From Lacticaseibacillus camelliae DSM 22697 = JCM 13995 (GTDB taxonomy: Bacteria > Bacillota > Bacilli > Lactobacillales > Lactobacillaceae), in assembly GCF_001311195.1 (NCBI RefSeq), contig NZ_BBAJ01000005.1, forward strand, positions 1 through 61,410: 61,410 bases of DNA, written 5' to 3'. Position numbers and translations under genes: made by a program. The notes under the pieces were generated by a model that saw only the letters and a program-made list of their open reading frames with translations, searched no databases and was not told where the DNA came from. This document shows positions 1 through 61,410 of this stretch, piece by piece (the first letter of the stretch is position 1; each line of letters opens with the position of its first letter).

Positions 1-968
<968 letters not shown>

Positions 969-986
969 TCAGTCTGATAGAATAAG

Positions 987-1000
987 TGTAAGCGCTTCGG
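987..1000 (-). promoter_or_regulatory. cre-like site upstream of glpK
   Basis: On the minus strand this reads CCGAAGCGCTTACA and matches 11 of 14 positions of the CcpA consensus TGWAANCGNTNWCA, including the AAGCGCTT core. It lies 27 nt upstream of the glpK start, where CcpA repression of glycerol use would be expected. Match quality is moderate and no -10/-35 pair was clearly identified around it. Confidence 0.45.
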
Positions 1001-1066
1001 CCGGGATTGAAAAGGCCGGCCTCGGCCCTAAGCCCGATTTTGGGCTTGGAAGCGATTTATTTTTAA

Positions 1067-1107
1067 TTTGACCTGTTTTGACCAATGGCAATTTGTTAAA
1101 CTATAGG
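1067..1107 (+). promoter_or_regulatory. clpB promoter with CtsR operator
   Basis: TTTGACC-TGT-TTTGACC at 1067-1083 is the exact reverse complement of the CtsR heptad repeat GGTCAAA-N3-GGTCAAA. Its second heptad supplies the -35 box TTGACC (1078-1083). A -10 like CTATAG (1101-1106, spacer 17) or TATAGG (spacer 18) follows. CtsR binding would therefore block the -35 directly, giving heat-inducible clpB expression as known in Firmicutes. Confidence 0.85.
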
Positions 1108-1173
1108 CGTAGTGATAATCATCACGAACACACGCCGTCTGGTTAAGCCGGACCGGCGAAGGAGGGGATTTTT

Positions 1174-3783
<2,610 letters not shown>

Positions 3784-3841
3784 ATTTTACCTGTAAAGGT
3801 CTTGCCTTGACGCGTATATTTTAGTATGATTAGTCATGCTG

Positions 3842-3860
3842 TGATAGCAACAGGCTATCA
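3842..3860. repeat. Short perfect inverted repeat upstream of rpmF
   Basis: TGATAGC-AACAG-GCTATCA is a perfect 7-bp inverted repeat between clpB and the rpmF promoter. It lacks a T-tract, so it is a weak terminator candidate for clpB at best; it could also be an operator upstream of rpmF. An additional promoter-like TTGCCT-N17-TATGAT lies just before it, ending near 3830. Confidence 0.4.
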
Positions 3861-3873
3861 ATGCCGCTTGGCC

Positions 3874-3901
3874 TTGCAATTTTGGCCGGGTCCGGTATAG
3901 T
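3874..3901 (+). promoter_or_regulatory. rpmF promoter
   Basis: TTGCAA (3874-3879), a 16-nt spacer and TATAGT (3896-3901) form a good sigma-A promoter 36 nt before the rpmF start codon. Confidence 0.6.
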
Positions 3902-3937
3902 AGTAAAGAAATCTAAAACAAAAGGGGTTTTCCGCTC

Positions 3938-4126
3938 ATGGCAGTTCCAGCACGCAGGACTTCAAAAACCAAAAAGCGTATGCGCCGCGGTCACATTAAG
4001 TTGAATGTGCCGAACTTGCAGTTCGACGCAGCGACCGGCGAATACCGTGTCTCTCATCACGTTTCACCTAAGGGCTTCTACAAGGGCGCTCAGGTGCTCA
4101 AAAAGGATACCAACGCTAAGGCGTAA
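3938..4126 (+). CDS. rpmF: 50S ribosomal protein L32
   Basis: Large-subunit ribosomal protein. The 62-aa product begins [19 protein letters not shown], the invariant L32 start, and is very basic. The usual zinc-binding CxxC/CxxC pairs are absent, so this is the Cys-free (C-minus) form: the central part reads [30 protein letters not shown] lies ahead of the ATG. Intact frame, own promoter, and a strong terminator at 4137-4168. Confidence 0.95.
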
Positions 4127-4136
4127 TGGACCTTTT

Positions 4137-4168
4137 GCCGCAGACCAAATTGGTTTGCGGCTTTTTTT
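4137..4168 (+). terminator. rpmF terminator
   Basis: GCCGCAGACC / GGTTTGCGGC stem (one G-T pair) with AAATT loop followed by seven T residues; ends the rpmF transcript. Confidence 0.85.
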
Positions 4169-4170
4169 GT

Positions 4171-4294
4171 AAGGTGCATAGGCTTGGCGCATTTAGCCCG
4201 ACAGCTAGCCCGACCACGTCATTGTCGGCGTACTAGGCCGACGAGGGCGTGGGCGTAGCTAGATGCTCGGGCGTTGCCAAGTCGTAGCCCGATT
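4171..4294. repeat. Intergenic hairpin element, copy A
   Basis: First of five related copies in the window. It starts AAGGTGC, ends GTAGCCCGATT, and folds end to end. The outer arm GGCTTGGC (4181-4188) pairs with GCCAAGTC (4276-4283) through one G-T pair. TAGCCCGA and GCTAGCCC pair with CGTGGGCGTAGCTA and CTCGGGCG in the right half, and TGTCGGC pairs with GCCGACG at the tip. A truncated AAGGTGC restart follows at 4297. No ORF is conserved among copies. It begins 2 nt after the rpmF terminator T-run. Confidence 0.8.
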
Positions 4295-4410
4295 ATAAGG
4301 TGCCAAGCCCGCCGGTTTATGTGGACTCTTTTCACGGCTCCATACCTTTATCTGGTTTCCAGTACCAGCTCTCGTGTTATACTGAAAATAGGAAATGAAG
4401 GAGGAACACA

Positions 4411-4963
4411 ATGGCTGAAGATGAAGAGTATTTTGCGTACCTGAAGTCGCTGCAGCAGGTTCAGCTGCCGCGCTGGGCCGACCTGCCGCAGTTCGATCTG
4501 TACATGGACCAAGTCGTGCAGTACGTCAACGAGCTGCTGGCGCCGCTGGACCTGGGCGAGTTGACCGCGACCATGGTCAACAACTACGTCAAAAAAAGGC
4601 GTGATCACGCCGCCGACCAAGAAAAAGTACAGCCGGGGGCAGGTCGCCAACATTTTGATCATCGCCATCCTGAAGTCTGTCTTCTCGCTGGATGAAATTG
4701 CGGCGGGCATCGACTACCAGCTGCAAGGTCGCGAGAAGCAGCAGGCGTTTGACGCCTTTATCCTGAACTTTGCCGGCGCTTTGCAGCAGGCCAACACCAA
4801 CTTTGCTGGCGGCGTCCTGATCAACAAGGTGACCAAGGAAGACACGATCAAGGTCCAAAGTGCCATGGTGTCTCTGGCCATCAATGCGGTGCTGCAAAAA
4901 ATGCTGGTCTCTGCCATGGTGACCATGGTGATGCCCAAGCCGACCGGCAAGAAGGAGAAATAA
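4411..4963 (+). CDS. DUF1836 domain-containing protein (one frameshift)
   Basis: Protein of about 183 aa with the DUF1836 pattern: an N-terminal LPRWADLPQFDLYMDQVV stretch, then LTATMVNNYVKK, then TPPTKKKYSRGQVANILII with FSLDEIAAGI. Members look like MerR-type winged-helix proteins, so DNA binding is plausible but unproven. The run of seven A at 4591-4597 should be six; with six the frame reads NYVKKGVITPPTKKK and is continuous to the TAA at 4961-4963. A good GGAGGA RBS precedes the ATG. The next gene starts 3 nt later, so the two form an operon. Confidence 0.75.
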
Positions 4964-4966
4964 CCC

Positions 4967-6517
4967 GTGAAGTTAACCATTCTTTCCACCAGTGACACGC
5001 ACGGTTACATTGTCCCGACCAATTACGTGCGCCGCGATCAGGACCTGCCGTTTTCACTGAGCAAGGCCAAGACAGTGATCGATCAGCTGCGAAAGGCCGC
5101 GACTGGGCCAGTGCTCACCATCGAAAACGGCGATTACCTGCAGGGTTCGCCGCTGGCTTATTACGCCGCCAGCATCAAGCAGGACCCGCAGCTGGAGACC
5201 GCGGCTTACAACCGGGTGGGCTACGATCTTGGCATCGTGGGCAACCACGAGTTCAATTATGGGCGCGAGTACCTGAGCCAGGCCATCGCCACGCTGAACT
5301 ATCCGGTGCTGTGCGCCAATATTTTGGACCACGGCCAGCCCGCGTTCGGTCAGCCTTACCAGATTTTTGAAAAAAGTGGGGTGAAGGTCGCCGTGCTCGG
5401 CTTGACCACCAGCTACATTCCGCACTGGGAAGGGCAGCACCACATTCACGACTTGACGTTTGAAAGTCCTGTTGCGGTGGCGACTCACTGGCTGCCGCGG
5501 TTGCACGAGCTGGCGGACGTGGTCGTCATTGCTTACCACGGCGGCTTCGAGCGGGACCTTGAAACCGGTGAACCGACCGAGGCGCTGACCGGCGAAAATG
5601 TTGGCTACCAGCTGAGCCAGTTGCCAGGGGTCGACGCCTTGGTCACCGGCCACCAGCACCGCGAGCTTGCGGGCCTTGTCAACGGCGTGCCAACGACCCA
5701 GCCAGGTTACCGCGGTGCGAACGTCGGGGTCATCACCCTGAACTTGACGCCCACTGCGACGGGCTGGCAAGTGGCAGACGCCAGCGCCAGGTTGGTGCCG
5801 ACCGGGGAGGCCAAAGCAGATGGTCACGTGCTGACCGCCGTTGCCGCGACGCAAAATGCGACTGAGGACTGGCTGGACTCGCCGCTCGGCCGCGTGCAAG
5901 GCGACATGACCATCCATGACCCACAGGCGGCACGCCTGGTTGAGACGCCGTACATCGAGTTCATTAACAAGGTGCAAATGGCGGCGACTGACACTGACAT
6001 TGCCGGCACGGCCTTGTTCAACAATGAAGGCACCGGTTTTGGCGCGACCATCACCATGCGCGATGTGGTGACCAACTACATTTACCCCAACACGCTGGCG
6101 GTGCTGCGCCTGTCCGGGGCTGACATCAAGGCGGCGCTGGAGCAGTGTGCCGAGTTCTTCACGCTGCAAAACGGCCAGCTGGTGGTGACCGCACGCTTTG
6201 CCAAGCCGAAGCCGCAGTACTACAATTACGACATGTACCAAGGCTTGGACTACACGTTCGATATCACCAAACCGGTGGGCCAGCGCGTCATACAGCTGGC
6301 ATACCACGGGCGCCCAGTGGCCGCCGACCAATTTTACGAGGTAACGACCAATTCCTACCGCGCGGCCGGTGGGGGCAACTTTGCCATGTTTGACCCGAGT
6401 AAGATCGTGCGCGAGAACCAGAAGGATATGACCGAGCTGATTGCCGACTACCTCCAGGCCCACCCGGTCGTCCAGGCGACTGCCGACCACAACTTCACGG
6501 TCCTGCCTAAAATGTGA
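4967..6517 (+). CDS. Bifunctional metallophosphatase / 5'-nucleotidase
   Basis: Calcineurin-like metallophosphatase plus 5'-nucleotidase C-terminal domain, 516 aa. Metal and catalytic motifs are visible: SDTHGY near the N-terminus, ENGDYLQG, GNHEFNYG, YHGGFE and VTGHQHRE. The C-terminal domain (about 330-500) has FNNEGTGFGATITMRDV and the YQGLDYTFDI substrate-ring motif. There is no signal peptide or LPxTG anchor, so it should be cytosolic, hydrolysing nucleotides or UDP-sugars. GTG start after GAAGGAG; translationally close to the DUF1836 gene. Frame intact. Confidence 0.85.
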   Translation: MKLTILSTSDTHGYIVPTNYVRRDQDLPFSLSKAKTVIDQLRKAATGPVLTIENGDYLQGSPLAYYAASIKQDPQLETAAYNRVGYDLGIVGNHEFNYGREYLSQAIATLNYPVLCANILDHGQPAFGQPYQIFEKSGVKVAVLGLTTSYIPHWEGQHHIHDLTFESPVAVATHWLPRLHELADVVVIAYHGGFERDLETGEPTEALTGENVGYQLSQLPGVDALVTGHQHRELAGLVNGVPTTQPGYRGANVGVITLNLTPTATGWQVADASARLVPTGEAKADGHVLTAVAATQNATEDWLDSPLGRVQGDMTIHDPQAARLVETPYIEFINKVQMAATDTDIAGTALFNNEGTGFGATITMRDVVTNYIYPNTLAVLRLSGADIKAALEQCAEFFTLQNGQLVVTARFAKPKPQYYNYDMYQGLDYTFDITKPVGQRVIQLAYHGRPVAADQFYEVTTNSYRAAGGGNFAMFDPSKIVRENQKDMTELIADYLQAHPVVQATADHNFTVLPKM

Positions 6518-6536
6518 CACCTAGTCACATTTTCAT
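6509..6536 (+). terminator. Terminator overlapping the 5'-nucleotidase stop codon
   Basis: AAAATGTGAC-ACCTA-GTCACATTTT, a perfect 10-bp stem ending in T residues. The TGA stop codon (6515-6517) lies inside the left arm. Confidence 0.75.
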
Positions 6537-6597
6537 TGCGTTTTTGGTGGGAACGCGGTAATGTGGGGCACAGACTGAAACAAGGGAAGGTTTATAC

Positions 6598-7449
6598 ATG
6601 AAAAAAAACAGGATTGCTCTTCGTTGGCCTCGCCGCGGTGCTCACACTCGCCGGTTGTGGCACGAAGCTGAGCACCAGCAAGACCACATACAGTAATTCG
6701 GGGATGGTGGCCATCATCAAGGGCGATGCCTCTGGCAAGTCGGTCAGCTACAAGGCCGACACTGAGTCCGGCAAGACCTCTGTCAATGACGGCAAGTTCA
6801 CCTTCACCGTACCGATGAGCACCAGCAAGCAGAATGTGACAATCAAGGACGGCGATGCCAGCACCAAAGTCACCGTGAAGGCCGCCCAGTCGCTGGGCGC
6901 GTATAAGACGGTTGCGACTAAGTACAATCAGGCCATCATTGCCACGGCGCTGCCGGCAAACATTCAAAAGCAGCTCCAGGCGCTGCCACCAAGAAGCAGC
7001 CGACAAAGGAAGAAGTCGCCAAGATGCCGATCGCGCAGCAGCAGCAACTGGTTGCGGAGCAAAAGGCCCTGCAGTCAGCCATGAAGACGGCGACTGATAA
7101 GACGAAGGACCAGCAGCTGCCAACCAGTGTCTCCGGGCTGAAAGAAGTCTTGGATGTCGCCGGTGGGAAGCTGCGCGTGAATGTGCAGGACGGTCAGCTG
7201 ATCTCAGCGACGCAGATCGCCCCGATCAAGGCCATGAAGGATAAGAAGAAGCAAGCGGCGTTTGGCCAGATGTTCGGACTGCTCGCCAACTCGGTCGGTG
7301 CCGATGCCAAAAAAGTCGGGGCCGATTTCCAAAAAGCGTTGAAGGATCAGGATGGTTCCAACACGACCATCAAGACCATCAAGAGTAACGGCGTGAAATT
7401 CAACGTCGGCGCCTCGGCGTCTGATATCTTTATCTACGTCACCAAGTGA
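6598..7449 (+). CDS. Predicted lipoprotein, unknown function (two frameshifts)
   Basis: Unrecognised surface lipoprotein of about 283 aa. With seven instead of eight A at 6601-6608 the N-terminus reads MKKTGLLFVGLAAVLTLAGC, a short basic stretch, hydrophobic core and lipobox LAGC with the lipidated Cys at about residue 20. The mature part is rich in Lys, Thr, Ser and Asp (a SKTTYSNSGMVAIIKGDASG-type segment) and then becomes Lys/Gln-rich. A base is missing near 6980; correction joins the first part to ATKKQPTKEEVAKMPIAQQQ. It has its own terminator and stands alone between the nucleotidase and dnaE. No catalytic motif is seen. Confidence 0.7.
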
Positions 7450-7467
7450 TCACAAGGTGACCAACCA

Positions 7468-7495
7468 GGGGTGCAGCGACATGCTGCACCCCTTT
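7468..7495 (+). terminator. Lipoprotein gene terminator
   Basis: GGGGTGCAGC-GACAT-GCTGCACCCC perfect 10-bp stem followed by TTT. Confidence 0.8.
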
Positions 7496-7507
7496 GCTAT
7501 GGGCACG

Positions 7508-7534
7508 AAAAAAACCCCACCGCAAGCGGCAGGG
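7508..7534 (-). terminator. Terminator of the DUF2929 gene
   Basis: On the minus strand a GC-rich imperfect stem (CCCTGCCGC / GCGGTGGGG) is followed by seven T residues. It faces the lipoprotein terminator, so the two convergent transcripts end back to back. Confidence 0.7.
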
Positions 7535-7546
7535 CAGTTTCAAAAA

Positions 7547-7744
7547 TTAGTTGGTTTTCTTTTCATCAGTCGTCGGATCGAATGCTTTCATGATCGGCGG
7601 AAGGACGAAGAGGATGATCGTAAAGATCACAGAGACGATAGCTGAAAGCTTGGGATCATAAGTGCCGCCGGTCAGCGCGCTGGCCAGAAAGCCAACGACT
7701 TGACCGAGGATGACGCCCCAGACTAGAGTTGCGATATAGCGCAT
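7547..7744 (-). CDS. DUF2929 family small membrane protein
   Basis: 65-aa protein with two membrane-spanning segments: MRYIATLVWGVILGQVVGFL, then a short TGGTYDPKL loop, then SAIVSVIFTIILFVLPPIM, and a charged cytoplasmic tail ending DEKKTN. This layout matches the DUF2929 (YjzD-like) family of Firmicutes. An AGAGGG RBS precedes the ATG. Function unknown in the family. Frame intact. Confidence 0.75.
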   Translation of the reverse strand: MRYIATLVWGVILGQVVGFLASALTGGTYDPKLSAIVSVIFTIILFVLPPIMKAFDPTTDEKKTN

Positions 7745-7843
7745 GGTATCCCTCTTTTCTGAAACTCATCTTATCACGCCGGAGGCAAAATGCAACCGGG
7801 AACTGGCTAGCGGTTCGGGTATAATGAGAAGCGAGGTGAAACA

Positions 7844-10800
7844 ATGTTTACCCATATTCAAGTCAAAAGCGCGTATTCACTGCTCCAAAGCCCGCTGACC
7901 TTGGACCAGATCATCGGTGCCGCTAAGGAACGCGGCTTTTCTGCCATCGGGCTTAGCGATGTCAACGTGGTCTACGGCATCGTGGACTTTTATTCGCAAG
8001 CGCTCAAGGCGGGGATCAAGCCGCTTTTGGGGATGACCGTGCAGCTGCCAGACTGCGAGTTTTTAGTCGTCGCCGAAACCACGGCCGGCTACCACCAGCT
8101 GCTGCGGCTGTCCAGCGCGATCATGATGCCGCAAACGCCGCCGACGCTTGCCGATTTGCCCAACCTGGCGGGTCTCGCGGTGATCGTGCCAGGGGCCTAT
8201 TTGCTGAGCCCGGCGTTTAAAGACCGCAAGCAAAAGGCGGAAGACTACTTTCAGACGCTGAAGGCCAAGCAGCCGGCCAGCCTTTATCTGGGCGTGACCG
8301 TGCAAGAGCTGACGACCACGTTGCCGCAGTTCGCGGGCCAAAACGCGCTGCCGCTGCTAGCGCTCAGCCGCGTCAGCTACCTGAACCCCACCGATGCGTT
8401 CACCCAAAAGGTGATGGGGGCGATCAAGGACGGCGCCCAGCTGAATTTCCGCGACCCGACGCTGATGGACGCAGGGCCGGACTGGCTGACCAAGGCCGAT
8501 GACGCGGCCGCGCCGTTCCAGCAGGCGAGCCAGCAGCAAGCGCTGGACAACCTTCAGGCCCTGGTCGACCGCTGCGATGTCACCATTGAGTTCAAACAGC
8601 CGCAGCTGCCGCATTTTCCAACGCCCAACGACGTCCCAGCCAAGGACTACCTCCACGAGCTGGCGACCAAGGGCCTGGCCAAGCGGTTCAACGGTCAGCC
8701 GGTGCCGGAGGCTTACCAGGACCGTCTGACCTACGAGCTGAAGGTCATCAATGAAATGGCTTTGCCGACTACTTCCTTGTGGTCTGGGACGTCATGAACC
8801 ACGCCCATGAGGTGGGCATCATGATGGGCCCCGGGCGTGGTTCTGCCGCCGGGTCGCTGGTGGCCTACGCCTTGGCGATCACCGAAGTCGACCCCCTGAA
8901 GTACAACCTGCTCTTTGAACGGTTCCTGAATCCGGCGCGCCAGCAGATGCCGGATATTGACATCGACATTCCCGACGACCGGCGCCAGGAGCTGATCGCC
9001 TACGTCCACGAGTTTTACGGCCAGGCCCACATGGCCCAGATTATCACGTTTGGCACTTTTGGCGCCAAGCAGGCCCTGCGCGACGTGGCGCGGGTGTTTG
9101 GGCTGAGCCAGTTCGACAGTGACAAGTGGAGCAAGGCCATTCCGGCCATGTTTAAAATTGACCTGACGACGGCCTACAAGGATTCGCTGCCGCTGCGCAA
9201 CCTGATTTCCGACTCGGACCAAAACCGCGCGCTGTACCAAACGGCGCTCGCGCTGGAAGGGCTGCCGCGGCATTACTCGACTCATGCCGCCGGGATCGTG
9301 CTGGCGCAGGAGCCGCTGACTGACACGGTCGCGGTGCAGGACGGCGGCGACGGCATCGCGCAAACCCAGGTCACCATGACCAACGTCGAACGGCTCGGCT
9401 TACTTAAAATCGACTTTCTGGGTCTGCGCAACCTCAGCATCCTGGCGCGCGCGACCCAGTCCATCACGTACCAGACGAAAAAGCCGTTTGATCCCAAGCA
9501 GATTCCGCTGGATGATGCCGAGACCCTCAAGCTGTTTGCGCGCGGTGACACCAATGGCGTGTTTCAGTTTGAATCAGCGGCATTCGCTCGGTGCTGCGGC
9601 GGCTGCAGCCCACGGCGTTCGAGGACGTCGTGGCGACCAACGCCTTGTACCGGCCGGGGCCAATGGAGCAGATCGACACCTTCATCAAGCGCAAGCACGG
9701 CGAGGAGCCAATCACGTATCCGGCGGCGGCGCTCAAGCCAATCCTGGAGCCGACGTACGGCGTGTTAGTCTACCAGGAGCAGGTCATGCAGGTCGCCAGC
9801 ACAATGGGCGGCTTCAGCCTGGGCGAAGCGGATCTGTTGCGGCGCGCGATGAGTAAGAAAAAGGCCGCGGTGCTGGCGGCCGAGCAAACCAAGTTCATTG
9901 AAGGCGCCAAGGCCAAGGGCTTCGATCAGCAAACCGCCGAAACCGTGTACGACTACATCGATCATTTTGCCAACTACGGGTTCAACCGCAGCCATGCGGT
10001 CGCGTACTCGATGATCGCGTTTTGGCTGGCTTACATCAAGGTGCATTACCCGACCGCGTTTTTTTTGCGGCGCTGATGAACGGCAGCCTGAACAACGCCA
10101 CCAAGTTGCGGCAGTATGTCCAGGAGCTGAAAAGTCGTAAAATCAAGGTGCTTGGGCCGGACATTAACCGGTCAAAGCTGGTGTTCCGGATCGAAGGGGC
10201 CGCGCTGAGGTTCGGCCTGCTGTCGATCAAAGGGATGCGCCGCGACTTTGCCGATGCGCTGCTGACGGCGCGGCAAAGCGGCCCCTTCAAGTCGGTGCAG
10301 GACGTCTTGCAGCGCATCGACGTCAAGTGGCTGAAACCTGAGAACTTCACCGCGATGATCCAAGCCGGCGCGTTCGACCAGTTCGACGATAACCGGGCGC
10401 AGGTCCAGGCCAACCTGGCCGAGCTGATCGAAACGGTCAAGCTGGCCGGCAATGACGTAACCTTGTTTGAGGCGTTTCAGCCGAAAACCATCACGGTGCC
10501 GCGCTTGAGCGCCACCGAGCAGCTCGACCAGGAGGCCGCGGTGCTCGGTGTCTACTTATCCGGGCACCCAGTGGACCGTTATGTTGAGGCGCTCAGTCCG
10601 TTTATGCCGCTGGTGTCCACGGTTGAGCTGGAAGGGCACACGCAGGTCACGGTGGTGCTGGTGATCCGTCGCATCAAGCGCATCCGGACCAAAAAGGGGC
10701 AGGAAATGGCGTTTTTGGACGGTCAGGACGGCGCCGGTCAGCTGAGTGTGACGGTGTTTCCAAGCCTGTATCCGGCGATTGCCGAGTACCAGGAGAATCA

Positions 10801-11147
10801 GGTGATTGTGGTGCAGGGCAAGGTCGAGGAGCGCGATGGGCTGCAGCTGATCGCCAACCGCATTGAGCTCGGGGATGAGGCGCTGGCGAACCTGCCGCAG
10901 GCCAAGCTGTTCATCCGCCTGGCGGACCCGGACAACAAGGCTGGGCAGAGACAGTTGATGCAAGCGCTGGCCCAGCATCACGGTGGCACCCCGGTCATCT
11001 TGGTGAACGGCAAGACCCGTGAAAGCATCATTTTGAATCGGCGCTACTGGGTCGATGACAGCGATGAAACCGTCACCATTATTGCCGGCTTAGTGGGCGG
11101 AAAAAAACGTTGTGCGCCAACGGCTGAACGGCGCTGATGAAAAATGA
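7844..11147 (+). CDS. dnaE: DNA polymerase III subunit alpha, DnaE type (four frameshifts)
   Basis: Replicative polymerase of the DnaE type (with PolC in Firmicutes; lagging-strand primer extension). An N-terminal PHP domain begins MFTHIQVKSAYSLLQSP; the palm carries MMGPGRGSAAGSLVAYAL and the PDIDIDIPDDRR catalytic aspartates; a tandem HhH region and an OB-fold near the C-terminus (TQVTVVLVIRRIKRIRTKKG) follow. Bases are missing near 8758 (ATG-GGC) and 9580 (GCG-GGC). The T8 run at 10059-10066 should be T6 and the A7 run at 11101-11107 should be A6. The corrected stop is TGA 11145-11147 and the length about 1100 aa, normal for DnaE. TATAAT at 7820 and GAGGTG before the ATG support the start. 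Confidence 0.95.
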
Positions 11148-11244
11148 GAAAATTCTGCGGCTTCAGGCGACAACTTTTCTGAAAAGTGATATGCTTAACG
11201 AGTGTTAGGGGCGTGCCCCGAAAGAAAAATCATGAGGTGAAATG

Positions 11245-12204
11245 ATGAAACGCATTGGGATTATGACCAGCGGTGGCGACGCCCCTGGCATGAATGCTGC
11301 TGTTCGTGCGGTTTCCCGCAAAGCCTTGACCGAAGGCCTTGAAGTCTTCGGCATTAATTATGGCTTCGCGGGCTTGGTTGCCGGCGATATTTTCCAAATT
11401 GACGCGGCTGCTGTCAACGATGTGATCAAGCGCGGCGGGACCATGCTTTACTCCGCTCGCTACCCTGAGTTTGAAAAGGAAGAAGTTCAACTCAAGGGCA
11501 TCGCGCAACTGAATAAGTTTGGGATCGACGCGCTGGTCGTCATCGGCGGCGACGGGTCTTACCACGGCGCCTTGAAGCTGACGCAGCACGGTTACAACGC
11601 GATCGGCCTGCCAGGCACGATCGATAACGACATTCCGTACACCGACTTCACGATCGGCTTTGACACCGCGGTCAACACCGCGCTGGATGCCATCGACAAG
11701 CTGACTGACACGGCGGCTAGCCATGAGCGTACGTTCGTGGTTGAGGTCATGGGCCGCAACTGTGGTGACATTGCGATGTGGTCCGCCGTTGCCGGCGGCG
11801 CCGCAGACGTGATCATTCCGGAGCACGACTACGACATCGAAAAGGTCGCTGCCAAGCTTAAGTCTGCCCGTCAGCGCGGCCAGAAGCACGCAATCATTGT
11901 GCTGGCCGAAGGCGTGATGCACGCCGACGAATTTGCTGACAAGCTCAGCAAGTACGGCGACTTCCAGCTGCGCGCAACCACGCTGGGTCACGTTCAGCGC
12001 GGCGGCAACCCGACAGCGAAGGACCGCGTTTTGGCCTCGCAAATGGGCGCATACGCCGTTGAGCTGTTGATGCAGGGTAAAGGCGGTCTGGCTGTTGGAA
12101 TTCAGAACAACAAGCTGGTCAGCCACGCCATGACCGATCTGTTCAACTCCAAGCACGAAAGTCACTTGGAGCTGCACCAGTTGGTCGAGGACCTTGCTTA
12201 CTAA
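11245..12204 (+). CDS. pfkA: ATP-dependent 6-phosphofructokinase
   Basis: Glycolytic phosphorylation of fructose-6-phosphate. Frame is intact. Motifs: [18 protein letters not shown] (ATP site), [20 protein letters not shown] with the catalytic [24 protein letters not shown]. Two ATG codons abut at 11242 and 11245. The second is preferred because GAGGTGA (11234-11240) sits too close to the first and because it gives 319 aa, the usual length. pyk follows 91 nt later with no terminator, the standard lactobacillar pfkA-pyk operon. Confidence 0.95.
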
Positions 12205-12295
12205 ACGGCTGCTCATCTAGTCGGTATTCGAACATCAATTAGTTAATTTCGCCATCAAGGCGGGTTAAAAAAATTCAAAAGGAGCGATTTTATTT

Positions 12296-14061
12296 ATGAA
12301 AAAAACCAAGGTCGTTAGCACGCTTGGCCCTGCCAGCAATACGACAGACATTATCGTTAAGTTGATTCAGTCAGGCGCTAATGTATTCCGGTTTAATTTC
12401 TCACATGGGGACCACGCAGAACACGCGGCTCGCATGCAGATGGTTCATGACGCTGAAAAGATTACCGGCAAGACGGTCGGAATCATGCTTGACACCAAGG
12501 GTGCCGAGATTCGGACTACCGTTGAGGACACTCCGGACGGCAAAATCTCGTTCCATACTGGCGACGTTGTTCGTATTTCCATGGACGCTTCACTCAAAGG
12601 GACCAAGGAAAAAGTTGCTGTAACGTATCCTGCCTTTATGACGATACGCACGTTGGCGGCCATGTTCTGTTTGATGATGGGCTGATCGACATGCTGATCA
12701 CTGAAAAGGACGAAAAGAACCGTGAACTGGTCACCACCGTTCAAAACGATGGCGTCCTCGGCGGCCGTAAGGGTGTTAACGCCCCTGGCGTTGCCATCAA
12801 CCTGCCTGGGATCACCGAAAAGGATGCCGATGACATTCGCTTCGGCTTGGATCAGGGCATCAACTTCATCTCCGCATCGTTTGTTCGCAAGCCTCAGGAT
12901 GTCATGGACATTCGTGAACTGCTCGAAGAAAAGAACGCGCTGTACGTTCAGATCTTCCCGAAGATCGAATCCCAGGAAGGTATCGACAACTTCGATGACA
13001 TTCTCAAGGTTTCCGACGGCTTGATGGTTGCCCGTGGCGATATGGGTGTCGAAATCCCATTCGAACACGTCCCGATCGTTCAGAAGGCTTTGATCCGCAA
13101 GTGCAACGATGTCGGCAAGCCAGTGATCACTGCCACCGATATGCTGGATTCCATGCAGGAGCACCCACGTCCGACTCGTGCCGAAGTGAGTGATGTTGCC
13201 AACGCCGTCTTTGATGGCACTGATGCAACCATGCTTTCCGGTGAATCCGCTAACGGTAAGTACCCTGTTGAGTCTGTTGCTGCGATGTCTCGGATCGATT
13301 CCTACATTGAAGATCAGCTCATCAAGGAAGGCGGCTACCCAGAGCGCAATTACGACAATGAGTCCGTTACTGAGTCTGTCGGCGTTGCGGTTGCCCGCAC
13401 GGCCAAAAAACTTGGCGTTAAGACCATTGTTGCAACGACCGAATCTGGCTACACTGCCCGTATGATTTCCAAGTACCGCCCAGATGCCAACATCCTGGCG
13501 CTGACCTTTAACGAGCACACTCAGCGCGGCTTGACTGTTAACCGCGGGGTCTTCCCGTATATCGTTGACAAGCCTGCCAACACGGATGAGATGTTCGACC
13601 TCGCGACGAAGAAGGCGCAAGAGCTCGGCTTCGCTGAAGAAGGCGACTTGATCCTGATCACTGCCGGTGTTCCAGTTGGCGAATCCGGCACGACCAACGT
13701 CATGAAGGTCCAAATGATCGGCTCCAAGCTGGTCCAAGGTTCCGGTGTTGGTGACGCAGCTACTGTTGGTAAGGCTGTTCTGGCAACCTCTGCTGACGAA
13801 GCTGCAGCTAAGATGCAAAAGGGTGACATTCTGGTTACCAAGACCACTGACAAGGATTACCTGCCAGCCATCGAAAAGGCAGCCGCTCTGGTCGTTGAAG
13901 GCGGCGGCTTGACTTCCCATGCTGCCGTTGTCGGCATCGCTATGGGGATCCCAGTGGTTGTTGGCGCCGAGGGTGCCCTCAAGGCAATCACCGATGGTCA
14001 GATCATCACCGTTGATTCCCGTCGCGGCATTGTTTACAAGGGTGCTACCAACACGCTGTAA
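12296..14061 (+). CDS. pyk: Pyruvate kinase (one frameshift)
   Basis: Last glycolytic step, PEP plus ADP to pyruvate plus ATP. Motifs: MKKTKVVSTLGPASNTT, GIMLDTKGAEIRT, FPKIESQEG, LMVARGDMGVE and TATDMLDSMQ. The C-terminal extension of about 110 residues has the PEP-utilising swivel motif GGGLTSHAAVVGIAMGIP, usual in bacilli and lactobacilli. One base is missing near 12635 (YPA-LYDDTHVGGHVLFDDG expected); corrected length is 588 aa. Codons are less GC-rich at third positions than in neighbours, as expected for a highly expressed gene. AAAAGGAG RBS. Confidence 0.95.
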
Positions 14062-14087
14062 GCTTTCCGCTAATCGAGTTCAAGAAG

Positions 14088-14115
14088 GTCGTCTCAGAGA
14101 TGAGGCGGCTTTTTT
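14088..14115 (+). terminator. pyk terminator
   Basis: GTCGTCTC-AGAGAT-GAGGCGGC stem (two G-T pairs) followed by six T residues. Confidence 0.8.
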
Positions 14116-14118
14116 GCA

Positions 14119-14242
14119 TGGTGCGAAGGACTGGCGGTTTTAGCGGGATGGGTAGCCTAGCCCAAGGCATTGCCGCCGATTTTAGCGGCGAGGCCTTGGG
14201 CGTAGCTAACCACTCCCGCGTTGCCAGTCCGTAGCCCGATTT
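14119..14242. repeat. Intergenic hairpin element, copy B1
   Basis: Starts TGGTGCGAAGG and ends GTAGCCCGATTT. Outer arms GGACTGGC (14128-14135) and GCCAGTCC (14223-14230) pair perfectly. Inside them GCGGGATGG faces CCACTCCCGC, TAGCCTAGCCCAAGG faces CCTTGGGCGTAGCTA, and GCCGCC faces GGCGGC at the tip. First of three tandem copies immediately behind the pyk terminator. Confidence 0.85.
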
Positions 14243-14245
14243 AGT

Positions 14246-14366
14246 AAGGTGCGAAGGACTGGCGTACTTAGGCCGATGACTAGCCTAGCCCAGTGGATTG
14301 CTCGCAGCGCGAGCGAGCCGCTGGGCGTAGCTAGACACTCGGCCGTTGCCAGTCCGTAGCCCGATT
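14246..14366. repeat. Intergenic hairpin element, copy B2
   Basis: Starts AAGGTGCGAAGG and ends GTAGCCCGATT. Outer arms GGACTGGC (14256-14263) and GCCAGTCC (14348-14355) pair perfectly. The stem tip differs from B1: CTCGCAGCGCGAG replaces the GCCGCC...GGCGGC tip but is again self-complementary. Confidence 0.85.
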
Positions 14367-14370
14367 AGGT

Positions 14371-14543
14371 AAGGTGCGAAGACTTGGCGTTCTTAGGGGG
14401 ACAGCCAGCCGCTACGCATGTCAGACTGTACGCCATAAATGGCTACGGTCTGATCATAGCCAGAGGCATTGCCGCCGTTTTTTTTGGCGGCGAGGCCACT
14501 GGCGTAGCTGGATGCTCCCCCGTTACCAAGTCGTAGCCCGATT
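14371..14543. repeat. Intergenic hairpin element, copy B3 with extra module
   Basis: Starts AAGGTGCGAA and ends GTAGCCCGATT. The outer arm GACTTGG (14381-14387) pairs with CCAAGTC (14526-14532). The left half carries an additional module at 14411-14455 (GCTACGCATGTCA, then a hairpin CAGACTGTA-c-GCCAT / ATGGC-TACGGTCTG, then GATC). The same module is found inverted in the right half of copy C. Confidence 0.85.
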
Positions 14544-14578
14544 AAGACCACATGCGAATGGTCTTGGTTTTAAATTTT
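14544..14578 (+). terminator. Terminator-like hairpin after the repeat cluster
   Basis: AAGACCA-CATGCGAA-TGGTCTT stem followed by GGTTTTAAATTTT; could stop read-through from the repeat cluster before the xre gene. Confidence 0.5.
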
Positions 14579-14604
14579 CCGGCGCACATGAAAGTAAGAT
14601 ATAT

Positions 14605-14632
14605 TTGGCATTTGCTGGTCAGGTCGTATACT
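14605..14632 (+). promoter_or_regulatory. xre promoter
   Basis: TTGGCA (14605-14610), a 16-nt spacer and TATACT (14627-14632), 18 nt before the xre start codon. Confidence 0.65.
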
Positions 14633-14650
14633 GTGATCGAGGAAAAATTG

Positions 14651-14845
14651 ATGAGAAATGAACGCATGCGAGCCGCACGCACTGCTCGCAACCTGACGCA
14701 GGCCGAGCTGGCCGAGCGGATCGGGGTGACGCGGCAAACCATTGGCGCTATTGAAAAAGGGGATTACAATCCCACCATTCAGCTTTGTTTGCGAATCTGT
14801 AAGGAACTGGGCAAAACGCTGGACGACTTGTTTTGGGAAGACTGA
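14651..14845 (+). CDS. Small Xre-family HTH regulator
   Basis: 64-aa DNA-binding protein consisting of a single HTH_3 domain: RNLTQAELAERIGVTRQTIG is the helix-turn-helix, followed by AIEKGDYNPTIQLCLRICKE and a terminal LDDLFW. This type is common in Firmicutes directly ahead of a small membrane protein gene, as here. The ATG at 14651 follows CGAGGA; an upstream in-frame ATG lacks an RBS. The membrane-protein gene starts 25 nt later, so the pair is co-transcribed and the regulator probably controls its own operon. Confidence 0.8.
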   Translation: MRNERMRAARTARNLTQAELAERIGVTRQTIGAIEKGDYNPTIQLCLRICKELGKTLDDLFWED

Positions 14846-14869
14846 CAAATGAGTGGGGAGGACAATTGG

Positions 14870-15313
14870 ATGTTTGATGAAAGGCAACGACTGCTCCGGT
14901 TGCGCGGTTTCGCAGGGGGCTTTTGGCTGCTGCTCGGACTGCTTGGCCTGAACTTTGCGGTTTCCGCGGTGGTCGGCCATCCCGTCGTGGCTGATCAGGG
15001 CACTTTGACCATGCTGGTCTTTTTTTCCGACCATGGTGGCGGTGATCATCTACGACATCTTCACTGGCGCGTATTTGAAGCCTAGTGATCACAATCGCAT
15101 TTTGTTGGTGCTGGGCATTATCGGGATCATGGACCTTTGATCAAAGGTCAAGACTACTGGTGGAAGATGACAATGCATTACGGTGCGCCGTTGATCGTTC
15201 ATTGGCAGGTGACCCGCGACGCCGCGGTCGAGCTTGTCCCTTGGTGCATGATTTTGCTGGGAATGGCATCGTTGATCGCGTGGTGGCGTGGTCGTCGCGA
15301 GCGGGTCAACTAA
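14870..15313 (+). CDS. Four-TM membrane protein paired with Xre regulator (two frameshifts)
   Basis: Integral membrane protein of about 147 aa, family not recognised. The start at 14870 follows GGGGAGG. Hydrophobic segments: GFWLLLGLLGLNFAVSAVV; LTMLVFFPTMVAVIIYDIF; ILLVLGIIGIMDLLI; LVPWCMILLGMASLIAWW. The first break is a T7 run at 15020-15026 that should be T6, the second a missing T near 15135 (GAC-CTT-TTG). After correction the frame runs to the TAA at 15311-15313. No catalytic motif; a sensing or stress role with the adjacent Xre protein is inference only. Confidence 0.65.
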
Positions 15314-15323
15314 ACGCGTGAAA

Positions 15324-15354
15324 GGCTGCTGAAGCGATTCAGCGGCTTTTTTTT
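15324..15354 (+). terminator. Terminator of the xre operon
   Basis: GGCTGCTGAA-GCGA-TTCAGCGGC stem followed by eight T residues. Confidence 0.85.
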
Positions 15355-15477
15355 GTCCCAATGATTGTTTTGACTGCGGCGTGCAACAATTATTTTCCAG
15401 TTATCGTTATGTAAACTAATGACAATATTGCCCGAAGCGTGTAAAGTGTTATCTAGACTGTACTGACGGAGGTAGAC

Positions 15478-15939
15478 ATGGAAAGCTGGTTATTCCTAGG
15501 CGCAGTGTTCGGAATCGCTGCGCTGTCGAAGAACAAGGCCCTGATGATCGGTGTCGGTTTCGTGATGGTGCTTAAGCTGGTGCCGCTGTTTCACCCACTG
15601 CTGAAGCTGATGCAGGCGCAGGGGATCAACTGGGGCGTCACCATTATTTCAGCGGCCATCATGGTGCCGATCGCCACTGGCGAGATCACGGTGTCGGACC
15701 TGCTGAACGTGATGAAAACGCCGGCCGGCTGGATCGCCATTGCAATGGGGGTGCTGGTCGCGGTGCTGTCATCCAAAGGGGTCGGCCTGCTTGCCGGCAA
15801 TCCCGAAATGACCGTGGCCCTCGTGTTCGGCACGATCCTCGGCGTGGTCTTCCTGAAGGGCATCGCGGCCGGGCCGGTGATCGCCAGCGGCATGACTTAC
15901 GTAATCCTCAGCGTGTTTAACCTGATGCCAACGCATTAA
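15478..15939 (+). CDS. UPF0756 (DUF441) membrane protein
   Basis: 153-aa integral membrane protein with about four to five hydrophobic segments and the family hallmarks [41 protein letters not shown] and [22 protein letters not shown] (YtwI/YeaL family). Function unknown. ACGGAGGTAGAC gives a strong RBS. Frame intact. The cvfB start lies 13 nt after the stop behind AAAGGAG, so the two are likely co-transcribed. Confidence 0.85.
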
Positions 15940-15951
15940 AGGAGAATAGAA

Positions 15952-16814
15952 ATGAATTTTAACGGACAAATTATCGACGCCACGGTTTCGGACCAAAATG
16001 AGACCCAGGTGTTCGTCCAGTACCAAGGCGTGACCATGAGTGTCGACGCGACCGAGTTTGAAACGCAGCCGGCAGTGGGCGACGTCTTGCATGGTTTTGC
16101 TTACGAGAATAAAAGCGGTGCGGACCGCTTCACGACCAAGCTGCCGGCAGTTGGCTACGACCGGTACGCCTTTGGCACAGTGGTCGACGTGCGCAAGGAC
16201 CTCGGGGTCTTTATCGACATCGGGCTGCCCGACAAGGACCTGGTCCTGTCGCTGGATGACCTGCCGGAGCTGACCAAGCTGTGGCCGGCCAAGGGCGACC
16301 GGCTCATGGTGTCCATGCACATCGACAAGCAGCACCGCCTGTGGGCCAAGCTCGCCGACATGAACATGTTCCAGGCCGTGGCCAACCAGGCCAAGCCGAC
16401 CATGATGAACGAAAACGTCACGGCCACGGTGTACGCGCTGCGCCTGTCCGGCACCCATGTCATCACCGACGATTATTACCTGGCTTCATTCACCCCAGCG
16501 AGCGCGACCAGGAGCCGCGGCTGGGCGAAGTGGTGCACGGCCGCGTGATCGGCGTGCGCGATGACGGCACGCTGAACCTTTCGCTGCGCCCGCGCGCGTA
16601 CGAGGAAATCGGCGACGATGCCGCGATGATCCTGGCCTTTATCGACCACGACCCGAGCAAGTCGATCCCGTACACGGATAAAAGTGATCCGGACGCCATC
16701 AAAATGACGTTCGGCATCAGCAAAGGGGCGTTCAAGCGCGCCTTGGGGCACCTGCTGAAGGCGCACCTGATTGTCGAAGAAAATGGAGTGACCCGTCGTG
16801 CCGACCAAAAGTGA
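15952..16814 (+). CDS. cvfB: S1-like RNA-binding protein CvfB (one frameshift)
   Basis: CvfB/YitL family: three S1-like modules and a C-terminal winged helix that bind RNA and affect virulence or stress gene expression in other Firmicutes. Visible: AFGTVVDVRKDLGVFIDIGL (second S1), HGRVIGVRDDGTLNLSLRPR (third S1), and the winged-helix FGISKGAFKRALGHLLK. A G is missing near 16483 (YLG-FIHPSERDQEPRLGEVV expected); corrected length is 287 aa, typical. The last 17 nt overlap the xerD start, indicating translational coupling. Confidence 0.9.
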
Positions 16815-17703
16815 ACAAGCCCGCGCTGATCTCATCGGGGATTTTGTGCATTATTTGGACATCGAGCGCGGTTTAGCCAAAACGACGCAGGCCAGTTACC
16901 GCCAGGACCTGGTGGAGTTCACCGCGTGGGTCAATCAGCAGCATTTGGACAGTTTTCCGGAGGATCTGGCCTCGATTCAGGCCTTTTTGGCGACTCAGGC
17001 CCAGGTGAAGGCGGCGACTTCGCAGAGCCGGATGATTTCGGCGATGCGCAAGTTCTACCGGTACCTGCTGCGCGAAGAGCGCGTCAAGGCCGACCCGATG
17101 GCGCTGGTTGACTCGCCCAAGCCCGCCAAGCACCTGCCGGCGACCTTGAACGGCCCGGAGATCGACGCGCTGATGGCGGCGCCAGATGTGAACAAGCCGC
17201 TGGGCATGCGCGACCGGGCGATTTTTGAGCTGATGTACGCGACCGGCCTGCGGGTGTCCGAAGTGGTCAACCTGCGTCTCGATCAGCTGCACCTGAGCTT
17301 GAACCTGCTGGAAGTGACCGGCAAGGGCGACAAGCAGCGCATCGTGCCGGTGTCGCCGCAGGCCGTGGACTGGGTCAACCAGTACCTGCACGACAGCCGG
17401 CCGCGCCTGATCAAAAGCGGCAAGCCGAGCGTTGTGTTCGTCAATTTTCACGGCCACCAACTCACGCGGCAGGGCATCTGGAAGAACCTCAAGGCGTACA
17501 TTGCCGACATCGGCATCCAAAAGGACGTCACGCCGCACACGCTGCGCCACAGCTTCGCCACGAACCTGCTTGAAAACGGCGCCGACCTGCGCGTGGTCCA
17601 GGAGCTGCTCGGCCACGCCGATATCTCCACGACCCAGATCTACACGCACCTGTCCAACAAGAAGATCATGACTGTGTACCACCAGACCCATCCGCGGGGC
17701 TGA
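16798..17703 (+). CDS. xerD: Site-specific tyrosine recombinase XerD
   Basis: Chromosome-dimer resolution at dif with XerC/XerS. 301 aa. An N-terminal SAM-like core-binding domain (HYLDIERGLAKTTQASYRQD) precedes the catalytic domain with the R-K-H-R-H-Y set: ATGLRVSEV (first Arg), GKGDKQRIVP, HTLRHSFATNLLENGADL (HxxR), LGHADISTTQIYTHL (His and nucleophile Tyr). GTG start at 16798 after ATGGAG. Frame intact. The position next to cvfB and upstream of ribT-scpAB is the standard Firmicutes order, so this is the housekeeping recombinase, not a mobile-element integrase. Confidence 0.93.
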   Translation: MPTKSEQARADLIGDFVHYLDIERGLAKTTQASYRQDLVEFTAWVNQQHLDSFPEDLASIQAFLATQAQVKAATSQSRMISAMRKFYRYLLREERVKADPMALVDSPKPAKHLPATLNGPEIDALMAAPDVNKPLGMRDRAIFELMYATGLRVSEVVNLRLDQLHLSLNLLEVTGKGDKQRIVPVSPQAVDWVNQYLHDSRPRLIKSGKPSVVFVNFHGHQLTRQGIWKNLKAYIADIGIQKDVTPHTLRHSFATNLLENGADLRVVQELLGHADISTTQIYTHLSNKKIMTVYHQTHPRG

Positions 17704-17790
17704 GTACAAACCTCCAGTGGCTTGGGGTTTGTTCGCTCTCTTAAGATATGGTAAAGTATCTTGGAGTGTAGTTAATCTGTGGAGGCTATC

Positions 17791-18183
17791 ATGCTAACCA
17801 AGTATAAGAATGATTATGCCAAGATCGCGATGGGCTTCTTATCGTTCATTCCCGACTTGAAGGACATTGATCATCTCAAAACTGAACTGACGCTGTATAC
17901 GGCTGACAATTCGCATGTGCTGTACCTGTACCGCGAGGCCCCGGGGGCAGACTTTGAGGGGGTCGTCGGCGCGGAACTCGGCAAGGACTATGTCATGGTG
18001 CGGCACCTGTCGCTGTCGCCGGCGGTGCGAAGCGAAACGACGCAGTTTGCCGTTTTGCGGGATTTGTGTGCCGAATATCCGGATAAGAAACTGATGGGCA
18101 CCATGGACAACGCCAGTCTGATCGCCGCGTACCAGAAGTATAGAAAAGAGGATCACGATGGCGCTGACGTTAGTGCTGAATGA
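17791..18183 (+). CDS. ribT: RibT-like GNAT-family protein
   Basis: 130-aa protein resembling RibT, a GNAT-fold acetyltransferase encoded beside riboflavin or scpAB genes in Firmicutes; its substrate is not established. Begins MLTKYKNDYAKIAMGFLSFI and contains LYREAPGADFEGVVGAEL and YVMVRHLSLSP, then a CoA-site-like EYPDKKLMGTM. The ATG at 17791 is preferred over an in-frame one 12 nt earlier because GGAGG lies at the right distance. It overlaps scpA by 26 nt, so the genes are translationally linked. Frame intact. Confidence 0.75.
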   Translation: MLTKYKNDYAKIAMGFLSFIPDLKDIDHLKTELTLYTADNSHVLYLYREAPGADFEGVVGAELGKDYVMVRHLSLSPAVRSETTQFAVLRDLCAEYPDKKLMGTMDNASLIAAYQKYRKEDHDGADVSAE

Positions 18184-18886
18184 CTTTTCCGGGCCGCTGG
18201 ACCTGCTTTGGCACCTGATTCGGACCAATGAAGTCGATATTTACGACATTCCGATCGCAGAGATCACTAGCCAATACCTGGCTTACCTGCACGACATGCA
18301 GACGGCCCGGCTGGATGTGGCTGGTGATTATTTTGTTATGGCCGCCAGTCTGATGGCGATGAAAAGTAAAATGCTGTTGCCGCAGCCTGAGCCGGACCAG
18401 GAAGCGGATGAAGACGACTACGAAGACCCGCGGGCAGGGCTGGTTGCCCAGCTGCTGACTTACCAGGTTTACCAAGAGGCGGCCGAGCAGCTGCGGGACC
18501 GCGAAAAGGCGCGCTCGCAGTCCTACGCCAAGCCGGAATCGCTGCCTGGTGCAGACGTCCGGGTGCCGATGCGGCCGGGCTCCGTCAAGCTGAACGACAT
18601 CAGCCGGGCGATGGCGGCCGTGGTGGCGCGCCAGCTCGCGACTAAGACCACCATTGCGCACATCGAGGCCGAACCGATTTCGGTGGAAAAACGCATCAGT
18701 GAGGTGCTGCGCCAGATCGACGAAGTGGGCACCTGCCGGTTCGACGCGCTGGTCGCCGTGAACACGGTGGATGGCGTGGTGACCACGTTTTTGGCAATTT
18801 TGACGCTGATGAAGGCCGACCAGATCATCTGCGAGCAGGCCGGGCCGTTTGCGCCGATCACCGTCATGAAAAAGGAGGCCGCCTGA
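18158..18886 (+). CDS. scpA: Segregation and condensation protein A
   Basis: Kleisin subunit bridging the SMC heads in chromosome condensation. 242 aa. The N-terminal SMC-neck-binding helix region starts FSGPLDLLWHLIRTNEVDIYDIPI; AASLMAMKSKMLLP is the usual ScpA signature. The middle is acidic (DQEADEDDYEDP), followed by a C-terminal winged helix (TCRFDALVAVNTVDGVVTTFLAIL). Start overlaps ribT; the stop overlaps the scpB start by one base (TGATG). Frame intact. Confidence 0.93.
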   Translation: MALTLVLNDFSGPLDLLWHLIRTNEVDIYDIPIAEITSQYLAYLHDMQTARLDVAGDYFVMAASLMAMKSKMLLPQPEPDQEADEDDYEDPRAGLVAQLLTYQVYQEAAEQLRDREKARSQSYAKPESLPGADVRVPMRPGSVKLNDISRAMAAVVARQLATKTTIAHIEAEPISVEKRISEVLRQIDEVGTCRFDALVAVNTVDGVVTTFLAILTLMKADQIICEQAGPFAPITVMKKEAA

Positions 18887-19545
18887 TGCAACCCGTGATC
18901 GAAGCAATCCTATACACCGCCGGGGAAGCGGGGGTTGCGCTGAGCGATTTTGCCCAGCTTCTCAACATTTCGCCCGCCGCCATGCGTCAGCAGCTGGCCA
19001 CGTTTGGGCAGGGGCTGGCAGACGATGCCAGCCGCGGCCTGATGCTGCAAAGCGCCGACGACCGGTACTACCTGCTGACCAAACCCGAGTACGCAAGCGC
19101 GCTGAAGCAGTACTTTGCGGGTCCGCCGCACACTGGGCTGTCCAACGCCGCGCTGGAGGTGCTGGCGATTATCGCCTACCAGCAGCCCATCACGCGCCTG
19201 GAAATTGACGATGTGCGCGGCGTGCAAAGTTCCGGCGCCTTGACGACGTTGGCATCGCGGCAGCTGATCAAGGAAGCCGGGCGCAAGGATGCGCCAGGGC
19301 GGCCGATTTTGTACGCCACCACGCCGTTTTTCCTGGACTACTTCGGTCTGCATACCCTTGACGACCTGCCGCCGCTGGATGAGACCAAGGCCGACCCGAC
19401 TGAGGTCGACCTGTTCACCGATTTTCGTAACACCCTGCCGGACAGTGCGGCAGATGACGCCGAACCGGCGGCATCAGAGTCAGAAGATGCACCAACTGAG
19501 GCCACTGACGCGAAGTCAGAGGAAGGATCCAACCATGCCAAGTAA
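18886..19545 (+). CDS. scpB: Segregation and condensation protein B
   Basis: Kleisin-interacting winged-helix protein of the SMC-ScpAB complex. 219 aa. EAILYTAGEAGVALSDFAQLL (first wHTH) and LSNAALEVLAIIAYQQPITRLEID-type second wHTH with VRGVQSSGALTTLASRQLIKE. The C-terminal 45 residues are an acidic Ala/Glu/Asp tail, longer than in many homologues. AAAGGAGG in the end of scpA serves as RBS. Overlaps rluB by 11 nt. Frame intact. Confidence 0.93.
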   Translation: MQPVIEAILYTAGEAGVALSDFAQLLNISPAAMRQQLATFGQGLADDASRGLMLQSADDRYYLLTKPEYASALKQYFAGPPHTGLSNAALEVLAIIAYQQPITRLEIDDVRGVQSSGALTTLASRQLIKEAGRKDAPGRPILYATTPFFLDYFGLHTLDDLPPLDETKADPTEVDLFTDFRNTLPDSAADDAEPAASESEDAPTEATDAKSEEGSNHAK

Positions 19546-20279
19546 ATTAACCGAAGAGCGCCTGCAAAAGGCCATCGCCAACGCCGGGGTCGCGTCACGC
19601 CGCCACGCCGAGGAGCTGATTGCCGCGGGCCACGTCACCGTCAACGGTAACGTGATCACCGAAATGGGCGTCAAGGTCACCAGTGAGGATGCCATCGAAG
19701 TCGACGGCGTGCCGTTGAACCAGGAAGAAAAAAAGCAGTACTTTGTGTTTTACAAGCCGCGGGATGTGATCTCCGCCGTGACCGACAACAAGGGCCGCCG
19801 CACCGTCACCGACTTTTTTTGAGGACGTCAAGGAGCGCATTTACCCGGTCGGCCGCCTCGACTGGGACGCCTCTGGGCTTCTGATCATGACCAACGACGG
19901 GGATTTTGCGAACATGCTCATGCACCCGAGTTACAAGGTCGAGAAAAAGTATGTGGTCAAGGTGCAGGGCATTCCGACCCGCGACAAACTGATGCCGCTG
20001 AAGGACGGGCTGGTCGTGGACCGCAAGAAGCTGGCGCCGGCGAAGTTCAAGCAGATCAGCTCGGACAAGCTGAAAAATACGGCTATCATCCAACTGACCA
20101 TTCACCAAGGCATCAATCACCAGGTCAAAAAGATGTTCAAGGCGATCGGTTATCCGGTCATGAAGCTGGCGCGTGAGCAGTACGGGCCGCTCACGCTGGA
20201 GGGCCTGCAGCCAGGTGAGTACCGGCCGCTCAAGCGCGAGGAAATTCGGGCACTTGAAGCGCTGGCGCAAAAAGGTTGA
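19535..20279 (+). CDS. rluB: 23S rRNA pseudouridine synthase, RluB family (one frameshift)
   Basis: Large-subunit pseudouridine synthase. An N-terminal S4 domain (RLQKAIANAGVASRRHAEEL, GHVTVNGNVITEMG) precedes the RsuA/RluB catalytic domain with YPVGRLDWDASGLLIMTNDG (catalytic Asp in GRLD). The T7 run at 19814-19820 should be T6; corrected TDFFEDVKERIYPVGRLD is continuous and 247 aa long. Fourth gene of the ribT-scpA-scpB-rluB operon. Its TGA stop lies within the -35 box of the ribU promoter. Confidence 0.92.
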
Positions 20280-20305
20280 CAAGCGCTTACATATGTGGTT
20301 ATAAT
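20276..20305 (+). promoter_or_regulatory. ribU promoter with embedded cre-like site
   Basis: TTGACA (20276-20281), an 18-nt spacer and TATAAT (20300-20305). The spacer holds GACAAGCGCTTACA (20278-20291), an 11/14 match to the CcpA consensus with the same AAGCGCTTACA half as the site at glpK. CcpA repression of riboflavin uptake is inference. Confidence 0.75.
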
Positions 20306-20331
20306 TTGTAAGTACTAAAAATTAAATACTG

Positions 20332-20452
20332 GTTCGTCTTCAGGGGCAGGGTGAAATTCCCGACCGGCGGTGATAGTCCGTGAACCGTGCATGTGCACGG
20401 CCGACTTGGTGGAAATCCGAGACCGATAGTATAGTCTAGATAAACGAAGATG
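20332..20452 (+). ncRNA. FMN riboswitch (RFN element)
   Basis: Contains the conserved RFN blocks in order: TCTTCAGGGGCAGGGTGAAA, TTCCCGACCGGCGGT, GTCCGTGAACC, the GTGCATGTGCAC variable stem, CTTGGTGGAAATCCGAGACC, GATAGTATAGTCTAGAT and the closing AACGAAGA. Located between a sigma-A promoter and a terminator ahead of ribU; FMN binding is expected to favour termination and shut off riboflavin uptake. Confidence 0.96.
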
Positions 20453-20482
20453 GGGCTTATTTTGAATCGACATTCAAGCTAA

Positions 20483-20519
20483 GGCCTGTTTACCCCCTGG
20501 GTAAATGGGTCTTTTTTTT
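20483..20519 (+). terminator. Riboswitch expression-platform terminator
   Basis: GGCCTGTTTACCC-CCT-GGGTAAATGGGTC forms a 13-bp stem with three G-T pairs followed by eight T residues; it lies between the FMN aptamer and ribU, so it is the regulated attenuator. Confidence 0.9.
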
Positions 20520-20568
20520 CGCGCCTTGGCGTAGGCCTCTCTGAAGCAACCACATGGAGGGATATTTC

Positions 20569-21162
20569 ATGTCTGGTTCTAGAGTTCACCGTTTAGTCGG
20601 GATCGCGTTGCTTTCGGCGGTCGGGTTTGTCTTAATGATGTACCTGGCGTTTCCGATTCTCCCGATGTTTCCGTTTCTCAAGTTGGATCTGTCCGACTTG
20701 CTGGTACTGCTTGGGGGCCTGCTGTACGGCCCGACCGGCGGCATCATGGTCGCGTTTGTGCGCTCGCTGCTGCACTTTGTTCTCACGGGCGGCGGCATTG
20801 TCAATTTGATCGGTGACCTGGCGGCGTTCATCGCCTCGGTCGGCTTCATGCTGCCGGTCGTCATGACCATGAAGCCAAAAAGCAGCGTGGGCCGCGAAGT
20901 GTCCGGCCTGGCACTGGGCACGCTGAGTCTGACCGTGATCATGAGCCTGCTCAACTGGCTGATCATCATGCCGATGTACCTGGCCGTGATGAGCTTCCCG
21001 CTGGGGATGTCCGTGACCCGCTACGTGCTGATCGGCGTGGTGCCGTTCAACCTGATCAAAGGGGTCGTCGTGTCTGCGGTGTTCTTCGTCATCGCCAAGG
21101 CCATGATGCCGTGGCTGGAAAAGCAGCGCGCGCAGCAGCAAGGCGCGACTCACTTGCAGTAG
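20569..21162 (+). CDS. ribU: Riboflavin ECF transporter S component
   Basis: Substrate-binding membrane subunit that captures riboflavin and works with the shared EcfAAT module encoded elsewhere. 197 aa with about six hydrophobic helices. Typical RibU features: LSAVGFVLMMYLAFPILPMFPFLKLDLSDL near the N-terminus (in pieces AVGFVLMMYLAFP and FPFLKLDLSDL), LLYGPTGGIMVAFVRSLLHF, and NWLIIMPMYLAVMSFP. The ATG at 20569 follows GGAGGGA; an earlier in-frame ATG lacks an RBS. Controlled by the FMN riboswitch. Frame intact. Confidence 0.95.
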   Translation: MSGSRVHRLVGIALLSAVGFVLMMYLAFPILPMFPFLKLDLSDLLVLLGGLLYGPTGGIMVAFVRSLLHFVLTGGGIVNLIGDLAAFIASVGFMLPVVMTMKPKSSVGREVSGLALGTLSLTVIMSLLNWLIIMPMYLAVMSFPLGMSVTRYVLIGVVPFNLIKGVVVSAVFFVIAKAMMPWLEKQRAQQQGATHLQ

Positions 21163-21218
21163 GAATTCATGAAGTCGCAAGTCGTTGTTGAGGCGCAGTG
21201 ACTGGTGAAAGGCAGTTG

Positions 21219-21257
21219 AAGGGCAAGCCGTTGGACTTTTCCAAGGGCTTGCCCTTT
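21219..21257 (+). terminator. ribU terminator
   Basis: AAGGGCAAGCC pairs with GGCTTGCCCTT across a 16-nt loop; the following T stretch is short (TTTATGCTGTTTT). The rest of the roughly 290-nt gap to the hydrolase gene shows no gene; a GGTGGT...ACCACC inverted repeat occurs around 21406-21429. Confidence 0.65.
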
Positions 21258-21453
21258 ATGCTGTTTTGAATGGATTCAAAAGCTTCATGATTCGCGCGAT
21301 GCCATTCACGCGGCGGGTGCTCATGTTATTCTTATCATGCAGTATCCATTTGCCGCTGGGGACGACTTTTGGCCTAGCCAGGGATCATCTGACCGGCGAC
21401 CGCTTGGTGGTGGGTCAAGCCGTGACCACCTGGCGGGCAAGAGAGGAAGCAGA

Positions 21454-22265
21454 ATGCATGTTTTTTTAAAGAACGGTTATTTTACCAAGTTTATGGCCAG
21501 GGTCAGCCAATCTATTTTCTGCATGGCATGTCCCTGTCGCAAGTCAGCATGAGCGCGCTTTACGAGCAGTTTCCGGAGACCAAGCAGTTTCGCCGCTACT
21601 ACGTGGATTTGCCCGGCATGGGGCAGTCTCAAAATGTGACCGGCCTCACCAGCAGTGATCAGGTGGCGGACCTGCTGGCGGCGTTTATCACGGCGACTGC
21701 CGGCAACGCCGCAGTCATTTTGGTCGGCCATTCCTATGGCGGCTACCTGTGTGACGAGCTGGCCACCCGGCTGCAACATGTTGGCGGGGTCTTCACGACC
21801 TGTCCCGTGGTCATTGCCGACAGTGCTGACCGCCATGTTGCCACGCATCGCAATCAAGTCGTTCAGCCGGTACCAGATGACGGTTCGGCGGCCATGCAGG
21901 GCTACCGCTTCATCAACGTGGTGATCAGCCCGCAAACTTGGCAGGCTTATCAGACCCAATCGCTGCCTGGTCAGCGGCAATACAATCGGCAGTTCTGGGA
22001 TCAAATCAAGCAGTCCGGCAAGTATTCACTTGAGGATGAAGCCCAGCTGTTCGCCAACCTGGCCAAGTTGAACATACCCATTTACACCATACTGGGTCGG
22101 CAAGATAACATTGTTGGGTACCAAGACCATCTGCAAAGATTAGGCCATACCCCTAATCAGCACGTGGTCATTGACGATCACGCAGGCCACGCGCTGGGCA
22201 TCGATGATCCGGGGCTGGTCGCGCGGAATTGGCAGTCTTTTCTTGGTGAATGCAGGCATGCTTGA
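21454..22265 (+). CDS. Alpha/beta hydrolase (one frameshift)
   Basis: Serine hydrolase of the alpha/beta fold, about 270 aa, substrate unknown. Corrected N-terminus MHVFKERLFYQVYGQGQPIYFLHG-type includes the oxyanion HGM; the nucleophile elbow is VGHSYGGYL and the catalytic His lies in DDHAGHALG, with TILGRQDNIVG a likely acid region. The T7 run at 21461-21467 is out of frame (T5 or T8 would fit). ATG 21454 follows GAGAGGAAG. Monocistronic, ending in a strong bidirectional hairpin. Confidence 0.75.
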
Positions 22266-22345
22266 CTGGTCAGCCATCCCGTTGGTTTCAGCAAAGCTGA
22301 TCGATTGAACCGTGAGTGAACGTGAAGTTGTTTGATAAAGACAAA

Positions 22346-22391
22346 ATGAGCCTCCAGGATCGGCATTTGCGACCCTGGAGGCTCATCTTTT
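22346..22391. terminator. Bidirectional terminator between convergent genes
   Basis: ATGAGCCTCCAGG pairs perfectly (13 bp) with CCTGGAGGCTCAT, with CTTTTT on the plus side and TTTTGT on the minus side. Confidence 0.85.
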
Positions 22392-22421
22392 TAACTAGCG
22401 GTATTTTTCCCTGACTTGCAC

Positions 22422-23425
22422 CTACTTCAGGTTGAAGACGCGCTCGGCGTTGCCGTGTGCAATGGCCTCGCGCTGGCTTGCGGTCAGCTTGGCGTCATTC
22501 AGGAAGGTGGCCGCATTTGCCGGCTGCTTGTACGGGTAGTCGATCGAGTAGAGGATGTGCTCGGCGCCCACTTCTTCCAGCAGGAAATTCAGTTGCGGCT
22601 GGCTCAGGATGCCGCTGGGGGTCACATAAACGTTGTCGCGGTAGTAAGCGGAGAAGTGCCGCTTGAGCCCGTCATACTTGTCCAGCTCGTCGTCCAGGCG
22701 TTCCAGGAACATCGGGACCAGTTCGCCCCAGTGGCCGGACACCAGCTTGAGGTTGGGCAGTTTGTCAAAAATGCCGGACAGGATCATGCGCATCACCTGA
22801 ATGCCGACGTCCATGTGCCAGCCGTAACCGGCGCTGCCAAAAATCCCGGACACGACTTCAGTCCAGTGGTCGCTTTCAAAGTAGTGCTGGGTGATGACCG
22901 GCGGGACAAACGACGGGTGGAAGTAAACCGGCACGTTCAGCTCGGCCGCCGCTTGGAAAATCGGGAAGAAGAACGGGTCATCAAAGAACTTGCCGGCGTA
23001 ATTGCCTTTGAGCAGGACGCCTTTCAGGCCGAGCTGCTCCACCGCGCGGTGCAGCTCTTTGGCCGCAGCGTTCGGATCGCCGACCGGCAAAACAGCCAGC
23101 CCGGCGTAGCGGTCAGGCGCGACTTGGATGGCTTTGGCCAGCTCGTCGTTGGCTAACTGGCTCAGCGGCACCGCGTCCTTGGGGTCCAGGTTCTGCGGCT
23201 GGGCGTTGCCGTAGGATAGGACCTGCATATCGATCCCATAGCGGTTCATGAATTCCAGCCGGTCCTTGGCCACGTCCTGCATGATGGTGGCCGTTGGAGG
23301 GTGGTTTGCATGTAGTGGGCCATTTCCGGGCTGACGTTTGGCCGGCTTTGCTGACCGGCAGCGGCGGCCATGGCCTGGGTGACCTTGGCGGATTCAAAAT
23401 GTTCCTCAACAGTGATGACTTTCAT
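22422..23425 (-). CDS. Amidohydrolase-family protein, ACMSD/resorcylate decarboxylase-like (one frameshift)
   Basis: About 334 aa, amidohydrolase_2 (TIM barrel) family that includes ACMSD, gamma-resorcylate and 2,3-dihydroxybenzoate decarboxylases. The N-terminus MKVITVEEHFE has the E-x-H metal motif of that clade; further metal or active-site candidates are VYFHPSF, SGHWGELVP and ILYSIDYPY. ATG at 23425 follows AAAGGAG on the minus strand. A base is missing near 23294 (QTTLQ-x-TATIMQDVAKDRLE). A clear paralogue lies at 48365-49342. A promoter TTCCGC-N18-TATACT is seen at 23457-23486 (minus). Substrate unknown; activity as a non-oxidative decarboxylase is inference. Confidence 0.75.
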
Positions 23426-23530
23426 GAATGATCGACTCCTTTACTTGTTCACCGTTAGTATACGGGGGAGACAGGGAACGGCGGAACCACGTTATGAAAC
23501 AAAAAGCCTAAAAGGTGTCACTGGGAACAA

Positions 23531-23557
23531 ACAAAAACAGCCAGCCTGCGCTGACTG
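23531..23557 (-). terminator. Ferredoxin gene terminator
   Basis: Minus strand CAGTCAGC-GCAG-GCTGGCTG stem followed by TTTTTGTTTG. Confidence 0.7.
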
Positions 23558-23563
23558 CGAAAT

Positions 23564-23806
23564 CTATTTCTGCTGATCGTTGAAGGGCTGCTCGCTGTGC
23601 TGGATCGCGCCGGTCGGGCAGCGGCGAAAGGCAATTTTCAAATCGATCAGGTCGGCTGGATCAACCGGCTTGGTGCCGGTGTTGCCGTCTGGGTGGTAGC
23701 TGGCGATGCCTTCGCTGTCGTAATCGAACAGTTTAGGGGCGAGCATTTGGCATAACCCGCAGGCGATGCAGGCAGCGCGGTCGACATGCGCGTATACTGG
23801 TTTCAT
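23564..23806 (-). CDS. fer: Ferredoxin, single [4Fe-4S] type
   Basis: 80-aa low-potential electron carrier. Cluster ligands are visible: CIACGLC (C-x2-C-x2-C) at residues 15-21 and the remote Cys in FRRCPTGAI, giving one [4Fe-4S] cluster. It is acidic, as usual. Divergent from ypbB-recQ, the same arrangement as in Bacillus and lactobacilli, where its redox partner is undefined. Frame intact; TATACT-like -10 elements lie in the 24-nt divergent gap region. Confidence 0.88.
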   Translation of the reverse strand: MKPVYAHVDRAACIACGLCQMLAPKLFDYDSEGIASYHPDGNTGTKPVDPADLIDLKIAFRRCPTGAIQHSEQPFNDQQK

Positions 23807-23830
23807 AAGACTTCACTTCCGAGGGAAAAG

Positions 23831-24812
23831 ATGCTGACAGATTTTGTGGTGCAATTATTTGATGAGCAGCCGCGGCGCGAAACCGCGGCGTACATGCTGC
23901 TGAACGGCAAGAAGACGCTGTCGGTCTTGTTTGCTGCACTTCAGCACGGTCAGTTGCAGTGGCTTCAGCTTTACCCTACGCTGGGCCGCGCCGATTTTCA
24001 AGCGGCGGTCAAGCAGCTGGTGAACGCCCATGCCTTGACCCACACCGAGACTGGGCTGGTGCTGACAGATCCGGCGGCCAAAATGCAGGCGGCGGCCCGC
24101 GTGCCACTGCCGACGCATTACCAGCTGGATGGGCGTGCGCGAATTTGAGCAGCGGCTCCTATTGGCGGTGCAGGCGGTGTCCGAGGCGGCGTATCACAAT
24201 AATCAGTACGAGCCGGCGGTGCGCGACTGGGGCGCGCAGCAGTTTGTGCGGCGATGGTATGCCCAAAATCGCCAAGGCAAGTTTGCCTCTGAACTCACCG
24301 CCGCCTTCGCGCTGCTGCCAAGTGCGGCGGCCAACCGGATGGCCGCGCGGCTCATCGGGCATGAGTTTGTCGGCGGCGCGCAGGCGGAAGATTTAGCAGG
24401 GGCGTTTTTGCATCTGGACGATTTGGCGCGGCTCGTCAGCCTGATTGCTGAGCATCTGGACTGGCCGGCGCTGCAGAGCCTGTGGGGCGGTCGGGTGGCG
24501 CTGCTTTCCGCCAGCAATTACCGCGCCTGTCAGCTGATCGATGCCGGCCGCACGCGCGCGCAGGTGGGGGCCCAGCTGCACCTCAAGCCCAGCACGGTTA
24601 ACGAACATTTGCTGGCAGCGACGATCTTTGGGTGGCAGCCGCCGGTCGAGAGGTTGTACTCGCCGGCGCTGCGCCAAGCGTTTACCCAGGTGGATCCGCA
24701 TGAGCTGGACTACCAGAAGCTGCTGGCGGCAATTCCCGCGGCCGAGTTTTTTTCATGTGCGCCTGTTTCAAATCTTGAATCTGCAAGGAAGGTGGCCGCG
24801 TGGCTGACTTAA
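23831..24812 (+). CDS. ypbB: YpbB-like helix-turn-helix protein (one frameshift)
   Basis: About 326 aa, the protein encoded directly upstream of recQ in many Firmicutes. The N-terminal part is unassigned; the C-terminal HTH_40-type domain is visible as [29 protein letters not shown]. An extra G near 24131 (GATGGGCGTG instead of GATGGCGTG) breaks the frame between YQLDG and [13 protein letters not shown] 23831 after CGAGGG is preferred. It overlaps recQ by 13 nt, implying coupled translation and a shared role in DNA repair or regulation (inference). Confidence 0.75.
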
Positions 24813-26216
24813 CGTCTTACCTAAAAAAGGAGTTTGGCTTCGCCGGCTTTCGGCCCGGCCAGGAAGAAATCATCCAGTCGGTCCTGAACGGCGAGGACGT
24901 GCTCGGTGTGCTGCCGACTGGGAGCGGGAAAACCTTGTGCTACCAGCTGCCCGGGCGGCTGCTGGACGGGCTGGTCGTGGTGGTCGAGCCGCTGCTGGCG
25001 CTGATGGAAGACCAGGTGGCCCGCCTTCAGGCCAGTGGGGAAAAGCGCGTGGTATCGCTGTCCAGCCGGCTGACCCCGGCGGATTTTAAAACCGTGCTCA
25101 GCCAGCTGGCCGGCGAGAAGTTTGTGTTTCTGGCGCCTGAGACCCTGGGTCGGCCGGATGTGCTGGCGCAGCTGCGGCGATTGGCGGTCAGCTTGTTTGT
25201 CGTCGACGAGGCGCACTGCATCTCGCAGTGGGGACCGGATTTTCGGCCGGCCTATTTGCAGCTGGGGCAGTTCCGCGAGGCGCTGCAGCCGCAAGCGAAC
25301 GTTGGCGCTGACCGCCACCGCGCCGCTGAAAGTGCAGCAGGACATCATTCACGGGTTGAACTTAACGCGGCCTAAGCGCCTGATCACCAGTGTGGATCGG
25401 CCCAACCTGTTCATGGGCTTTGAAACGGTTGAAAATGCGAAGCAAAAGCAGGCCCGCGCGCTGGCCGTGGTGCAGCAGGTGCAGGGCCCCAAGATCCTGT
25501 ACTTTGACCGCAAGAAAGAGGCGGAGCGCTACGCCGAGCTGCTGCAGGGCCAGGGCATTGCCGCGGCGTTTTACCACGCCGGGCTGGACACTCTTGAACG
25601 CGACCGCATCCAGCGCCAGTTCATGGCTAACCAGGTCGCAGTGATTTGCGCGACCAGTGCGTTTGGCATGGGTATCGATAAACCGGACGTGCGCCTGGTG
25701 CTGTACCTGCACCTGCCGGATTCGCTGGAGGCTTATTCGCAGGGCATCGGCCGGGCCGGCCGCGACGGGCAAAAGTCCGCGACGCTGGTGCTGCTCGAGC
25801 CCAATGACCTGAACCGCGCCGGGCAGTTTGCGGCCAGCGTGCCGGATCAGCGGCTGATCGAAACGATTTTTAAGCATCCGAGCGCCTACACTGACTTTGA
25901 TGACCCGCAGGTCGATCTGATCGAGGCGTACATTCAGGCGGGGTTCACGCAGCCGCAGGTCGAAGCGCAGCTGGCCGCGCGCCGCGGTGAGAAACAGAAG
26001 AGTTTTCAGGCGATCGCCGCCTTGGCCACCACCAGTGACTGTAAGCGCACCACGCTGCTGCGTCATTTTGACTCCAGCGGGGCCGCGCACACGGCGTTTT
26101 GCTGTGGGGCCTTGACGCCAGCAGTGATTGCGCAGCTGGCGACCGGGGCGCCTGCCGAACCCATCAAATCCCAGGATTGGCAACAGATTTTCGCGCGTAT
26201 CTTTAACAGGAATTAA
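24800..26216 (+). CDS. recQ: ATP-dependent DNA helicase RecQ-like (one frameshift)
   Basis: 3'-5' DNA helicase of the short RecQ form (about 471 aa). Helicase motifs: FRPGQEEII (motif 0), [12 protein letters not shown] (Walker A), [12 protein letters not shown] (DEAH), LALTATAP (III), [17 protein letters not shown] (V) and [10 protein letters not shown] (VI). The C-terminal HRDC domain is absent. An extra C near 25290 disrupts [16 protein letters not shown] start at 24800 inside ypbB. Operon ypbB-recQ. Confidence 0.9.
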
Positions 26217-26273
26217 AAATCGACGTGATTAAATATGATACAATGGGCCTAGTATGCAAGGAGGACCGTTTCA

Positions 26274-26872
26274 ATGAATAAGAAAACCGATCACAAACAG
26301 CCTGATGACGCGGACAAGAGCCAACCGTGAACAAGCAATTTGAGGATGATCGCGACGACGAGGGCAACCTGTCCCGCGTCGCAACGCGCAAGAAATCTCA
26401 TGGTACGCGGGTGCTTCAGTACGTTTTATGGGTCCTGATCGCCTTGTTCATTATCGTGCCGGTGGCGTATAACGCGATTGCCAGCAATTCTAGTAATAAT
26501 AACGGCAATGATAAAATTACGGTTGCCAGCAGCAAAAAGTCGAGCTCTTCCACAAGCAGCAAGAAGCGTAAGAAGCACAGCTCATCCAGCAGCAAGTCGA
26601 GCAGCAGCACTTCAAGCAGCTCACAGGCCGCTAGTTCAAGCAGCCAAGCCGCAAGTTCCAGCACGCCGGCAAGCAGTTCGTCGAGTGTGGCCAGCTCTAG
26701 CAGCAGCAGTGCGGCCTTATCTTCCTCGAGCAGCGCGGCCGGCTACTACACCGTCAAGCAAGGTGACAACGCTTACCGCATCGCCGTTAACCACGGCATT
26801 TCACTGAGTCAGTTCTACCAGTGGAACGGTCAAGGTACTTTGACGCCTGGCAAATCAGTGCGAATCAAATAA
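26274..26872 (+). CDS. LysM-domain membrane-anchored protein with Ser-rich linker (one frameshift)
   Basis: About 199 aa. A hydrophilic N-terminus is followed by one TM helix (VLQYVLWVLIALFIIVPVAY), an extracytoplasmic Ser-rich linker of about 90 residues (S/K then S/A/Q repeats), and a C-terminal LysM module beginning YYTVKQGDNAYRIA and ending GKSVRIK. Type II membrane orientation with LysM contacting peptidoglycan. A base is missing near 26325 (KSQPVNKQFEDD expected). AAGGAGG RBS. In many lactobacilli a LysM gene sits between recQ and cmk, as here. Confidence 0.8.
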
Positions 26873-26881
26873 GAATTCCGT

Positions 26882-26910
26882 GAGTCGAGGCGAATCCTCG
26901 GCTCTTTTTT
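26882..26910 (+). terminator. LysM gene terminator
   Basis: GAGTCGAGG-CGAAT-CCTCGGCTC stem (one G-T pair) followed by six T residues. Confidence 0.8.
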
Positions 26911-26974
26911 GGTTATAATGGTTGGCAGTACGTGGCACCGCCAAGCGCGGGGCCAGCGAGGAGGAGTCAGCAGT

Positions 26975-27653
26975 ATGCAGATCGCCATTGACGGCCCAGC
27001 CGGGTCAGGCAAAAGTACCATCGCAAAATTAGTCGCCACCAAGTTAGGATTTATCTACTGTGACACGGGGGCAATGTACCGGACGGCCACCGTCATGGCC
27101 AAGCAAAAAGGTATCGGTTACGGGGACGAGGCCGGCATCATGGCCGCGCTGCGCGATCTGGACATCACGTTCAAACCAAGTGCGGAGGGACAGTTGGTGT
27201 TCATGGACGGCGAGGACGTGACGCTGGCCATTCGCCAAGAGGAAACCACTAACAACGTGAGTCAGGTGTCTGCGCTGCCTAAGGTGCGCCAGGAAATGGT
27301 GCGCCGCCAGCGCGAAATCGCGGCGAACAATGACATTGTGATGGACGGCCGCGACATTGGGACGACCGTGCTGCCAGGCGCCGAGGTCAAGATTTTCATG
27401 GTGGCTTCGGTTGCCACAAGAGCGCAGCGCCGCCACAAGGAAAACGTCGAAAAGGGCATCATGACGCCGGTGGCCACGCTGGAAGAGGAAATCGCCGAGC
27501 GCGATCGCAAGGACTCCACGCGGGCCGTATCGCCGCTGCGTAAAGCGGCCGATGCGGTTGAGATCGACTCCAGCAACATGACCATTGACCAAGAAGTGCA
27601 GACCATTATTGAACTTGTCAACAAAAAAACGGTTGAAAACGCAAAACAAATAG
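26975..27653 (+). CDS. cmk: Cytidylate kinase (probable C-terminal frameshift)
   Basis: Phosphorylates CMP and dCMP. P-loop IDGPAGSGKSTIAKLVA, YCDTGAMYRT, VSQVSALPKVRQEM, VMDGRDIGTTVLP and the RDRKDSTRAVSPL lid are all present. ATG 26975 follows GAGGAGGAG. As written, the frame continues to 27706 (243 aa), running through the rpsA promoter. If the A7 run at 27623-27629 is A6, translation stops at TAG 27651-27653 after LVNKKRLKTQNK, giving 225 aa, the normal length, and freeing the promoter. I prefer the short form, in line with the other A7 errors in this window. Confidence 0.9.
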
Positions 27654-27682
27654 TTGGTATTTTGGCCCGCATCGGGTACAAT
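27654..27682 (+). promoter_or_regulatory. rpsA promoter
   Basis: TTGGTA (27654-27659), a 17-nt spacer and TACAAT (27677-27682). It begins directly after the inferred cmk stop codon. Confidence 0.7.
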
Positions 27683-27721
27683 AGACTAAGTATGACAGTC
27701 GTATAGGAGGAATTTTCTGGC

Positions 27722-29048
27722 ATGAGTGAAAAGAATGAGTCAAGCGAAAACACCGAAACAATGGCGGACGCGCTGAAGAGCGTTGAAACTGTTCACATCG
27801 GCGACACCGTAAAAGGTGAAGTACTAGCAGTCGAAGACAAGCAACTGGTTGTAGGGATCGAGGGCACCGGCGTTGAGGGTGTCGTTCCTCTTAAAGAGTT
27901 ATCCACTCAGCCAATCGATGACATCAACTCGGTTGCTAAAGTCGGCGACAAGCTCGACCTGGTTGTCATCTCGACGATCGGCAAGGACAAGGAAAACGGT
28001 CAGTACCTGCTTTCCAAGCGTCGCCTCGAAGCACAAAAGGTTTGGAAAGACATCCAAGCTAAGGCTGATGCCGGTGAAACCATCACCGCACCGGTTACTT
28101 CCGTCGTTAAAGGCGGCCTGGTTGTTAACGCCGGCGTGCGTGGGTTCGTCCCAGCAAGCATGGTTTCCGACCACTTCGTTGAAGACCTGTCCCAGTACAA
28201 GGGTCAGGAACTGGAATTCAAGATCATTGAGATCGAGCCAAGCGAAAACCGCTTGATCCTGTCTCACCGTGCGATCGTTGAAGCCGGCAAGGCCGAAGCC
28301 CGCAAGGAGATCTTTGCGAAGATCCAGCCTGGCGACACAGTTGAAGGCAAGGTTGCTCGGCTCACCAACTTTGGTGCGTTCGTTGACCTTGGCGGCGTTG
28401 ATGGTCTGGTTCACGTGTCCGAAATCAGTTTCGATCACGTTGACAAGCCAAGCGACGTGCTGAAGGTTGGTCAGGACATCAAGGTCAAGGTTTTGGCCGT
28501 TGATCCTGATCGCAACCGCATCAGCCTTTCCATCAACAACGTTGCCGCAGCCTTGGGATGACATCGAAGAAAAGGCACCAGCTGGCTCTGTTCTGACTGG
28601 GATCGTTAAGCGCCTGACCAGCTTCGGTGCGTTTGTTGAAGTCTTCCCTGGCGTTGAGGGTCTGGTTCACATTTCCCAGATCTCTCACGAACACATCGCA
28701 ACACCTCAGGATGTTCTGAGCGAAGGCGAAGAAATCAAGGTCAAGGTTCTGTCCGTTGACCCGGATCAGCACCGTCTGGCTCTGTCCATCAAGGCGCTGA
28801 CCGAAGCGCCTGAAGGCAGCCACGAAGACCGTCCGCGCAGCAATGGTAACGGCGGCAACAACAACCGCGGTGGCAACAGCCGTGGTGGTGACCGTGGCGG
28901 TCGTCGCGGTGGCCGTAGTGAGCACACTCAGATTCCGGCTGAATACCAGCAGGATGATTCAGGCTTCTCAATGAGCGATTTGCTCGGCGATGCGCTGAAG
29001 AAACTGAGCACAGCGAACGACGACAAGGGCGACAACGACAACAAGTAA
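27722..29048 (+). CDS. rpsA: 30S ribosomal protein S1 homologue with RGG-like tail (one frameshift)
   Basis: About 441 aa with four S1 domains (GDTVKGEVLAVEDKQLVVGI; ITAPVTSVVKGGLVVNAGVRGFVP split here; GDTVEGKVARLTNFGAFVDL; GIVKRLTSFGAFVEVFPGVE). Firmicute S1 homologues bind mRNA and ribosomes. One extra base lies between 28538 and 28553 (SINTLPQPWDDIEEK expected). After domain 4 there is a Gly/Arg/Asn-rich segment (RSNGNGGNNNRGG, RGGDRGGRRGG), then an acidic end. GGAGG RBS. Third-position bias is softer than in neighbours, as in pyk. Confidence 0.92.
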
Positions 29049-29064
29049 GCAATTGCTTTTCTGG

Positions 29065-29091
29065 CCGAGGCAGAGATGCCTCGGTTTTTAT
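29065..29091 (+). terminator. rpsA terminator
   Basis: CCGAGGCA-GAGA-TGCCTCGG perfect 8-bp stem followed by TTTTTAT. Confidence 0.85.
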
Positions 29092-29095
29092 ATGT

Positions 29096-29269
29096 ATGGT
29101 GCGAAGAGTTCGCGAACTTAGCCTGATGATTAGCCTAGCTCAAGGTATTGCCGCCGCTTTTTGGCGGCGAGGCCTTGGGCGTAGCTAATCACTCGGGCGT
29201 TGATCAGCCTGTACGAGCAAAGCGAGTTACAGGGTGACATGCGTTAGCTGCGAACTCGTAGCCCGATTT
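29096..29269. repeat. Intergenic hairpin element, copy C with extra module
   Basis: Starts ATGGTGCGAAG and ends GTAGCCCGATTT. Outer arms GAGTTCGC (29106-29113) and GCGAACTC (29250-29257) pair perfectly but are unlike the arms of copies A and B. The core TAGCCTAGCTCAAGG...GCCGCC / GGCGGC...CCTTGGGCGTAGCTA is shared. The right half carries a module at 29202-29248 that is the reverse complement of the one in the left half of B3. A hairpin CAGGTGCG...CGCACCTG follows at 29274-29297, in the 5' region of der. Confidence 0.85.
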
Positions 29270-29357
29270 ATGTCAGGTGCGCACTTGGTCGCACCTGAAA
29301 ACGCGAGGGTCCCATTACCTGAAGGGGTCCGGTTTTATAGAAAGGGAAGATAATTCT

Positions 29358-30667
29358 ATGGTACTCCCCACATTAGCAATCGTCGGCCGGCCCAATGTCG
29401 GCAAATCCACGATCTTTAACCGCATGATCGGCGAGCGCGTCTCAATCGTCGAAGATACCCCAGGTGTCACGCGTGACCGCATTTACGGCAAGGCCGAGTG
29501 GCTTGGCAAGCAGTTCGCGCTGATCGACACCGGCGGGATCGATATTGGCGATGAGCCGTTTTTGCAACAGATCTCAGACCAGGCCGAAATCGCCATCGAT
29601 GAGGCCGACGTGATCCTGTTTTTGACCAGCGTCGAGGCCGGCGTTACCGATGCCGATGAACGCGTGGCGCAGATTTTGTACAAGGCGGACAAGCCGGTCG
29701 TACTTGCCGTTAACAAGGTCGATAACCCGGAGCGGCGCAACGACATCTATGATTTTTACAGCTTGGGCTTCGGTGAACCCTATCCGCTCTCTGGGAGTCA
29801 CGGCATCGGCCTGGGCGACGTGTTGGACGCGGTGTTCGCCGCGTTTCCCGATGAGGCACGGACGCGGAGGACGACTCGATCAAGTTTTCCTTCATCGGCC
29901 GGCCGAACGTCGGCAAATCCTCGCTGGTCAATGCGATCCTCGGCGAAGAGCGCGTTATTGTCAGTCCCATCGAGGGCACGACGCGTGACGCCATCGACAC
30001 GAAGTTCGTGCACGGCGATCAGGAATTTACGATGATCGACACCGCCGGGATCCGCAAGCGCGGCAAGGTTTACGAAAGCACCGAAAAGTACGCCGTCATG
30101 CGGGCGCTGCGAGCCATTGATCGCTCCGATGTCGTCCTGGTCGTGCTGGACGCCGAAACGGGGATCCGCGAGCAGGATAAAAAAGTGGCCGGGTACGCCC
30201 ACGAGGCGGGCCGCGGGATCATCATCGTGGTCAACAAGTGGGACACGCTCAAAGAAAAGGATAACCACACGATACAGGAGTTCGAGCAGCACGTCCGGGA
30301 CGAATTTCAGTACCTGGACTACGCCCCAATTGTTTTCGTGTCTGCAAAGACCCATCAGCGCCTGACGAACCTGCCAGGCATGATCGAGAAGGTTTCAGAA
30401 AATCAGAATCGCCGCATTCAGAGTGCTGTACTCAACGACGTGTTACTGGATGCGCTGGCGGTCACCCCGACGCCGACAATCAACGGCAAGCGGCTGCGCA
30501 TCTATTTCATGACGCAGGTGGCCGTCAAACCGCCGACATTCGTGGTTTTCGTCAATGATCCGGATCTGCTGCACTTCTCCTATGAGCGCTTTCTCATTAA
30601 TCAGTTGCGCAAGACGTTCGATTTTGACGGCACGCCGATTCATTTGATCGCCAGAAAGCGGAAATGA
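29358..30667 (+). CDS. der: Ribosome biogenesis GTPase Der (one frameshift)
   Basis: Double-GTPase needed for 50S subunit assembly. Two G domains: [13 protein letters not shown]...DTGGID...NKVDN, then [13 protein letters not shown]...[10 protein letters not shown]...NKWD, followed by a KH-like domain ending LIARKRK. A base is missing near 29857 between the domains ([19 protein letters not shown] expected); corrected length is exactly 436 aa, the family norm. AAAGGGAAG RBS. The 309-nt gap before it holds the rpsA terminator, repeat copy C and a hairpin. Confidence 0.95.
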
Positions 30668-30760
30668 CGGGGTTTGACAAAGCCCGGTACAATAAGGTTC
30701 CTTTTCAGAGCCAAGTTTTCATCGCCGCGCTGATTTTTTTGCCGATAATGCCAAAAAACC

Positions 30761-30896
30761 TTGCTACGACGGGCTTTGTGTGTTATCTTGAAAATTGAAA
30801 TAGTGATACCGGTTTATCATTGTTTCCTCATTCTTGGAAACCAAGATTGGGTATGTTTGGGTGGGTAACCCAAATCTATACGGAGGTGAATAGATC
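30761..30896 (+). promoter_or_regulatory. hup promoter and structured leader
   Basis: TTGCTA (30761-30766), a 16-nt spacer and TTATCT (30783-30788) form a promoter about 110 nt before the hup start. The leader contains two hairpins: TTCTTGG-AAA-CCAAGA (30831-30846) and TTTGGGT-GGGTA-ACCCAAA (30856-30874). The second ends a few bases before the ACGGAGGTGA RBS. Confidence 0.55.
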
Positions 30897-31172
30897 ATGG
30901 CAAATAAAGCAGAATTGATCGAAAGTGTTGCAACTTCAACCGGCTTGACAAAGAAGGATGCAACGGCAGCTGTAGATGCAGTATTTAGCTCAATCCAGGC
31001 TTCCCTGGCTAAAGGCGAGAAGGTTCAACTGATCGGCTTTGGTAACTTCGAAGTACGCGAACGCGCAGCTCGTAAGGGCCGCAACCCGCAAACTGGCGCA
31101 GAGATCAAGATCCCTGCATCAAAAGTACCTGCATTCAAGCCTGGTAAGGCACTCAAGGACGCTGTTAAGTAG
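30897..31172 (+). CDS. hup: DNA-binding protein HU
   Basis: Nucleoid protein, 91 aa. Canonical HU sequence: [20 protein letters not shown], then [20 protein letters not shown] with the DNA-intercalating NPQTG arm, and [15 protein letters not shown] at the end. AT-richer codon choice than neighbours, consistent with very high expression. Strong RBS GGAGGTGA. Monocistronic with its own promoter and terminator, downstream of der as in other lactobacilli. Frame intact. Confidence 0.97.
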
Positions 31173-31204
31173 TCTCCTTGGAGCAATGATAGGTTTAGCA
31201 AAAC

Positions 31205-31239
31205 GGGTTCGAACTTTATTGTTCGAGCCCGTTTTTTTC
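31205..31239 (+). terminator. hup terminator
   Basis: CGGGTTCGAAC-TTTATT-GTTCGAGCCCG 11-bp stem followed by seven T residues; the next gene begins only 12 nt later. Confidence 0.85.
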
Positions 31240-31250
31240 AGGAGGGAAAC

Positions 31251-32525
31251 ATGAGCTATTCTGAGCAGATGCTCGCGGCCCTGGAAAAAGGGCACATGGA
31301 AGAGTCCCGCAACCTTTTCCAATCCGTATTGAAGCACGATGATGATGAAACCAAATACAATCTGGCCGGCGAGTTGTACGCGCTCGGCTTCACCGGGCAG
31401 GCCAAAAGGCTGTACCAGGAGCTGATGGGCAAGTACCCGGACGAAGACGAGCTCAAAACCGACCTGGCGGACATTGCAGTGGGCGATGGCGACACCGATG
31501 AGGCGCTCAACTTGCTGGCGAAGGTCACGCCGGACTCCGACGCTATCCGCAGGCGCTGATGGCCGAGGCCGATGTGTACCAGACGCAGGGTCTTTACGAA
31601 GTCGCTGAGCAAAAGTTGCTGGAAGCCCAAAAGCTGGTGCCGGATGAACCGGTGGTCACCTTTGCGCTCGGGGAGTTGTACTTCGCCTGGGGCCGCGATG
31701 ACCAGGCCGCCCTTGCGTATTCTCAGCTGATCAACGCCGGGGTGGACTCATTGGCCCATGTCAACATCAAAGCCCGTTACGCGGCCACCCTGGCGCATAT
31801 GGGCCAGTATGAAGACGCCGTGGCGGTTTACGAAGACGTCGGCGTGGCGGCCTTGGATCCGGATAGTCTGCTGCAGCTGGGCAGTTTGTACAGTCAGCTG
31901 GATCAGCCCAAGGACGCGATTGAAACGCTGACAGGCCTGATCGAAGGCGACCCATCCTTTGCCAACGCCTATCTGCACTAGCCATGGCTCAGCAGAAAAA
32001 TGGTGATGAGGCGCTGCGCTGACGACGGTGCAAAAAGGGATCGAGCAGGACGCCACGAACCCGACGCTTTTTGCCCTCGGTGCCAGCCTTGCCATCAAGG
32101 AAGAGAACCTGGACTTGGCCGAGAATTACCTGAAAAAGGCCCGCGCCATCGATCCGGAGAACCAGGCCGTTGCGCTGTCCTGGAGCAACCTGCTGCTGGC
32201 TCAGCATAAGGACGAGGACAACGTGGCCTTTTTGGAGGCGCTGGACAAGTCAGATGAGGTCGATCCGCAGATTTACTGGAACCTCGCAAAAAGCTACGAC
32301 CGGCTGGATGATGTTGATAAGGCGCGTGAAAACTACCTGCTGGCTTTCAATGCGCTGCAGGATTCGGCGGACTTTTTGCACGATGTCATCGATTTCTTCC
32401 AGTCGACTGGGGCGACTGCCGAGCTGAAGGCGGCACTCACGCGGTACTTGAAGCTGGTGCCGGATGATGTCGACATGCAGGACCGGCTGGACGAGCTAAA
32501 CGATGAGGCCGATGACCAACAGTAA
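31251..32525 (+). CDS. TPR-repeat protein, YpiA-like (three frameshifts)
   Basis: Cytoplasmic protein of about 425 aa built of tetratricopeptide repeats throughout (for example LAGELYALGFTGQAKRLYQEL, YQTQGLYEVAEQKLLEAQKL, LALGELYFAWGRDDQAALAYS-type units), resembling YpiA encoded near aroA/der in Firmicutes. Likely a scaffold for protein-protein contact. Bases are missing near 31541, 31978 (CAC-CTA) and 32018; with these restored the chain reads ...YLHLAMAQQKNGDEAL..LTTVQKGIEQD. The hup terminator lies just upstream, so either read-through or an unnoticed promoter drives it. Confidence 0.8.
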
Positions 32526-32593
32526 TCAGCGCCGCCTGTTGCCTGCGGATTGCTTGTCTAGCAGTTGATTAATGGCGACGTTCGCTTGAGGCC

Positions 32594-32638
32594 AAAAAAA
32601 TTGGACCGGAGACCACTTGGTCTTCGGTCCTATTTTTG
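32594..32638. terminator. Bidirectional terminator between TPR gene and yitT
   Basis: GGACCGGAGACC-ACTT-GGTCTTCGGTCC 12-bp stem flanked by A7 on the left (T7 on the minus strand) and TATTTTTG on the right. Confidence 0.85.
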
Positions 32639-32644
32639 TCCTAA

Positions 32645-33523
32645 TCACCCCAGAAACAGCCGCTTGGGTTTGCGCTTGTAGGTGAAGCCTTCGCCCAGCG
32701 CCTCGTGCACGTCCAAAATGGTGATGAAGGCGTGCGGGTCAATGTCGTCGATGATGCGCTTGACCGCGGCAATTTCGGTGGTGGCGACCACAGCGTAGAC
32801 GACGCGCTTTTGGTCGCGCGCAAAGCCGCCTTCCGCCTTCAGGTAGGTCGCGCCACGCTCGAGCTGGTTCATGATGGCGTTGGCGATTGCCTCAGATGAG
32901 TCGGAGACGATGAGCACGCCCTTGGCCGCGTACGCGCCTTCCAGCACGAAGTCGACGATGCGCGAAAAGACGTAGCTGGCCAGCAGGGTGTACATCATCC
33001 GTTCGAGGTTCAGGTAGGACAGGCTGGCCAGCAAGACAACCACGTCAAACCCCAGCAGCGAGCGGCCCATTGGGATCCCGGTCTGTTTTTCCAAAATGCG
33101 CGCGATGACGTCCGAGCCGCCGGTGGTGCCGCCGCGCCGGTAAATCAGGCCGCTGCCGATCCCGCCGAAGAGCCCGGCCATCACGCCGGCGATGAACAGG
33201 TCGTGGTGAATGTCCAAACTGACGGGCACGCGCTGCCAGACCCACAGGAACACTGACAACATCACCGTGCCGTAGACCGTGTAGGCGAGGGCCCGCTTGC
33301 CCAGGAACTTGTAGCCCACAATAATCAGCGGGATGTTTAGGACCAGGGTCGAGTAGGCGGGGTCGATGTGCCACCAGTAGCGGATCAAGAGCGTGATGCC
33401 GGTGATGCCGCCTTCCGCCAGGTGGTTGGCGATGTTGACGGTGACTAGGCCGAACCCGTACAGGGCACAGCCCACCGTGATCAGGGCCAGATCCATCACC
33501 ATTCGCTGCGTTTTTTTTGTCAT
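32645..33523 (-). CDS. YitT family membrane protein
   Basis: 293-aa protein with an N-terminal YitT_membrane region of about five helices ([56 protein letters not shown]) and a cytosolic C-terminal DUF2179 domain ([34 protein letters not shown]). [14 protein letters not shown] is the family signature. Function not established; transporter-like. The ATG at 33523 is preceded by CAGGAGG 10 nt away. Frame intact. Divergent from cca. Confidence 0.85.
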
Positions 33524-33623
33524 GCCATCACGCCTCCTGAGCTGCTTGCCCCTTAATCTTACCAGACCTTCGCTGTGGTGCGGTGAGTTTGCTATGATAG
33601 AAGGGAGAAAAAGGAGCAAAGTA

Positions 33624-34801
33624 ATGAAAATTGATTTGAGCCATCCGGATTTCCAAGCGGCGATCCCGATCATGAAAAAAATTGAGGCGGCCGGCTACGA
33701 GGCCTATTTCGTCGGCGGCAGCGTGCGCGACGCCTTGCTGGGCCTGCCGATCCACGACGTTGACATCGCCAGCTCGGCGTACCCGGAGGAGATCAAGCAG
33801 ATTTTTCCGCGAACGGTCGACACCGGCATCCAGCACGGCACCGTGATGGTGCTGCATCACGCGTCGGCTATGAGGTGACCACGTTCCGGACGGAATCCGG
33901 CTACCAGGACTTCCGCCGGCCCGACCATGTCACCTTCGTGCGCTCGCTCAAAGAGGACCTCAAGCGCCGCGATTTTACGGTCAACGCGCTGGCCGTGCGC
34001 CACGACGGCACCGTGATCGACATGTTTGACGGCCTGAGCGACCTCGACCACAAGGTGCTGCGCGCGGTCGGCGATCCGCACGCCCGCTTTCACGAGGATG
34101 CGCTGCGGATGATGCGCGCGGTGCGCTTCCAAAGTCAGCTCGGGTTTGCCATCGAACCGGCCACCGAAAGCGCGATTGCGACCAATGCAAAGCTGCTGGC
34201 CAAAATTTCCGTGGAACGCACGGCGACCGAGTTTACCAAGCTGCTGATGGGGCAAGACCGGCAGGCGGGGCTGACGACCTTCATCGACACCGGGCTGTAC
34301 GCTTACGCGCCGCAGCTGAAGGGGCAGGTGGCGGCGCTGCGCCAGCTGGCAGGATTGTCCGCCCCACAGTTTAAGGACGCCGCCATCGGCTGGACGCTGC
34401 TGGTGCACCTGACTGGCCTGAATGCGGAAAAGCTGCTGCGGGCCTGGAAACAGGCCAATGATTTGATCCGCCTGACCACCAGCGCCGCGCAACTGCTGAA
34501 GCAGTTGCCGGGGGCCGATGCCTGGGCGTTGTATCAGGCCGGCAAAGCCGCTGCAGCCGTTGCCTTTACGGCCGAGCAGGCACTGAATTCTGACTTTGAC
34601 CTGGCGCAGGCAGAGGCGGCGTACGCGGCGCTGCCGATCCACGCCAAAGCGGAGCTGGCGATCGACGGTAAAACGCTGATGGCCAGCGGGTTTAAGCCGG
34701 GGCCGCAGCTGGGCCAGACGCTGAACCTTTTGGAGCGTGCCGTGGTGTTTGGTCAGCTGCCAAACGACCAGGCCGCCTTGCTGGCAGCGGCGCAGAAATA
34801 A
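33624..34801 (+). CDS. cca: CCA-adding tRNA nucleotidyltransferase (one frameshift)
   Basis: Adds or repairs the 3' CCA end of tRNAs. Class II nucleotidyltransferase: [12 protein letters not shown] with the metal-binding DVDIAS, then [29 protein letters not shown] and the [11 protein letters not shown] neck. A base is missing near 33862 ([15 protein letters not shown]); corrected length about 392 aa, normal. AAAGGAG RBS; TATGAT at 33594-33599 is a likely -10. A terminator follows immediately. Confidence 0.93.
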
Positions 34802-34824
34802 ATAAACTAACATCATTTCTTTGG

Positions 34825-34852
34825 CGATCGGGTCGCAGCCCGGTCGTTTTTT
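34825..34852 (+). terminator. cca terminator
   Basis: CGATCGGG-TCGCAG-CCCGGTCG stem (one G-T pair) followed by six T residues. Confidence 0.8.
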
Positions 34853-34932
34853 GGTACTCCAGCGGCAATCAAGTCAATTTTTTCTGTGCAGGTTCCATGT
34901 TATGATGGTGAACAGAAGAAGCGAGGATGACT

Positions 34933-36837
34933 ATGCAAACATTGACTGCGGAAGGCGTGCGCAAGGCGTACGGCGATAAGCAACTGTTCACAGATTTAGA
35001 TTTTCTGATCAACGAAGGCGACCGCGTTGGGCTGATCGGCGTCAACGGTACCGGCAAAACGACCCTGCTCAACGGCATCGCCGGCACCGATCCGTTTGAC
35101 GCCGGTGACATCACCACCCCGAAAAATTATCGGATCAGCTATCTGGCGCAAAAGCCGGCGCTGGATGCGGACAAGCAGATCATGGACGCGATCTACGGCG
35201 GCACCTCACCGGTATTTGCGGCGATCCGCACTTACGAAAAGGCGCTGGCCGAATACACCAAGGCGCCCATGGATGCCGCCACGCAGGAGGCCTACACCAA
35301 AGCCGACGCCAAAATGACGCAGCTGGACGCCTGGGACGCAGAGACCAACATCAAAACGATCCTGACCCAGCTGCACATTTCTGACCTCAACCAAACGATC
35401 GGCAGTTTGTCCGGGGGCCAGCAGAAGCGGGTCGGACTGGCGCAGGTGCTGATCGAAGCGCCTGACCTGCTGATGCTGGACGAGCCGACCAACCACCTGG
35501 ACTTTGACTCCATCGACTGGCTTGAATCGTACCTGGCGAAGTACAAAGGGGCGCTTTTGGTCGTCACCCATGATCGCTACTTTCTAGATCACGTCACCAA
35601 CGTCATCTGGGAACTCGACCGCGGCCAGCTGCACCGGTACACCGGCAACTACGAGGCCTATGTCGAACAAAAGGCCGCGGCCGATGAGCGCGATGCGGCC
35701 AGCTCGCACAAGCAGCAGCAGCTTTACAAGCAGGAGCTGGACTGGATGCACGCCGGCGCTCAGGCCCGCACCACCAAGCAGCAGGCCCGCATCAACCGCT
35801 TTGTTGATCTGAAGGAAAATATGAACAGCCAGCCGGCCCAGAACGGCACCGTCGAAATGAAGGTAGCGTCCACGCGTCTGGGCAAAAAGGTGATTGAATT
35901 TGCCCACGCCAACCTGACGCTTGGCAGCCACCGCATCCTGAGTGATTTCTCGTGGCTGGTCCAGCCGGGCCAGCGCATCGGCATTTCGGGGCTCAACGGC
36001 GCCGGCAAGTCGACGCTGCTCAACGTGATCGCCGGCAAGGTCAAGCTGGACAGTGGTACTTGTGTGCTGGGCGAAACCGTGAAGCTGGGCTATTACACCC
36101 AGCTGGCCGTTGATCTGGACCCGACCAAGCGCGTGATCGCCTACCTGCAAGAGGCAGGCGAGGAGCTGGTGACCAATGCCGGTGAGCGCATTTCGGTCAC
36201 CCAGCTGCTCGAGCAGTTCCTGTTTCCTCGCAGCATGCACGGCGAGCTGATCTCGCGCCTGTCCGGTGGCGAAAAGCGCCGGCTGTACCTGCTGCGGATC
36301 CTGATGAGCCAGCCCAACGTGCTGCTGCTCGATGAGCCGACCAACGACCTGGACGTGGCGACTTTGACCGTGCTGGAGGATTACCTGCGCCAGTTTCCGG
36401 GCACGATAATCACCGTCTCGCATGACCGGTACTTCCTGGATAAGGTCGCCGATAACTTGCTGTTCTTCGAGGGCAATGGCCGCATCGACCGCCATGTCGG
36501 GCTGTTCACCGACTACCTGAAGAAAATGCGGGCAGACGAAGAGCAAAACACGGCGCCTAAATCTAAACCGGTGGCCACTGCGGCGCCGGCCCAGCCTGAA
36601 GCCAAGGCCGAAAAGACCAAGCTGACCTACGCGGAACAAATCGAGCACGACGACCTGCAGAAGAAAATGGATGCCTTGGACGATGAGATCACCGCACTGA
36701 AAAAGGAAATGAGCACCATCAGCGGCGAGGATTACGTCAAGCTGGGCGACCTTCAAAAGCAGATCGATGATAAAAACGCGGCGCTCGACAAGATGTTTGA
36801 CCGCTTTGCCGCCCTTGACGAGTACGTTTCGGATTAG
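34933..36837 (+). CDS. ABC-F family ATPase, Uup type
   Basis: 634-aa soluble ABC-F protein with two nucleotide-binding domains and no TM. NBD1: [39 protein letters not shown]2: [35 protein letters not shown]. An interdomain linker region lies between ([18 protein letters not shown]). The C-terminal 90 residues form a charged coiled coil ([20 protein letters not shown]), the mark of Uup, implicated in DNA or ribosome-associated processes rather than drug resistance. The second ATG (34933) is used because GAGG lies 6 nt before it. Frame intact over 1.9 kb. First gene of the ABC-F-thyA-dfrA operon. Confidence 0.9.
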
Positions 36838-36848
36838 GAGGAACACGC

Positions 36849-37804
36849 ATGCCAGTCACAGAACAGCCGTACTTGGACCTGCTGAAGCAAATTATGGAAA
36901 CCGGCGATTTTAAAGGCGACCGCACGGGCACTGGGACCTACTCGATTTTTGGCGCCCAGCTGCGGTTCGACCTGAGCAAAGGGTTTCCCTTACTCACCAC
37001 GAAAAAAAAGTCCCGTTTGGTCTGATCAAAAGCGAGATGCTGTGGTTCTTGCACGGCGACACCAACATTCGCTTCCTGCTGCAGCACCATAACCACATCT
37101 GGGACGAGTGGGCGTTCGAGCGCTGGGTCGAGTCGCCAGAGTACACCGGCCCTGATATGACCGACTTCGGCCGGCGCCGGCTCAAGGACGCTGATTTTGC
37201 CAAGGTCTATCAGGCGCAAATGCAGGCGTTCGATGATAGAATTCTAGCTGACGAAACTTTCGCCAAAAAGTATGGCACCTTGGGCAACGTGTACGGCAAG
37301 CAGTGGCGCGCCTGGGCAACCAGTCGCGGCGACACCATCGACCAACTGGGCAACGTCATCGCGGCCATCAAAAAAACGCCGAACTCCCGGCGCCTGATTG
37401 TCTCGGCGTGGAACCCGGAGGACGTGCCGACCATGGCGCTGCCGCCGTGCCACACGCTGTACCAGTTCTACGTCAATGAAGGCAAGCTCTCGCTGCAGCT
37501 GTACCAGCGCAGCGCGGACATGTTCCTCGGCGTGCCGTTTAACATCGCCAGCTACGCGCTGTTGACCCATTTGGTGGCCCAGGAAACCGGGCTGCAGGTC
37601 GGCGAGTTTATCCACACGTTCGGGGATGCGCACATTTACACGAATCACGTCGATCAGGTCGCCGAGCAGCTCAGCCGCACGCCGCGCAATAGCCCGCAGC
37701 TGGTGCTGACACCGGGCAAAACCATCGACACGCTGACCATGGCAGACATCAAGGTGAAGGATTACGACCCGTATCCCGCCATTAAGGCGCCGGTCGCGGT
37801 CTGA
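36849..37804 (+). CDS. thyA: Thymidylate synthase (one frameshift)
   Basis: Converts dUMP to dTMP using methylene-tetrahydrofolate. N-terminal [19 protein letters not shown] with the folate/dUMP Arg, ..[20 protein letters not shown], catalytic Cys in [33 protein letters not shown], and the C-terminal IKAPVAV. The A8 run at 37002-37009 should be A6. Corrected length about 317 aa, the longer ThyA form with the 50-residue insert typical of lactobacilli. Starts 12 nt after the ABC-F stop and is followed by dfrA. Confidence 0.95.
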
Positions 37805-37822
37805 GCACCACAGGAGGATCCG

Positions 37823-38309
37823 ATGATCGCATTTGTTTGGGCCCAGGACCAAGCCGGCACGATCGGCAAAAACGGCAAGCTGCCGTGGCACCTGCCCGAT
37901 GACCTGCATCAGTTCAAGCAGCTGACCCTGGGCCAGCTGACTGTGATGGGCCGGACCACTTATGAAGCCTGCCGAAGCGGCCGCTGCCGGGGCGCACGAA
38001 TATTGTGCTGACCCACCAGGAAGACTACCAGGCGCCAGGGGCGGTGGTCGTGCACGACCGCGCAGAGTTGCTCGCCTATGCTTCGACTCACCCGCAGCAG
38101 CGCCTGATGATCGTCGGCGGGGCCCAGGTGTTCATGGCCTTTGCGACATCGTCGACCGGTTGTACGTGACCAAGCTGGCCGGCACTTTTCAGGGCGACGT
38201 CAAAATGCCGCCCCTGGATTGGGCCGCGTTTAAGCAGATCGCGAGTCGCGAGGTCATCGATTCCGACCCACGCAAGACGCATGTGTTTGAAACCTGGGCG
38301 CGCAAATAA
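37823..38309 (+). CDS. dfrA: Dihydrofolate reductase (two frameshifts)
   Basis: Regenerates tetrahydrofolate from the dihydrofolate made by ThyA. About 162 aa after correction. [28 protein letters not shown] has the Trp and Asp of the active site; [11 protein letters not shown]-type NADPH site, [12 protein letters not shown], and [23 protein letters not shown] follow. Bases are missing near 37969 (GAA-GCC-CTG) and 38142 (GCC-TTT-xGC-GAC). CAGGAGGATCC RBS. The thyA-dfrA pairing is universal in this group. Confidence 0.93.
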
Positions 38310-38311
38310 AC

Positions 38312-38358
38312 AAAAAGTGCCGGCGCAGAGGAATTTTTCTCCGCGCCGGCACTTTTTA
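38312..38358. terminator. Bidirectional terminator between dfrA and hemolysin III gene
   Basis: AAAAAGTGCCGGCGC pairs with GCGCCGGCACTTTTT across a 16-nt loop, with A and T runs at both edges, serving both convergent genes. Confidence 0.85.
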
Positions 38359-38368
38359 ATTTGGCCTG

Positions 38369-39008
38369 TTAGACAAATAAGTAAATCGAGGCGTACATGC
38401 AGGCTGAGCCAATCATCACAAACAGGTGCCAGATGACGTGAATGTACGGGATCTTTTTCTGCGAGTAAAGCAAGGCGCCAAAGGTGTAGGCGACGCCGCC
38501 GGCCACCAGCAGCCAGAAGCCGATGCGGCCTAAGTGGGCCCACAGCGGCTGCATGCCGATCAGGCACATCCAGCCGAGGATCACGTAAATGGCGGTTTCC
38601 GCGCCGCGAAAACGCCCGAGGAAGAAGAGCTTGTAGGCGATTCCGGCGGCGCACAGCAGCCAGATCGCGGCCAACAGTCCCCAGCCGAGTGGCCCACCGA
38701 TCGCTACGAGACAGTAGCAGGTAAGAGCCGGCAATCAGGATGAAGACGCTGGAATGGTCAATCACTTGCAGGACATGGCGCGCCTTAGTGAAGTAAAACC
38801 CGTGAAACAGCGTCGAGCCCAGGTAGAGGATGATCAGCGAAATGCCGAAACCCAGGAAGGTGACCAGGCGGAGTGTGGTCGTGGCCTTGAACGCTAGAGC
38901 GACCGTTCCGACAACGGATAGCCCCAGCGCGAAGGCGTGCGTCACGGCGCTCAGCATCTGGTCGTTAAAGTTATAGTATGCGGATTTAAATGGTTTGCTC
39001 AATTGCAT
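38369..39008 (-). CDS. Hemolysin III / PAQR family membrane protein (one frameshift)
   Basis: About 212-aa seven-TM protein. Family marks: an N-terminal NDQMLSAVTHAFALGLSVVG, then STLFHGFYF with the conserved Ser and His, HVLQVIDHSSVFILIAGSY, and the C-terminal HVIWHLFVMIGSACMYASIY with the two metal-site His. One indel lies near 38720 (one extra or two missing bases). Members are membrane-homeostasis hydrolases/receptors; hemolytic activity is not implied. Start codon follows GGAGG on the minus strand. Confidence 0.85.
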
Positions 39009-39098
39009 CGGCTACCTCCCTGACTCTTTAGGTTTATGATACCATGTATAAAGCGTCAAATCAATTTCATCTAGTATTAAAAACCAAGTTCCCTGTTA

Positions 39099-39128
39099 CT
39101 GACAAATTGGGGTGGGCTTTGGTATACT
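39099..39128 (+). promoter_or_regulatory. degV promoter
   Basis: CTGACA (39099-39104), an 18-nt spacer and TATACT (39123-39128), 39 nt before the degV ATG. Confidence 0.55.
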
Positions 39129-39167
39129 GGACGCAGTGCAAAACTACCTACAGAAAGCGTGGCTCAA

Positions 39168-40009
39168 ATGGCAAACATCAAACTGGTGACGGATTCCTCA
39201 ATTCAGCTGACCCCGGAAGAGATCGCGAAGTACGACATTCACGTTATCCCGCTGACGATCATGATTGATTCCACCGTGTACGTGGACGGTGAGACGATCA
39301 CGCGCGCCGAGTTTATGGATAAAATGGCGGCAGCTCGGCGCTGCCGAAAACGTCGCAGCCGGCGATTGGCACTTTTCTGGATACGTTCAACGAACTGACC
39401 GCTGACGGCAGCGAGGTGCTTGCCGTGCACATGCTAGAGGCCATTTCTGGCACGGTCAATTCCGCGCGCCAGGCCGCCGAGCTCTGCAAGGGCAAAGTGA
39501 CCGTGGTGGACTCCCAATTCACCGACCGCGCGCTGTCCTTTCAGGTGATTGAGGCCGCCAAGGCGATTCAAGCCGGCAAATCGATGGCCGAGGTGGTCAA
39601 GCGCATGGCCGTTATCCGCGACCACACCAAGCTGGTCATGGGCGTCTCCACGCTGGACAACTTGGTCAAGGGCGGGCGCATCAGCCGGGTGTCGGGGATG
39701 CTGTCCTCGCTGCTCAACATCAAGGTGATCCTCGAAGTCACCGGCGGCGAGCTCAAGGCGCTGCAAAAGGGCCGCGGCATGAAGACTTTAGTCAACTTTG
39801 CCGACAAGACGGTTGAGCAAATGGCCAAGCTGGGCAACGTCAAGAGCGTTGGCGTGTCCTACGCCGGCGGCAAGAAGCTGGCCGAGGACATCGGTGCCAA
39901 GGTCAAGGCGGCACTGCCGAACGCGGAGCTGCTGGTGCGGCCAACGGACCCTGTGATTGCGACGCACACCGGCGATGGCGCCTTTGCAATCACGTACTAC
40001 GTCGACTAA
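39168..40009 (+). CDS. DegV family fatty-acid-binding protein (one frameshift)
   Basis: 280-aa DegV/FakB-like protein that binds fatty acids for the FakA kinase. N-terminal KLVTDSSIQLTPEEI, IPLTIMIDSTVYVDGETI, then TSQPAIGTF and AISGTVNSARQAAEL with the ligand-contacting SGT, a VVDSQ turn, and LVKGGRISRVSG. A base is missing near 39332 (KMAAASALPKTSQP expected). Start ATG at 39168 with a weak RBS-like AGAAAG. FakB role in exogenous fatty acid uptake is inferred from the family. Confidence 0.88.
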
Positions 40010-40022
40010 AATAGAGCCATTC

Positions 40023-40049
40023 GGGCCGGGATTCCCGGTCCTTTTTTTT
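40023..40049 (+). terminator. degV terminator
   Basis: GGGCCGGG-ATT-CCCGGTCC 8-bp stem (one G-T pair) followed by eight T residues. Confidence 0.85.
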
Positions 40050-40066
40050 AATTGAAGGAGGCCGCC

Positions 40067-40927
40067 ATGAAAAAAACACAGATTGCAGCACGGGTTGCTG
40101 GGCCTCTTGACGATTCTTGCGACGGCCGTGGTCACGTTCTTGATCTGGCAGGTGGCGGGGCCCAAGGCTCAGCCGATTCATCTAAGGGGGCAGGTGCAGC
40201 AGGTCAAGACCCTGCGCCTGGCCGCGGTCGGCGATTCGCTGACCCACGCGTCGGTGACGAAACCAACAACGGCGGCTACGTCGGCCTAATCAAAGGGGAC
40301 TTGGAAAGCTCCGGTGTCTACCAGGTCGACACGTCGAACTACGGCGTGACCGGCGACACCAGCACGCAGATCCTGAAGCGGGTCAATGCGCAAAAAAAGC
40401 TGCGCACCGATGTCGAGCACGCGGACATCCTGACGGTGACGGTGGGCGGCAACGACTTGATGCACGTGCTGCAAAAGAACCTGCTGTCCATTTCGACCAA
40501 GGACGTGACCAGCGGTGCCACTACTTATCGGCGCCACCTGACCAGCCTGCTTAAGGCGCTGCGCCAGCTCAACCCGAAGGCGCCGGTGTACGTGTTCGGC
40601 GTCTACAATCCGTTCTATGTTTATTTTCCCAATCTGACCGCGATGACCACCAGCGTGAAGACTTGGAATAATACAACACAGGCGGCGCTGGGTGACTTCG
40701 ACCACATGTATTACGTCGATATCGATTCGGTGCTGACCAAGGGCGCGAACACGCAGGCCAACAGCAAGGCGGACAAGAAAAAGCTGGAGTCGGCGATGTC
40801 CGGCAGCAGCAAGAACCCGCTGATTTTCGAGTCGGATCACTTCCACCCGAACAACGCCGGGTACGCGCTGATGACGTCGCAGTTATGGAAAAAGATGCAG
40901 GCAACTGAAAGTACGTGGGAGAAATAA
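40067..40927 (+). CDS. SGNH/GDSL lipase-esterase, YpmR-like (two frameshifts)
   Basis: About 286 aa, membrane-anchored SGNH hydrolase. With the A7 run at 40070-40076 read as A6 the N-terminus is MKKHRLQHGLLGLLTILATA followed by VVTFLIWQV, a signal anchor. Block I AAVGDSLTHG with catalytic Ser, then TVGGNDLMH (block III Asn) and FESDHFHPNNAGY (block V Asp-x-x-His) complete the active site. A G is missing near 40250 (LTHG-VGDETNNGG). It precedes ypmS by 2 nt, the ypmR-ypmS order of Bacillus. Substrate unknown, probably cell-envelope esters. Confidence 0.85.
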   Translation: MKKTQIAARVAGPLDDSCDGRGHVLDLAGGGAQGSADSSKGAGAAGQDPAPGRGRRFADPRVGDETNNGGYVGLIKGDLESSGVYQVDTSNYGVTGDTSTQILKRVNAQKKLRTDVEHADILTVTVGGNDLMHVLQKNLLSISTKDVTSGATTYRRHLTSLLKALRQLNPKAPVYVFGVYNPFYVYFPNLTAMTTSVKTWNNTTQAALGDFDHMYYVDIDSVLTKGANTQANSKADKKKLESAMSGSSKNPLIFESDHFHPNNAGYALMTSQLWKKMQATESTWEK

Positions 40928-40929
40928 GT

Positions 40930-41561
40930 ATGCGAGAAGCCAAGGCCCGCTCGCGGGCAACTAAATCTGAATTAAACAAGCCGCGCGGCCGCTTCAATCT
41001 CTGGAAGTGGGTGTGCCTGATCCTGATTGGCTGATGCTCGGCACCGGCGTCTGGCTGGCGCATGCCGTCTTGACGCCGGTCGACCAAAGCTATTCGACGC
41101 AGGACACGACGACCGGCGATCCAGCCATGACGGTGTCCTTGACCAAGCGTCAGGCCAACGAGATCATTTCGTATTACCTGAACGATTTTCAAAAAGACAG
41201 CAACGTGAAGTACTCGCTGACGCTGGCTGACCAGGCGGTGCTTGACGGCTCGTTCAAGTTCTTCGGCCAAAAAGTAGGGTTCAGCCTGTTGTTTGACCCG
41301 CTGGTCCTGAAAAACGGCAACGTCGAGCTCAAGGCCCGGCAGCTGAATGTTGGCAGCTTACCCGTGCCGATCTCGTACGTGATGAGTTACGCCGCCGGCA
41401 ACTTCAAGCTGCCTAAATGGGTCAGGATGAATAGCAAGCAGAAGACGGTTGTGCTAGACTTGAACAAATTCAAGATGGCCAACGGCATGCAGCTGAAGGC
41501 CGATAAAATCGACCTGCCGAATTCGCAGATCGACTTCTCGGTTTACCTGCCGAAAAAGTAA
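40930..41561 (+). CDS. YpmS family (DUF2140) protein (one frameshift)
   Basis: About 210 aa, single N-terminal TM ([21 protein letters not shown]) after a basic leader, then an extracytoplasmic domain with [36 protein letters not shown] and [13 protein letters not shown], matching YpmS. A base is missing near 41030. Function unknown; always next to ypmR, so likely works with that SGNH hydrolase at the envelope. It starts 2 nt after ypmR. Confidence 0.82.
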
Positions 41562-41599
41562 CCGGCAGGGCCGTGCGTGAAATAAGGGGGAAAATTGTA

Positions 41600-42118
41600 A
41601 TGGCTGAAACAGCAATTTTTGCAGGTGGGTGTTTTTGGTGCATGGTCAAGCCGTTCGAGGAGCAGCCAGGCATTTTGAACGTCGTGTCTGGTTACACCGG
41701 CGGCCACGTCGCCAACCCGACCTACGCCGAAGTGAAGGCCCACAAGACTGGGCACACCGAAGCAGTGCGGATCACGTTTGACCCAAGCATCGTTTCCTAC
41801 GAGGACCTGTTGAACACATACTGGCAGCAGACCGATCCAACCGACGCCATGGGCCAGTTCCAAGACCGCGGCGACAACTACCGGCCGGTGATTTACGTGG
41901 CGAATGCCAAGCAGCGTGCGGCCGCCGAGGCGTCGAAGAAGGCGCTTGAAGCCAGCGGCCGGTTCGACAAGCCCATTGTCACCTCGATTGAGGACGCCAA
42001 GCCGTTCTACGAAGCTGAGCCGGAGCATCAGCAGTTTTATGCCCACAACCCGCGGCGCTTTGCCGAGGAACACAAGCAGCGTCAGGAATTCATCGACAAA
42101 AACTGGAGGGACGCCTAA
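41600..42118 (+). CDS. msrA: Peptide-methionine (S)-S-oxide reductase
   Basis: Repairs oxidised methionine. 172 aa, frame intact. Active-site GGCFWCM holds the catalytic Cys and a neighbouring Cys; [21 protein letters not shown] and [26 protein letters not shown] are standard. The residue after CMV is Lys (CMVKPF), where the family nearly always has Glu. ATG 41600 with AAGGGGGAAA RBS is preferred over an upstream in-frame codon. Its TAA overlaps the ATG of yozE (TAATG). Confidence 0.93.
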
Positions 42119-42352
42119 TGCGCCAAAGCTTTTATCAGTACCTGATGACCCTACGCAACCCCAATGATCACGGTGAAATTGCGAATTTCGCCCAGAATGC
42201 GTTTTTTTGACCAGGCGTTTCCGAAGCAGGAAACTGATTTTGAAAAGCTTTCGAATTACCTTGAGCTAAACGCCGGCTATCTGCCGAGCATGAGTGTTTT
42301 CGACCAGGCGTACAACATGTACCTGAGTCACGAGCACATCGGAAGGAATTAA
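42118..42352 (+). CDS. yozE: YozE family SAM-like protein (one frameshift)
   Basis: UPF0346 protein, about 77 aa: [20 protein letters not shown] then [37 protein letters not shown] and YNMYLSHEH. It is a small sterile-alpha-motif-like helical bundle of unknown role. The T7 run at 42202-42208 should be T6; without correction the gene ends at residue 30. Overlaps msrA by one base and precedes ctpA by 3 nt, so msrA-yozE-ctpA is one operon. Confidence 0.85.
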
Positions 42353-42355
42353 AGC

Positions 42356-43872
42356 ATGGATAACGACCCAGAAAACAAGCAGTCGACCCCGGAGCCAAAG
42401 CCAGACCCAAAGCCAGACCCAACGCCGGAGCCGACGCCGACTCAGGAATCAGCCAACAAGCGCGCGCCTTACCGGTTCTCGAAGTGGGCGACCGCGGTGA
42501 TTGCCGTCGTCGCCCTGCTGGTTGGCGGCGGCTTGGCTACGCACTGCACCCGGAGTTGAACCCTGGCGATAAGCTGGCGGTGCCGCCGGCCTTTTACAAG
42601 GTCATCTCGACCTATAACTCCATCAAATCCAGCTACTACAAGCCGGTGTCTTCGACCAAACTGGCCAATGGAGCGATCAACGGGATGATGGAGAGCCTGG
42701 GCGACAAGTTCTCGACTTACCTGCAGGACAACGACAAGAAGGACCTGGACGACACCATGTCCGCCAGCTTCGGTGGGATCGGCGCGACGGTTGAGCAAAA
42801 CGGCACCAAGCTCACCGTTCAAAGCGTTCAACCCGCCAGTCCGGCGAAAAAGGCGGGGATCCGCGCCGGCGACCAGCTGATGGCGGTCAACGGCAAGTCC
42901 GTTGAAAAGCAGTCCGTCAGCGAAGCAGTCACCAAGATCCGCGGTAAGATCGGCACCACGGTCAAAGTCACGATTCGCCGCGACAACGCTGATCAAACCG
43001 TCACGATGAAGCGGGCGCAGATCACTCAGGCGACCGTGACATCCGCGCTGAACAAGACCGATAAATCAGTCGGTGTGATCACCGTGGCCAGTTTCTCTGA
43101 CCCGACTGCGACCCAGTTCGAGAACGCCGTCAAGAAGTTGCGCAAGCAAGGCGCCAAGAAGTTCATCGTCGACTTGCGGGGCAACGGCGGCGGCGAGCTG
43201 AACACGGCGCTGCGGATGGCGTCGATGGGGCTGAAGAACGGTCAAACTATCGTCAAGGTCCAGGACCGCGCCGGCAAGACGCAGGTCTACAAGGCTGGCA
43301 AGGGTTACGACGAAGGCTTTAAGATCAACGCCCCAATCGCCATTTTGATCGATGGTAATTCGGCGTCGGCTTCTGAGATCCTGGCCGCAGCCTGGCACCA
43401 AGGCGCAGGCGTGCCGCTGATCGGCAGCCAGAGCTACGGCAAGGGCACGGTGCAAAATGTCGCGCAGCTCGGGGACAACGCCGAGGTCAAGCTGACGGTC
43501 GCCAAGTGGCTGACGCCGAACGGCACCTGGATCAACCATAAGGGCCTGACACCGACCATCAAGGCTGATTACCCGGCCTGGGCCAAAATTGCCGGCTTTG
43601 CGACCGTCAACATGAAGCTTGGCGATGAAAGCAACGATGTGAAGTCGCTGCAGACGTCGCTGGCGGCGCTGGGCTATGACGTGGGCGCGGTCAACGGCTA
43701 CTTTGGCCCGACCGTGCAAGCGGCGGTCCGGAAATTCCAGCAAGACAATCATCTGCCTGTCACCGGCGAAACCAATGACGCGACGCTGACCAAGATGATC
43801 ACGCTGCTTTCGGCCAAGTTGCAAACTGATGACGCGGCGATGGATGCCGCCGTCAAACAGTTAGACAAGTAA
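42356..43872 (+). CDS. ctpA: S41 C-terminal processing peptidase (one frameshift)
   Basis: About 505 aa. The cytoplasmic N-terminus has a PEPKPDPKPDPTPEPTPT repeat, then a TM (TAVIAVVALLVGGGLGY), a CtpA N-region with LGDKFSTYL, a PDZ domain (GIGATVEQNGTKLTVQSVQP), the S41 catalytic core with LRGNGGGEL, DGNSASASEILAAA (nucleophile Ser) and GSQSYGKGTVQ (general-base Lys), and a C-terminal peptidoglycan-binding domain (LQTSLAALGYDVG, YFGPTVQAAVRKFQ). A G is missing near 42535. Extracytoplasmic protease of envelope or regulatory substrates. Confidence 0.92.
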
Positions 43873-43879
43873 ATTGATG

Positions 43880-43916
43880 CGTTCCGTTTCGAAAATTGAA
43901 ACGGAACGTTTTTTTT
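43880..43916 (+). terminator. ctpA terminator
   Basis: CGTTCCGTTTC-GAAAATT-GAAACGGAACG perfect 11-bp stem followed by eight T residues. Confidence 0.9.
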
Positions 43917-43968
43917 GTTGCCTGAACTAATCCCCGAGATAAGGGGGAAATGCTGATTGGCAAGGGTC

Positions 43969-43994
43969 CGCACCGGCTTTTGGCGGTGCGTTTT
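43969..43994 (+). terminator. Second terminator-like hairpin before the GH65 operon
   Basis: CGCACCG-GCTTTTGG-CGGTGCG stem followed by TTTT. It may back up the ctpA terminator. Confidence 0.55.
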
Positions 43995-44040
43995 GCTACG
44001 ATAAAAGTAGTCTTTAGACATGACAATAGTTTGACTAAGT

Positions 44041-44069
44041 TTGACGTTTAGGCTGATATTAGTTAACAT
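44041..44069 (+). promoter_or_regulatory. GH65 operon promoter with duplicated AGTTTGAC
   Basis: TTGACG (44041-44046), 17 nt, TAACAT (44064-44069). The -35 lies in the second of two direct repeats AGTTTGAC (44028-44035 and 44038-44045), a possible activator or repressor site. The leader to the ATG is about 35 nt and contains CTGAAAGGA as RBS. Confidence 0.45.
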
Positions 44070-44105
44070 AATCATGTACCCTTCTTTTCTGAAAGGATTG
44101 ATTAA

Positions 44106-46823
44106 ATGAGAACAGTCTCGTTAAAGATCTTAGACGACGCGATCGAAATGGATGTGCCCCAGGCGAAGGCAGAACTGCAGCCGCGGCACATGGTGATTCG
44201 GTATGACCCGGATCAGTCGATTGGCGAAAATCTTGAAAACATTCGTGTGAAACTAGTCGGCGTCGATTTTGACGCCATCATCATTGAGAACCCCTTGACC
44301 TATCCGTTCTCCGACACGGTCGTGGGGCTGCATCACCAGCGCATTGATATCGGGCTGGCGCTGACCAACATGTTTAACGTGCCCGTGCTGGCACGGCCAA
44401 CGGTGACCAAGGGCGGCTTGGACCAGGCGTTTAACACCAAACAGCGTTACAACAGCTGGCACCTGGACTACTACGGCGAGTACCAGGGCAAGCGCAACTT
44501 CGGCCAGGAGGCCATGCTGACCATTGGCAATGGTTACTACGGCCTGCGCGGGGCCTATGTCGAAAGCCATCCCGACGATGACAACTATCCCGGCCTGTAC
44601 GTGGCCGGCGTCTACAACCAAAACACGACGCCCGTCAACGGCCGCAACGTGGTCAACGAGGACCTGGTCAACCTGCCGAACGCGCAGGCGCTGACCATCG
44701 GCATCGACCACGCCAACCCGTTCAAGATCCGCCACAGCAATATCAATGACATTTACCGCAGCCTGGATTTGAAAACCGGCCAGCTCACCACGACGCTGAT
44801 GGTCGCGTTTGGCACCGGCCACCAAATGATGGTGCGGGCGACCAAGGTGGCGGACATGAAGCACTGGCACCGGCTGGCGATCCGGTACGAGTTCACACCG
44901 CTGAATTTTGCCGGCAGTGTGCAGGTATACGGCACCATCGATGGCGACGTCGTGAATGACAACGTCGCGCGCTATGACCAGTTCGATCAGCACCACATCA
45001 ACGTGACCGGCATGGCTAGTGCTGCCAACAAGGCGCTGCTGACAGGGGCCACCAAGAACTCCGACATCGACTTTGCCATTGGCAGCAAAATGAGCAGTCC
45101 GAACGTGGACCTGACCCGGCGCGTGGCCACGACGACGGGCTCAAAAGCGCTCCGGCAAACCGTTGACCTGACCGTCGAGCCGGGCAAGGTTTACACAATC
45201 GATAAGACAGTGGCCATTTACACCAGTCGGGAAAACGGTGATGAGCCGCTGGACACCGCCGTCTGGGACGAGCTGGACGAGGAGACATTTGAGGACACGG
45301 CCAAGAGTACGAAAGACTTTTACGCCGACGTGTGGCGCGATACCGACATCGCGATTCAAGGCGACACAATCAGCCAAAAGCTGACCCGGGTCAATATTTT
45401 TCACCTGTTCGTGTCCGGGTCCGCGCTGGCCAGCGACCAGCTGGACGCGTCCGTGGGCGCCCGTGGGCTGCATGGCGAGGCGTATCGCGGCCACGTGTTC
45501 TGGGACGAAATGTTTGTCATGCCGTTTTACGCGTCGCACTCACCGAAAATTGCCAAGGCGATGCTGGGTTACCGCTATCAGCGGCTGCCGGCAGCCCGCG
45601 AGTACGCGAAGAGCATCGGCAAAAAAGGCGCCATGTACCCGTGGCAGTCGGGGATGAGAGGCGACGAGCAATCGCAGTTCGTCCACCTGAATCCGTTGAC
45701 TAACCAGTGGGATCCAGACAACTCCCGGCGCCAGCGTCACGTTTCCTTGGCGGTGGCGTACAATGTCTGGCTGTACTGGCACGTCACCGGTGATGACCAG
45801 TTCATGAAAGACCAGGGTCTGGAAATGCTGCTGTCGATTGCGAAGTTCTGTCTCAGCATGGCGACCCTCGACCCGAAGACCGGACGGTATCACATTAGCG
45901 GCGTCATGGGTCCGGATGAGTACCACGAAAGCTATCCGAACAGCGACGAAGACGGCCTGACCGATAATGCCTACACCAACATCATGACGGCCTGGCTGTT
46001 CCAGCTGATCGGGCAACTGCGCCCGCAGTTTACCAAGGACGCGTACGACGCGGCCGCCAAGCGGGCCGATTTTTCCGCCAAGGATTTTGATCAGCTCGAT
46101 GTCGTGCGGCGTAAGCTGACGCTCGATATCAACGACAACGGCATCATCGGCCAGTTCGCCGGCTACTTCAGACTGCCAACGCTGGACTTTGACGCCTACC
46201 ACAAGAAGTACGGCGACATTTCGCGGATCGATCGCATCCTGAAGGCGGAGGGCAAAACGCCGGACGCCTATCAGGTGGCGAAGCAGGCTGACACCATGAT
46301 GGCGTACTTCCTGCTTGATCCGGCCACCATCGAAGGCTGATCGCGACATGGGCTACAAGCTGCCGGCGGATCATTTTGCGCAGAACTTGGAATTCTACCT
46401 CGAGCGGACGACGCACGGCTCCACGCTGTCGCGGATCGTCTACGCGGTCTTGACGCGGATGGACAACCGGCGCGACCAGTCCTGGAAGCTGTTCCATCAG
46501 GCCTTGTTCTCGGATTACTACGACATTCAAGGTGGCACTACCGCGGAAGGCATTCACCTGGGCGTCATGGGTGCCACGCTGCATGTGGAGGAAACTCTGT
46601 ACGGCGGCGCGGATTTGCTGGGCGACGAGCTCCGGTTCGACCCGGAGCTGCCAAGCCAGTGGCAACAGCTGCACTACCAGCTGCACTTCCAAGGGGCTGA
46701 AGTTTCAGTCACCGCCGATCATCACGCGCTGACACTGAAGCAGACAAGCCGATTAAGGTGAAAGTCGCAGGCAAGCCGGTGGCACTGACTGCTGGCAAAC
46801 CGGTTACCGTCGATTATCGTTAG
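44106..46823 (+). CDS. GH65 family glycoside phosphorylase/hydrolase with N-terminal extension (frameshifts near C-terminus)
   Basis: About 906 aa against 750-790 for most GH65 enzymes. The core begins at about residue 110 (WHLDYYGEYQGKRNFGQEAML...IGNGYYGLRGAY). Catalytic region: FWDEMFVMPF, MYPWQSGMRGDEQSQ, and GVMGPDEYHE with the general-acid Glu (about residue 603). The QSG-x-GDEQSQ and LNPLTNQWDPDN patterns resemble the clade next to HAD phosphatases rather than classical maltose phosphorylase, so the substrate (trehalose, maltose, kojibiose or other) is open. Frame breaks near 46340 (EGLIADMGYK with two missing bases fits best) and 46741. The first 105 residues match no domain I recognise. 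Followed 10 nt later by pgmB. Confidence 0.85.
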
Positions 46824-46833
46824 GAGGCATTTC

Positions 46834-47523
46834 ATGACAACATTTGAGCAAATTAAAGGCGCCGTGTTCGATTTGGACGGCGTGATCACCGATACGGCAA
46901 GGTTCCATTCACAGGCCTGGAAGCAAATCGCCGATAAGGTCGGCGCCGGCTGGGACGATGACCTGGCGGACAGCCTGAAAGGCATTGACCGGATGGCCTC
47001 ACTTGACCTGATCTTGAAGCACGGCGGTAAGCAGAACGACTTCAGCGATGCCGAAAAAGAAGCGCTGGCCACCGAAAAGAATACCCGCTACTTGAAGTTG
47101 GTCGATACTCTAACGCCAGCCGATATTCTGCCTGGCATTCAGGCGTTTCTGGATGCGCTGCAGGCCGGCGGCTACAAGCTGGCGCTGGCGTCCGCGTCCA
47201 AAAACGCGCCGCGGGTGCTGAAGAACCTGGGGCTCACTGAGTACTTCCCGCACATTGTCGATCCCGCGACCCTGACCCACGGCAAACCAGACCCGGAGAT
47301 TTTCGTCAAGGCGGCGGCAAGTATCGACTTGGCCCCTGAGGCCTGCATCGGGATTGAAGACGCCGCGGCCGGAGTGCAAGGTATTAACGCCGCCGGCGAA
47401 GTCTCGGTCGGCATTGGCGATGCTGAAGTCCTGCACGAAGCCGACATTATTTTCCCATCGACTGCCGAGTTGACGCTGCCGAACATCAAGGCCGCGATGG
47501 AAAAGGGCGATGTGAATGCCTAA
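46834..47523 (+). CDS. pgmB: Beta-phosphoglucomutase
   Basis: Isomerises beta-glucose-1-phosphate, the product of inverting GH65 phosphorolysis, to glucose-6-phosphate. 229 aa HAD-IA protein: GAVFDLDGVITDTARFHSQAW with nucleophile Asp and acid-base Asp, LKGIDRMASLDLIL cap, LASASKNAPRVLKNLGL (Ser/Thr motif), HGKPDPEIF (Lys) and GIEDAAAGVQGI (acidic motif). TTAGGAGG RBS directly after the GH65 stop; overlaps the next gene by 8 nt. This coupling argues that the GH65 enzyme is a phosphorylase. Frame intact. Confidence 0.93.
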   Translation: MTTFEQIKGAVFDLDGVITDTARFHSQAWKQIADKVGAGWDDDLADSLKGIDRMASLDLILKHGGKQNDFSDAEKEALATEKNTRYLKLVDTLTPADILPGIQAFLDALQAGGYKLALASASKNAPRVLKNLGLTEYFPHIVDPATLTHGKPDPEIFVKAAASIDLAPEACIGIEDAAAGVQGINAAGEVSVGIGDAEVLHEADIIFPSTAELTLPNIKAAMEKGDVNA

Positions 47524-48283
47524 AGCAGTCGTCTTTTTCGATTTGGATGGCACGTTGCTACGCGATGACAAGTCGCTGGCCAAAAGCACGCTGACGGCCA
47601 TCGATCAGCTGCGGCAAAATGACGTGCTGCCGGTGATCGCAACCGGGCGCAACATTTTCGAGATTCAGTACGTGCTGGATCAAACCGGTATCGATTCAAT
47701 CGTTTCGGCCAACGGCAGCTATGTCCAGTACCAGGGCCGCAAGCTGGACGCGGCGGTGATCCCGCAACCGTTGATCGAAGCGTTCAACGCCTTTGCCGCA
47801 AAGCAAGGCGATCCGGTGGCCTGGTTCAATAACCAGACGTTCGCGTTGAGCCGCGAAACCGAGGCTACCCGGGAAAATTTTGCCTTGCTGAAGCTGGACG
47901 CCAAGGTGATCCCGGACTGGTACCAAACGCACGAGGTCAATTTTCTGTTTGTGTTCAACACAGGCAAGGAAGACTTGTACAATCGGCAGTTTGCCGGCCA
48001 GCTGGACCTGGTCCGCAATAACCCGCGCGGTCTGGACACAATGATGGCCGGAGTGTCCAAGCGGACGGGCATTCTGACGCTGCTGAATGAAGCAGGGCTG
48101 TCTGGCACGCCGACGTACGGCTTTGGCGATGAGCTCAACGACGAACAAATGCTGAAGCTGGTCGACCATCCCGTGGTGATGGGCAATGGCAATCCGAAAA
48201 TGAAGGCGCTGGCGGACTACGTGACCAGCGATAACATGCACGACGGGATCGTTCAAGGACTGCAACATTTCACTTTGATTTAA
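47516..48283 (+). CDS. Cof-type HAD-IIB sugar-phosphate phosphatase
   Basis: 255 aa. VVFFDLDGTLLRDDKSL (DxD), VIATGRNIFEIQYVL (motif II), SKRTGILTLLNEAGL (Lys motif) and YGFGDELNDEQML (GDxxND) define the HAD-IIB Cof family, which dephosphorylates sugar phosphates or cofactors. Translationally coupled to pgmB (8-nt overlap), so it belongs to the disaccharide module, perhaps relieving sugar-phosphate build-up (inference). Frame intact. Confidence 0.88.
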   Translation: MPKAVVFFDLDGTLLRDDKSLAKSTLTAIDQLRQNDVLPVIATGRNIFEIQYVLDQTGIDSIVSANGSYVQYQGRKLDAAVIPQPLIEAFNAFAAKQGDPVAWFNNQTFALSRETEATRENFALLKLDAKVIPDWYQTHEVNFLFVFNTGKEDLYNRQFAGQLDLVRNNPRGLDTMMAGVSKRTGILTLLNEAGLSGTPTYGFGDELNDEQMLKLVDHPVVMGNGNPKMKALADYVTSDNMHDGIVQGLQHFTLI

Positions 48284-48301
48284 ACTAATCCGTGATTAAC
48301 C

Positions 48302-48353
48302 AAAAAAAAGCGGACACTTTCACCTGCAACAACCGGTGAAAGTGTCCGCTTTA
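48302..48353. terminator. Bidirectional terminator between HAD and amidohydrolase genes
   Basis: A long stem, AAAGCGGACACTTTCACC pairing with GGTGAAAGTGTCCGCTTT, with A8 on the left edge. Confidence 0.9.
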
Positions 48354-48364
48354 GTGTGGCGGCG

Positions 48365-49342
48365 CTAATTGAGCCTGAGAAGTTGCTCGGCGTTACGGTG
48401 GCCGATTTGTTCTTTGGCAGCATCATCCAGGATCGACTCATTCAAAAAGCCAGCGACTTGGTCCTTGGCTAAGACGTAAGGAAAGTCCTCCGACCAGATG
48501 ATGTGACTTGGGCCGACTTCGGCCAACGTGAGGGCAAACTGCGGCTTCGTGAACATCCCCGATGGGGTGACATAGACGTTTGACTTGTAGTAGTCGGAGA
48601 ATTTGCGGTCGAGATTTACCTTGGCAACCCCGGTCATGAGGTCGAGCCGTTCCAAGAAGTTCGGGACCATTTCGCCCCAGTGACCGGAAATCAGGTGCAG
48701 GTTCGGGTACTGGTCGAACAGCCCGCTGCAAATCAGCCGGACCATTTGCACGCCGGCCTCTTCGTGCCAGCCCCAGCCCGCCATACTCAGAATATTGGCA
48801 ACGCGGTCATCGTAGGATGGGCTCTGGAACCGTTCGCGGTCGGCTTTCGTCGGCATCCCTGGGTGTAGGTAAAGTGGCACGTTCAGCTTTTCCGCCTCGG
48901 CAAAAATGGGGCGGTACTGCGGCTCGTCAAGGTAGTGTCCGAACGGCAGGCCGGCGATCATCGCGCCTTGAAACCCCAGCTGGTTCACGGTGCGCGCAAG
49001 TTCTTCCGCTGCGGCCTCGGGATCTGTCATCGGCAGGACGGCAAATCCGCCGAAACGGCCCGGGTACTTGCTGATCTTTGCAGCCAGCGTGTCGTTGGTG
49101 TGCTGGCAGGCGGCGACGGCTTGCGCCTTGTCCGGGATCATGGCGCCGCTGGGGCCGGAGTTGGAAAGGACCTGCATGCTGATGCCGTACTTATCCATAT
49201 AGGCAATTTTCTTGTCAAAGTCCATGGACAACTCGTCAATTTGCGTGGGGTTATTGCCCTTGGTTGCTTTTTGCTGGGCGGCGGTCATGGTTTCCTTGTG
49301 CGGCAGCTGATAATGTTCTTCAATTGTAATGATTTTTGTCAT
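48365..49342 (-). CDS. Amidohydrolase-family protein, resorcylate decarboxylase-like
   Basis: 325 aa, frame intact, paralogue of the protein at 22422-23425. The N-terminal MTKIITIEEHYQLPHK carries the E-x-H metal motif of the gamma-resorcylate/2,3-dihydroxybenzoate decarboxylase clade; VPLYLHPGMP, SGHWGEMVPNFLERLD and IIWSEDFPY supply the other expected metal and catalytic positions. TAGGAGCG RBS on the minus strand. It is the second gene of a two-gene operon behind an NTF2-like protein, divergent from a MarR gene that shares the promoter region. A Zn- or Mn-dependent aromatic acid decarboxylase role is a reasoned guess. Confidence 0.8.
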   Translation of the reverse strand: MTKIITIEEHYQLPHKETMTAAQQKATKGNNPTQIDELSMDFDKKIAYMDKYGISMQVLSNSGPSGAMIPDKAQAVAACQHTNDTLAAKISKYPGRFGGFAVLPMTDPEAAAEELARTVNQLGFQGAMIAGLPFGHYLDEPQYRPIFAEAEKLNVPLYLHPGMPTKADRERFQSPSYDDRVANILSMAGWGWHEEAGVQMVRLICSGLFDQYPNLHLISGHWGEMVPNFLERLDLMTGVAKVNLDRKFSDYYKSNVYVTPSGMFTKPQFALTLAEVGPSHIIWSEDFPYVLAKDQVAGFLNESILDDAAKEQIGHRNAEQLLRLN

Positions 49343-49354
49343 GTTGACTCGCTC

Positions 49355-49978
49355 CTACTTGTCGCTATTCAGCCAATCATTGGTCGTGTCCATAAACTTC
49401 TCCACCGACTTCGGCTGATCCAGGCCCGGCAGATCATCGCTGGCCTTGACGCCGAGGTCCTTGAGCACGATCGCCAGGTTCTTGTAACTGTCCCGTGCAC
49501 CAACAACAGGCTTGATGTCCTTCGGGGTGACGGGCAGCAGAGTGTCGCGCTCGTAAATCGGGGTCATTGAGTAAATCTTCCACTCGCCGCTGACCTTTTT
49601 CAGCGAGTAAACCAGCCGAACGTAAATCAGGTTGTCCATGGTCTGACCTTGCACTGGGGTACGGCCGGTCATGGTGGTCACCACGACCGCGACGGCTTTT
49701 TCGCCGTGCAGCCACACGAGGGTGTCGTGCATCTTGTGGGCCGGCAGGGAATCGGTTTGCGCATCAGGGGCCGGCTTCGAAGCGGCTAAAAAGCCATTGA
49801 TGTCGCCCTTGTACCAGGAGATCTCAATGGTCGCGTCGTCGGTGTAGCAAGTGGCCATCCCATCCCACAGGCCGTAGTCCCGGGCATAGCGCTCGTAGTG
49901 GACCAGCTCTGTGATCTGCTCTTTGGCCAACATTTCGTCGACTGTCTTCGTGGTCGGCCGTTGTTCTTCAAATGTCAT
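49355..49978 (-). CDS. NTF2/SnoaL-like protein
   Basis: 207-aa cone-fold protein: the helix LAKEQITELVHYERYARDYG is followed by TCYTDDATIEISWYKGDING and then TTMTGRTPVQGQTMDNLIYVRLVYSLKK and WKIYSMTPIYERDTLLP, the usual SnoaL_4-type layout. The C-terminal 50 residues (KDIKPVVGARDSYKNLAIVL onward) exceed the single domain. Catalytic residues cannot be assigned. Promoter-proximal gene of the operon with the amidohydrolase (12-nt gap), transcribed from the MarR-overlapped promoter. AAAGGGAG RBS. Confidence 0.75.
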   Translation of the reverse strand: MTFEEQRPTTKTVDEMLAKEQITELVHYERYARDYGLWDGMATCYTDDATIEISWYKGDINGFLAASKPAPDAQTDSLPAHKMHDTLVWLHGEKAVAVVVTTMTGRTPVQGQTMDNLIYVRLVYSLKKVSGEWKIYSMTPIYERDTLLPVTPKDIKPVVGARDSYKNLAIVLKDLGVKASDDLPGLDQPKSVEKFMDTTNDWLNSDK

Positions 49979-50027
49979 GAATCAAAACTCCCTTTCAGTG
50001 CGGTTCAACATTTTTCTGCATTAATAG

Positions 50028-50069
50028 TTTACAACTATGAAGTATAGTTGCATATTTAACACATGTCAA
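50028..50069. promoter_or_regulatory. Overlapping divergent promoters with shared MarR operator
   Basis: Minus strand: TTGACA (50064-50069), 17 nt, TATACT (50041-50046), a near-consensus promoter for the NTF2-amidohydrolase operon. Plus strand: TTTACA (50028-50033), 17 nt, CATATT (50051-50056) for marR. The inverted repeat CAACTAT-GAAGT-ATAGTTG (50032-50050) fills the plus-strand spacer and covers the minus-strand -10. A third AACTAT lies at 50068-50073. This is the layout of an autoregulated MarR switch. Confidence 0.8.
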
Positions 50070-50107
50070 CTATCATTGAATTAACGATTAAAGGCAGGAG
50101 GTGCCAT

Positions 50108-50597
50108 ATGGCCGAAAACAAAACAGACACGCGCACGTTCACGCAACTTTTTTTCCGCACTGGCGCAGGAGATGGTGCAAAATCGCAGCCAAAACGGCCT
50201 GGGACTGACCCGGCTGCAGGGGCTGGCCTTGCGCAGTGTGAATCAGCGGCCAGGCATCACCATGACCGAGCTTGCTCAGCAGATCGGCATTACGAATCCG
50301 CAGCTGACGCGCATCGTGACCACGCTTGAGGACCGCGGGCTGGTCAAGCGCGAGCACAATCCGGAGAATCGCCGAGTGGTCAATGTCCAAAGCACTGAGC
50401 AGGGCGTGGCACTGATTGCGCAAAACGTTGAGGCCGTCGCGGCACGCTACGACCAGGCGCTGCAAACGCTGACGCCAGCCGAGCAAACCACCCTGGTCCG
50501 AGATTTGCAAACCAGTATGCGCCTGATGACAAAGGCTGGCATCCTCAAGGGACTCAAACAGCCCGTCGCGGCGGACCAAAGCCCGGCGCCAAAATAG
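50108..50597 (+). CDS. MarR family transcriptional regulator (one frameshift)
   Basis: About 162 aa. N-terminal helices (RTFTQLFSALAQEMVQNRSQ), then the winged helix: ITMTELAQQIGITNPQLTRIV recognition region and EDRGLVKREHNPENRRVVNV wing with the conserved Asp-Arg, then a C-terminal dimerisation helix. The T7 run at 50148-50154 should be T6. GCAGGAGG RBS. Divergent to the NTF2-amidohydrolase operon and 56 nt upstream of an oxidoreductase gene, with no terminator between, so it probably controls both directions through the shared operator. Confidence 0.85.
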
Positions 50598-50653
50598 TCG
50601 ACGATGCACTCGTCTGGTAAACGGAAATCAGACAGAAAACGGAGGCAGTCAAC

Positions 50654-51607
50654 ATGAAAGCAATCGTGATCGAACAAGCAGGTGGCCCGGAAGCGTTAAA
50701 ACTCATGGAGGTGCCGACCCCTCAGGTCAAACCAGGCTGGAGTTTGGTGAAGGTGAAGGGCTTTGGCATCAACCGGTCGGAGATTTTTACCCGCAACGGT
50801 GAGTCGCCGACGGTCAAGTTTCCGCGCATCCTGGGCATCGAGTGTGTCGGTGAAATTGCGGCGACGACCGATGACGCGCACCTGCCCCGCGGCCAAAAAG
50901 TCGCGTGCCTGATGGGCGGCATGGGCCGGGCGTTCGACGGCGGGTATGCCGAGTACGTGCTGATGCCAAACCAGAGCATTTTACCGGTTACAACCAGTTT
51001 GAGCTGGGCAGAGTTTGCGGCCATTCCCGAAACTTACTTCACCGCATATGGCGCGCTGCATAACGCGCACAGCGACCGCGCCAAGCGCCTGTTGGTTCGT
51101 GGGGCGACCAGCGGGGTCGGCAGTGCCGCCATTAAGCTGGCCAAGGCCATGGACGCAACCATTAAAATCGCCGGCTCCACGCGCCACCAAGAGAAGTTTG
51201 CTGAGCTAAAAGCGATCGGCTGCGATGAACCGGTGCTGGATCAAGCCGGCAAAGTACAAACCAATGACAAGTTTGATGCCATCATTGAACTGGTGGGGAC
51301 GGCGACGCTGACTGACTCGCTGGCGCACCTGAATCCACGCGGGTACTGCTGCCTGGTCGGGGGCCTAGCGAATCAGTGGACGGTGCCTGATTTTGACCCG
51401 TTTGTCATTCCGACCGGCGCCTCACTGACGTCGTTTGGGTCCGGCGCCGAAATCACGCCTGAGCGGTTCTCGAACATGATGCGGCTGATCGAAAACCATC
51501 ACATCGATGTGAAACCGCGCAAGACGTTTGACTTGGCCCACACCGGGGAGGCCCAGGCTGCTTTAGACGAACCGGACAGCTTCGGCAAGGTGGTTGTTCT
51601 GCTTTAA
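50654..51607 (+). CDS. Quinone oxidoreductase-like medium-chain dehydrogenase
   Basis: 317-aa MDR-superfamily NADPH-dependent oxidoreductase without the Zn ligands of alcohol dehydrogenases. MKAIVIEQAGGPEALKLMEV, INRSEIFTRNGESP, LGIECVGEI, and the Rossmann motif RGATSGVGSAAIKLAKAMDA; STRHQEKFAEL suggests NADP specificity. It acts on quinones or activated enones in related proteins. Frame intact. GGAGG RBS; likely co-transcribed with marR. Only moderately related to the second quinone oxidoreductase at 55999. Confidence 0.85.
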   Translation: MKAIVIEQAGGPEALKLMEVPTPQVKPGWSLVKVKGFGINRSEIFTRNGESPTVKFPRILGIECVGEIAATTDDAHLPRGQKVACLMGGMGRAFDGGYAEYVLMPNQSILPVTTSLSWAEFAAIPETYFTAYGALHNAHSDRAKRLLVRGATSGVGSAAIKLAKAMDATIKIAGSTRHQEKFAELKAIGCDEPVLDQAGKVQTNDKFDAIIELVGTATLTDSLAHLNPRGYCCLVGGLANQWTVPDFDPFVIPTGASLTSFGSGAEITPERFSNMMRLIENHHIDVKPRKTFDLAHTGEAQAALDEPDSFGKVVVLL

Positions 51608-51629
51608 CTGAATCTTCCGGATACGAAAG

Positions 51630-51665
51630 CACCGCCATCTGCAACATGCAGGTGACGGTGTTTTT
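51630..51665 (+). terminator. Terminator after the marR-oxidoreductase unit
   Basis: CACCGCCATCTGCA pairs imperfectly with TGCAGGTGACGGTG around an ACA loop, followed by five T residues. Confidence 0.75.
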
Positions 51666-51680
51666 GTGGCCAGACGGAAC

Positions 51681-52117
51681 TTACTGAGCCTGGTGAGGGA
51701 CGCGATTCAGCCTGACTTGATCCCCAACCTCGGCGATGACGTCAAAGCCTGGGTCGTTGTCTAGCTCACCAAAGTTCAATTTCAGGGTGTGGCCGGTTTG
51801 CTCGACGGTGTGGACGCGTTCTTTGACCAGCATGCGCAGGGCCTCGGCGAAGGTGAAGTGGTTGGCTGCTTCCTGTTCCGCCTTGGCGAGGGTGTAGCCT
51901 TGGTCGATCATCGATTTCACAAAACTGATCGTGACAATGTCGCGGTAACTGTATCGCTTGTTTTGGCCTTCGCCGTGCCGGATGGGGTGCACGATGCCTT
52001 TTTTTTCTCCCAATACCGGATCTGCGTGGCCGTCGCGCCGGTGACCCGACTGGTTTCACCGATGCCCATTGACACGTCAAGGTCTTGGACCCGACGTTTG
52101 AATTCGAATTCATCCAA
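51681..52117 (-). CDS. MerR family regulator (one frameshift)
   Basis: About 144 aa. The N-terminal winged helix MGIGETSRVTGATATQIRYW (MerR recognition helix ending RYWE) continues after the break as KKGIVHPIRHGEGQNKRYSYRD, then a coiled dimerisation helix and a short effector-free C-terminus. No Cys cluster, so not a metal sensor of the classic type. The T8 run at 51999-52006 (A8 on the coding strand) should be six. TTG start at 52117 behind AGGAGG is the only start with an RBS. Divergent from the MFS gene, which it very likely controls. Confidence 0.82.
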
Positions 52118-52136
52118 GGTTTTTCCTCCTATACCA

Positions 52137-52197
52137 TTGACATGCAAACACAACTGACGTAATATTTTCAACTGTGATTATAACACAATGTTATATT
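52137..52197 (+). promoter_or_regulatory. Promoter region of the MFS operon with MerR-type spacing
   Basis: Two overlapping candidates. TTGACA (52137-52142), 17 nt, TAATAT (52160-52165) is near consensus. TTCAAC (52167-52172), 19 nt, TATATT (52192-52197) has the extended spacer typical of MerR-activated promoters, and its spacer contains the imperfect dyad TGTGATTATAACACA (52173-52187). Confidence 0.55.
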
Positions 52198-52236
52198 CGA
52201 GCAACGAAAAATTAGATAGGGAGCCTAAAACATCAG

Positions 52237-53734
52237 ATGGATAGTCTAAAAAAATGCTAAAGATGTGAATGGTAAGCCGATCCACGCAATGATGATGATC
52301 ATCACCCTGCTAGTAGGGACCTTCACCACCGTCTTGAATCAGACCATTCTCTCAACCGCGTATCCGACCTTAATGAATACGTTCAATATTTCCACTTCGA
52401 CAGTCCAGTGGCTGACGACAGGCTTCATGCTGGTCAACGGGATCATGATCCCGGTCACCGCGTTCCTGGTGAACAAGGTGCCGACCAAAATCCTGTACCT
52501 GTTTGCGATGAGCACGTTCCTGATCGGGACCATTGTCGCGTACGTCGCCGGCAACTTCGGCGTGTTGCTGACCGGTCGCTTGATTCAGGCCGTCGGGGTC
52601 GGCGTCACGATGCCGCTCCTGCAGAACATCATGCTGACGATTTTCCCGCCTGACAAACGTGGGGCAGCCATGGGGGTTGCCGGGATCGCCATCGGGGTCG
52701 CACCTGCCATTGGGCCGACACTTTCCGGCTGGGTCATTGACCAGTTCGGCTGGCGAATGCTGTTCGGCATGATCATCCCCGTCGCGGCTCTGGTTTTGAT
52801 CAGCTCGTTCTTCTTCATGGCGAACGTCCTGCCTGACCGCAACCCGAAGCTCGACGTGCTGTCTCTGATCGAATCGACGATCGGCTTCGGCGCCTTGCTG
52901 TACGGCTTCTCCGAAGTCGGCGACAAGGGCTGGGGCTCGCCGATCGTGTACGGCTCCATTATTCTTGGGGTCCTGGTGATTGCGCTGTTCACGCACCGTC
53001 AGCTCAACTTGGACCAGCCGTTCTTGGAACTGCGCGTCTTCAAGACCAAGATTTTCACCTTATCCTCAATCTTGGGTTCCATTGCCAACATGGCGATGGT
53101 CGGGGCCGAAATGGTCATTCCGATGTACCTGCAGATCATTCACGGCAAAACGGCGCTGGAATCTGGACTCACGCTTTTGCCTGGGGCCATCATGATGGCG
53201 CTGATGAGTCCAGTCACTGGGAACATTTTTGACCGGATCGGGGCCAAGCGCCTCGCGCAACTTGGCCTGTTCCTGCTGGCCATTGCGACCGTGCCGTACG
53301 CGTTTGTCACGGCCAACACCCCATCGATTTACATCACCATGCTCTACATGGTCCGGATGTTCGGGATTTCGATGACGATGATGCCGCTGACCACCAACGG
53401 CATGAACGCGTTGCCGCAGAACATGATCGCCCATGGTACCGCCGTCAACAACACCGTGCGGCAGATCGCCAGCTCCATTGCAACGGCGATCATGATCTCT
53501 GTGCTGAGTGACGTCACCAATGCGTCCAAGCCGGCTAAGGCGCTTTTGACCTCGGATCCGCTGGCGTACAAGCACGCGTTCTTCAACGCGACCCTGAACG
53601 GCTACCACGCGGCGTTCTGGTTCGCAATCGGCTTTTCCACGCTCGGCTGGCTGCTGGCGTTCTTCCTGAACCAGAAGACGGGTTCCGTTGAGGTCGACCT
53701 CAAGGCAGACGCTAAAAAGGAGGCGGCAAAATGA
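52237..53734 (+). CDS. DHA2-type MFS multidrug transporter (one frameshift)
   Basis: About 499 aa with 14 predicted TM helices, proton-driven drug efflux family. With the A7 run at 52248-52254 read as A6 the start is MDSLKNAKDVNGKPIHAMMM, then TM1 ITLLVGTFTTVLNQTILSTA. Motif C-like GVAPAIGPTLSGWVIDQFGWR and motif A-like LTGRLIQAVGVG are present. ATG 52237 follows GGGAG at a long spacing. Operon with DUF4811 (4-nt overlap) and divergent MerR: a MerR-MFS-DUF4811 set seen in lactobacilli. Confidence 0.88.
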
Positions 53735-54459
53735 TTCTTTGGATACTGATCATTAGCACCGCCTTGCTGTTCCTCAGCTTCATGCTGATGAAAAACTCTT
53801 GGTTGCGCACGCTGCTCAGCGCTATTTTCTTGATCATCTTGCTGAGTGCCATCGCGCTGATCCAGAACAACGACGCGAACCACGTCGGCATGAAAAAGGT
53901 CACAACCGAATCCACGCAGGTGATTTACAGCGCGTCGCCGAGCCCACAGCTGAAACTGCTGCTGCACCAGGACATCGGCACCGCCGGCAAGCACAACGTG
54001 GTCATTTACAAGACCAGCGAAAAGGGCAAGGCAACGCACACAAAGGCTGACTACGACATTCACAACAAGGTCGTCAGCACCTCCGATAACGTCGCGCAGA
54101 TGAAAGTCCGCCGCACCGAGTGGGTCTACAAGTCAGACTTTTATTCCACGCTGTTCGCCAACCAGAACAACCACTTGCTGGTCAGCCAGACCAACACGTT
54201 CTCGCTGCCTAAGGGTTGGTACAACCTGACCACCAAGCAGGCCAAGGAACTCGGTAAGCAGGCGAAAGCCATGCAGAACCCGAGTGCTGCGCAAAAGGCC
54301 GCGATGGGCCAAGCCATTCAGGCGCAAGTCGCCGCAGCGATGCAAAAGAATCCATCGATGAGTAAGGCGGATCAGCAGCAGCTGGTAAAACAGATCACTG
54401 CTAAGTACCAGCAGCAGGCGATGGCCAAGCTGATCAATCAGATTCAAGCTAAATACTAA
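53731..54459 (+). CDS. DUF4811 family membrane protein
   Basis: 242 aa. Two N-terminal TM helices (ILWILIISTALLFLSFMLM and TLLSAIFLIILLSAIALI), then an extracytoplasmic domain and a Gln/Ala/Lys-rich C-terminal helix (AAQKAAMGQAIQAQVAAAMQ). This matches DUF4811, regularly encoded behind DHA2 exporters in lactobacilli; possible accessory of the pump. The start overlaps the MFS stop. Frame intact. Confidence 0.8.
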   Translation: MILWILIISTALLFLSFMLMKNSWLRTLLSAIFLIILLSAIALIQNNDANHVGMKKVTTESTQVIYSASPSPQLKLLLHQDIGTAGKHNVVIYKTSEKGKATHTKADYDIHNKVVSTSDNVAQMKVRRTEWVYKSDFYSTLFANQNNHLLVSQTNTFSLPKGWYNLTTKQAKELGKQAKAMQNPSAAQKAAMGQAIQAQVAAAMQKNPSMSKADQQQLVKQITAKYQQQAMAKLINQIQAKY

Positions 54460-54469
54460 GTTTGAAGAA

Positions 54470-54498
54470 GTCGTGTCTGAGAAGACACGGCTTTTTTT
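54470..54498 (+). terminator. DUF4811 gene terminator
   Basis: GTCGTGTCT-GAGA-AGACACGGC stem followed by seven T residues. Nearly the same hairpin recurs at 54676-54703. Confidence 0.85.
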
Positions 54499-54517
54499 GT
54501 TCCCTGATCGGGTGATG

Positions 54518-54658
54518 ATGTCTGCCTATTTTACGCATAGCGGCAGCGCCAGCGAGATTCGCATCAGTCTGCGGCCGAATCCTCGGGATTTTGCTACTAC
54601 GACGGCCTTGGGCGCTGAGGCCATCGACTACGCGCCAGGGTGGGAGACAAAGAAGTAA
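54518..54658 (+). pseudogene. Internally deleted relic of a quinone oxidoreductase gene
   Basis: Reads MSAYFTHSGSASEIRIS, like the MQAAYFTQVGNTDEIEV start of the gene at 55999, then jumps to NPRDFATTTALGAEAIDYAP followed by GWETKK and a stop. That second part matches NPRDFVAVTALGAEAIDYAP in the middle of the same protein. About 170 codons between the two segments are gone and the C-terminal third is missing. Nucleotide similarity to 56552-56615 is obvious. Too short to be a functional enzyme and without an RBS. Confidence 0.8.
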
Positions 54659-54675
54659 TAAAACGTGTTTTGGAA

Positions 54676-54703
54676 GTCGCGTCTGAAAAGATACGACTTT
54701 TTG
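54676..54703 (+). terminator. Duplicate terminator hairpin behind the relic
   Basis: GTCGCGTCT-GAAA-AGATACGAC stem followed by TTTTT; differs from the hairpin at 54470-54498 by a few mostly compensatory changes (GTGTCT/AGACAC against GCGTCT/AGATAC). Confidence 0.65.
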
Positions 54704-54711
54704 CTGCCATT

Positions 54712-54744
54712 GAAAAAAAGCACTGCCTTAAAAAGACAGTGCTT
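54712..54744 (-). terminator. Terminator of the ADP-ribosylglycohydrolase gene
   Basis: Minus strand AAGCACTG / CAGTGCTT stem with an 11-nt loop, followed by seven T residues. Confidence 0.75.
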
Positions 54745-54779
54745 AAGGGCACCCACAAGCAAATTGTCGCGTACCGAGA

Positions 54780-55706
54780 CTATTGTTCACCAAACTTTTG
54801 GGCGAAGTCGGTGATGATACGGCGGCTCTGCTTGGTCTGAATCAACGCCTTGCGCCACTGCGCCGGGGCTTGCTCGTCCAAGTGGCCGGCCGCATACAGA
54901 CAGGCGGCGATTTGGGCAATCGTATCGGTGTCCTCGCCGAGGTTGGCTGCGGTCAGAATCAGGTCCTGCACAGACGCCGCATTCGCCGCACACCAAACGG
55001 CTGCTTCCAGCGAGTCAATCACGTAGCCGCTTGAGCGAATTTGGTCGCGCGGCGTGGCGAAAAAGTCTGGGTTCAAGACCCGGTCAAAATACGCGAACTC
55101 CTCGGCACGGAAGTCACCTTGATGCACCAACTGGCTGGCCTGCTTGAGTGCTTCGGCGAGCGCCTGGCCAGCCAGCAGCTGCCGCAGCGTCTCAACGTAC
55201 AGGCAGCTGGCGATGATCGACCGCTCGTGGCCGTGCGTCACTGTGGTAAAGTCCGTGATGCGTTGCCGGCGATCCCGCCAGTTTTGCCCATCCAGGGCGA
55301 AGGCGAGGGGCGCAATGCGCATCAACGCGCCATTGCCGTTCGCGTTAGCCAACCGGCTGCCCGCCTCAGTTGCGGGCACGTGCCCCGTGTTAAAGCGGCT
55401 GATGGCCTCACTGGTGCCGATGCCAATATCGAAGCGAATGCCGTGCGGCGTGTAGTCGCCGTCCAGGTAAGCAGTGAACTTTTGCATCAGCTGGGTCGGG
55501 CCGCCGCCTTCAGTCAGCGTCTCCGCCAGGCACAAGGTCAGTGAGCTGTCATCTGACCATGAGCCGACCGGCTGATCATACGTGCCGTGGCCGGTCATGT
55601 CAGAGACGTGGTAGCTGTCGCGCGGCCGGAACTCGACCGGTACGCCGAGCGCATCGGCAATCATGCTGACTTCGAACAAGTTTGTGATTTGGTTTTGACT
55701 GGCCAT
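54780..55706 (-). CDS. ADP-ribosylglycohydrolase family protein
   Basis: 308 aa, DraG-like hydrolase that removes ADP-ribose from proteins or nucleic acids. Metal-binding SWSDDSSLTLCLAETL (S-D-D motif), NANGNGALMRIAPLA, VTHGHERSIIA and LGEDTDTIAQIAA (usually GGDTDT) are present. The first motif reads MIADALGVPVEF where most members have GDALG. ATG 55706 follows GGAGGC on the minus strand. Monocistronic. No toxin or partner transferase is seen nearby, so its substrate is unknown. The 292-nt gap to the next gene holds promoters for both sides and nothing else I can name. Frame intact. Confidence 0.85.
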   Translation of the reverse strand: MASQNQITNLFEVSMIADALGVPVEFRPRDSYHVSDMTGHGTYDQPVGSWSDDSSLTLCLAETLTEGGGPTQLMQKFTAYLDGDYTPHGIRFDIGIGTSEAISRFNTGHVPATEAGSRLANANGNGALMRIAPLAFALDGQNWRDRRQRITDFTTVTHGHERSIIASCLYVETLRQLLAGQALAEALKQASQLVHQGDFRAEEFAYFDRVLNPDFFATPRDQIRSSGYVIDSLEAAVWCAANAASVQDLILTAANLGEDTDTIAQIAACLYAAGHLDEQAPAQWRKALIQTKQSRRIITDFAQKFGEQ

Positions 55707-55998
55707 GGCTGCCTCCATGATTGACGTTAAACACTATTGTTGAATTCAGTTTAGCACAGTGCTTAACCGCAGATGAACTGGTTGCTGCCTGTGGGAGTCT
55801 GAACAGTCCAAATTGAGCGTTTATTCGATGGCCCAACGCAAACTGTCACTTACGTTTCATTCTTCCTATCAGTACAATTAAGGCAAGAACATTGGCTAAG
55901 CTGAAGAAGTATTTGCTGGCTGCTTAACTCAAGACCGGTAGCCTAGTCTGTTGGCTAAGCGGGCGACTCGGTAGCGTATTTCGAAAGGATGACAATCA

Positions 55999-56970
55999 GT
56001 GAGAGCAGAAACCGAAAAGATGCAGGCTGCCTATTTTACGCAAGTGGGCAATACTGATGAGATTGAAGTGGGTCAGCTACCGGTGCCGTCGATCGGGCCG
56101 GCTGATGTCCTAGTTCGGATCCGCGAGGCGGCGGTCAACCGGGTCGACGCGTATGTGCGTTCCGGGGCGTTTAAAACACCGCTTCAACCGCAACAAATCA
56201 TCGGCCGCGATGCGTGGGGTACGGTGGCGGCCGTGGGTGCAGAAGTCACGGCTTTCCATGTTGGCGACCGCGTCTGGACCAACAGCATGGGATACGGCGG
56301 CCGGCAAGGTATCACCGCACAGTTTGCCACCATTCCTGAGGCCCGGTTGTTTGCGATGCCTGATGGCGACCCGAGCAACTGGCTCGCGCTGGTTCATCCC
56401 GGCGCAACGGCGGCCATCATCGTCACGCAGCTCTTGAAGCTTCAGCCTGGCCAAACATTGCTTGCCGAAGGTGGCGCGGGGCACGTTGGCCGGATGCTGA
56501 TCCAGTGTGCGAAAATTTGCGGACTGCACGTGATCGCCACGGCGAATCCGCGAGATTTTGTTGCTGTGACTGCCTTGGGAGCTGAGGCCATCGATTACGC
56601 GCCAGGCTGGGAGAAAAAGTTGGATCGACCAGTGGATGCCATCATTGATAGTTCAGGTCGTGTCCCGTTGCAACTCAACCTTGATCAACTTGCAGTAGGC
56701 GGCCAGATCATTTTGATTGCCGCCACCAAAGAACCCAAAGTTAGCTTTGACCTGCCCAGATTCTACATGAACGAGCAGCGATTGCGCGGGTTTGTCATCA
56801 GCCGGGCGAGTTTGGCGAGTCTGACGCAGGCAAATCAATGGCTGCTTCAGCACGCGGCCACTTTTGCGCCACTGACAGTCGAGCAGTTGTCTTTAAATGA
56901 TGCCGCAAAGGCCCATGCAATGGTCATGGATCCACAGGTGAAAACGCGGCTGCTGATTACCTTGCCATAG
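55999..56970 (+). CDS. NADPH:quinone reductase-like zinc-independent dehydrogenase
   Basis: 323-aa MDR-superfamily protein (quinone oxidoreductase type). AAYFTQVGNTDEIEVGQLPV, EAAVNRVDAYVRSGAF, GRDAWGTVAAVGAEVTAFHVGDRV and the nucleotide-binding LLAEGGAGHVGRMLIQCAKI are visible; ATANPRDFVAVTALGAEAID follows the Rossmann turn. GTG start at 55999 behind GAAAGGATG; an internal ATG at 56020 has a poorer RBS. Frame intact. A deleted relic of the same gene lies 1.4 kb upstream. The next ORF starts 51 nt downstream and may be co-transcribed. Confidence 0.85.
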   Translation: MRAETEKMQAAYFTQVGNTDEIEVGQLPVPSIGPADVLVRIREAAVNRVDAYVRSGAFKTPLQPQQIIGRDAWGTVAAVGAEVTAFHVGDRVWTNSMGYGGRQGITAQFATIPEARLFAMPDGDPSNWLALVHPGATAAIIVTQLLKLQPGQTLLAEGGAGHVGRMLIQCAKICGLHVIATANPRDFVAVTALGAEAIDYAPGWEKKLDRPVDAIIDSSGRVPLQLNLDQLAVGGQIILIAATKEPKVSFDLPRFYMNEQRLRGFVISRASLASLTQANQWLLQHAATFAPLTVEQLSLNDAAKAHAMVMDPQVKTRLLITLP

Positions 56971-57021
56971 GTGTTGGTAATCCGATATGATGGCCCCAAA
57001 GGCAAGCAGGAGGAGAATGTC

Positions 57022-57483
57022 ATGAAAATCGAACTGGTGCCAATCACGATCGACATGTATGAAGGCGACGTCGAAGTCTACGATAATTCAATCACTTTGG
57101 ATCCGTATGTGCTGGTGCACGTCATTGCCCAGGCGCCACACTGGTCAGAGACGGTCGATGGGGATCTTCAGCTGCGTCGCCAGAAGGTGCGTGAAATCAA
57201 AAAGGCCATTGCACCGGTGATCAAGCAGAATCAACAATGGCTCGATTTGGATACTCAGCAGCCAGCTGATGCTATTCTTAAACAGGTCCCGGACATGATC
57301 AATAAGCTCATGGCCGTTTTAAACACGGTGATGATTCCAGGCGAGTTGGAAATCGACTCGATGGAGCTGATAGGGTCCTGGCCGGCATACGAAGCTGAGC
57401 CAACCGAGCTGCTCGATCAGTATCATCAGCAACACGCGCTTCATCTAGCAGAACGTCTCAGAGACCAAAACCTCGACCAATAA
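57022..57483 (+). CDS. Hypothetical protein
   Basis: 153 aa, not recognised. Soluble and acidic, begins MKIELVPITIDMYEGDVEVY, and contains a mainly helical middle (QLRRQKVREIKKAIAPVIKQ, DAILKQVPDMINKLMAVLNT) and a Gln/His-rich end. No signal, TM or Cys. ATG 57022 with AGGAGGAG RBS. Probably in one transcript with the preceding oxidoreductase. It converges on the structured RNA gene at 57530-57914; a terminator-like hairpin for this strand is at 57638-57666 (GCCACCGG / CCGGTGGC then T5). Confidence 0.65.
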   Translation: MKIELVPITIDMYEGDVEVYDNSITLDPYVLVHVIAQAPHWSETVDGDLQLRRQKVREIKKAIAPVIKQNQQWLDLDTQQPADAILKQVPDMINKLMAVLNTVMIPGELEIDSMELIGSWPAYEAEPTELLDQYHQQHALHLAERLRDQNLDQ

Positions 57484-57529
57484 CTGACGAGCCGAGTGGT
57501 GTGACCACGACCCATGCCCGTCGGATGTC

Positions 57530-57914
57530 AAAAACGCCCGACCGCTTTTCTTGAAATTACCAAGAAAAGGGGCCGGGCGCTTCGTCTGCATCCGAAACCA
57601 CGCAAAGGGCACCATCTCTTGCGAAATGGTGTCCCGCGCCACCGGATTTGACCCCGGTGGCTTTTTATTGCAGGGTTGCCCCTGCCTGCTATCCCAACCG
57701 CTGTCACCAGGGCCGGTCGCTTTATTAAGTTAGGAAAGTGATAGCAGCATCCTGCCATGCGTCCTGAAAGGACCCCATACGTTGAGGTATGGTCTTCGTA
57801 GCCAACCAGCTGGCGGCTCAGCATGCCGGGTCAACCCATGGCTTGGGTCGGATTGCCCGGTAGTTGGCGAGTAGTGCTGATGAGGTTGTTCCTTCCTCAC
57901 CCACTCGTCATCCA
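57530..57914 (-). ncRNA. Candidate structured non-coding RNA, about 385 nt
   Basis: No plausible protein in any frame, but dense pairing on the minus strand. Minus-strand helices: CGAGTGGGTGAGG with CCTCATCAGCACTACTCG at the 5' end; CCGGG...ACCCA / TGGGT...CCCGG; AGCC-CCAGCTGG-GGCT; CATAC / GTATG; GTCCT-TTC-AGGAC; a long-range CTGCTATC / GATAGCAG (57740-57747 with 57686-57693); GCAGGG-GCAA-CCCTGC (57670-57685); a second GCAA-capped hairpin at 57607-57635; and a final 57535-57579 stem followed by five T as terminator. It starts just downstream of TTGACA-N17-TATTCT. It lacks the signatures I know for RNase P, tmRNA, SRP or 6S RNA. Not assigned to a family. Confidence 0.7.
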
Positions 57915-57919
57915 AGGGC

Positions 57920-57948
57920 AGAATAGCACGGCATGAAATCGTTGTCAA
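57920..57948 (-). promoter_or_regulatory. Promoter of the structured RNA
   Basis: Minus strand TTGACA (57943-57948), 17-nt spacer, TATTCT (57920-57925): full consensus -35 and 5/6 -10. Transcription should start near 57912-57914, at the first helix of the RNA. Confidence 0.8.
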
Positions 57949-58085
57949 TTTAATTGAGATGAACCTTTTTAACCATGTCATGACATATAGTATTCTATTT
58001 ATATTCTGGGTTGGTTTGCCTGACGAAACGAGTCGCCACACATCAAAAGACGCCCCAATCAACTCGATGATCAGGACGCCATTAA

Positions 58086-58965
58086 CTATTTGGTGAGGGG
58101 CTTGAACCGGTCGATGAACGCTGTAGTGATCGGCGTCTGGAGCCGGTGCTTACGCCAGGCCAGGACCGTGTGGGTCTGCACGCGCGGCTAGAACGGGATG
58201 AACCGCACCCCGGCGTGATTTTGCGGGTCGATGACGCCTTCGATCGTCAGGGCGGCACCAACTTGTGCTTGCACCAACGGCATGACGTTAAAGATCAGAT
58301 TGAAGTGGCCGACAATTTTCAGATCGGTCAGTTTAATCTCCGACCACGAAGCCAAGAGTTGCTGCACGGCGCCGCGGCTGGAAATAATGAGCGGCACCTC
58401 TGGCAAATCGGCAGGCTCGATCACCGGTTTCGTGGCGATGGGGGCGTCGACACTGACGACCAGGCCCCAGCGCTCTGTATGCGCCAGTGTGAGGTGGTCG
58501 TACTTGTCCGCATTCACCGGCTCGAGCAGCAAGGCCAGGTCGATCAGGCCCTTGTCGAGCCGGTCAAACAGGTCGTCGGAGGTCCCGGTGAACAGGTCGA
58601 AGGTGACCGCCGGGTATTCGGCCGTGAACCCGGCAAGTTCGTTGGCCAGGGTGTGGCTGCTGTCAGCCTCGACTGCACCGATGTTGAGGTTCCCGCTGAA
58701 TAACTGACGCCGCTGGTCGATAAAAGTCTGCTCGGTTTGCTGCGTCAACGTCAGGATTTCCTGCGCACGCGTTTTGAGGTAAAGTCCGGCCTGCGTCAGC
58801 GTGAGGCCGTGATTGGTCCGCGTGAACAGTGGCGCGCCTAACTCGTTTTCCAGCTGCTTGAGTTGGCGGGAGAGTGTAGCTGCGTGATGTGCAGACGCTC
58901 TGCCGCCCGCGAGATCGAGCCCGCGCGTCAATCGCCAAAAAGTATTCCAGCAGTCTTAATTCCAT
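58086..58965 (-). CDS. LysR family regulator (two frameshifts and an in-frame stop)
   Basis: About 293 aa if restored. N-terminal HTH: MELRLLEYFLAID, then RGSISRAAERLHITQ (a G missing near 58921) and PTLSRQLKQLENELGAPLFTR (a C missing near 58879). The effector domain begins GNLNIGAVEADSSHTLANEL. The frame then meets TAG at 58188-58190, yet continues in the same frame with PRVQTHTVLAWRKHRLQTPI and TTAFIDRFKPLTK to the next stop, so the stop looks like a GAG-to-TAG change or paired indels. ATG 58965 after GGAGG. Last gene of the cupin-CMD-SDR-LysR unit (19-nt gap). Could be a true pseudogene. Confidence 0.75.
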
Positions 58966-58984
58966 CACGCACGCCTCCAGTCAG

Positions 58985-59617
58985 TTAATAAGGCCGGTCG
59001 CCAACCGTGCCGGGCTTATCGATTCCTAGACTACTATACCGATGCAGGCGGGGATTCACAATCGTGTTGACGATCAGGTCGGCGACACTTTTGCGCGAGA
59101 CGATGGTGCCTTTAAAAGGCGTGCCTTTTGCCGTGAGCTCGTAGTCGACCTCGTCATCGTCCGTCAGGTAGGCGGCGCGAATCAGGGTGTAGTCCAGATT
59201 ACTTGTCTCAATTAGCTGGGCGGCACGCCGGGTGTCATCCATGACGTCACTGCCGACGTCTTCTTCGACCCAGCGGCCAAACTCGCCAGGCACCTCGTGG
59301 TACAAGCCGAGCCCCGTGACGTAGATCAGCCGGTCAACGCTGGCGCTGGTCATCGCCTTGACGATATTTTCCGCCATCGGTTCAAACTCGCCGCCGAGGT
59401 TCGAGTAGACGATGTCCTGGCTGACCATGGCTTGGTACAGGGCCTGGTAGTCGTTCACGTCGGCCTCGACCACGGTTTCGCGAGTGGGGTTGATCTGACC
59501 AAGCCGCTTGGCCCGGCGCAGGTACAAGGTGAGGTGAGCGTCGGTTTCTTGCAACAGGCGCTGGCGGACCAGTCTGGCAATTCGGCCGTTAGCGCCTAAA
59601 ATCAGCACATTGGGCAA
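58985..59617 (-). CDS. NAD(P)-binding atypical SDR (NmrA-like)
   Basis: 210 aa. VLILGANGRIARLVRQRLL is a GxxGxxA Rossmann motif; VVEADVNDYQALYQAM and RLIYVTGLGLYHEVPGEFG follow, and the C-terminal part has VSRKSVADLIVNTIVNP, as in NAD(P)H-binding, NmrA-like or BVR-B-like proteins. The catalytic Tyr-x3-Lys of classical SDRs is absent, so it may sense or use NADPH without classical SDR chemistry. TTG start at 59617 behind GGAGGAC. Third gene of the operon, 3 nt from the preceding stop. Frame intact. Confidence 0.8.
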   Translation of the reverse strand: MPNVLILGANGRIARLVRQRLLQETDAHLTLYLRRAKRLGQINPTRETVVEADVNDYQALYQAMVSQDIVYSNLGGEFEPMAENIVKAMTSASVDRLIYVTGLGLYHEVPGEFGRWVEEDVGSDVMDDTRRAAQLIETSNLDYTLIRAAYLTDDDEVDYELTAKGTPFKGTIVSRKSVADLIVNTIVNPRLHRYSSLGIDKPGTVGDRPY

Positions 59618-59620
59618 CGG

Positions 59621-59956
59621 TTAGTCCTCCGTGTCACTTTTGCCGTAGATTTCCTCGGCTAGCGGAAACGCGGACCACGCCTTAGGCCACCCAGCGTAAA
59701 AGGAAAGGTGTGTGATCAGCGCGACCATTTCAGTCTTGGTCACGCCGTTTTCCTTTGCGATGGCCATGTGCGACTTCAGCTGCGGGAAAAGGCCCTGCGC
59801 CATCAGCGCGGCGCAAGTGATCAGACTGCGGTCGCGGGCAGACAGCTCGTCTTCCTTAGCCCAGACCTGACCGAACAGGACGTCATCATTCAGCGCGGCG
59901 AACTGCGGGGCGAAGTCGCCCAAGCGGTCGCGGCCAGCGGTTTGTTTTTTCGCCAT
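59621..59956 (-). CDS. Carboxymuconolactone decarboxylase family protein
   Basis: 111 aa, small helical CMD/AhpD-like protein: FAALNDDVLFGQVWAKEDEL, LSARDRSLITCAALMAQGLF and THLSFYAGWPKAWSAFPLAEE are family typical. There is a single Cys and no CxxC, so it is not a peroxiredoxin-type AhpD; the gene class is often found with cupins and SDRs under redox regulators. Stop and start are separated by 3 nt from both neighbours. Frame intact. Confidence 0.85.
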   Translation of the reverse strand: MAKKQTAGRDRLGDFAPQFAALNDDVLFGQVWAKEDELSARDRSLITCAALMAQGLFPQLKSHMAIAKENGVTKTEMVALITHLSFYAGWPKAWSAFPLAEEIYGKSDTED

Positions 59957-59959
59957 TTT

Positions 59960-60373
59960 CTAGTCCTCCAATGCGTTGTAGGCCTTGTCTGAAACCGGCT
60001 CGAGCCATTCCGGCGTGCCGGCCGTGATGGCGATGTGTGAGAACCAGCTGTCCTTCGTCGCGCCGTGCCAGTGCCTGACGCCATCGTGGGTGACCACGAC
60101 ATTCCCGGGGTGCAGTTTGCGCGCCGGCTGGCCCTCTTCTTGGTACCAGCCCTCGCCGCCGGTCACCAGCAGCAGCTGGAAGCCGTCGTGGTGAATGTGC
60201 CAGTTGTTCCTGCAGCCGGGCTCGAAGGTCACGTTGCCGACGCCGACGTTGATTGCTGGATCGCTGATCAGGTTGTTGAGGTAGCTTTGGCCGACAAAAT
60301 ACTGGGCGTAGGCGTCGTTCGTCGCGCCGATGTGAAAGATGCCGTACTTTACAGATTGTTCGTTGGTTGTCAT
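59960..60373 (-). CDS. Cupin domain protein
   Basis: 137-aa single-domain cupin. Motif 1: NNWHIHHDGFQLLLVTGGEG with two His and a spacing typical for metal binding; motif 2: PGNVVVTHDGVRHWHGA with the third His. The N-terminal VTFEPGCRNNWH strand fits the fold. Similar cupins next to CMD proteins are implicated in quinone or aldehyde stress. First gene of the operon, with a palindrome 40 nt upstream. AAAGGACG RBS. Frame intact. Confidence 0.85.
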   Translation of the reverse strand: MTTNEQSVKYGIFHIGATNDAYAQYFVGQSYLNNLISDPAINVGVGNVTFEPGCRNNWHIHHDGFQLLLVTGGEGWYQEEGQPARKLHPGNVVVTHDGVRHWHGATKDSWFSHIAITAGTPEWLEPVSDKAYNALED

Positions 60374-60412
60374 GTTGAATCGTCCTTTCGAAAAGCTTTG
60401 AGTAGTAACACT

Positions 60413-60430
60413 TAACTTTGACTGAAGTTA
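60413..60430. promoter_or_regulatory. Palindromic operator candidate upstream of the cupin operon
   Basis: TAACTT-TGACTG-AAGTTA is a perfect 6-6-6 inverted repeat 40 nt before the cupin start codon. It contains the T-N11-A frame expected of LysR sites, and a LysR gene ends the same operon, so autoregulation is likely (inference). Confidence 0.55.
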
Positions 60431-61351
60431 GTGTAGTGGATATTTGACCATGCGTCTAATGCTCTTATTGAGTGCCATACATGCTTTCTGGGCATGCTGA
60501 TGAGAAGTGGCCACGAGTGGTGCAGACGATTACCTAAGTATGTCGGCAAGGTACTCAAGATTGGTGATTTGGTTCTTATGGTAGTTAAACTACGACGCCA
60601 GCTTACCCGATTCGGCGGCCAGAGTACGCAGGAATCACGTCGAATTGTGTGACCTACGCAGTTTGCCGGCAATGACATACGACAAATTTTGTACAATTAC
60701 GCAGAGCCCCGTCAAAATCATATGGGAGAAGCCTTTTAGGAGTGCTAAATAGTTAAATACAGGGACTCTGCCCTGACACAGTTTTGCTCGTGACATTGTG
60801 CAAACATAAGATATTTGTCGTGTATCAATAATCGAAAACTCGGTACGCAGCTTAATTTCGTATGTCCTTCTCGCGAAGCATACGTTTTTGTATAATGGCA
60901 GAATACTTTAGCGATTCTGGATAAACGCGATGAGAATCTATCTTTTGTTGTGGGTTTACTAAAGGCGTTTTGCACAGCGGACTAAGAATCTCATTTTATT
61001 GACCAGCCTGGAGGCAAATCAAATTAAAACCTGGGGGGTGGAAATCTACCGGATATAAAACATTGATGGAATGCTTTCGAAAAAAATGGCATATCAGGCT
61101 TCCGTCAATGTTCTAATTTCAGTTGTGTTAGTTGATTATCAAAGGAAAGAGTCAAATTCTTAAACTCATTCATGTTGTATTTAATTTGAACGTTGCTATG
61201 ACAGATGTTCGTGATGTAGCTCTTAGTCAAAGCTTGAAGCTTGAAAAGATTGTGAACAGATAGATAAGATTATAATCAAAGTATTCTTGAATCATGGACT
61301 GGGAAAAGATGAATATCATAATTGCCTGCCACAATTAGATGGGAGAGAGCC
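60431..61351. other. AT-rich stretch without a convincing gene
   Basis: About 920 nt. From about 60700 the base composition drops to roughly 40 percent GC against nearly 60 percent elsewhere. Short open frames exist (for example 60745-60975 minus) but lack RBS, family features and consistent codon bias. It contains a CGTATG/CATACG hairpin with a T-run, several TATAAT-like sequences (60890, 61271) and scattered small inverted repeats. 60440-60620 could be a decayed coding remnant, but no family is recognisable. Confidence 0.6.
60859..60889 (+). terminator. Terminator-like hairpin in the AT-rich region
   Basis: CGTATG-tc-CTTC-tcgc-GAAG-CATACG stem followed by TTTTTG; no gene feeding it is evident. 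Confidence 0.5.
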
Positions 61352-61410
61352 ATGACACTGAACGCAAACAGCATAGATGCACGTGTAACTAAAATGAAAC
61401 CCTCAATTTT
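61352..61410 (+). CDS. Start of a CDS running off the window, possible PLP aminotransferase
   Basis: ATG at 61352 behind GGGAGAGAG, giving MTLNANSIDARVTKMKPSI before the window ends. The R-V-x-x-M-K-P-S pattern resembles the N-terminus of class I/II aminotransferases (RVxxxxPS), but 19 residues are too few for a firm assignment. A TATAAT at 61271-61276 may be its -10. Confidence 0.35.
   Translation, partial: MTLNANSIDARVTKMKPSI

Follow-up and report, generated by a model that had tools for sequence, protein, structure and literature searches.

A multicopy family of structured RNA genes in Lacticaseibacillus camelliae and its relatives, with a subset of copies head to head with a basic, predicted OB-fold-like protein gene

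To our knowledge, few dedicated pairs of a large structured RNA and a protein exist apart from the core machinery of the cell. In a 2025 cryo-EM paper on ornate RNAs (PMC12286853), the large structured bacterial RNA OLE is described as forming a ribonucleoprotein with dedicated Oap proteins, and the large ornate RNAs ROOL and GOLLD as forming homo-oligomers; the genes of the latter two occur in phages and prophages, often close to tRNA islands, and Rfam contains profiles of all three. Structured motifs with several copies per genome have been described, in PMC11109978, as candidates for mobile or repeat elements. A small-RNA survey of L. casei BL23 also exists (PMC8220740). Within the open-access papers searched, subscription papers and preprints being outside that scope, no description was found of the system reported here, in which an RNA gene is associated with a protein gene that we call c0.

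The window, i.e., the whole 61,410-nt stretch of Lacticaseibacillus camelliae DSM 22697 = JCM 13995 that was analysed, carries a promoter, a 317-nt RNA core and a terminator on the minus strand from 57948 to 57530 (Table 1). An earlier note on this DNA had proposed a discrete structured RNA gene with its own promoter and terminator, and both elements were found: the TTGACA-N17-TATTCT block, which is common to several copies of the RNA, and a 3' stem followed by TTTTT in the computed fold. A simple terminator scan of the window did not list this stem, although it is present in the fold. The minus strand from 57530 to 57915 folds with -181.7 kcal/mol (z -8.0 against 100 shuffles), and the plus strand of the same region folds less well (z -5.5). 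Where the note had counted at least eight helices, the consensus structure has 17; its two GCAA loops are both visible in the sequence, and its 8-bp long-range helix, CTGCTATC/GATAGCAG, is paired in each of the 17 copies aligned; at 2/8 pairs both sides have changed. The sequence 3' of the core varies among copies. Judging from the sequence, the RNA is probably transcribed.

Table 1. Positions of the RNA gene, its parts and other features in the window.
Feature	Position	Strand	Basis or remark
Sigma-70-type promoter TTGACA-N17-TATTCT	57920..57948	(-)	10/12 matches; TG precedes the -10 box
Conserved RNA core, 317 nt, UUGGAUG to 3' end CUUUGCGUG	57599..57915	(-)	Homologue alignment
5' hairpin, core positions 9-48 (GAGUGG-GUGAGG...CCUCAU...CUACUC)	57868..57907	(-)	Helices 2 and 3
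Palindromic hairpin loop CCAGCUGG, proposed homodimer kissing loop	57806..57813	(-)	Perfect palindrome in 24/24 complete copies
8-bp long-range helix, 5' arm CUGCUAUC	57740..57747	(-)	Consensus structure
8-bp long-range helix, 3' arm GAUAGCAG	57686..57693	(-)	Consensus structure
Terminal hairpin GGGACACCAU...AUGGUGCCC, GCAA loop	57607..57635	(-)	Helix 17
3' end motif CCUUUGCGUG	57599..57608	(-)	Form ~YUUUGNYGYG; resembles ends of diverged RNA families
Intrinsic terminator, long stem then TTTTT	57530..57579	(-)	Present in computed fold
TGTCATGACA-like palindrome upstream of promoter	~57975-57990		Also at loci L002, L005 and L006
LysR-type gene	58188-58968	(-)	Split over two frames, 58188-58931 and 58663-58968
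FMN riboswitch	20332-20455	(+)	Above Rfam cut-off

The neighbouring LysR-type gene is frameshifted, as had been noted from the sequence; an open relative of it, of 294 aa, adjoins an RNA copy in L. hegangensis. The palindrome upstream of the promoter is perhaps a regulator site. The FMN riboswitch is the only Rfam hit of the window at the cut-off.

At the RNA itself no Rfam family reached the cut-off, and the sole hit up to E 10 was a microRNA model with E 7; the RNA thus stays uncatalogued after the Rfam search that the earlier note had suggested. Neither tmRNA, RNase P, SRP nor 6S RNA was matched by Rfam at the locus, in agreement with the failure to find their conserved blocks by reading, and ARAGORN found no tRNA and no tmRNA in the window. 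The suggested kinship with ROOL or GOLLD was not borne out: besides the lack of an Rfam hit, blastn of the RNA against phage (INPHARED) and plasmid records and an exact-pattern search of IMG/VR gave no match. As for coding potential, no frame is open across all 24 complete copies, and two minus-strand frames are stop-free in just 1 and 4 of them.

The RNA gene is conserved, multicopy, structured and non-coding. Three of 100 related genomes were matched by a DNA search. A covariance model built from the middle 160 nt of the RNA and run on 30 genomes of the genus found 6 copies in the window's assembly (G000), 9 in L. hegangensis 73-4 (G018), 9 in L. jixianensis 159-4 (G014) and 0 in the other 27, and with stricter filters the same 3 genomes matched in a sample of 397 genomes of the family, leaving 394 without a match. 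We refer to these RNAs as family A. Besides its 6 complete copies, the window's assembly contains 4 fragments (3' parts on contigs C17 and C89, the latter a weak 60-nt match, and 5' parts on C62 and C10), all situated at the end of a contig or close to it, a placement to be expected where repeats interrupt an assembly. Counting the fragments as the halves of two copies would bring this assembly to about 8 loci and the total for the three species to about 26. The promoter is in the same place in most copies read; by eye, the -35 box is poor in L003, L012, L015 and L017, and no terminator is evident in L004 and L016.

Homologue search and covariation analysis, proposed earlier as a check, found homologues whose pairing is kept by compensatory change. 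RNAalifold on 17 copies gave 82 pairs, 21 of them with compensatory change, and 98.3% of the cells of these pairs are paired. Keeping in mind that the structure was derived from the same sequences and that the copies are not independent, cells changed on both sides numbered 94 against a shuffled mean of 32.9 (0/500 shuffles as high). Sliding the partner by 1-3 columns reduced pairing to 37-45%. Further pair types showed no excess (47 vs 49.2 in shuffles, 460/500 as high). In the 5' hairpin three pairs have changes on both sides; in the terminal hairpin 99.5% of cells are paired and no pair has changed on both sides. With 23 complete copies of family A, drawn from the 25 oriented loci by leaving out L087, which is partial, and L086, which is very diverged, the alignment energy had a z of -11.3 against 30 column shuffles, and 24 compensatory pairs were counted against a shuffled mean of 3.2. 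A candidate loop pairing, AGGAA/UUCCU, was dropped since it is lost in two copies (L005 and L016).

In the family A alignment re-anchored at the loop, an 8-nt perfect palindrome stands between GAGCC and GGC in 24/24 complete copies. It occurs in four versions, CCGATCGG (14 copies), CCAGCTGG (5), CAGATCTG (3) and CTGATCAG (2), which amount to few independent events since the copies are related. Such windows arose in 500 column shuffles 0 times at 8 nt, once at 6 nt and 23 times at 4 nt. A tetranucleotide loop of this kind cannot pair within itself. PMC12286853 takes the switch of an OLE loop from GGCC to GAUC or AGCU as support for an intermolecular bridge, and since the switch seen here is of the same kind, two molecules of the family A RNA probably pair with each other via the palindromic loop. 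A hairpin loop of family C, one of the diverged families described below, contains GCGC or GGCC in 9/9 sequences (6/500 shuffles reach that).

Clustering of neighbouring genes revealed that c0, a gene for a protein of ~300 aa, is divergent from the RNA in 8/25 oriented family A loci, its open frame starting 85-301 bp from the RNA core; a ninth c0-linked locus lies at the end of contig C62 in the window's assembly. By profile search, each of the three genomes has 3 close c0 genes, and all 9 adjoin an RNA copy in divergent orientation. Two of the three in the window's assembly, on contigs C35 and C11, are either truncated or divided between two frames, through decay or draft error. A second gene, c1, follows 3' of c0 in some loci, and the two are distant homologues (hhalign probability 94.9, E 4.5e-8). 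A gene that is presumably DUF805-like adjoins the RNA or c0 at L080, L082, L115 and L116.

No convincing hit was obtained for c0 in Pfam, PHROGs, NCBIfam, PADLOC or PDB sequences. Its best library E values, each in one member, were 0.0012 in Pfam, 0.0015 in PADLOC and 0.012 in PHROGs; the Pfam match is to an unrelated domain, and no SSB match was seen in Pfam. For c1, no convincing match was found in Pfam. By tblastn, one c0 member against phages and two against plasmids gave no match, and of 70 pattern matches of the close c0 profile in IMG/VR none was confirmed. An AlphaFold model of c0 based on 33 relatives (pLDDT 89.5, pTM 0.83), which superseded an earlier model from 8 sequences (pLDDT 56.5), is confident and shows strands at the N terminus, a helical part and one strand late in the chain. 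The top Foldseek rows for this model in the PDB are mostly SSB and ribosomal uS12-type chains, the best with E 0.023 and none below E 0.001, and a viral structure library gave no match below E 0.001. SSB and uS12-type chains are OB folds, and c0 is predicted to be OB-fold-like. The c0 proteins are basic, with a median pI of 9.9 and 25/33 above 9.5, compared with 9/40 neighbouring families, whereas c1 is not (median pI 7.9, 5 rows). A natural reading is that c0 and c1 form an RNA-binding pair.

Genes of the c0/c1 type extend beyond the genomes with family A. With broader profiles they were found in 14/30 genomes of the genus, in G001 solely at E 9.5e-5; in 12/397 genomes of the family sample; and in 4 of a 395-genome sample of the order. 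All of these lie within the genus, and none was found outside it in the family and order samples. On the opposite strand upstream of many distant c0 genes we observed a promoter, a GC-rich stretch, a strong hairpin and a YTTTGNYGYG-like end, and the back-to-back layout with an AT-rich spacer recurs in many loci. At 30 loci, picked from 38 because the 3' motif had already been seen there, the RNA lengths are 294-412 nt, the best promoter has 6-11 of 12 matches, and the promoter spacer is 17 nt in 28/30. A mechanical test for a promoter, a terminal hairpin and the 3' motif 270-430 nt apart upstream of c0, devised after looking at the loci, was passed by 28/41 assessable distant c0 loci and failed by 13, compared with 1/192 control windows passing. 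The test started from 45 loci, without the fragment G021:C50, and 4 of them were discarded for having less than 600 nt of upstream sequence; at G021:C3 and G022:C10 the hairpin that passed is located past the motif recognised by eye. On inspection by eye, the arrangement is also present in several of the 13 failing loci, and a divergent RNA is absent, by eye and by the test, at G002:C1, G024:C72 and the weak G001:C1. All evidence together, RNAs stand at c0 loci in 13/30 genomes of the genus.

These diverged RNAs, which likewise end in a terminal hairpin, form groups without blastn similarity to the family of the window, and Rfam gave no hit at the RNA positions of 15 of their loci. Family C (9 sequences) has a z of -11.9 with 29 vs 7.8 compensatory pairs, and family E (5 sequences) a z of -14.2 with 39 vs 11.9, each with 40 shuffles; covariation is weaker in families H (z -4.9), B (-3.6), D (-2.9) and F (-2.9). 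Folding z-scores did not distinguish the region upstream of distant c0 genes, taken as a fixed window of 400 nt, from controls (9/36 vs 9/75 below -3); the argument for the distant RNAs therefore draws on covariation, synteny and the 3' end that they have in common. RNA families linked to c0 thus exist beyond the family of the window. A second c0/c1-type stretch follows c0 in 22/38 distant loci, in a separate frame in 16 and in the same frame in 6. The latter, all in G006 and G011, are single proteins of 514-600 aa, which would be c0-c1 fusions, the second stretch being recognised with the c0 profile. Families A and H, otherwise unlike, have a similar internal stretch, approximately TCYTAACTNAATANAG, and a second repeated GC-rich stretch (AAGCGCACTTAGGGGTGTGGGTAAGGCA and similar) was seen 3' of the RNA at L121 and L150 in one genome.

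The RNA genes can be numerous. The number of matches to a family C model, which covers part of the RNA and comprises 8 sequences, was 37 in G013, 35 in G007 and 0 in the other 28 genomes of the genus; the final one or two matches in either of the two genomes are weak. In the 105 pairs formed by the 15 G013 copies that were read (of 37), the shared stretch starts at a median of -38 (middle half -46 to -16), approximately at the -35 box, and ends at a median of +2 relative to the RNA end (middle half +1 to +2), beyond which the copies differ. Boxes such as AACGTTTATAA and ATTTACAAAAAGT recur upstream of -35 at family C loci L214-L243, as if the copies fell into promoter classes.

In family A, several groups of similar copies consist of one c0-linked copy and one or two orphans. 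Core identities to the c0-linked copy are 0.98 (L066) and 0.94 (L068) for L065, 0.98 (L070) and 0.94 (L071) for L069, 0.997 (L073) for L072, 0.975 (L074) for L075, and 0.97 (L081) and 0.94 (L076b) for L080. As exceptions, L067 is alone in its species, L086 is alone on a long branch, and a group of 8 with lower identity mixes two species and two c0-linked copies. In a tree of 24 copies, all 9 L. jixianensis copies are on one side of a tentative branch with support 85/79, while neighbourhoods such as those of tsaB, glgB, c13 and c26 are common to three species. The copies look as if they evolve concertedly within species. Similarity between unlinked copies falls at or just past the 3' end of the core in most pairs compared. 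Retro-copying of the RNA, considered because similarity often ends there, is not preferred, since the shared unit includes the promoter in many pairs; gene conversion would stop where homology stops. One unlinked pair is 99.7% alike in the core and alike over a unit from -67 to +56, with no target duplication evident at its ends. In an empty-site comparison of one copy, its flanks were not found side by side in other genomes. By eye, TnpB-like genes lie within 3 kb of L072, L078 and L080, with a TnpA-like gene near two of them.

The window copy itself looks composite. Its upstream region and 5' half match one L. hegangensis copy, and its 3' half and downstream region match a second one, 7.9 kb away in the same orientation; the 7.1 kb between these two have one 68-nt weak match in the window's assembly, which is 84.5% complete. 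The window copy looks like a recombinant of two direct-repeat copies, which would be the simplest cause. A draft misassembly is possible, though the two L. hegangensis copies are nowhere identical over more than 33 nt at a stretch.

Taken together, we consider it fairly probable that the RNA belongs to a new, concertedly evolving RNA-gene family that forms a homodimeric ribonucleoprotein with c0/c1. Each gene would yield an RNA of 300-400 nt folding into many helices, which in family A would pair with a second copy of itself through the palindromic hairpin loop. A subset of copies would stand head to head with a gene for the basic, OB-fold-like c0, often followed by c1. The RNA, c0 and c1 most likely form one ribonucleoprotein, for which few loci would supply the protein and many the RNA. 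The likeness of copies inside a genome is a pattern seen in the tree, and recombination between copies would maintain it. Given the patchy presence and extreme divergence within one genus, the role might be accessory and fast-evolving, perhaps in genetic conflict rather than housekeeping. The 35 and 37 dispersed copies in two genomes, the pair nearly identical over its whole unit and the groups with one c0-linked member would also fit a unit of a mobile or repeat element, with c0-linked copies autonomous, RNA-only copies as satellites, and the fold acting at the level of DNA or mobilisation; multicopy structured motifs are a recognised candidate class of such elements (PMC11109978). We regard this reading as possible but unlikely, because no transposase, integrase or reverse transcriptase was seen to accompany the copies regularly (by eye, TnpB-like genes are within 3 kb of 3/25 loci), no target duplication was evident in the one pair compared, the promoter mostly keeps its place, and several positions are old, those at tsaB, glgB, c13 and c26 being common to two or three species. 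More speculatively, c0/c1 and the RNA may themselves keep or place RNA-gene copies at dozens of chromosomal sites, with c0-linked copies as masters and promoter-bearing RNA-only copies as satellites. This idea is doubtful; if true, a family of RNA-only genes with a tRNA-like copy number would owe its upkeep to its own ribonucleoprotein, and such an RNA-gene system would be categorically new.

A role of the RNA as a cis-acting element controlling the divergent c0 or a downstream gene is quite improbable. The back-to-back layout with an AT-rich spacer at many loci would suit such an element, but 17/25 oriented family A loci have no c0 neighbour and adjoin unrelated genes, and the two genomes with 35 and 37 RNA copies have 8 c0/c1-type matches each. 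Membership in a known class of large RNA such as ROOL, GOLLD or OLE, to which the ornate fold and probable homodimer loop are similar, is hardly to be expected when neither Rfam, at the window or at the diverged loci, nor phage and plasmid records gave a match. Equally implausible is an untranscribed GC-rich stretch or decayed coding region that merely looks structured: the plus strand folds well too, but covariation is present in three families without mutual blastn similarity, the 17-nt promoter spacing recurs in 28 of the 30 listed loci, and no frame is open in all copies.

With the ribonucleoprotein as our preferred reading, RNA genes that keep one layout despite great divergence in sequence stand back to back with c0-type genes in almost half of the genomes surveyed in the genus, which points to a new RNA-protein machine. 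One genus holds several RNA families without mutual sequence similarity, one protein superfamily and up to 37 RNA genes per genome, an unusually good natural series for RNA-protein co-evolution, for palindromic loops as marks of homodimers and for the upkeep of likeness among dispersed genes. The multicopy state, the tie of a subset of copies to c0 and the recombinant look of the window copy are beyond the reach of a single sequence and need other genomes. Since the hosts are lactic acid bacteria, tests should be practicable.

Compared with known systems, SSB proteins are the best match of the N-terminal barrel in the c0 model, but the match is not significant and c0 has a large helical part. 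Many dispersed structured copies per genome are a trait shared with the mobile or repeat candidates (PMC11109978) and with REP-type repeats; the copies read here differ in mostly having a promoter, in being alike up to the RNA 3' end and in showing, by eye, no regular transposase link. Whereas ROOL and GOLLD are phage- or prophage-encoded, often close to tRNA islands, the present window has no tRNA and the RNA no phage match. Many GOLLD members exceed 800 nt, compared with a core of 317 nt here, and ROOL has no identified protein partner according to PMC12286853, whereas the present RNA is protein-linked. OLE, at ~600 nt (PMC9723947), is longer than the ~300-400 nt of the present RNAs and has OapA and OapC as partners, while the neighbours found here are c0/c1, without a convincing Pfam match; the present RNAs also differ from OLE in lacking an Rfam hit, in being multicopy and in their high divergence within one genus. 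The OLE dimer is described, in PMC12286853, as having a self-complementary loop that switches between palindromes, and the present family shows an AGCU/GAUC-type switch.
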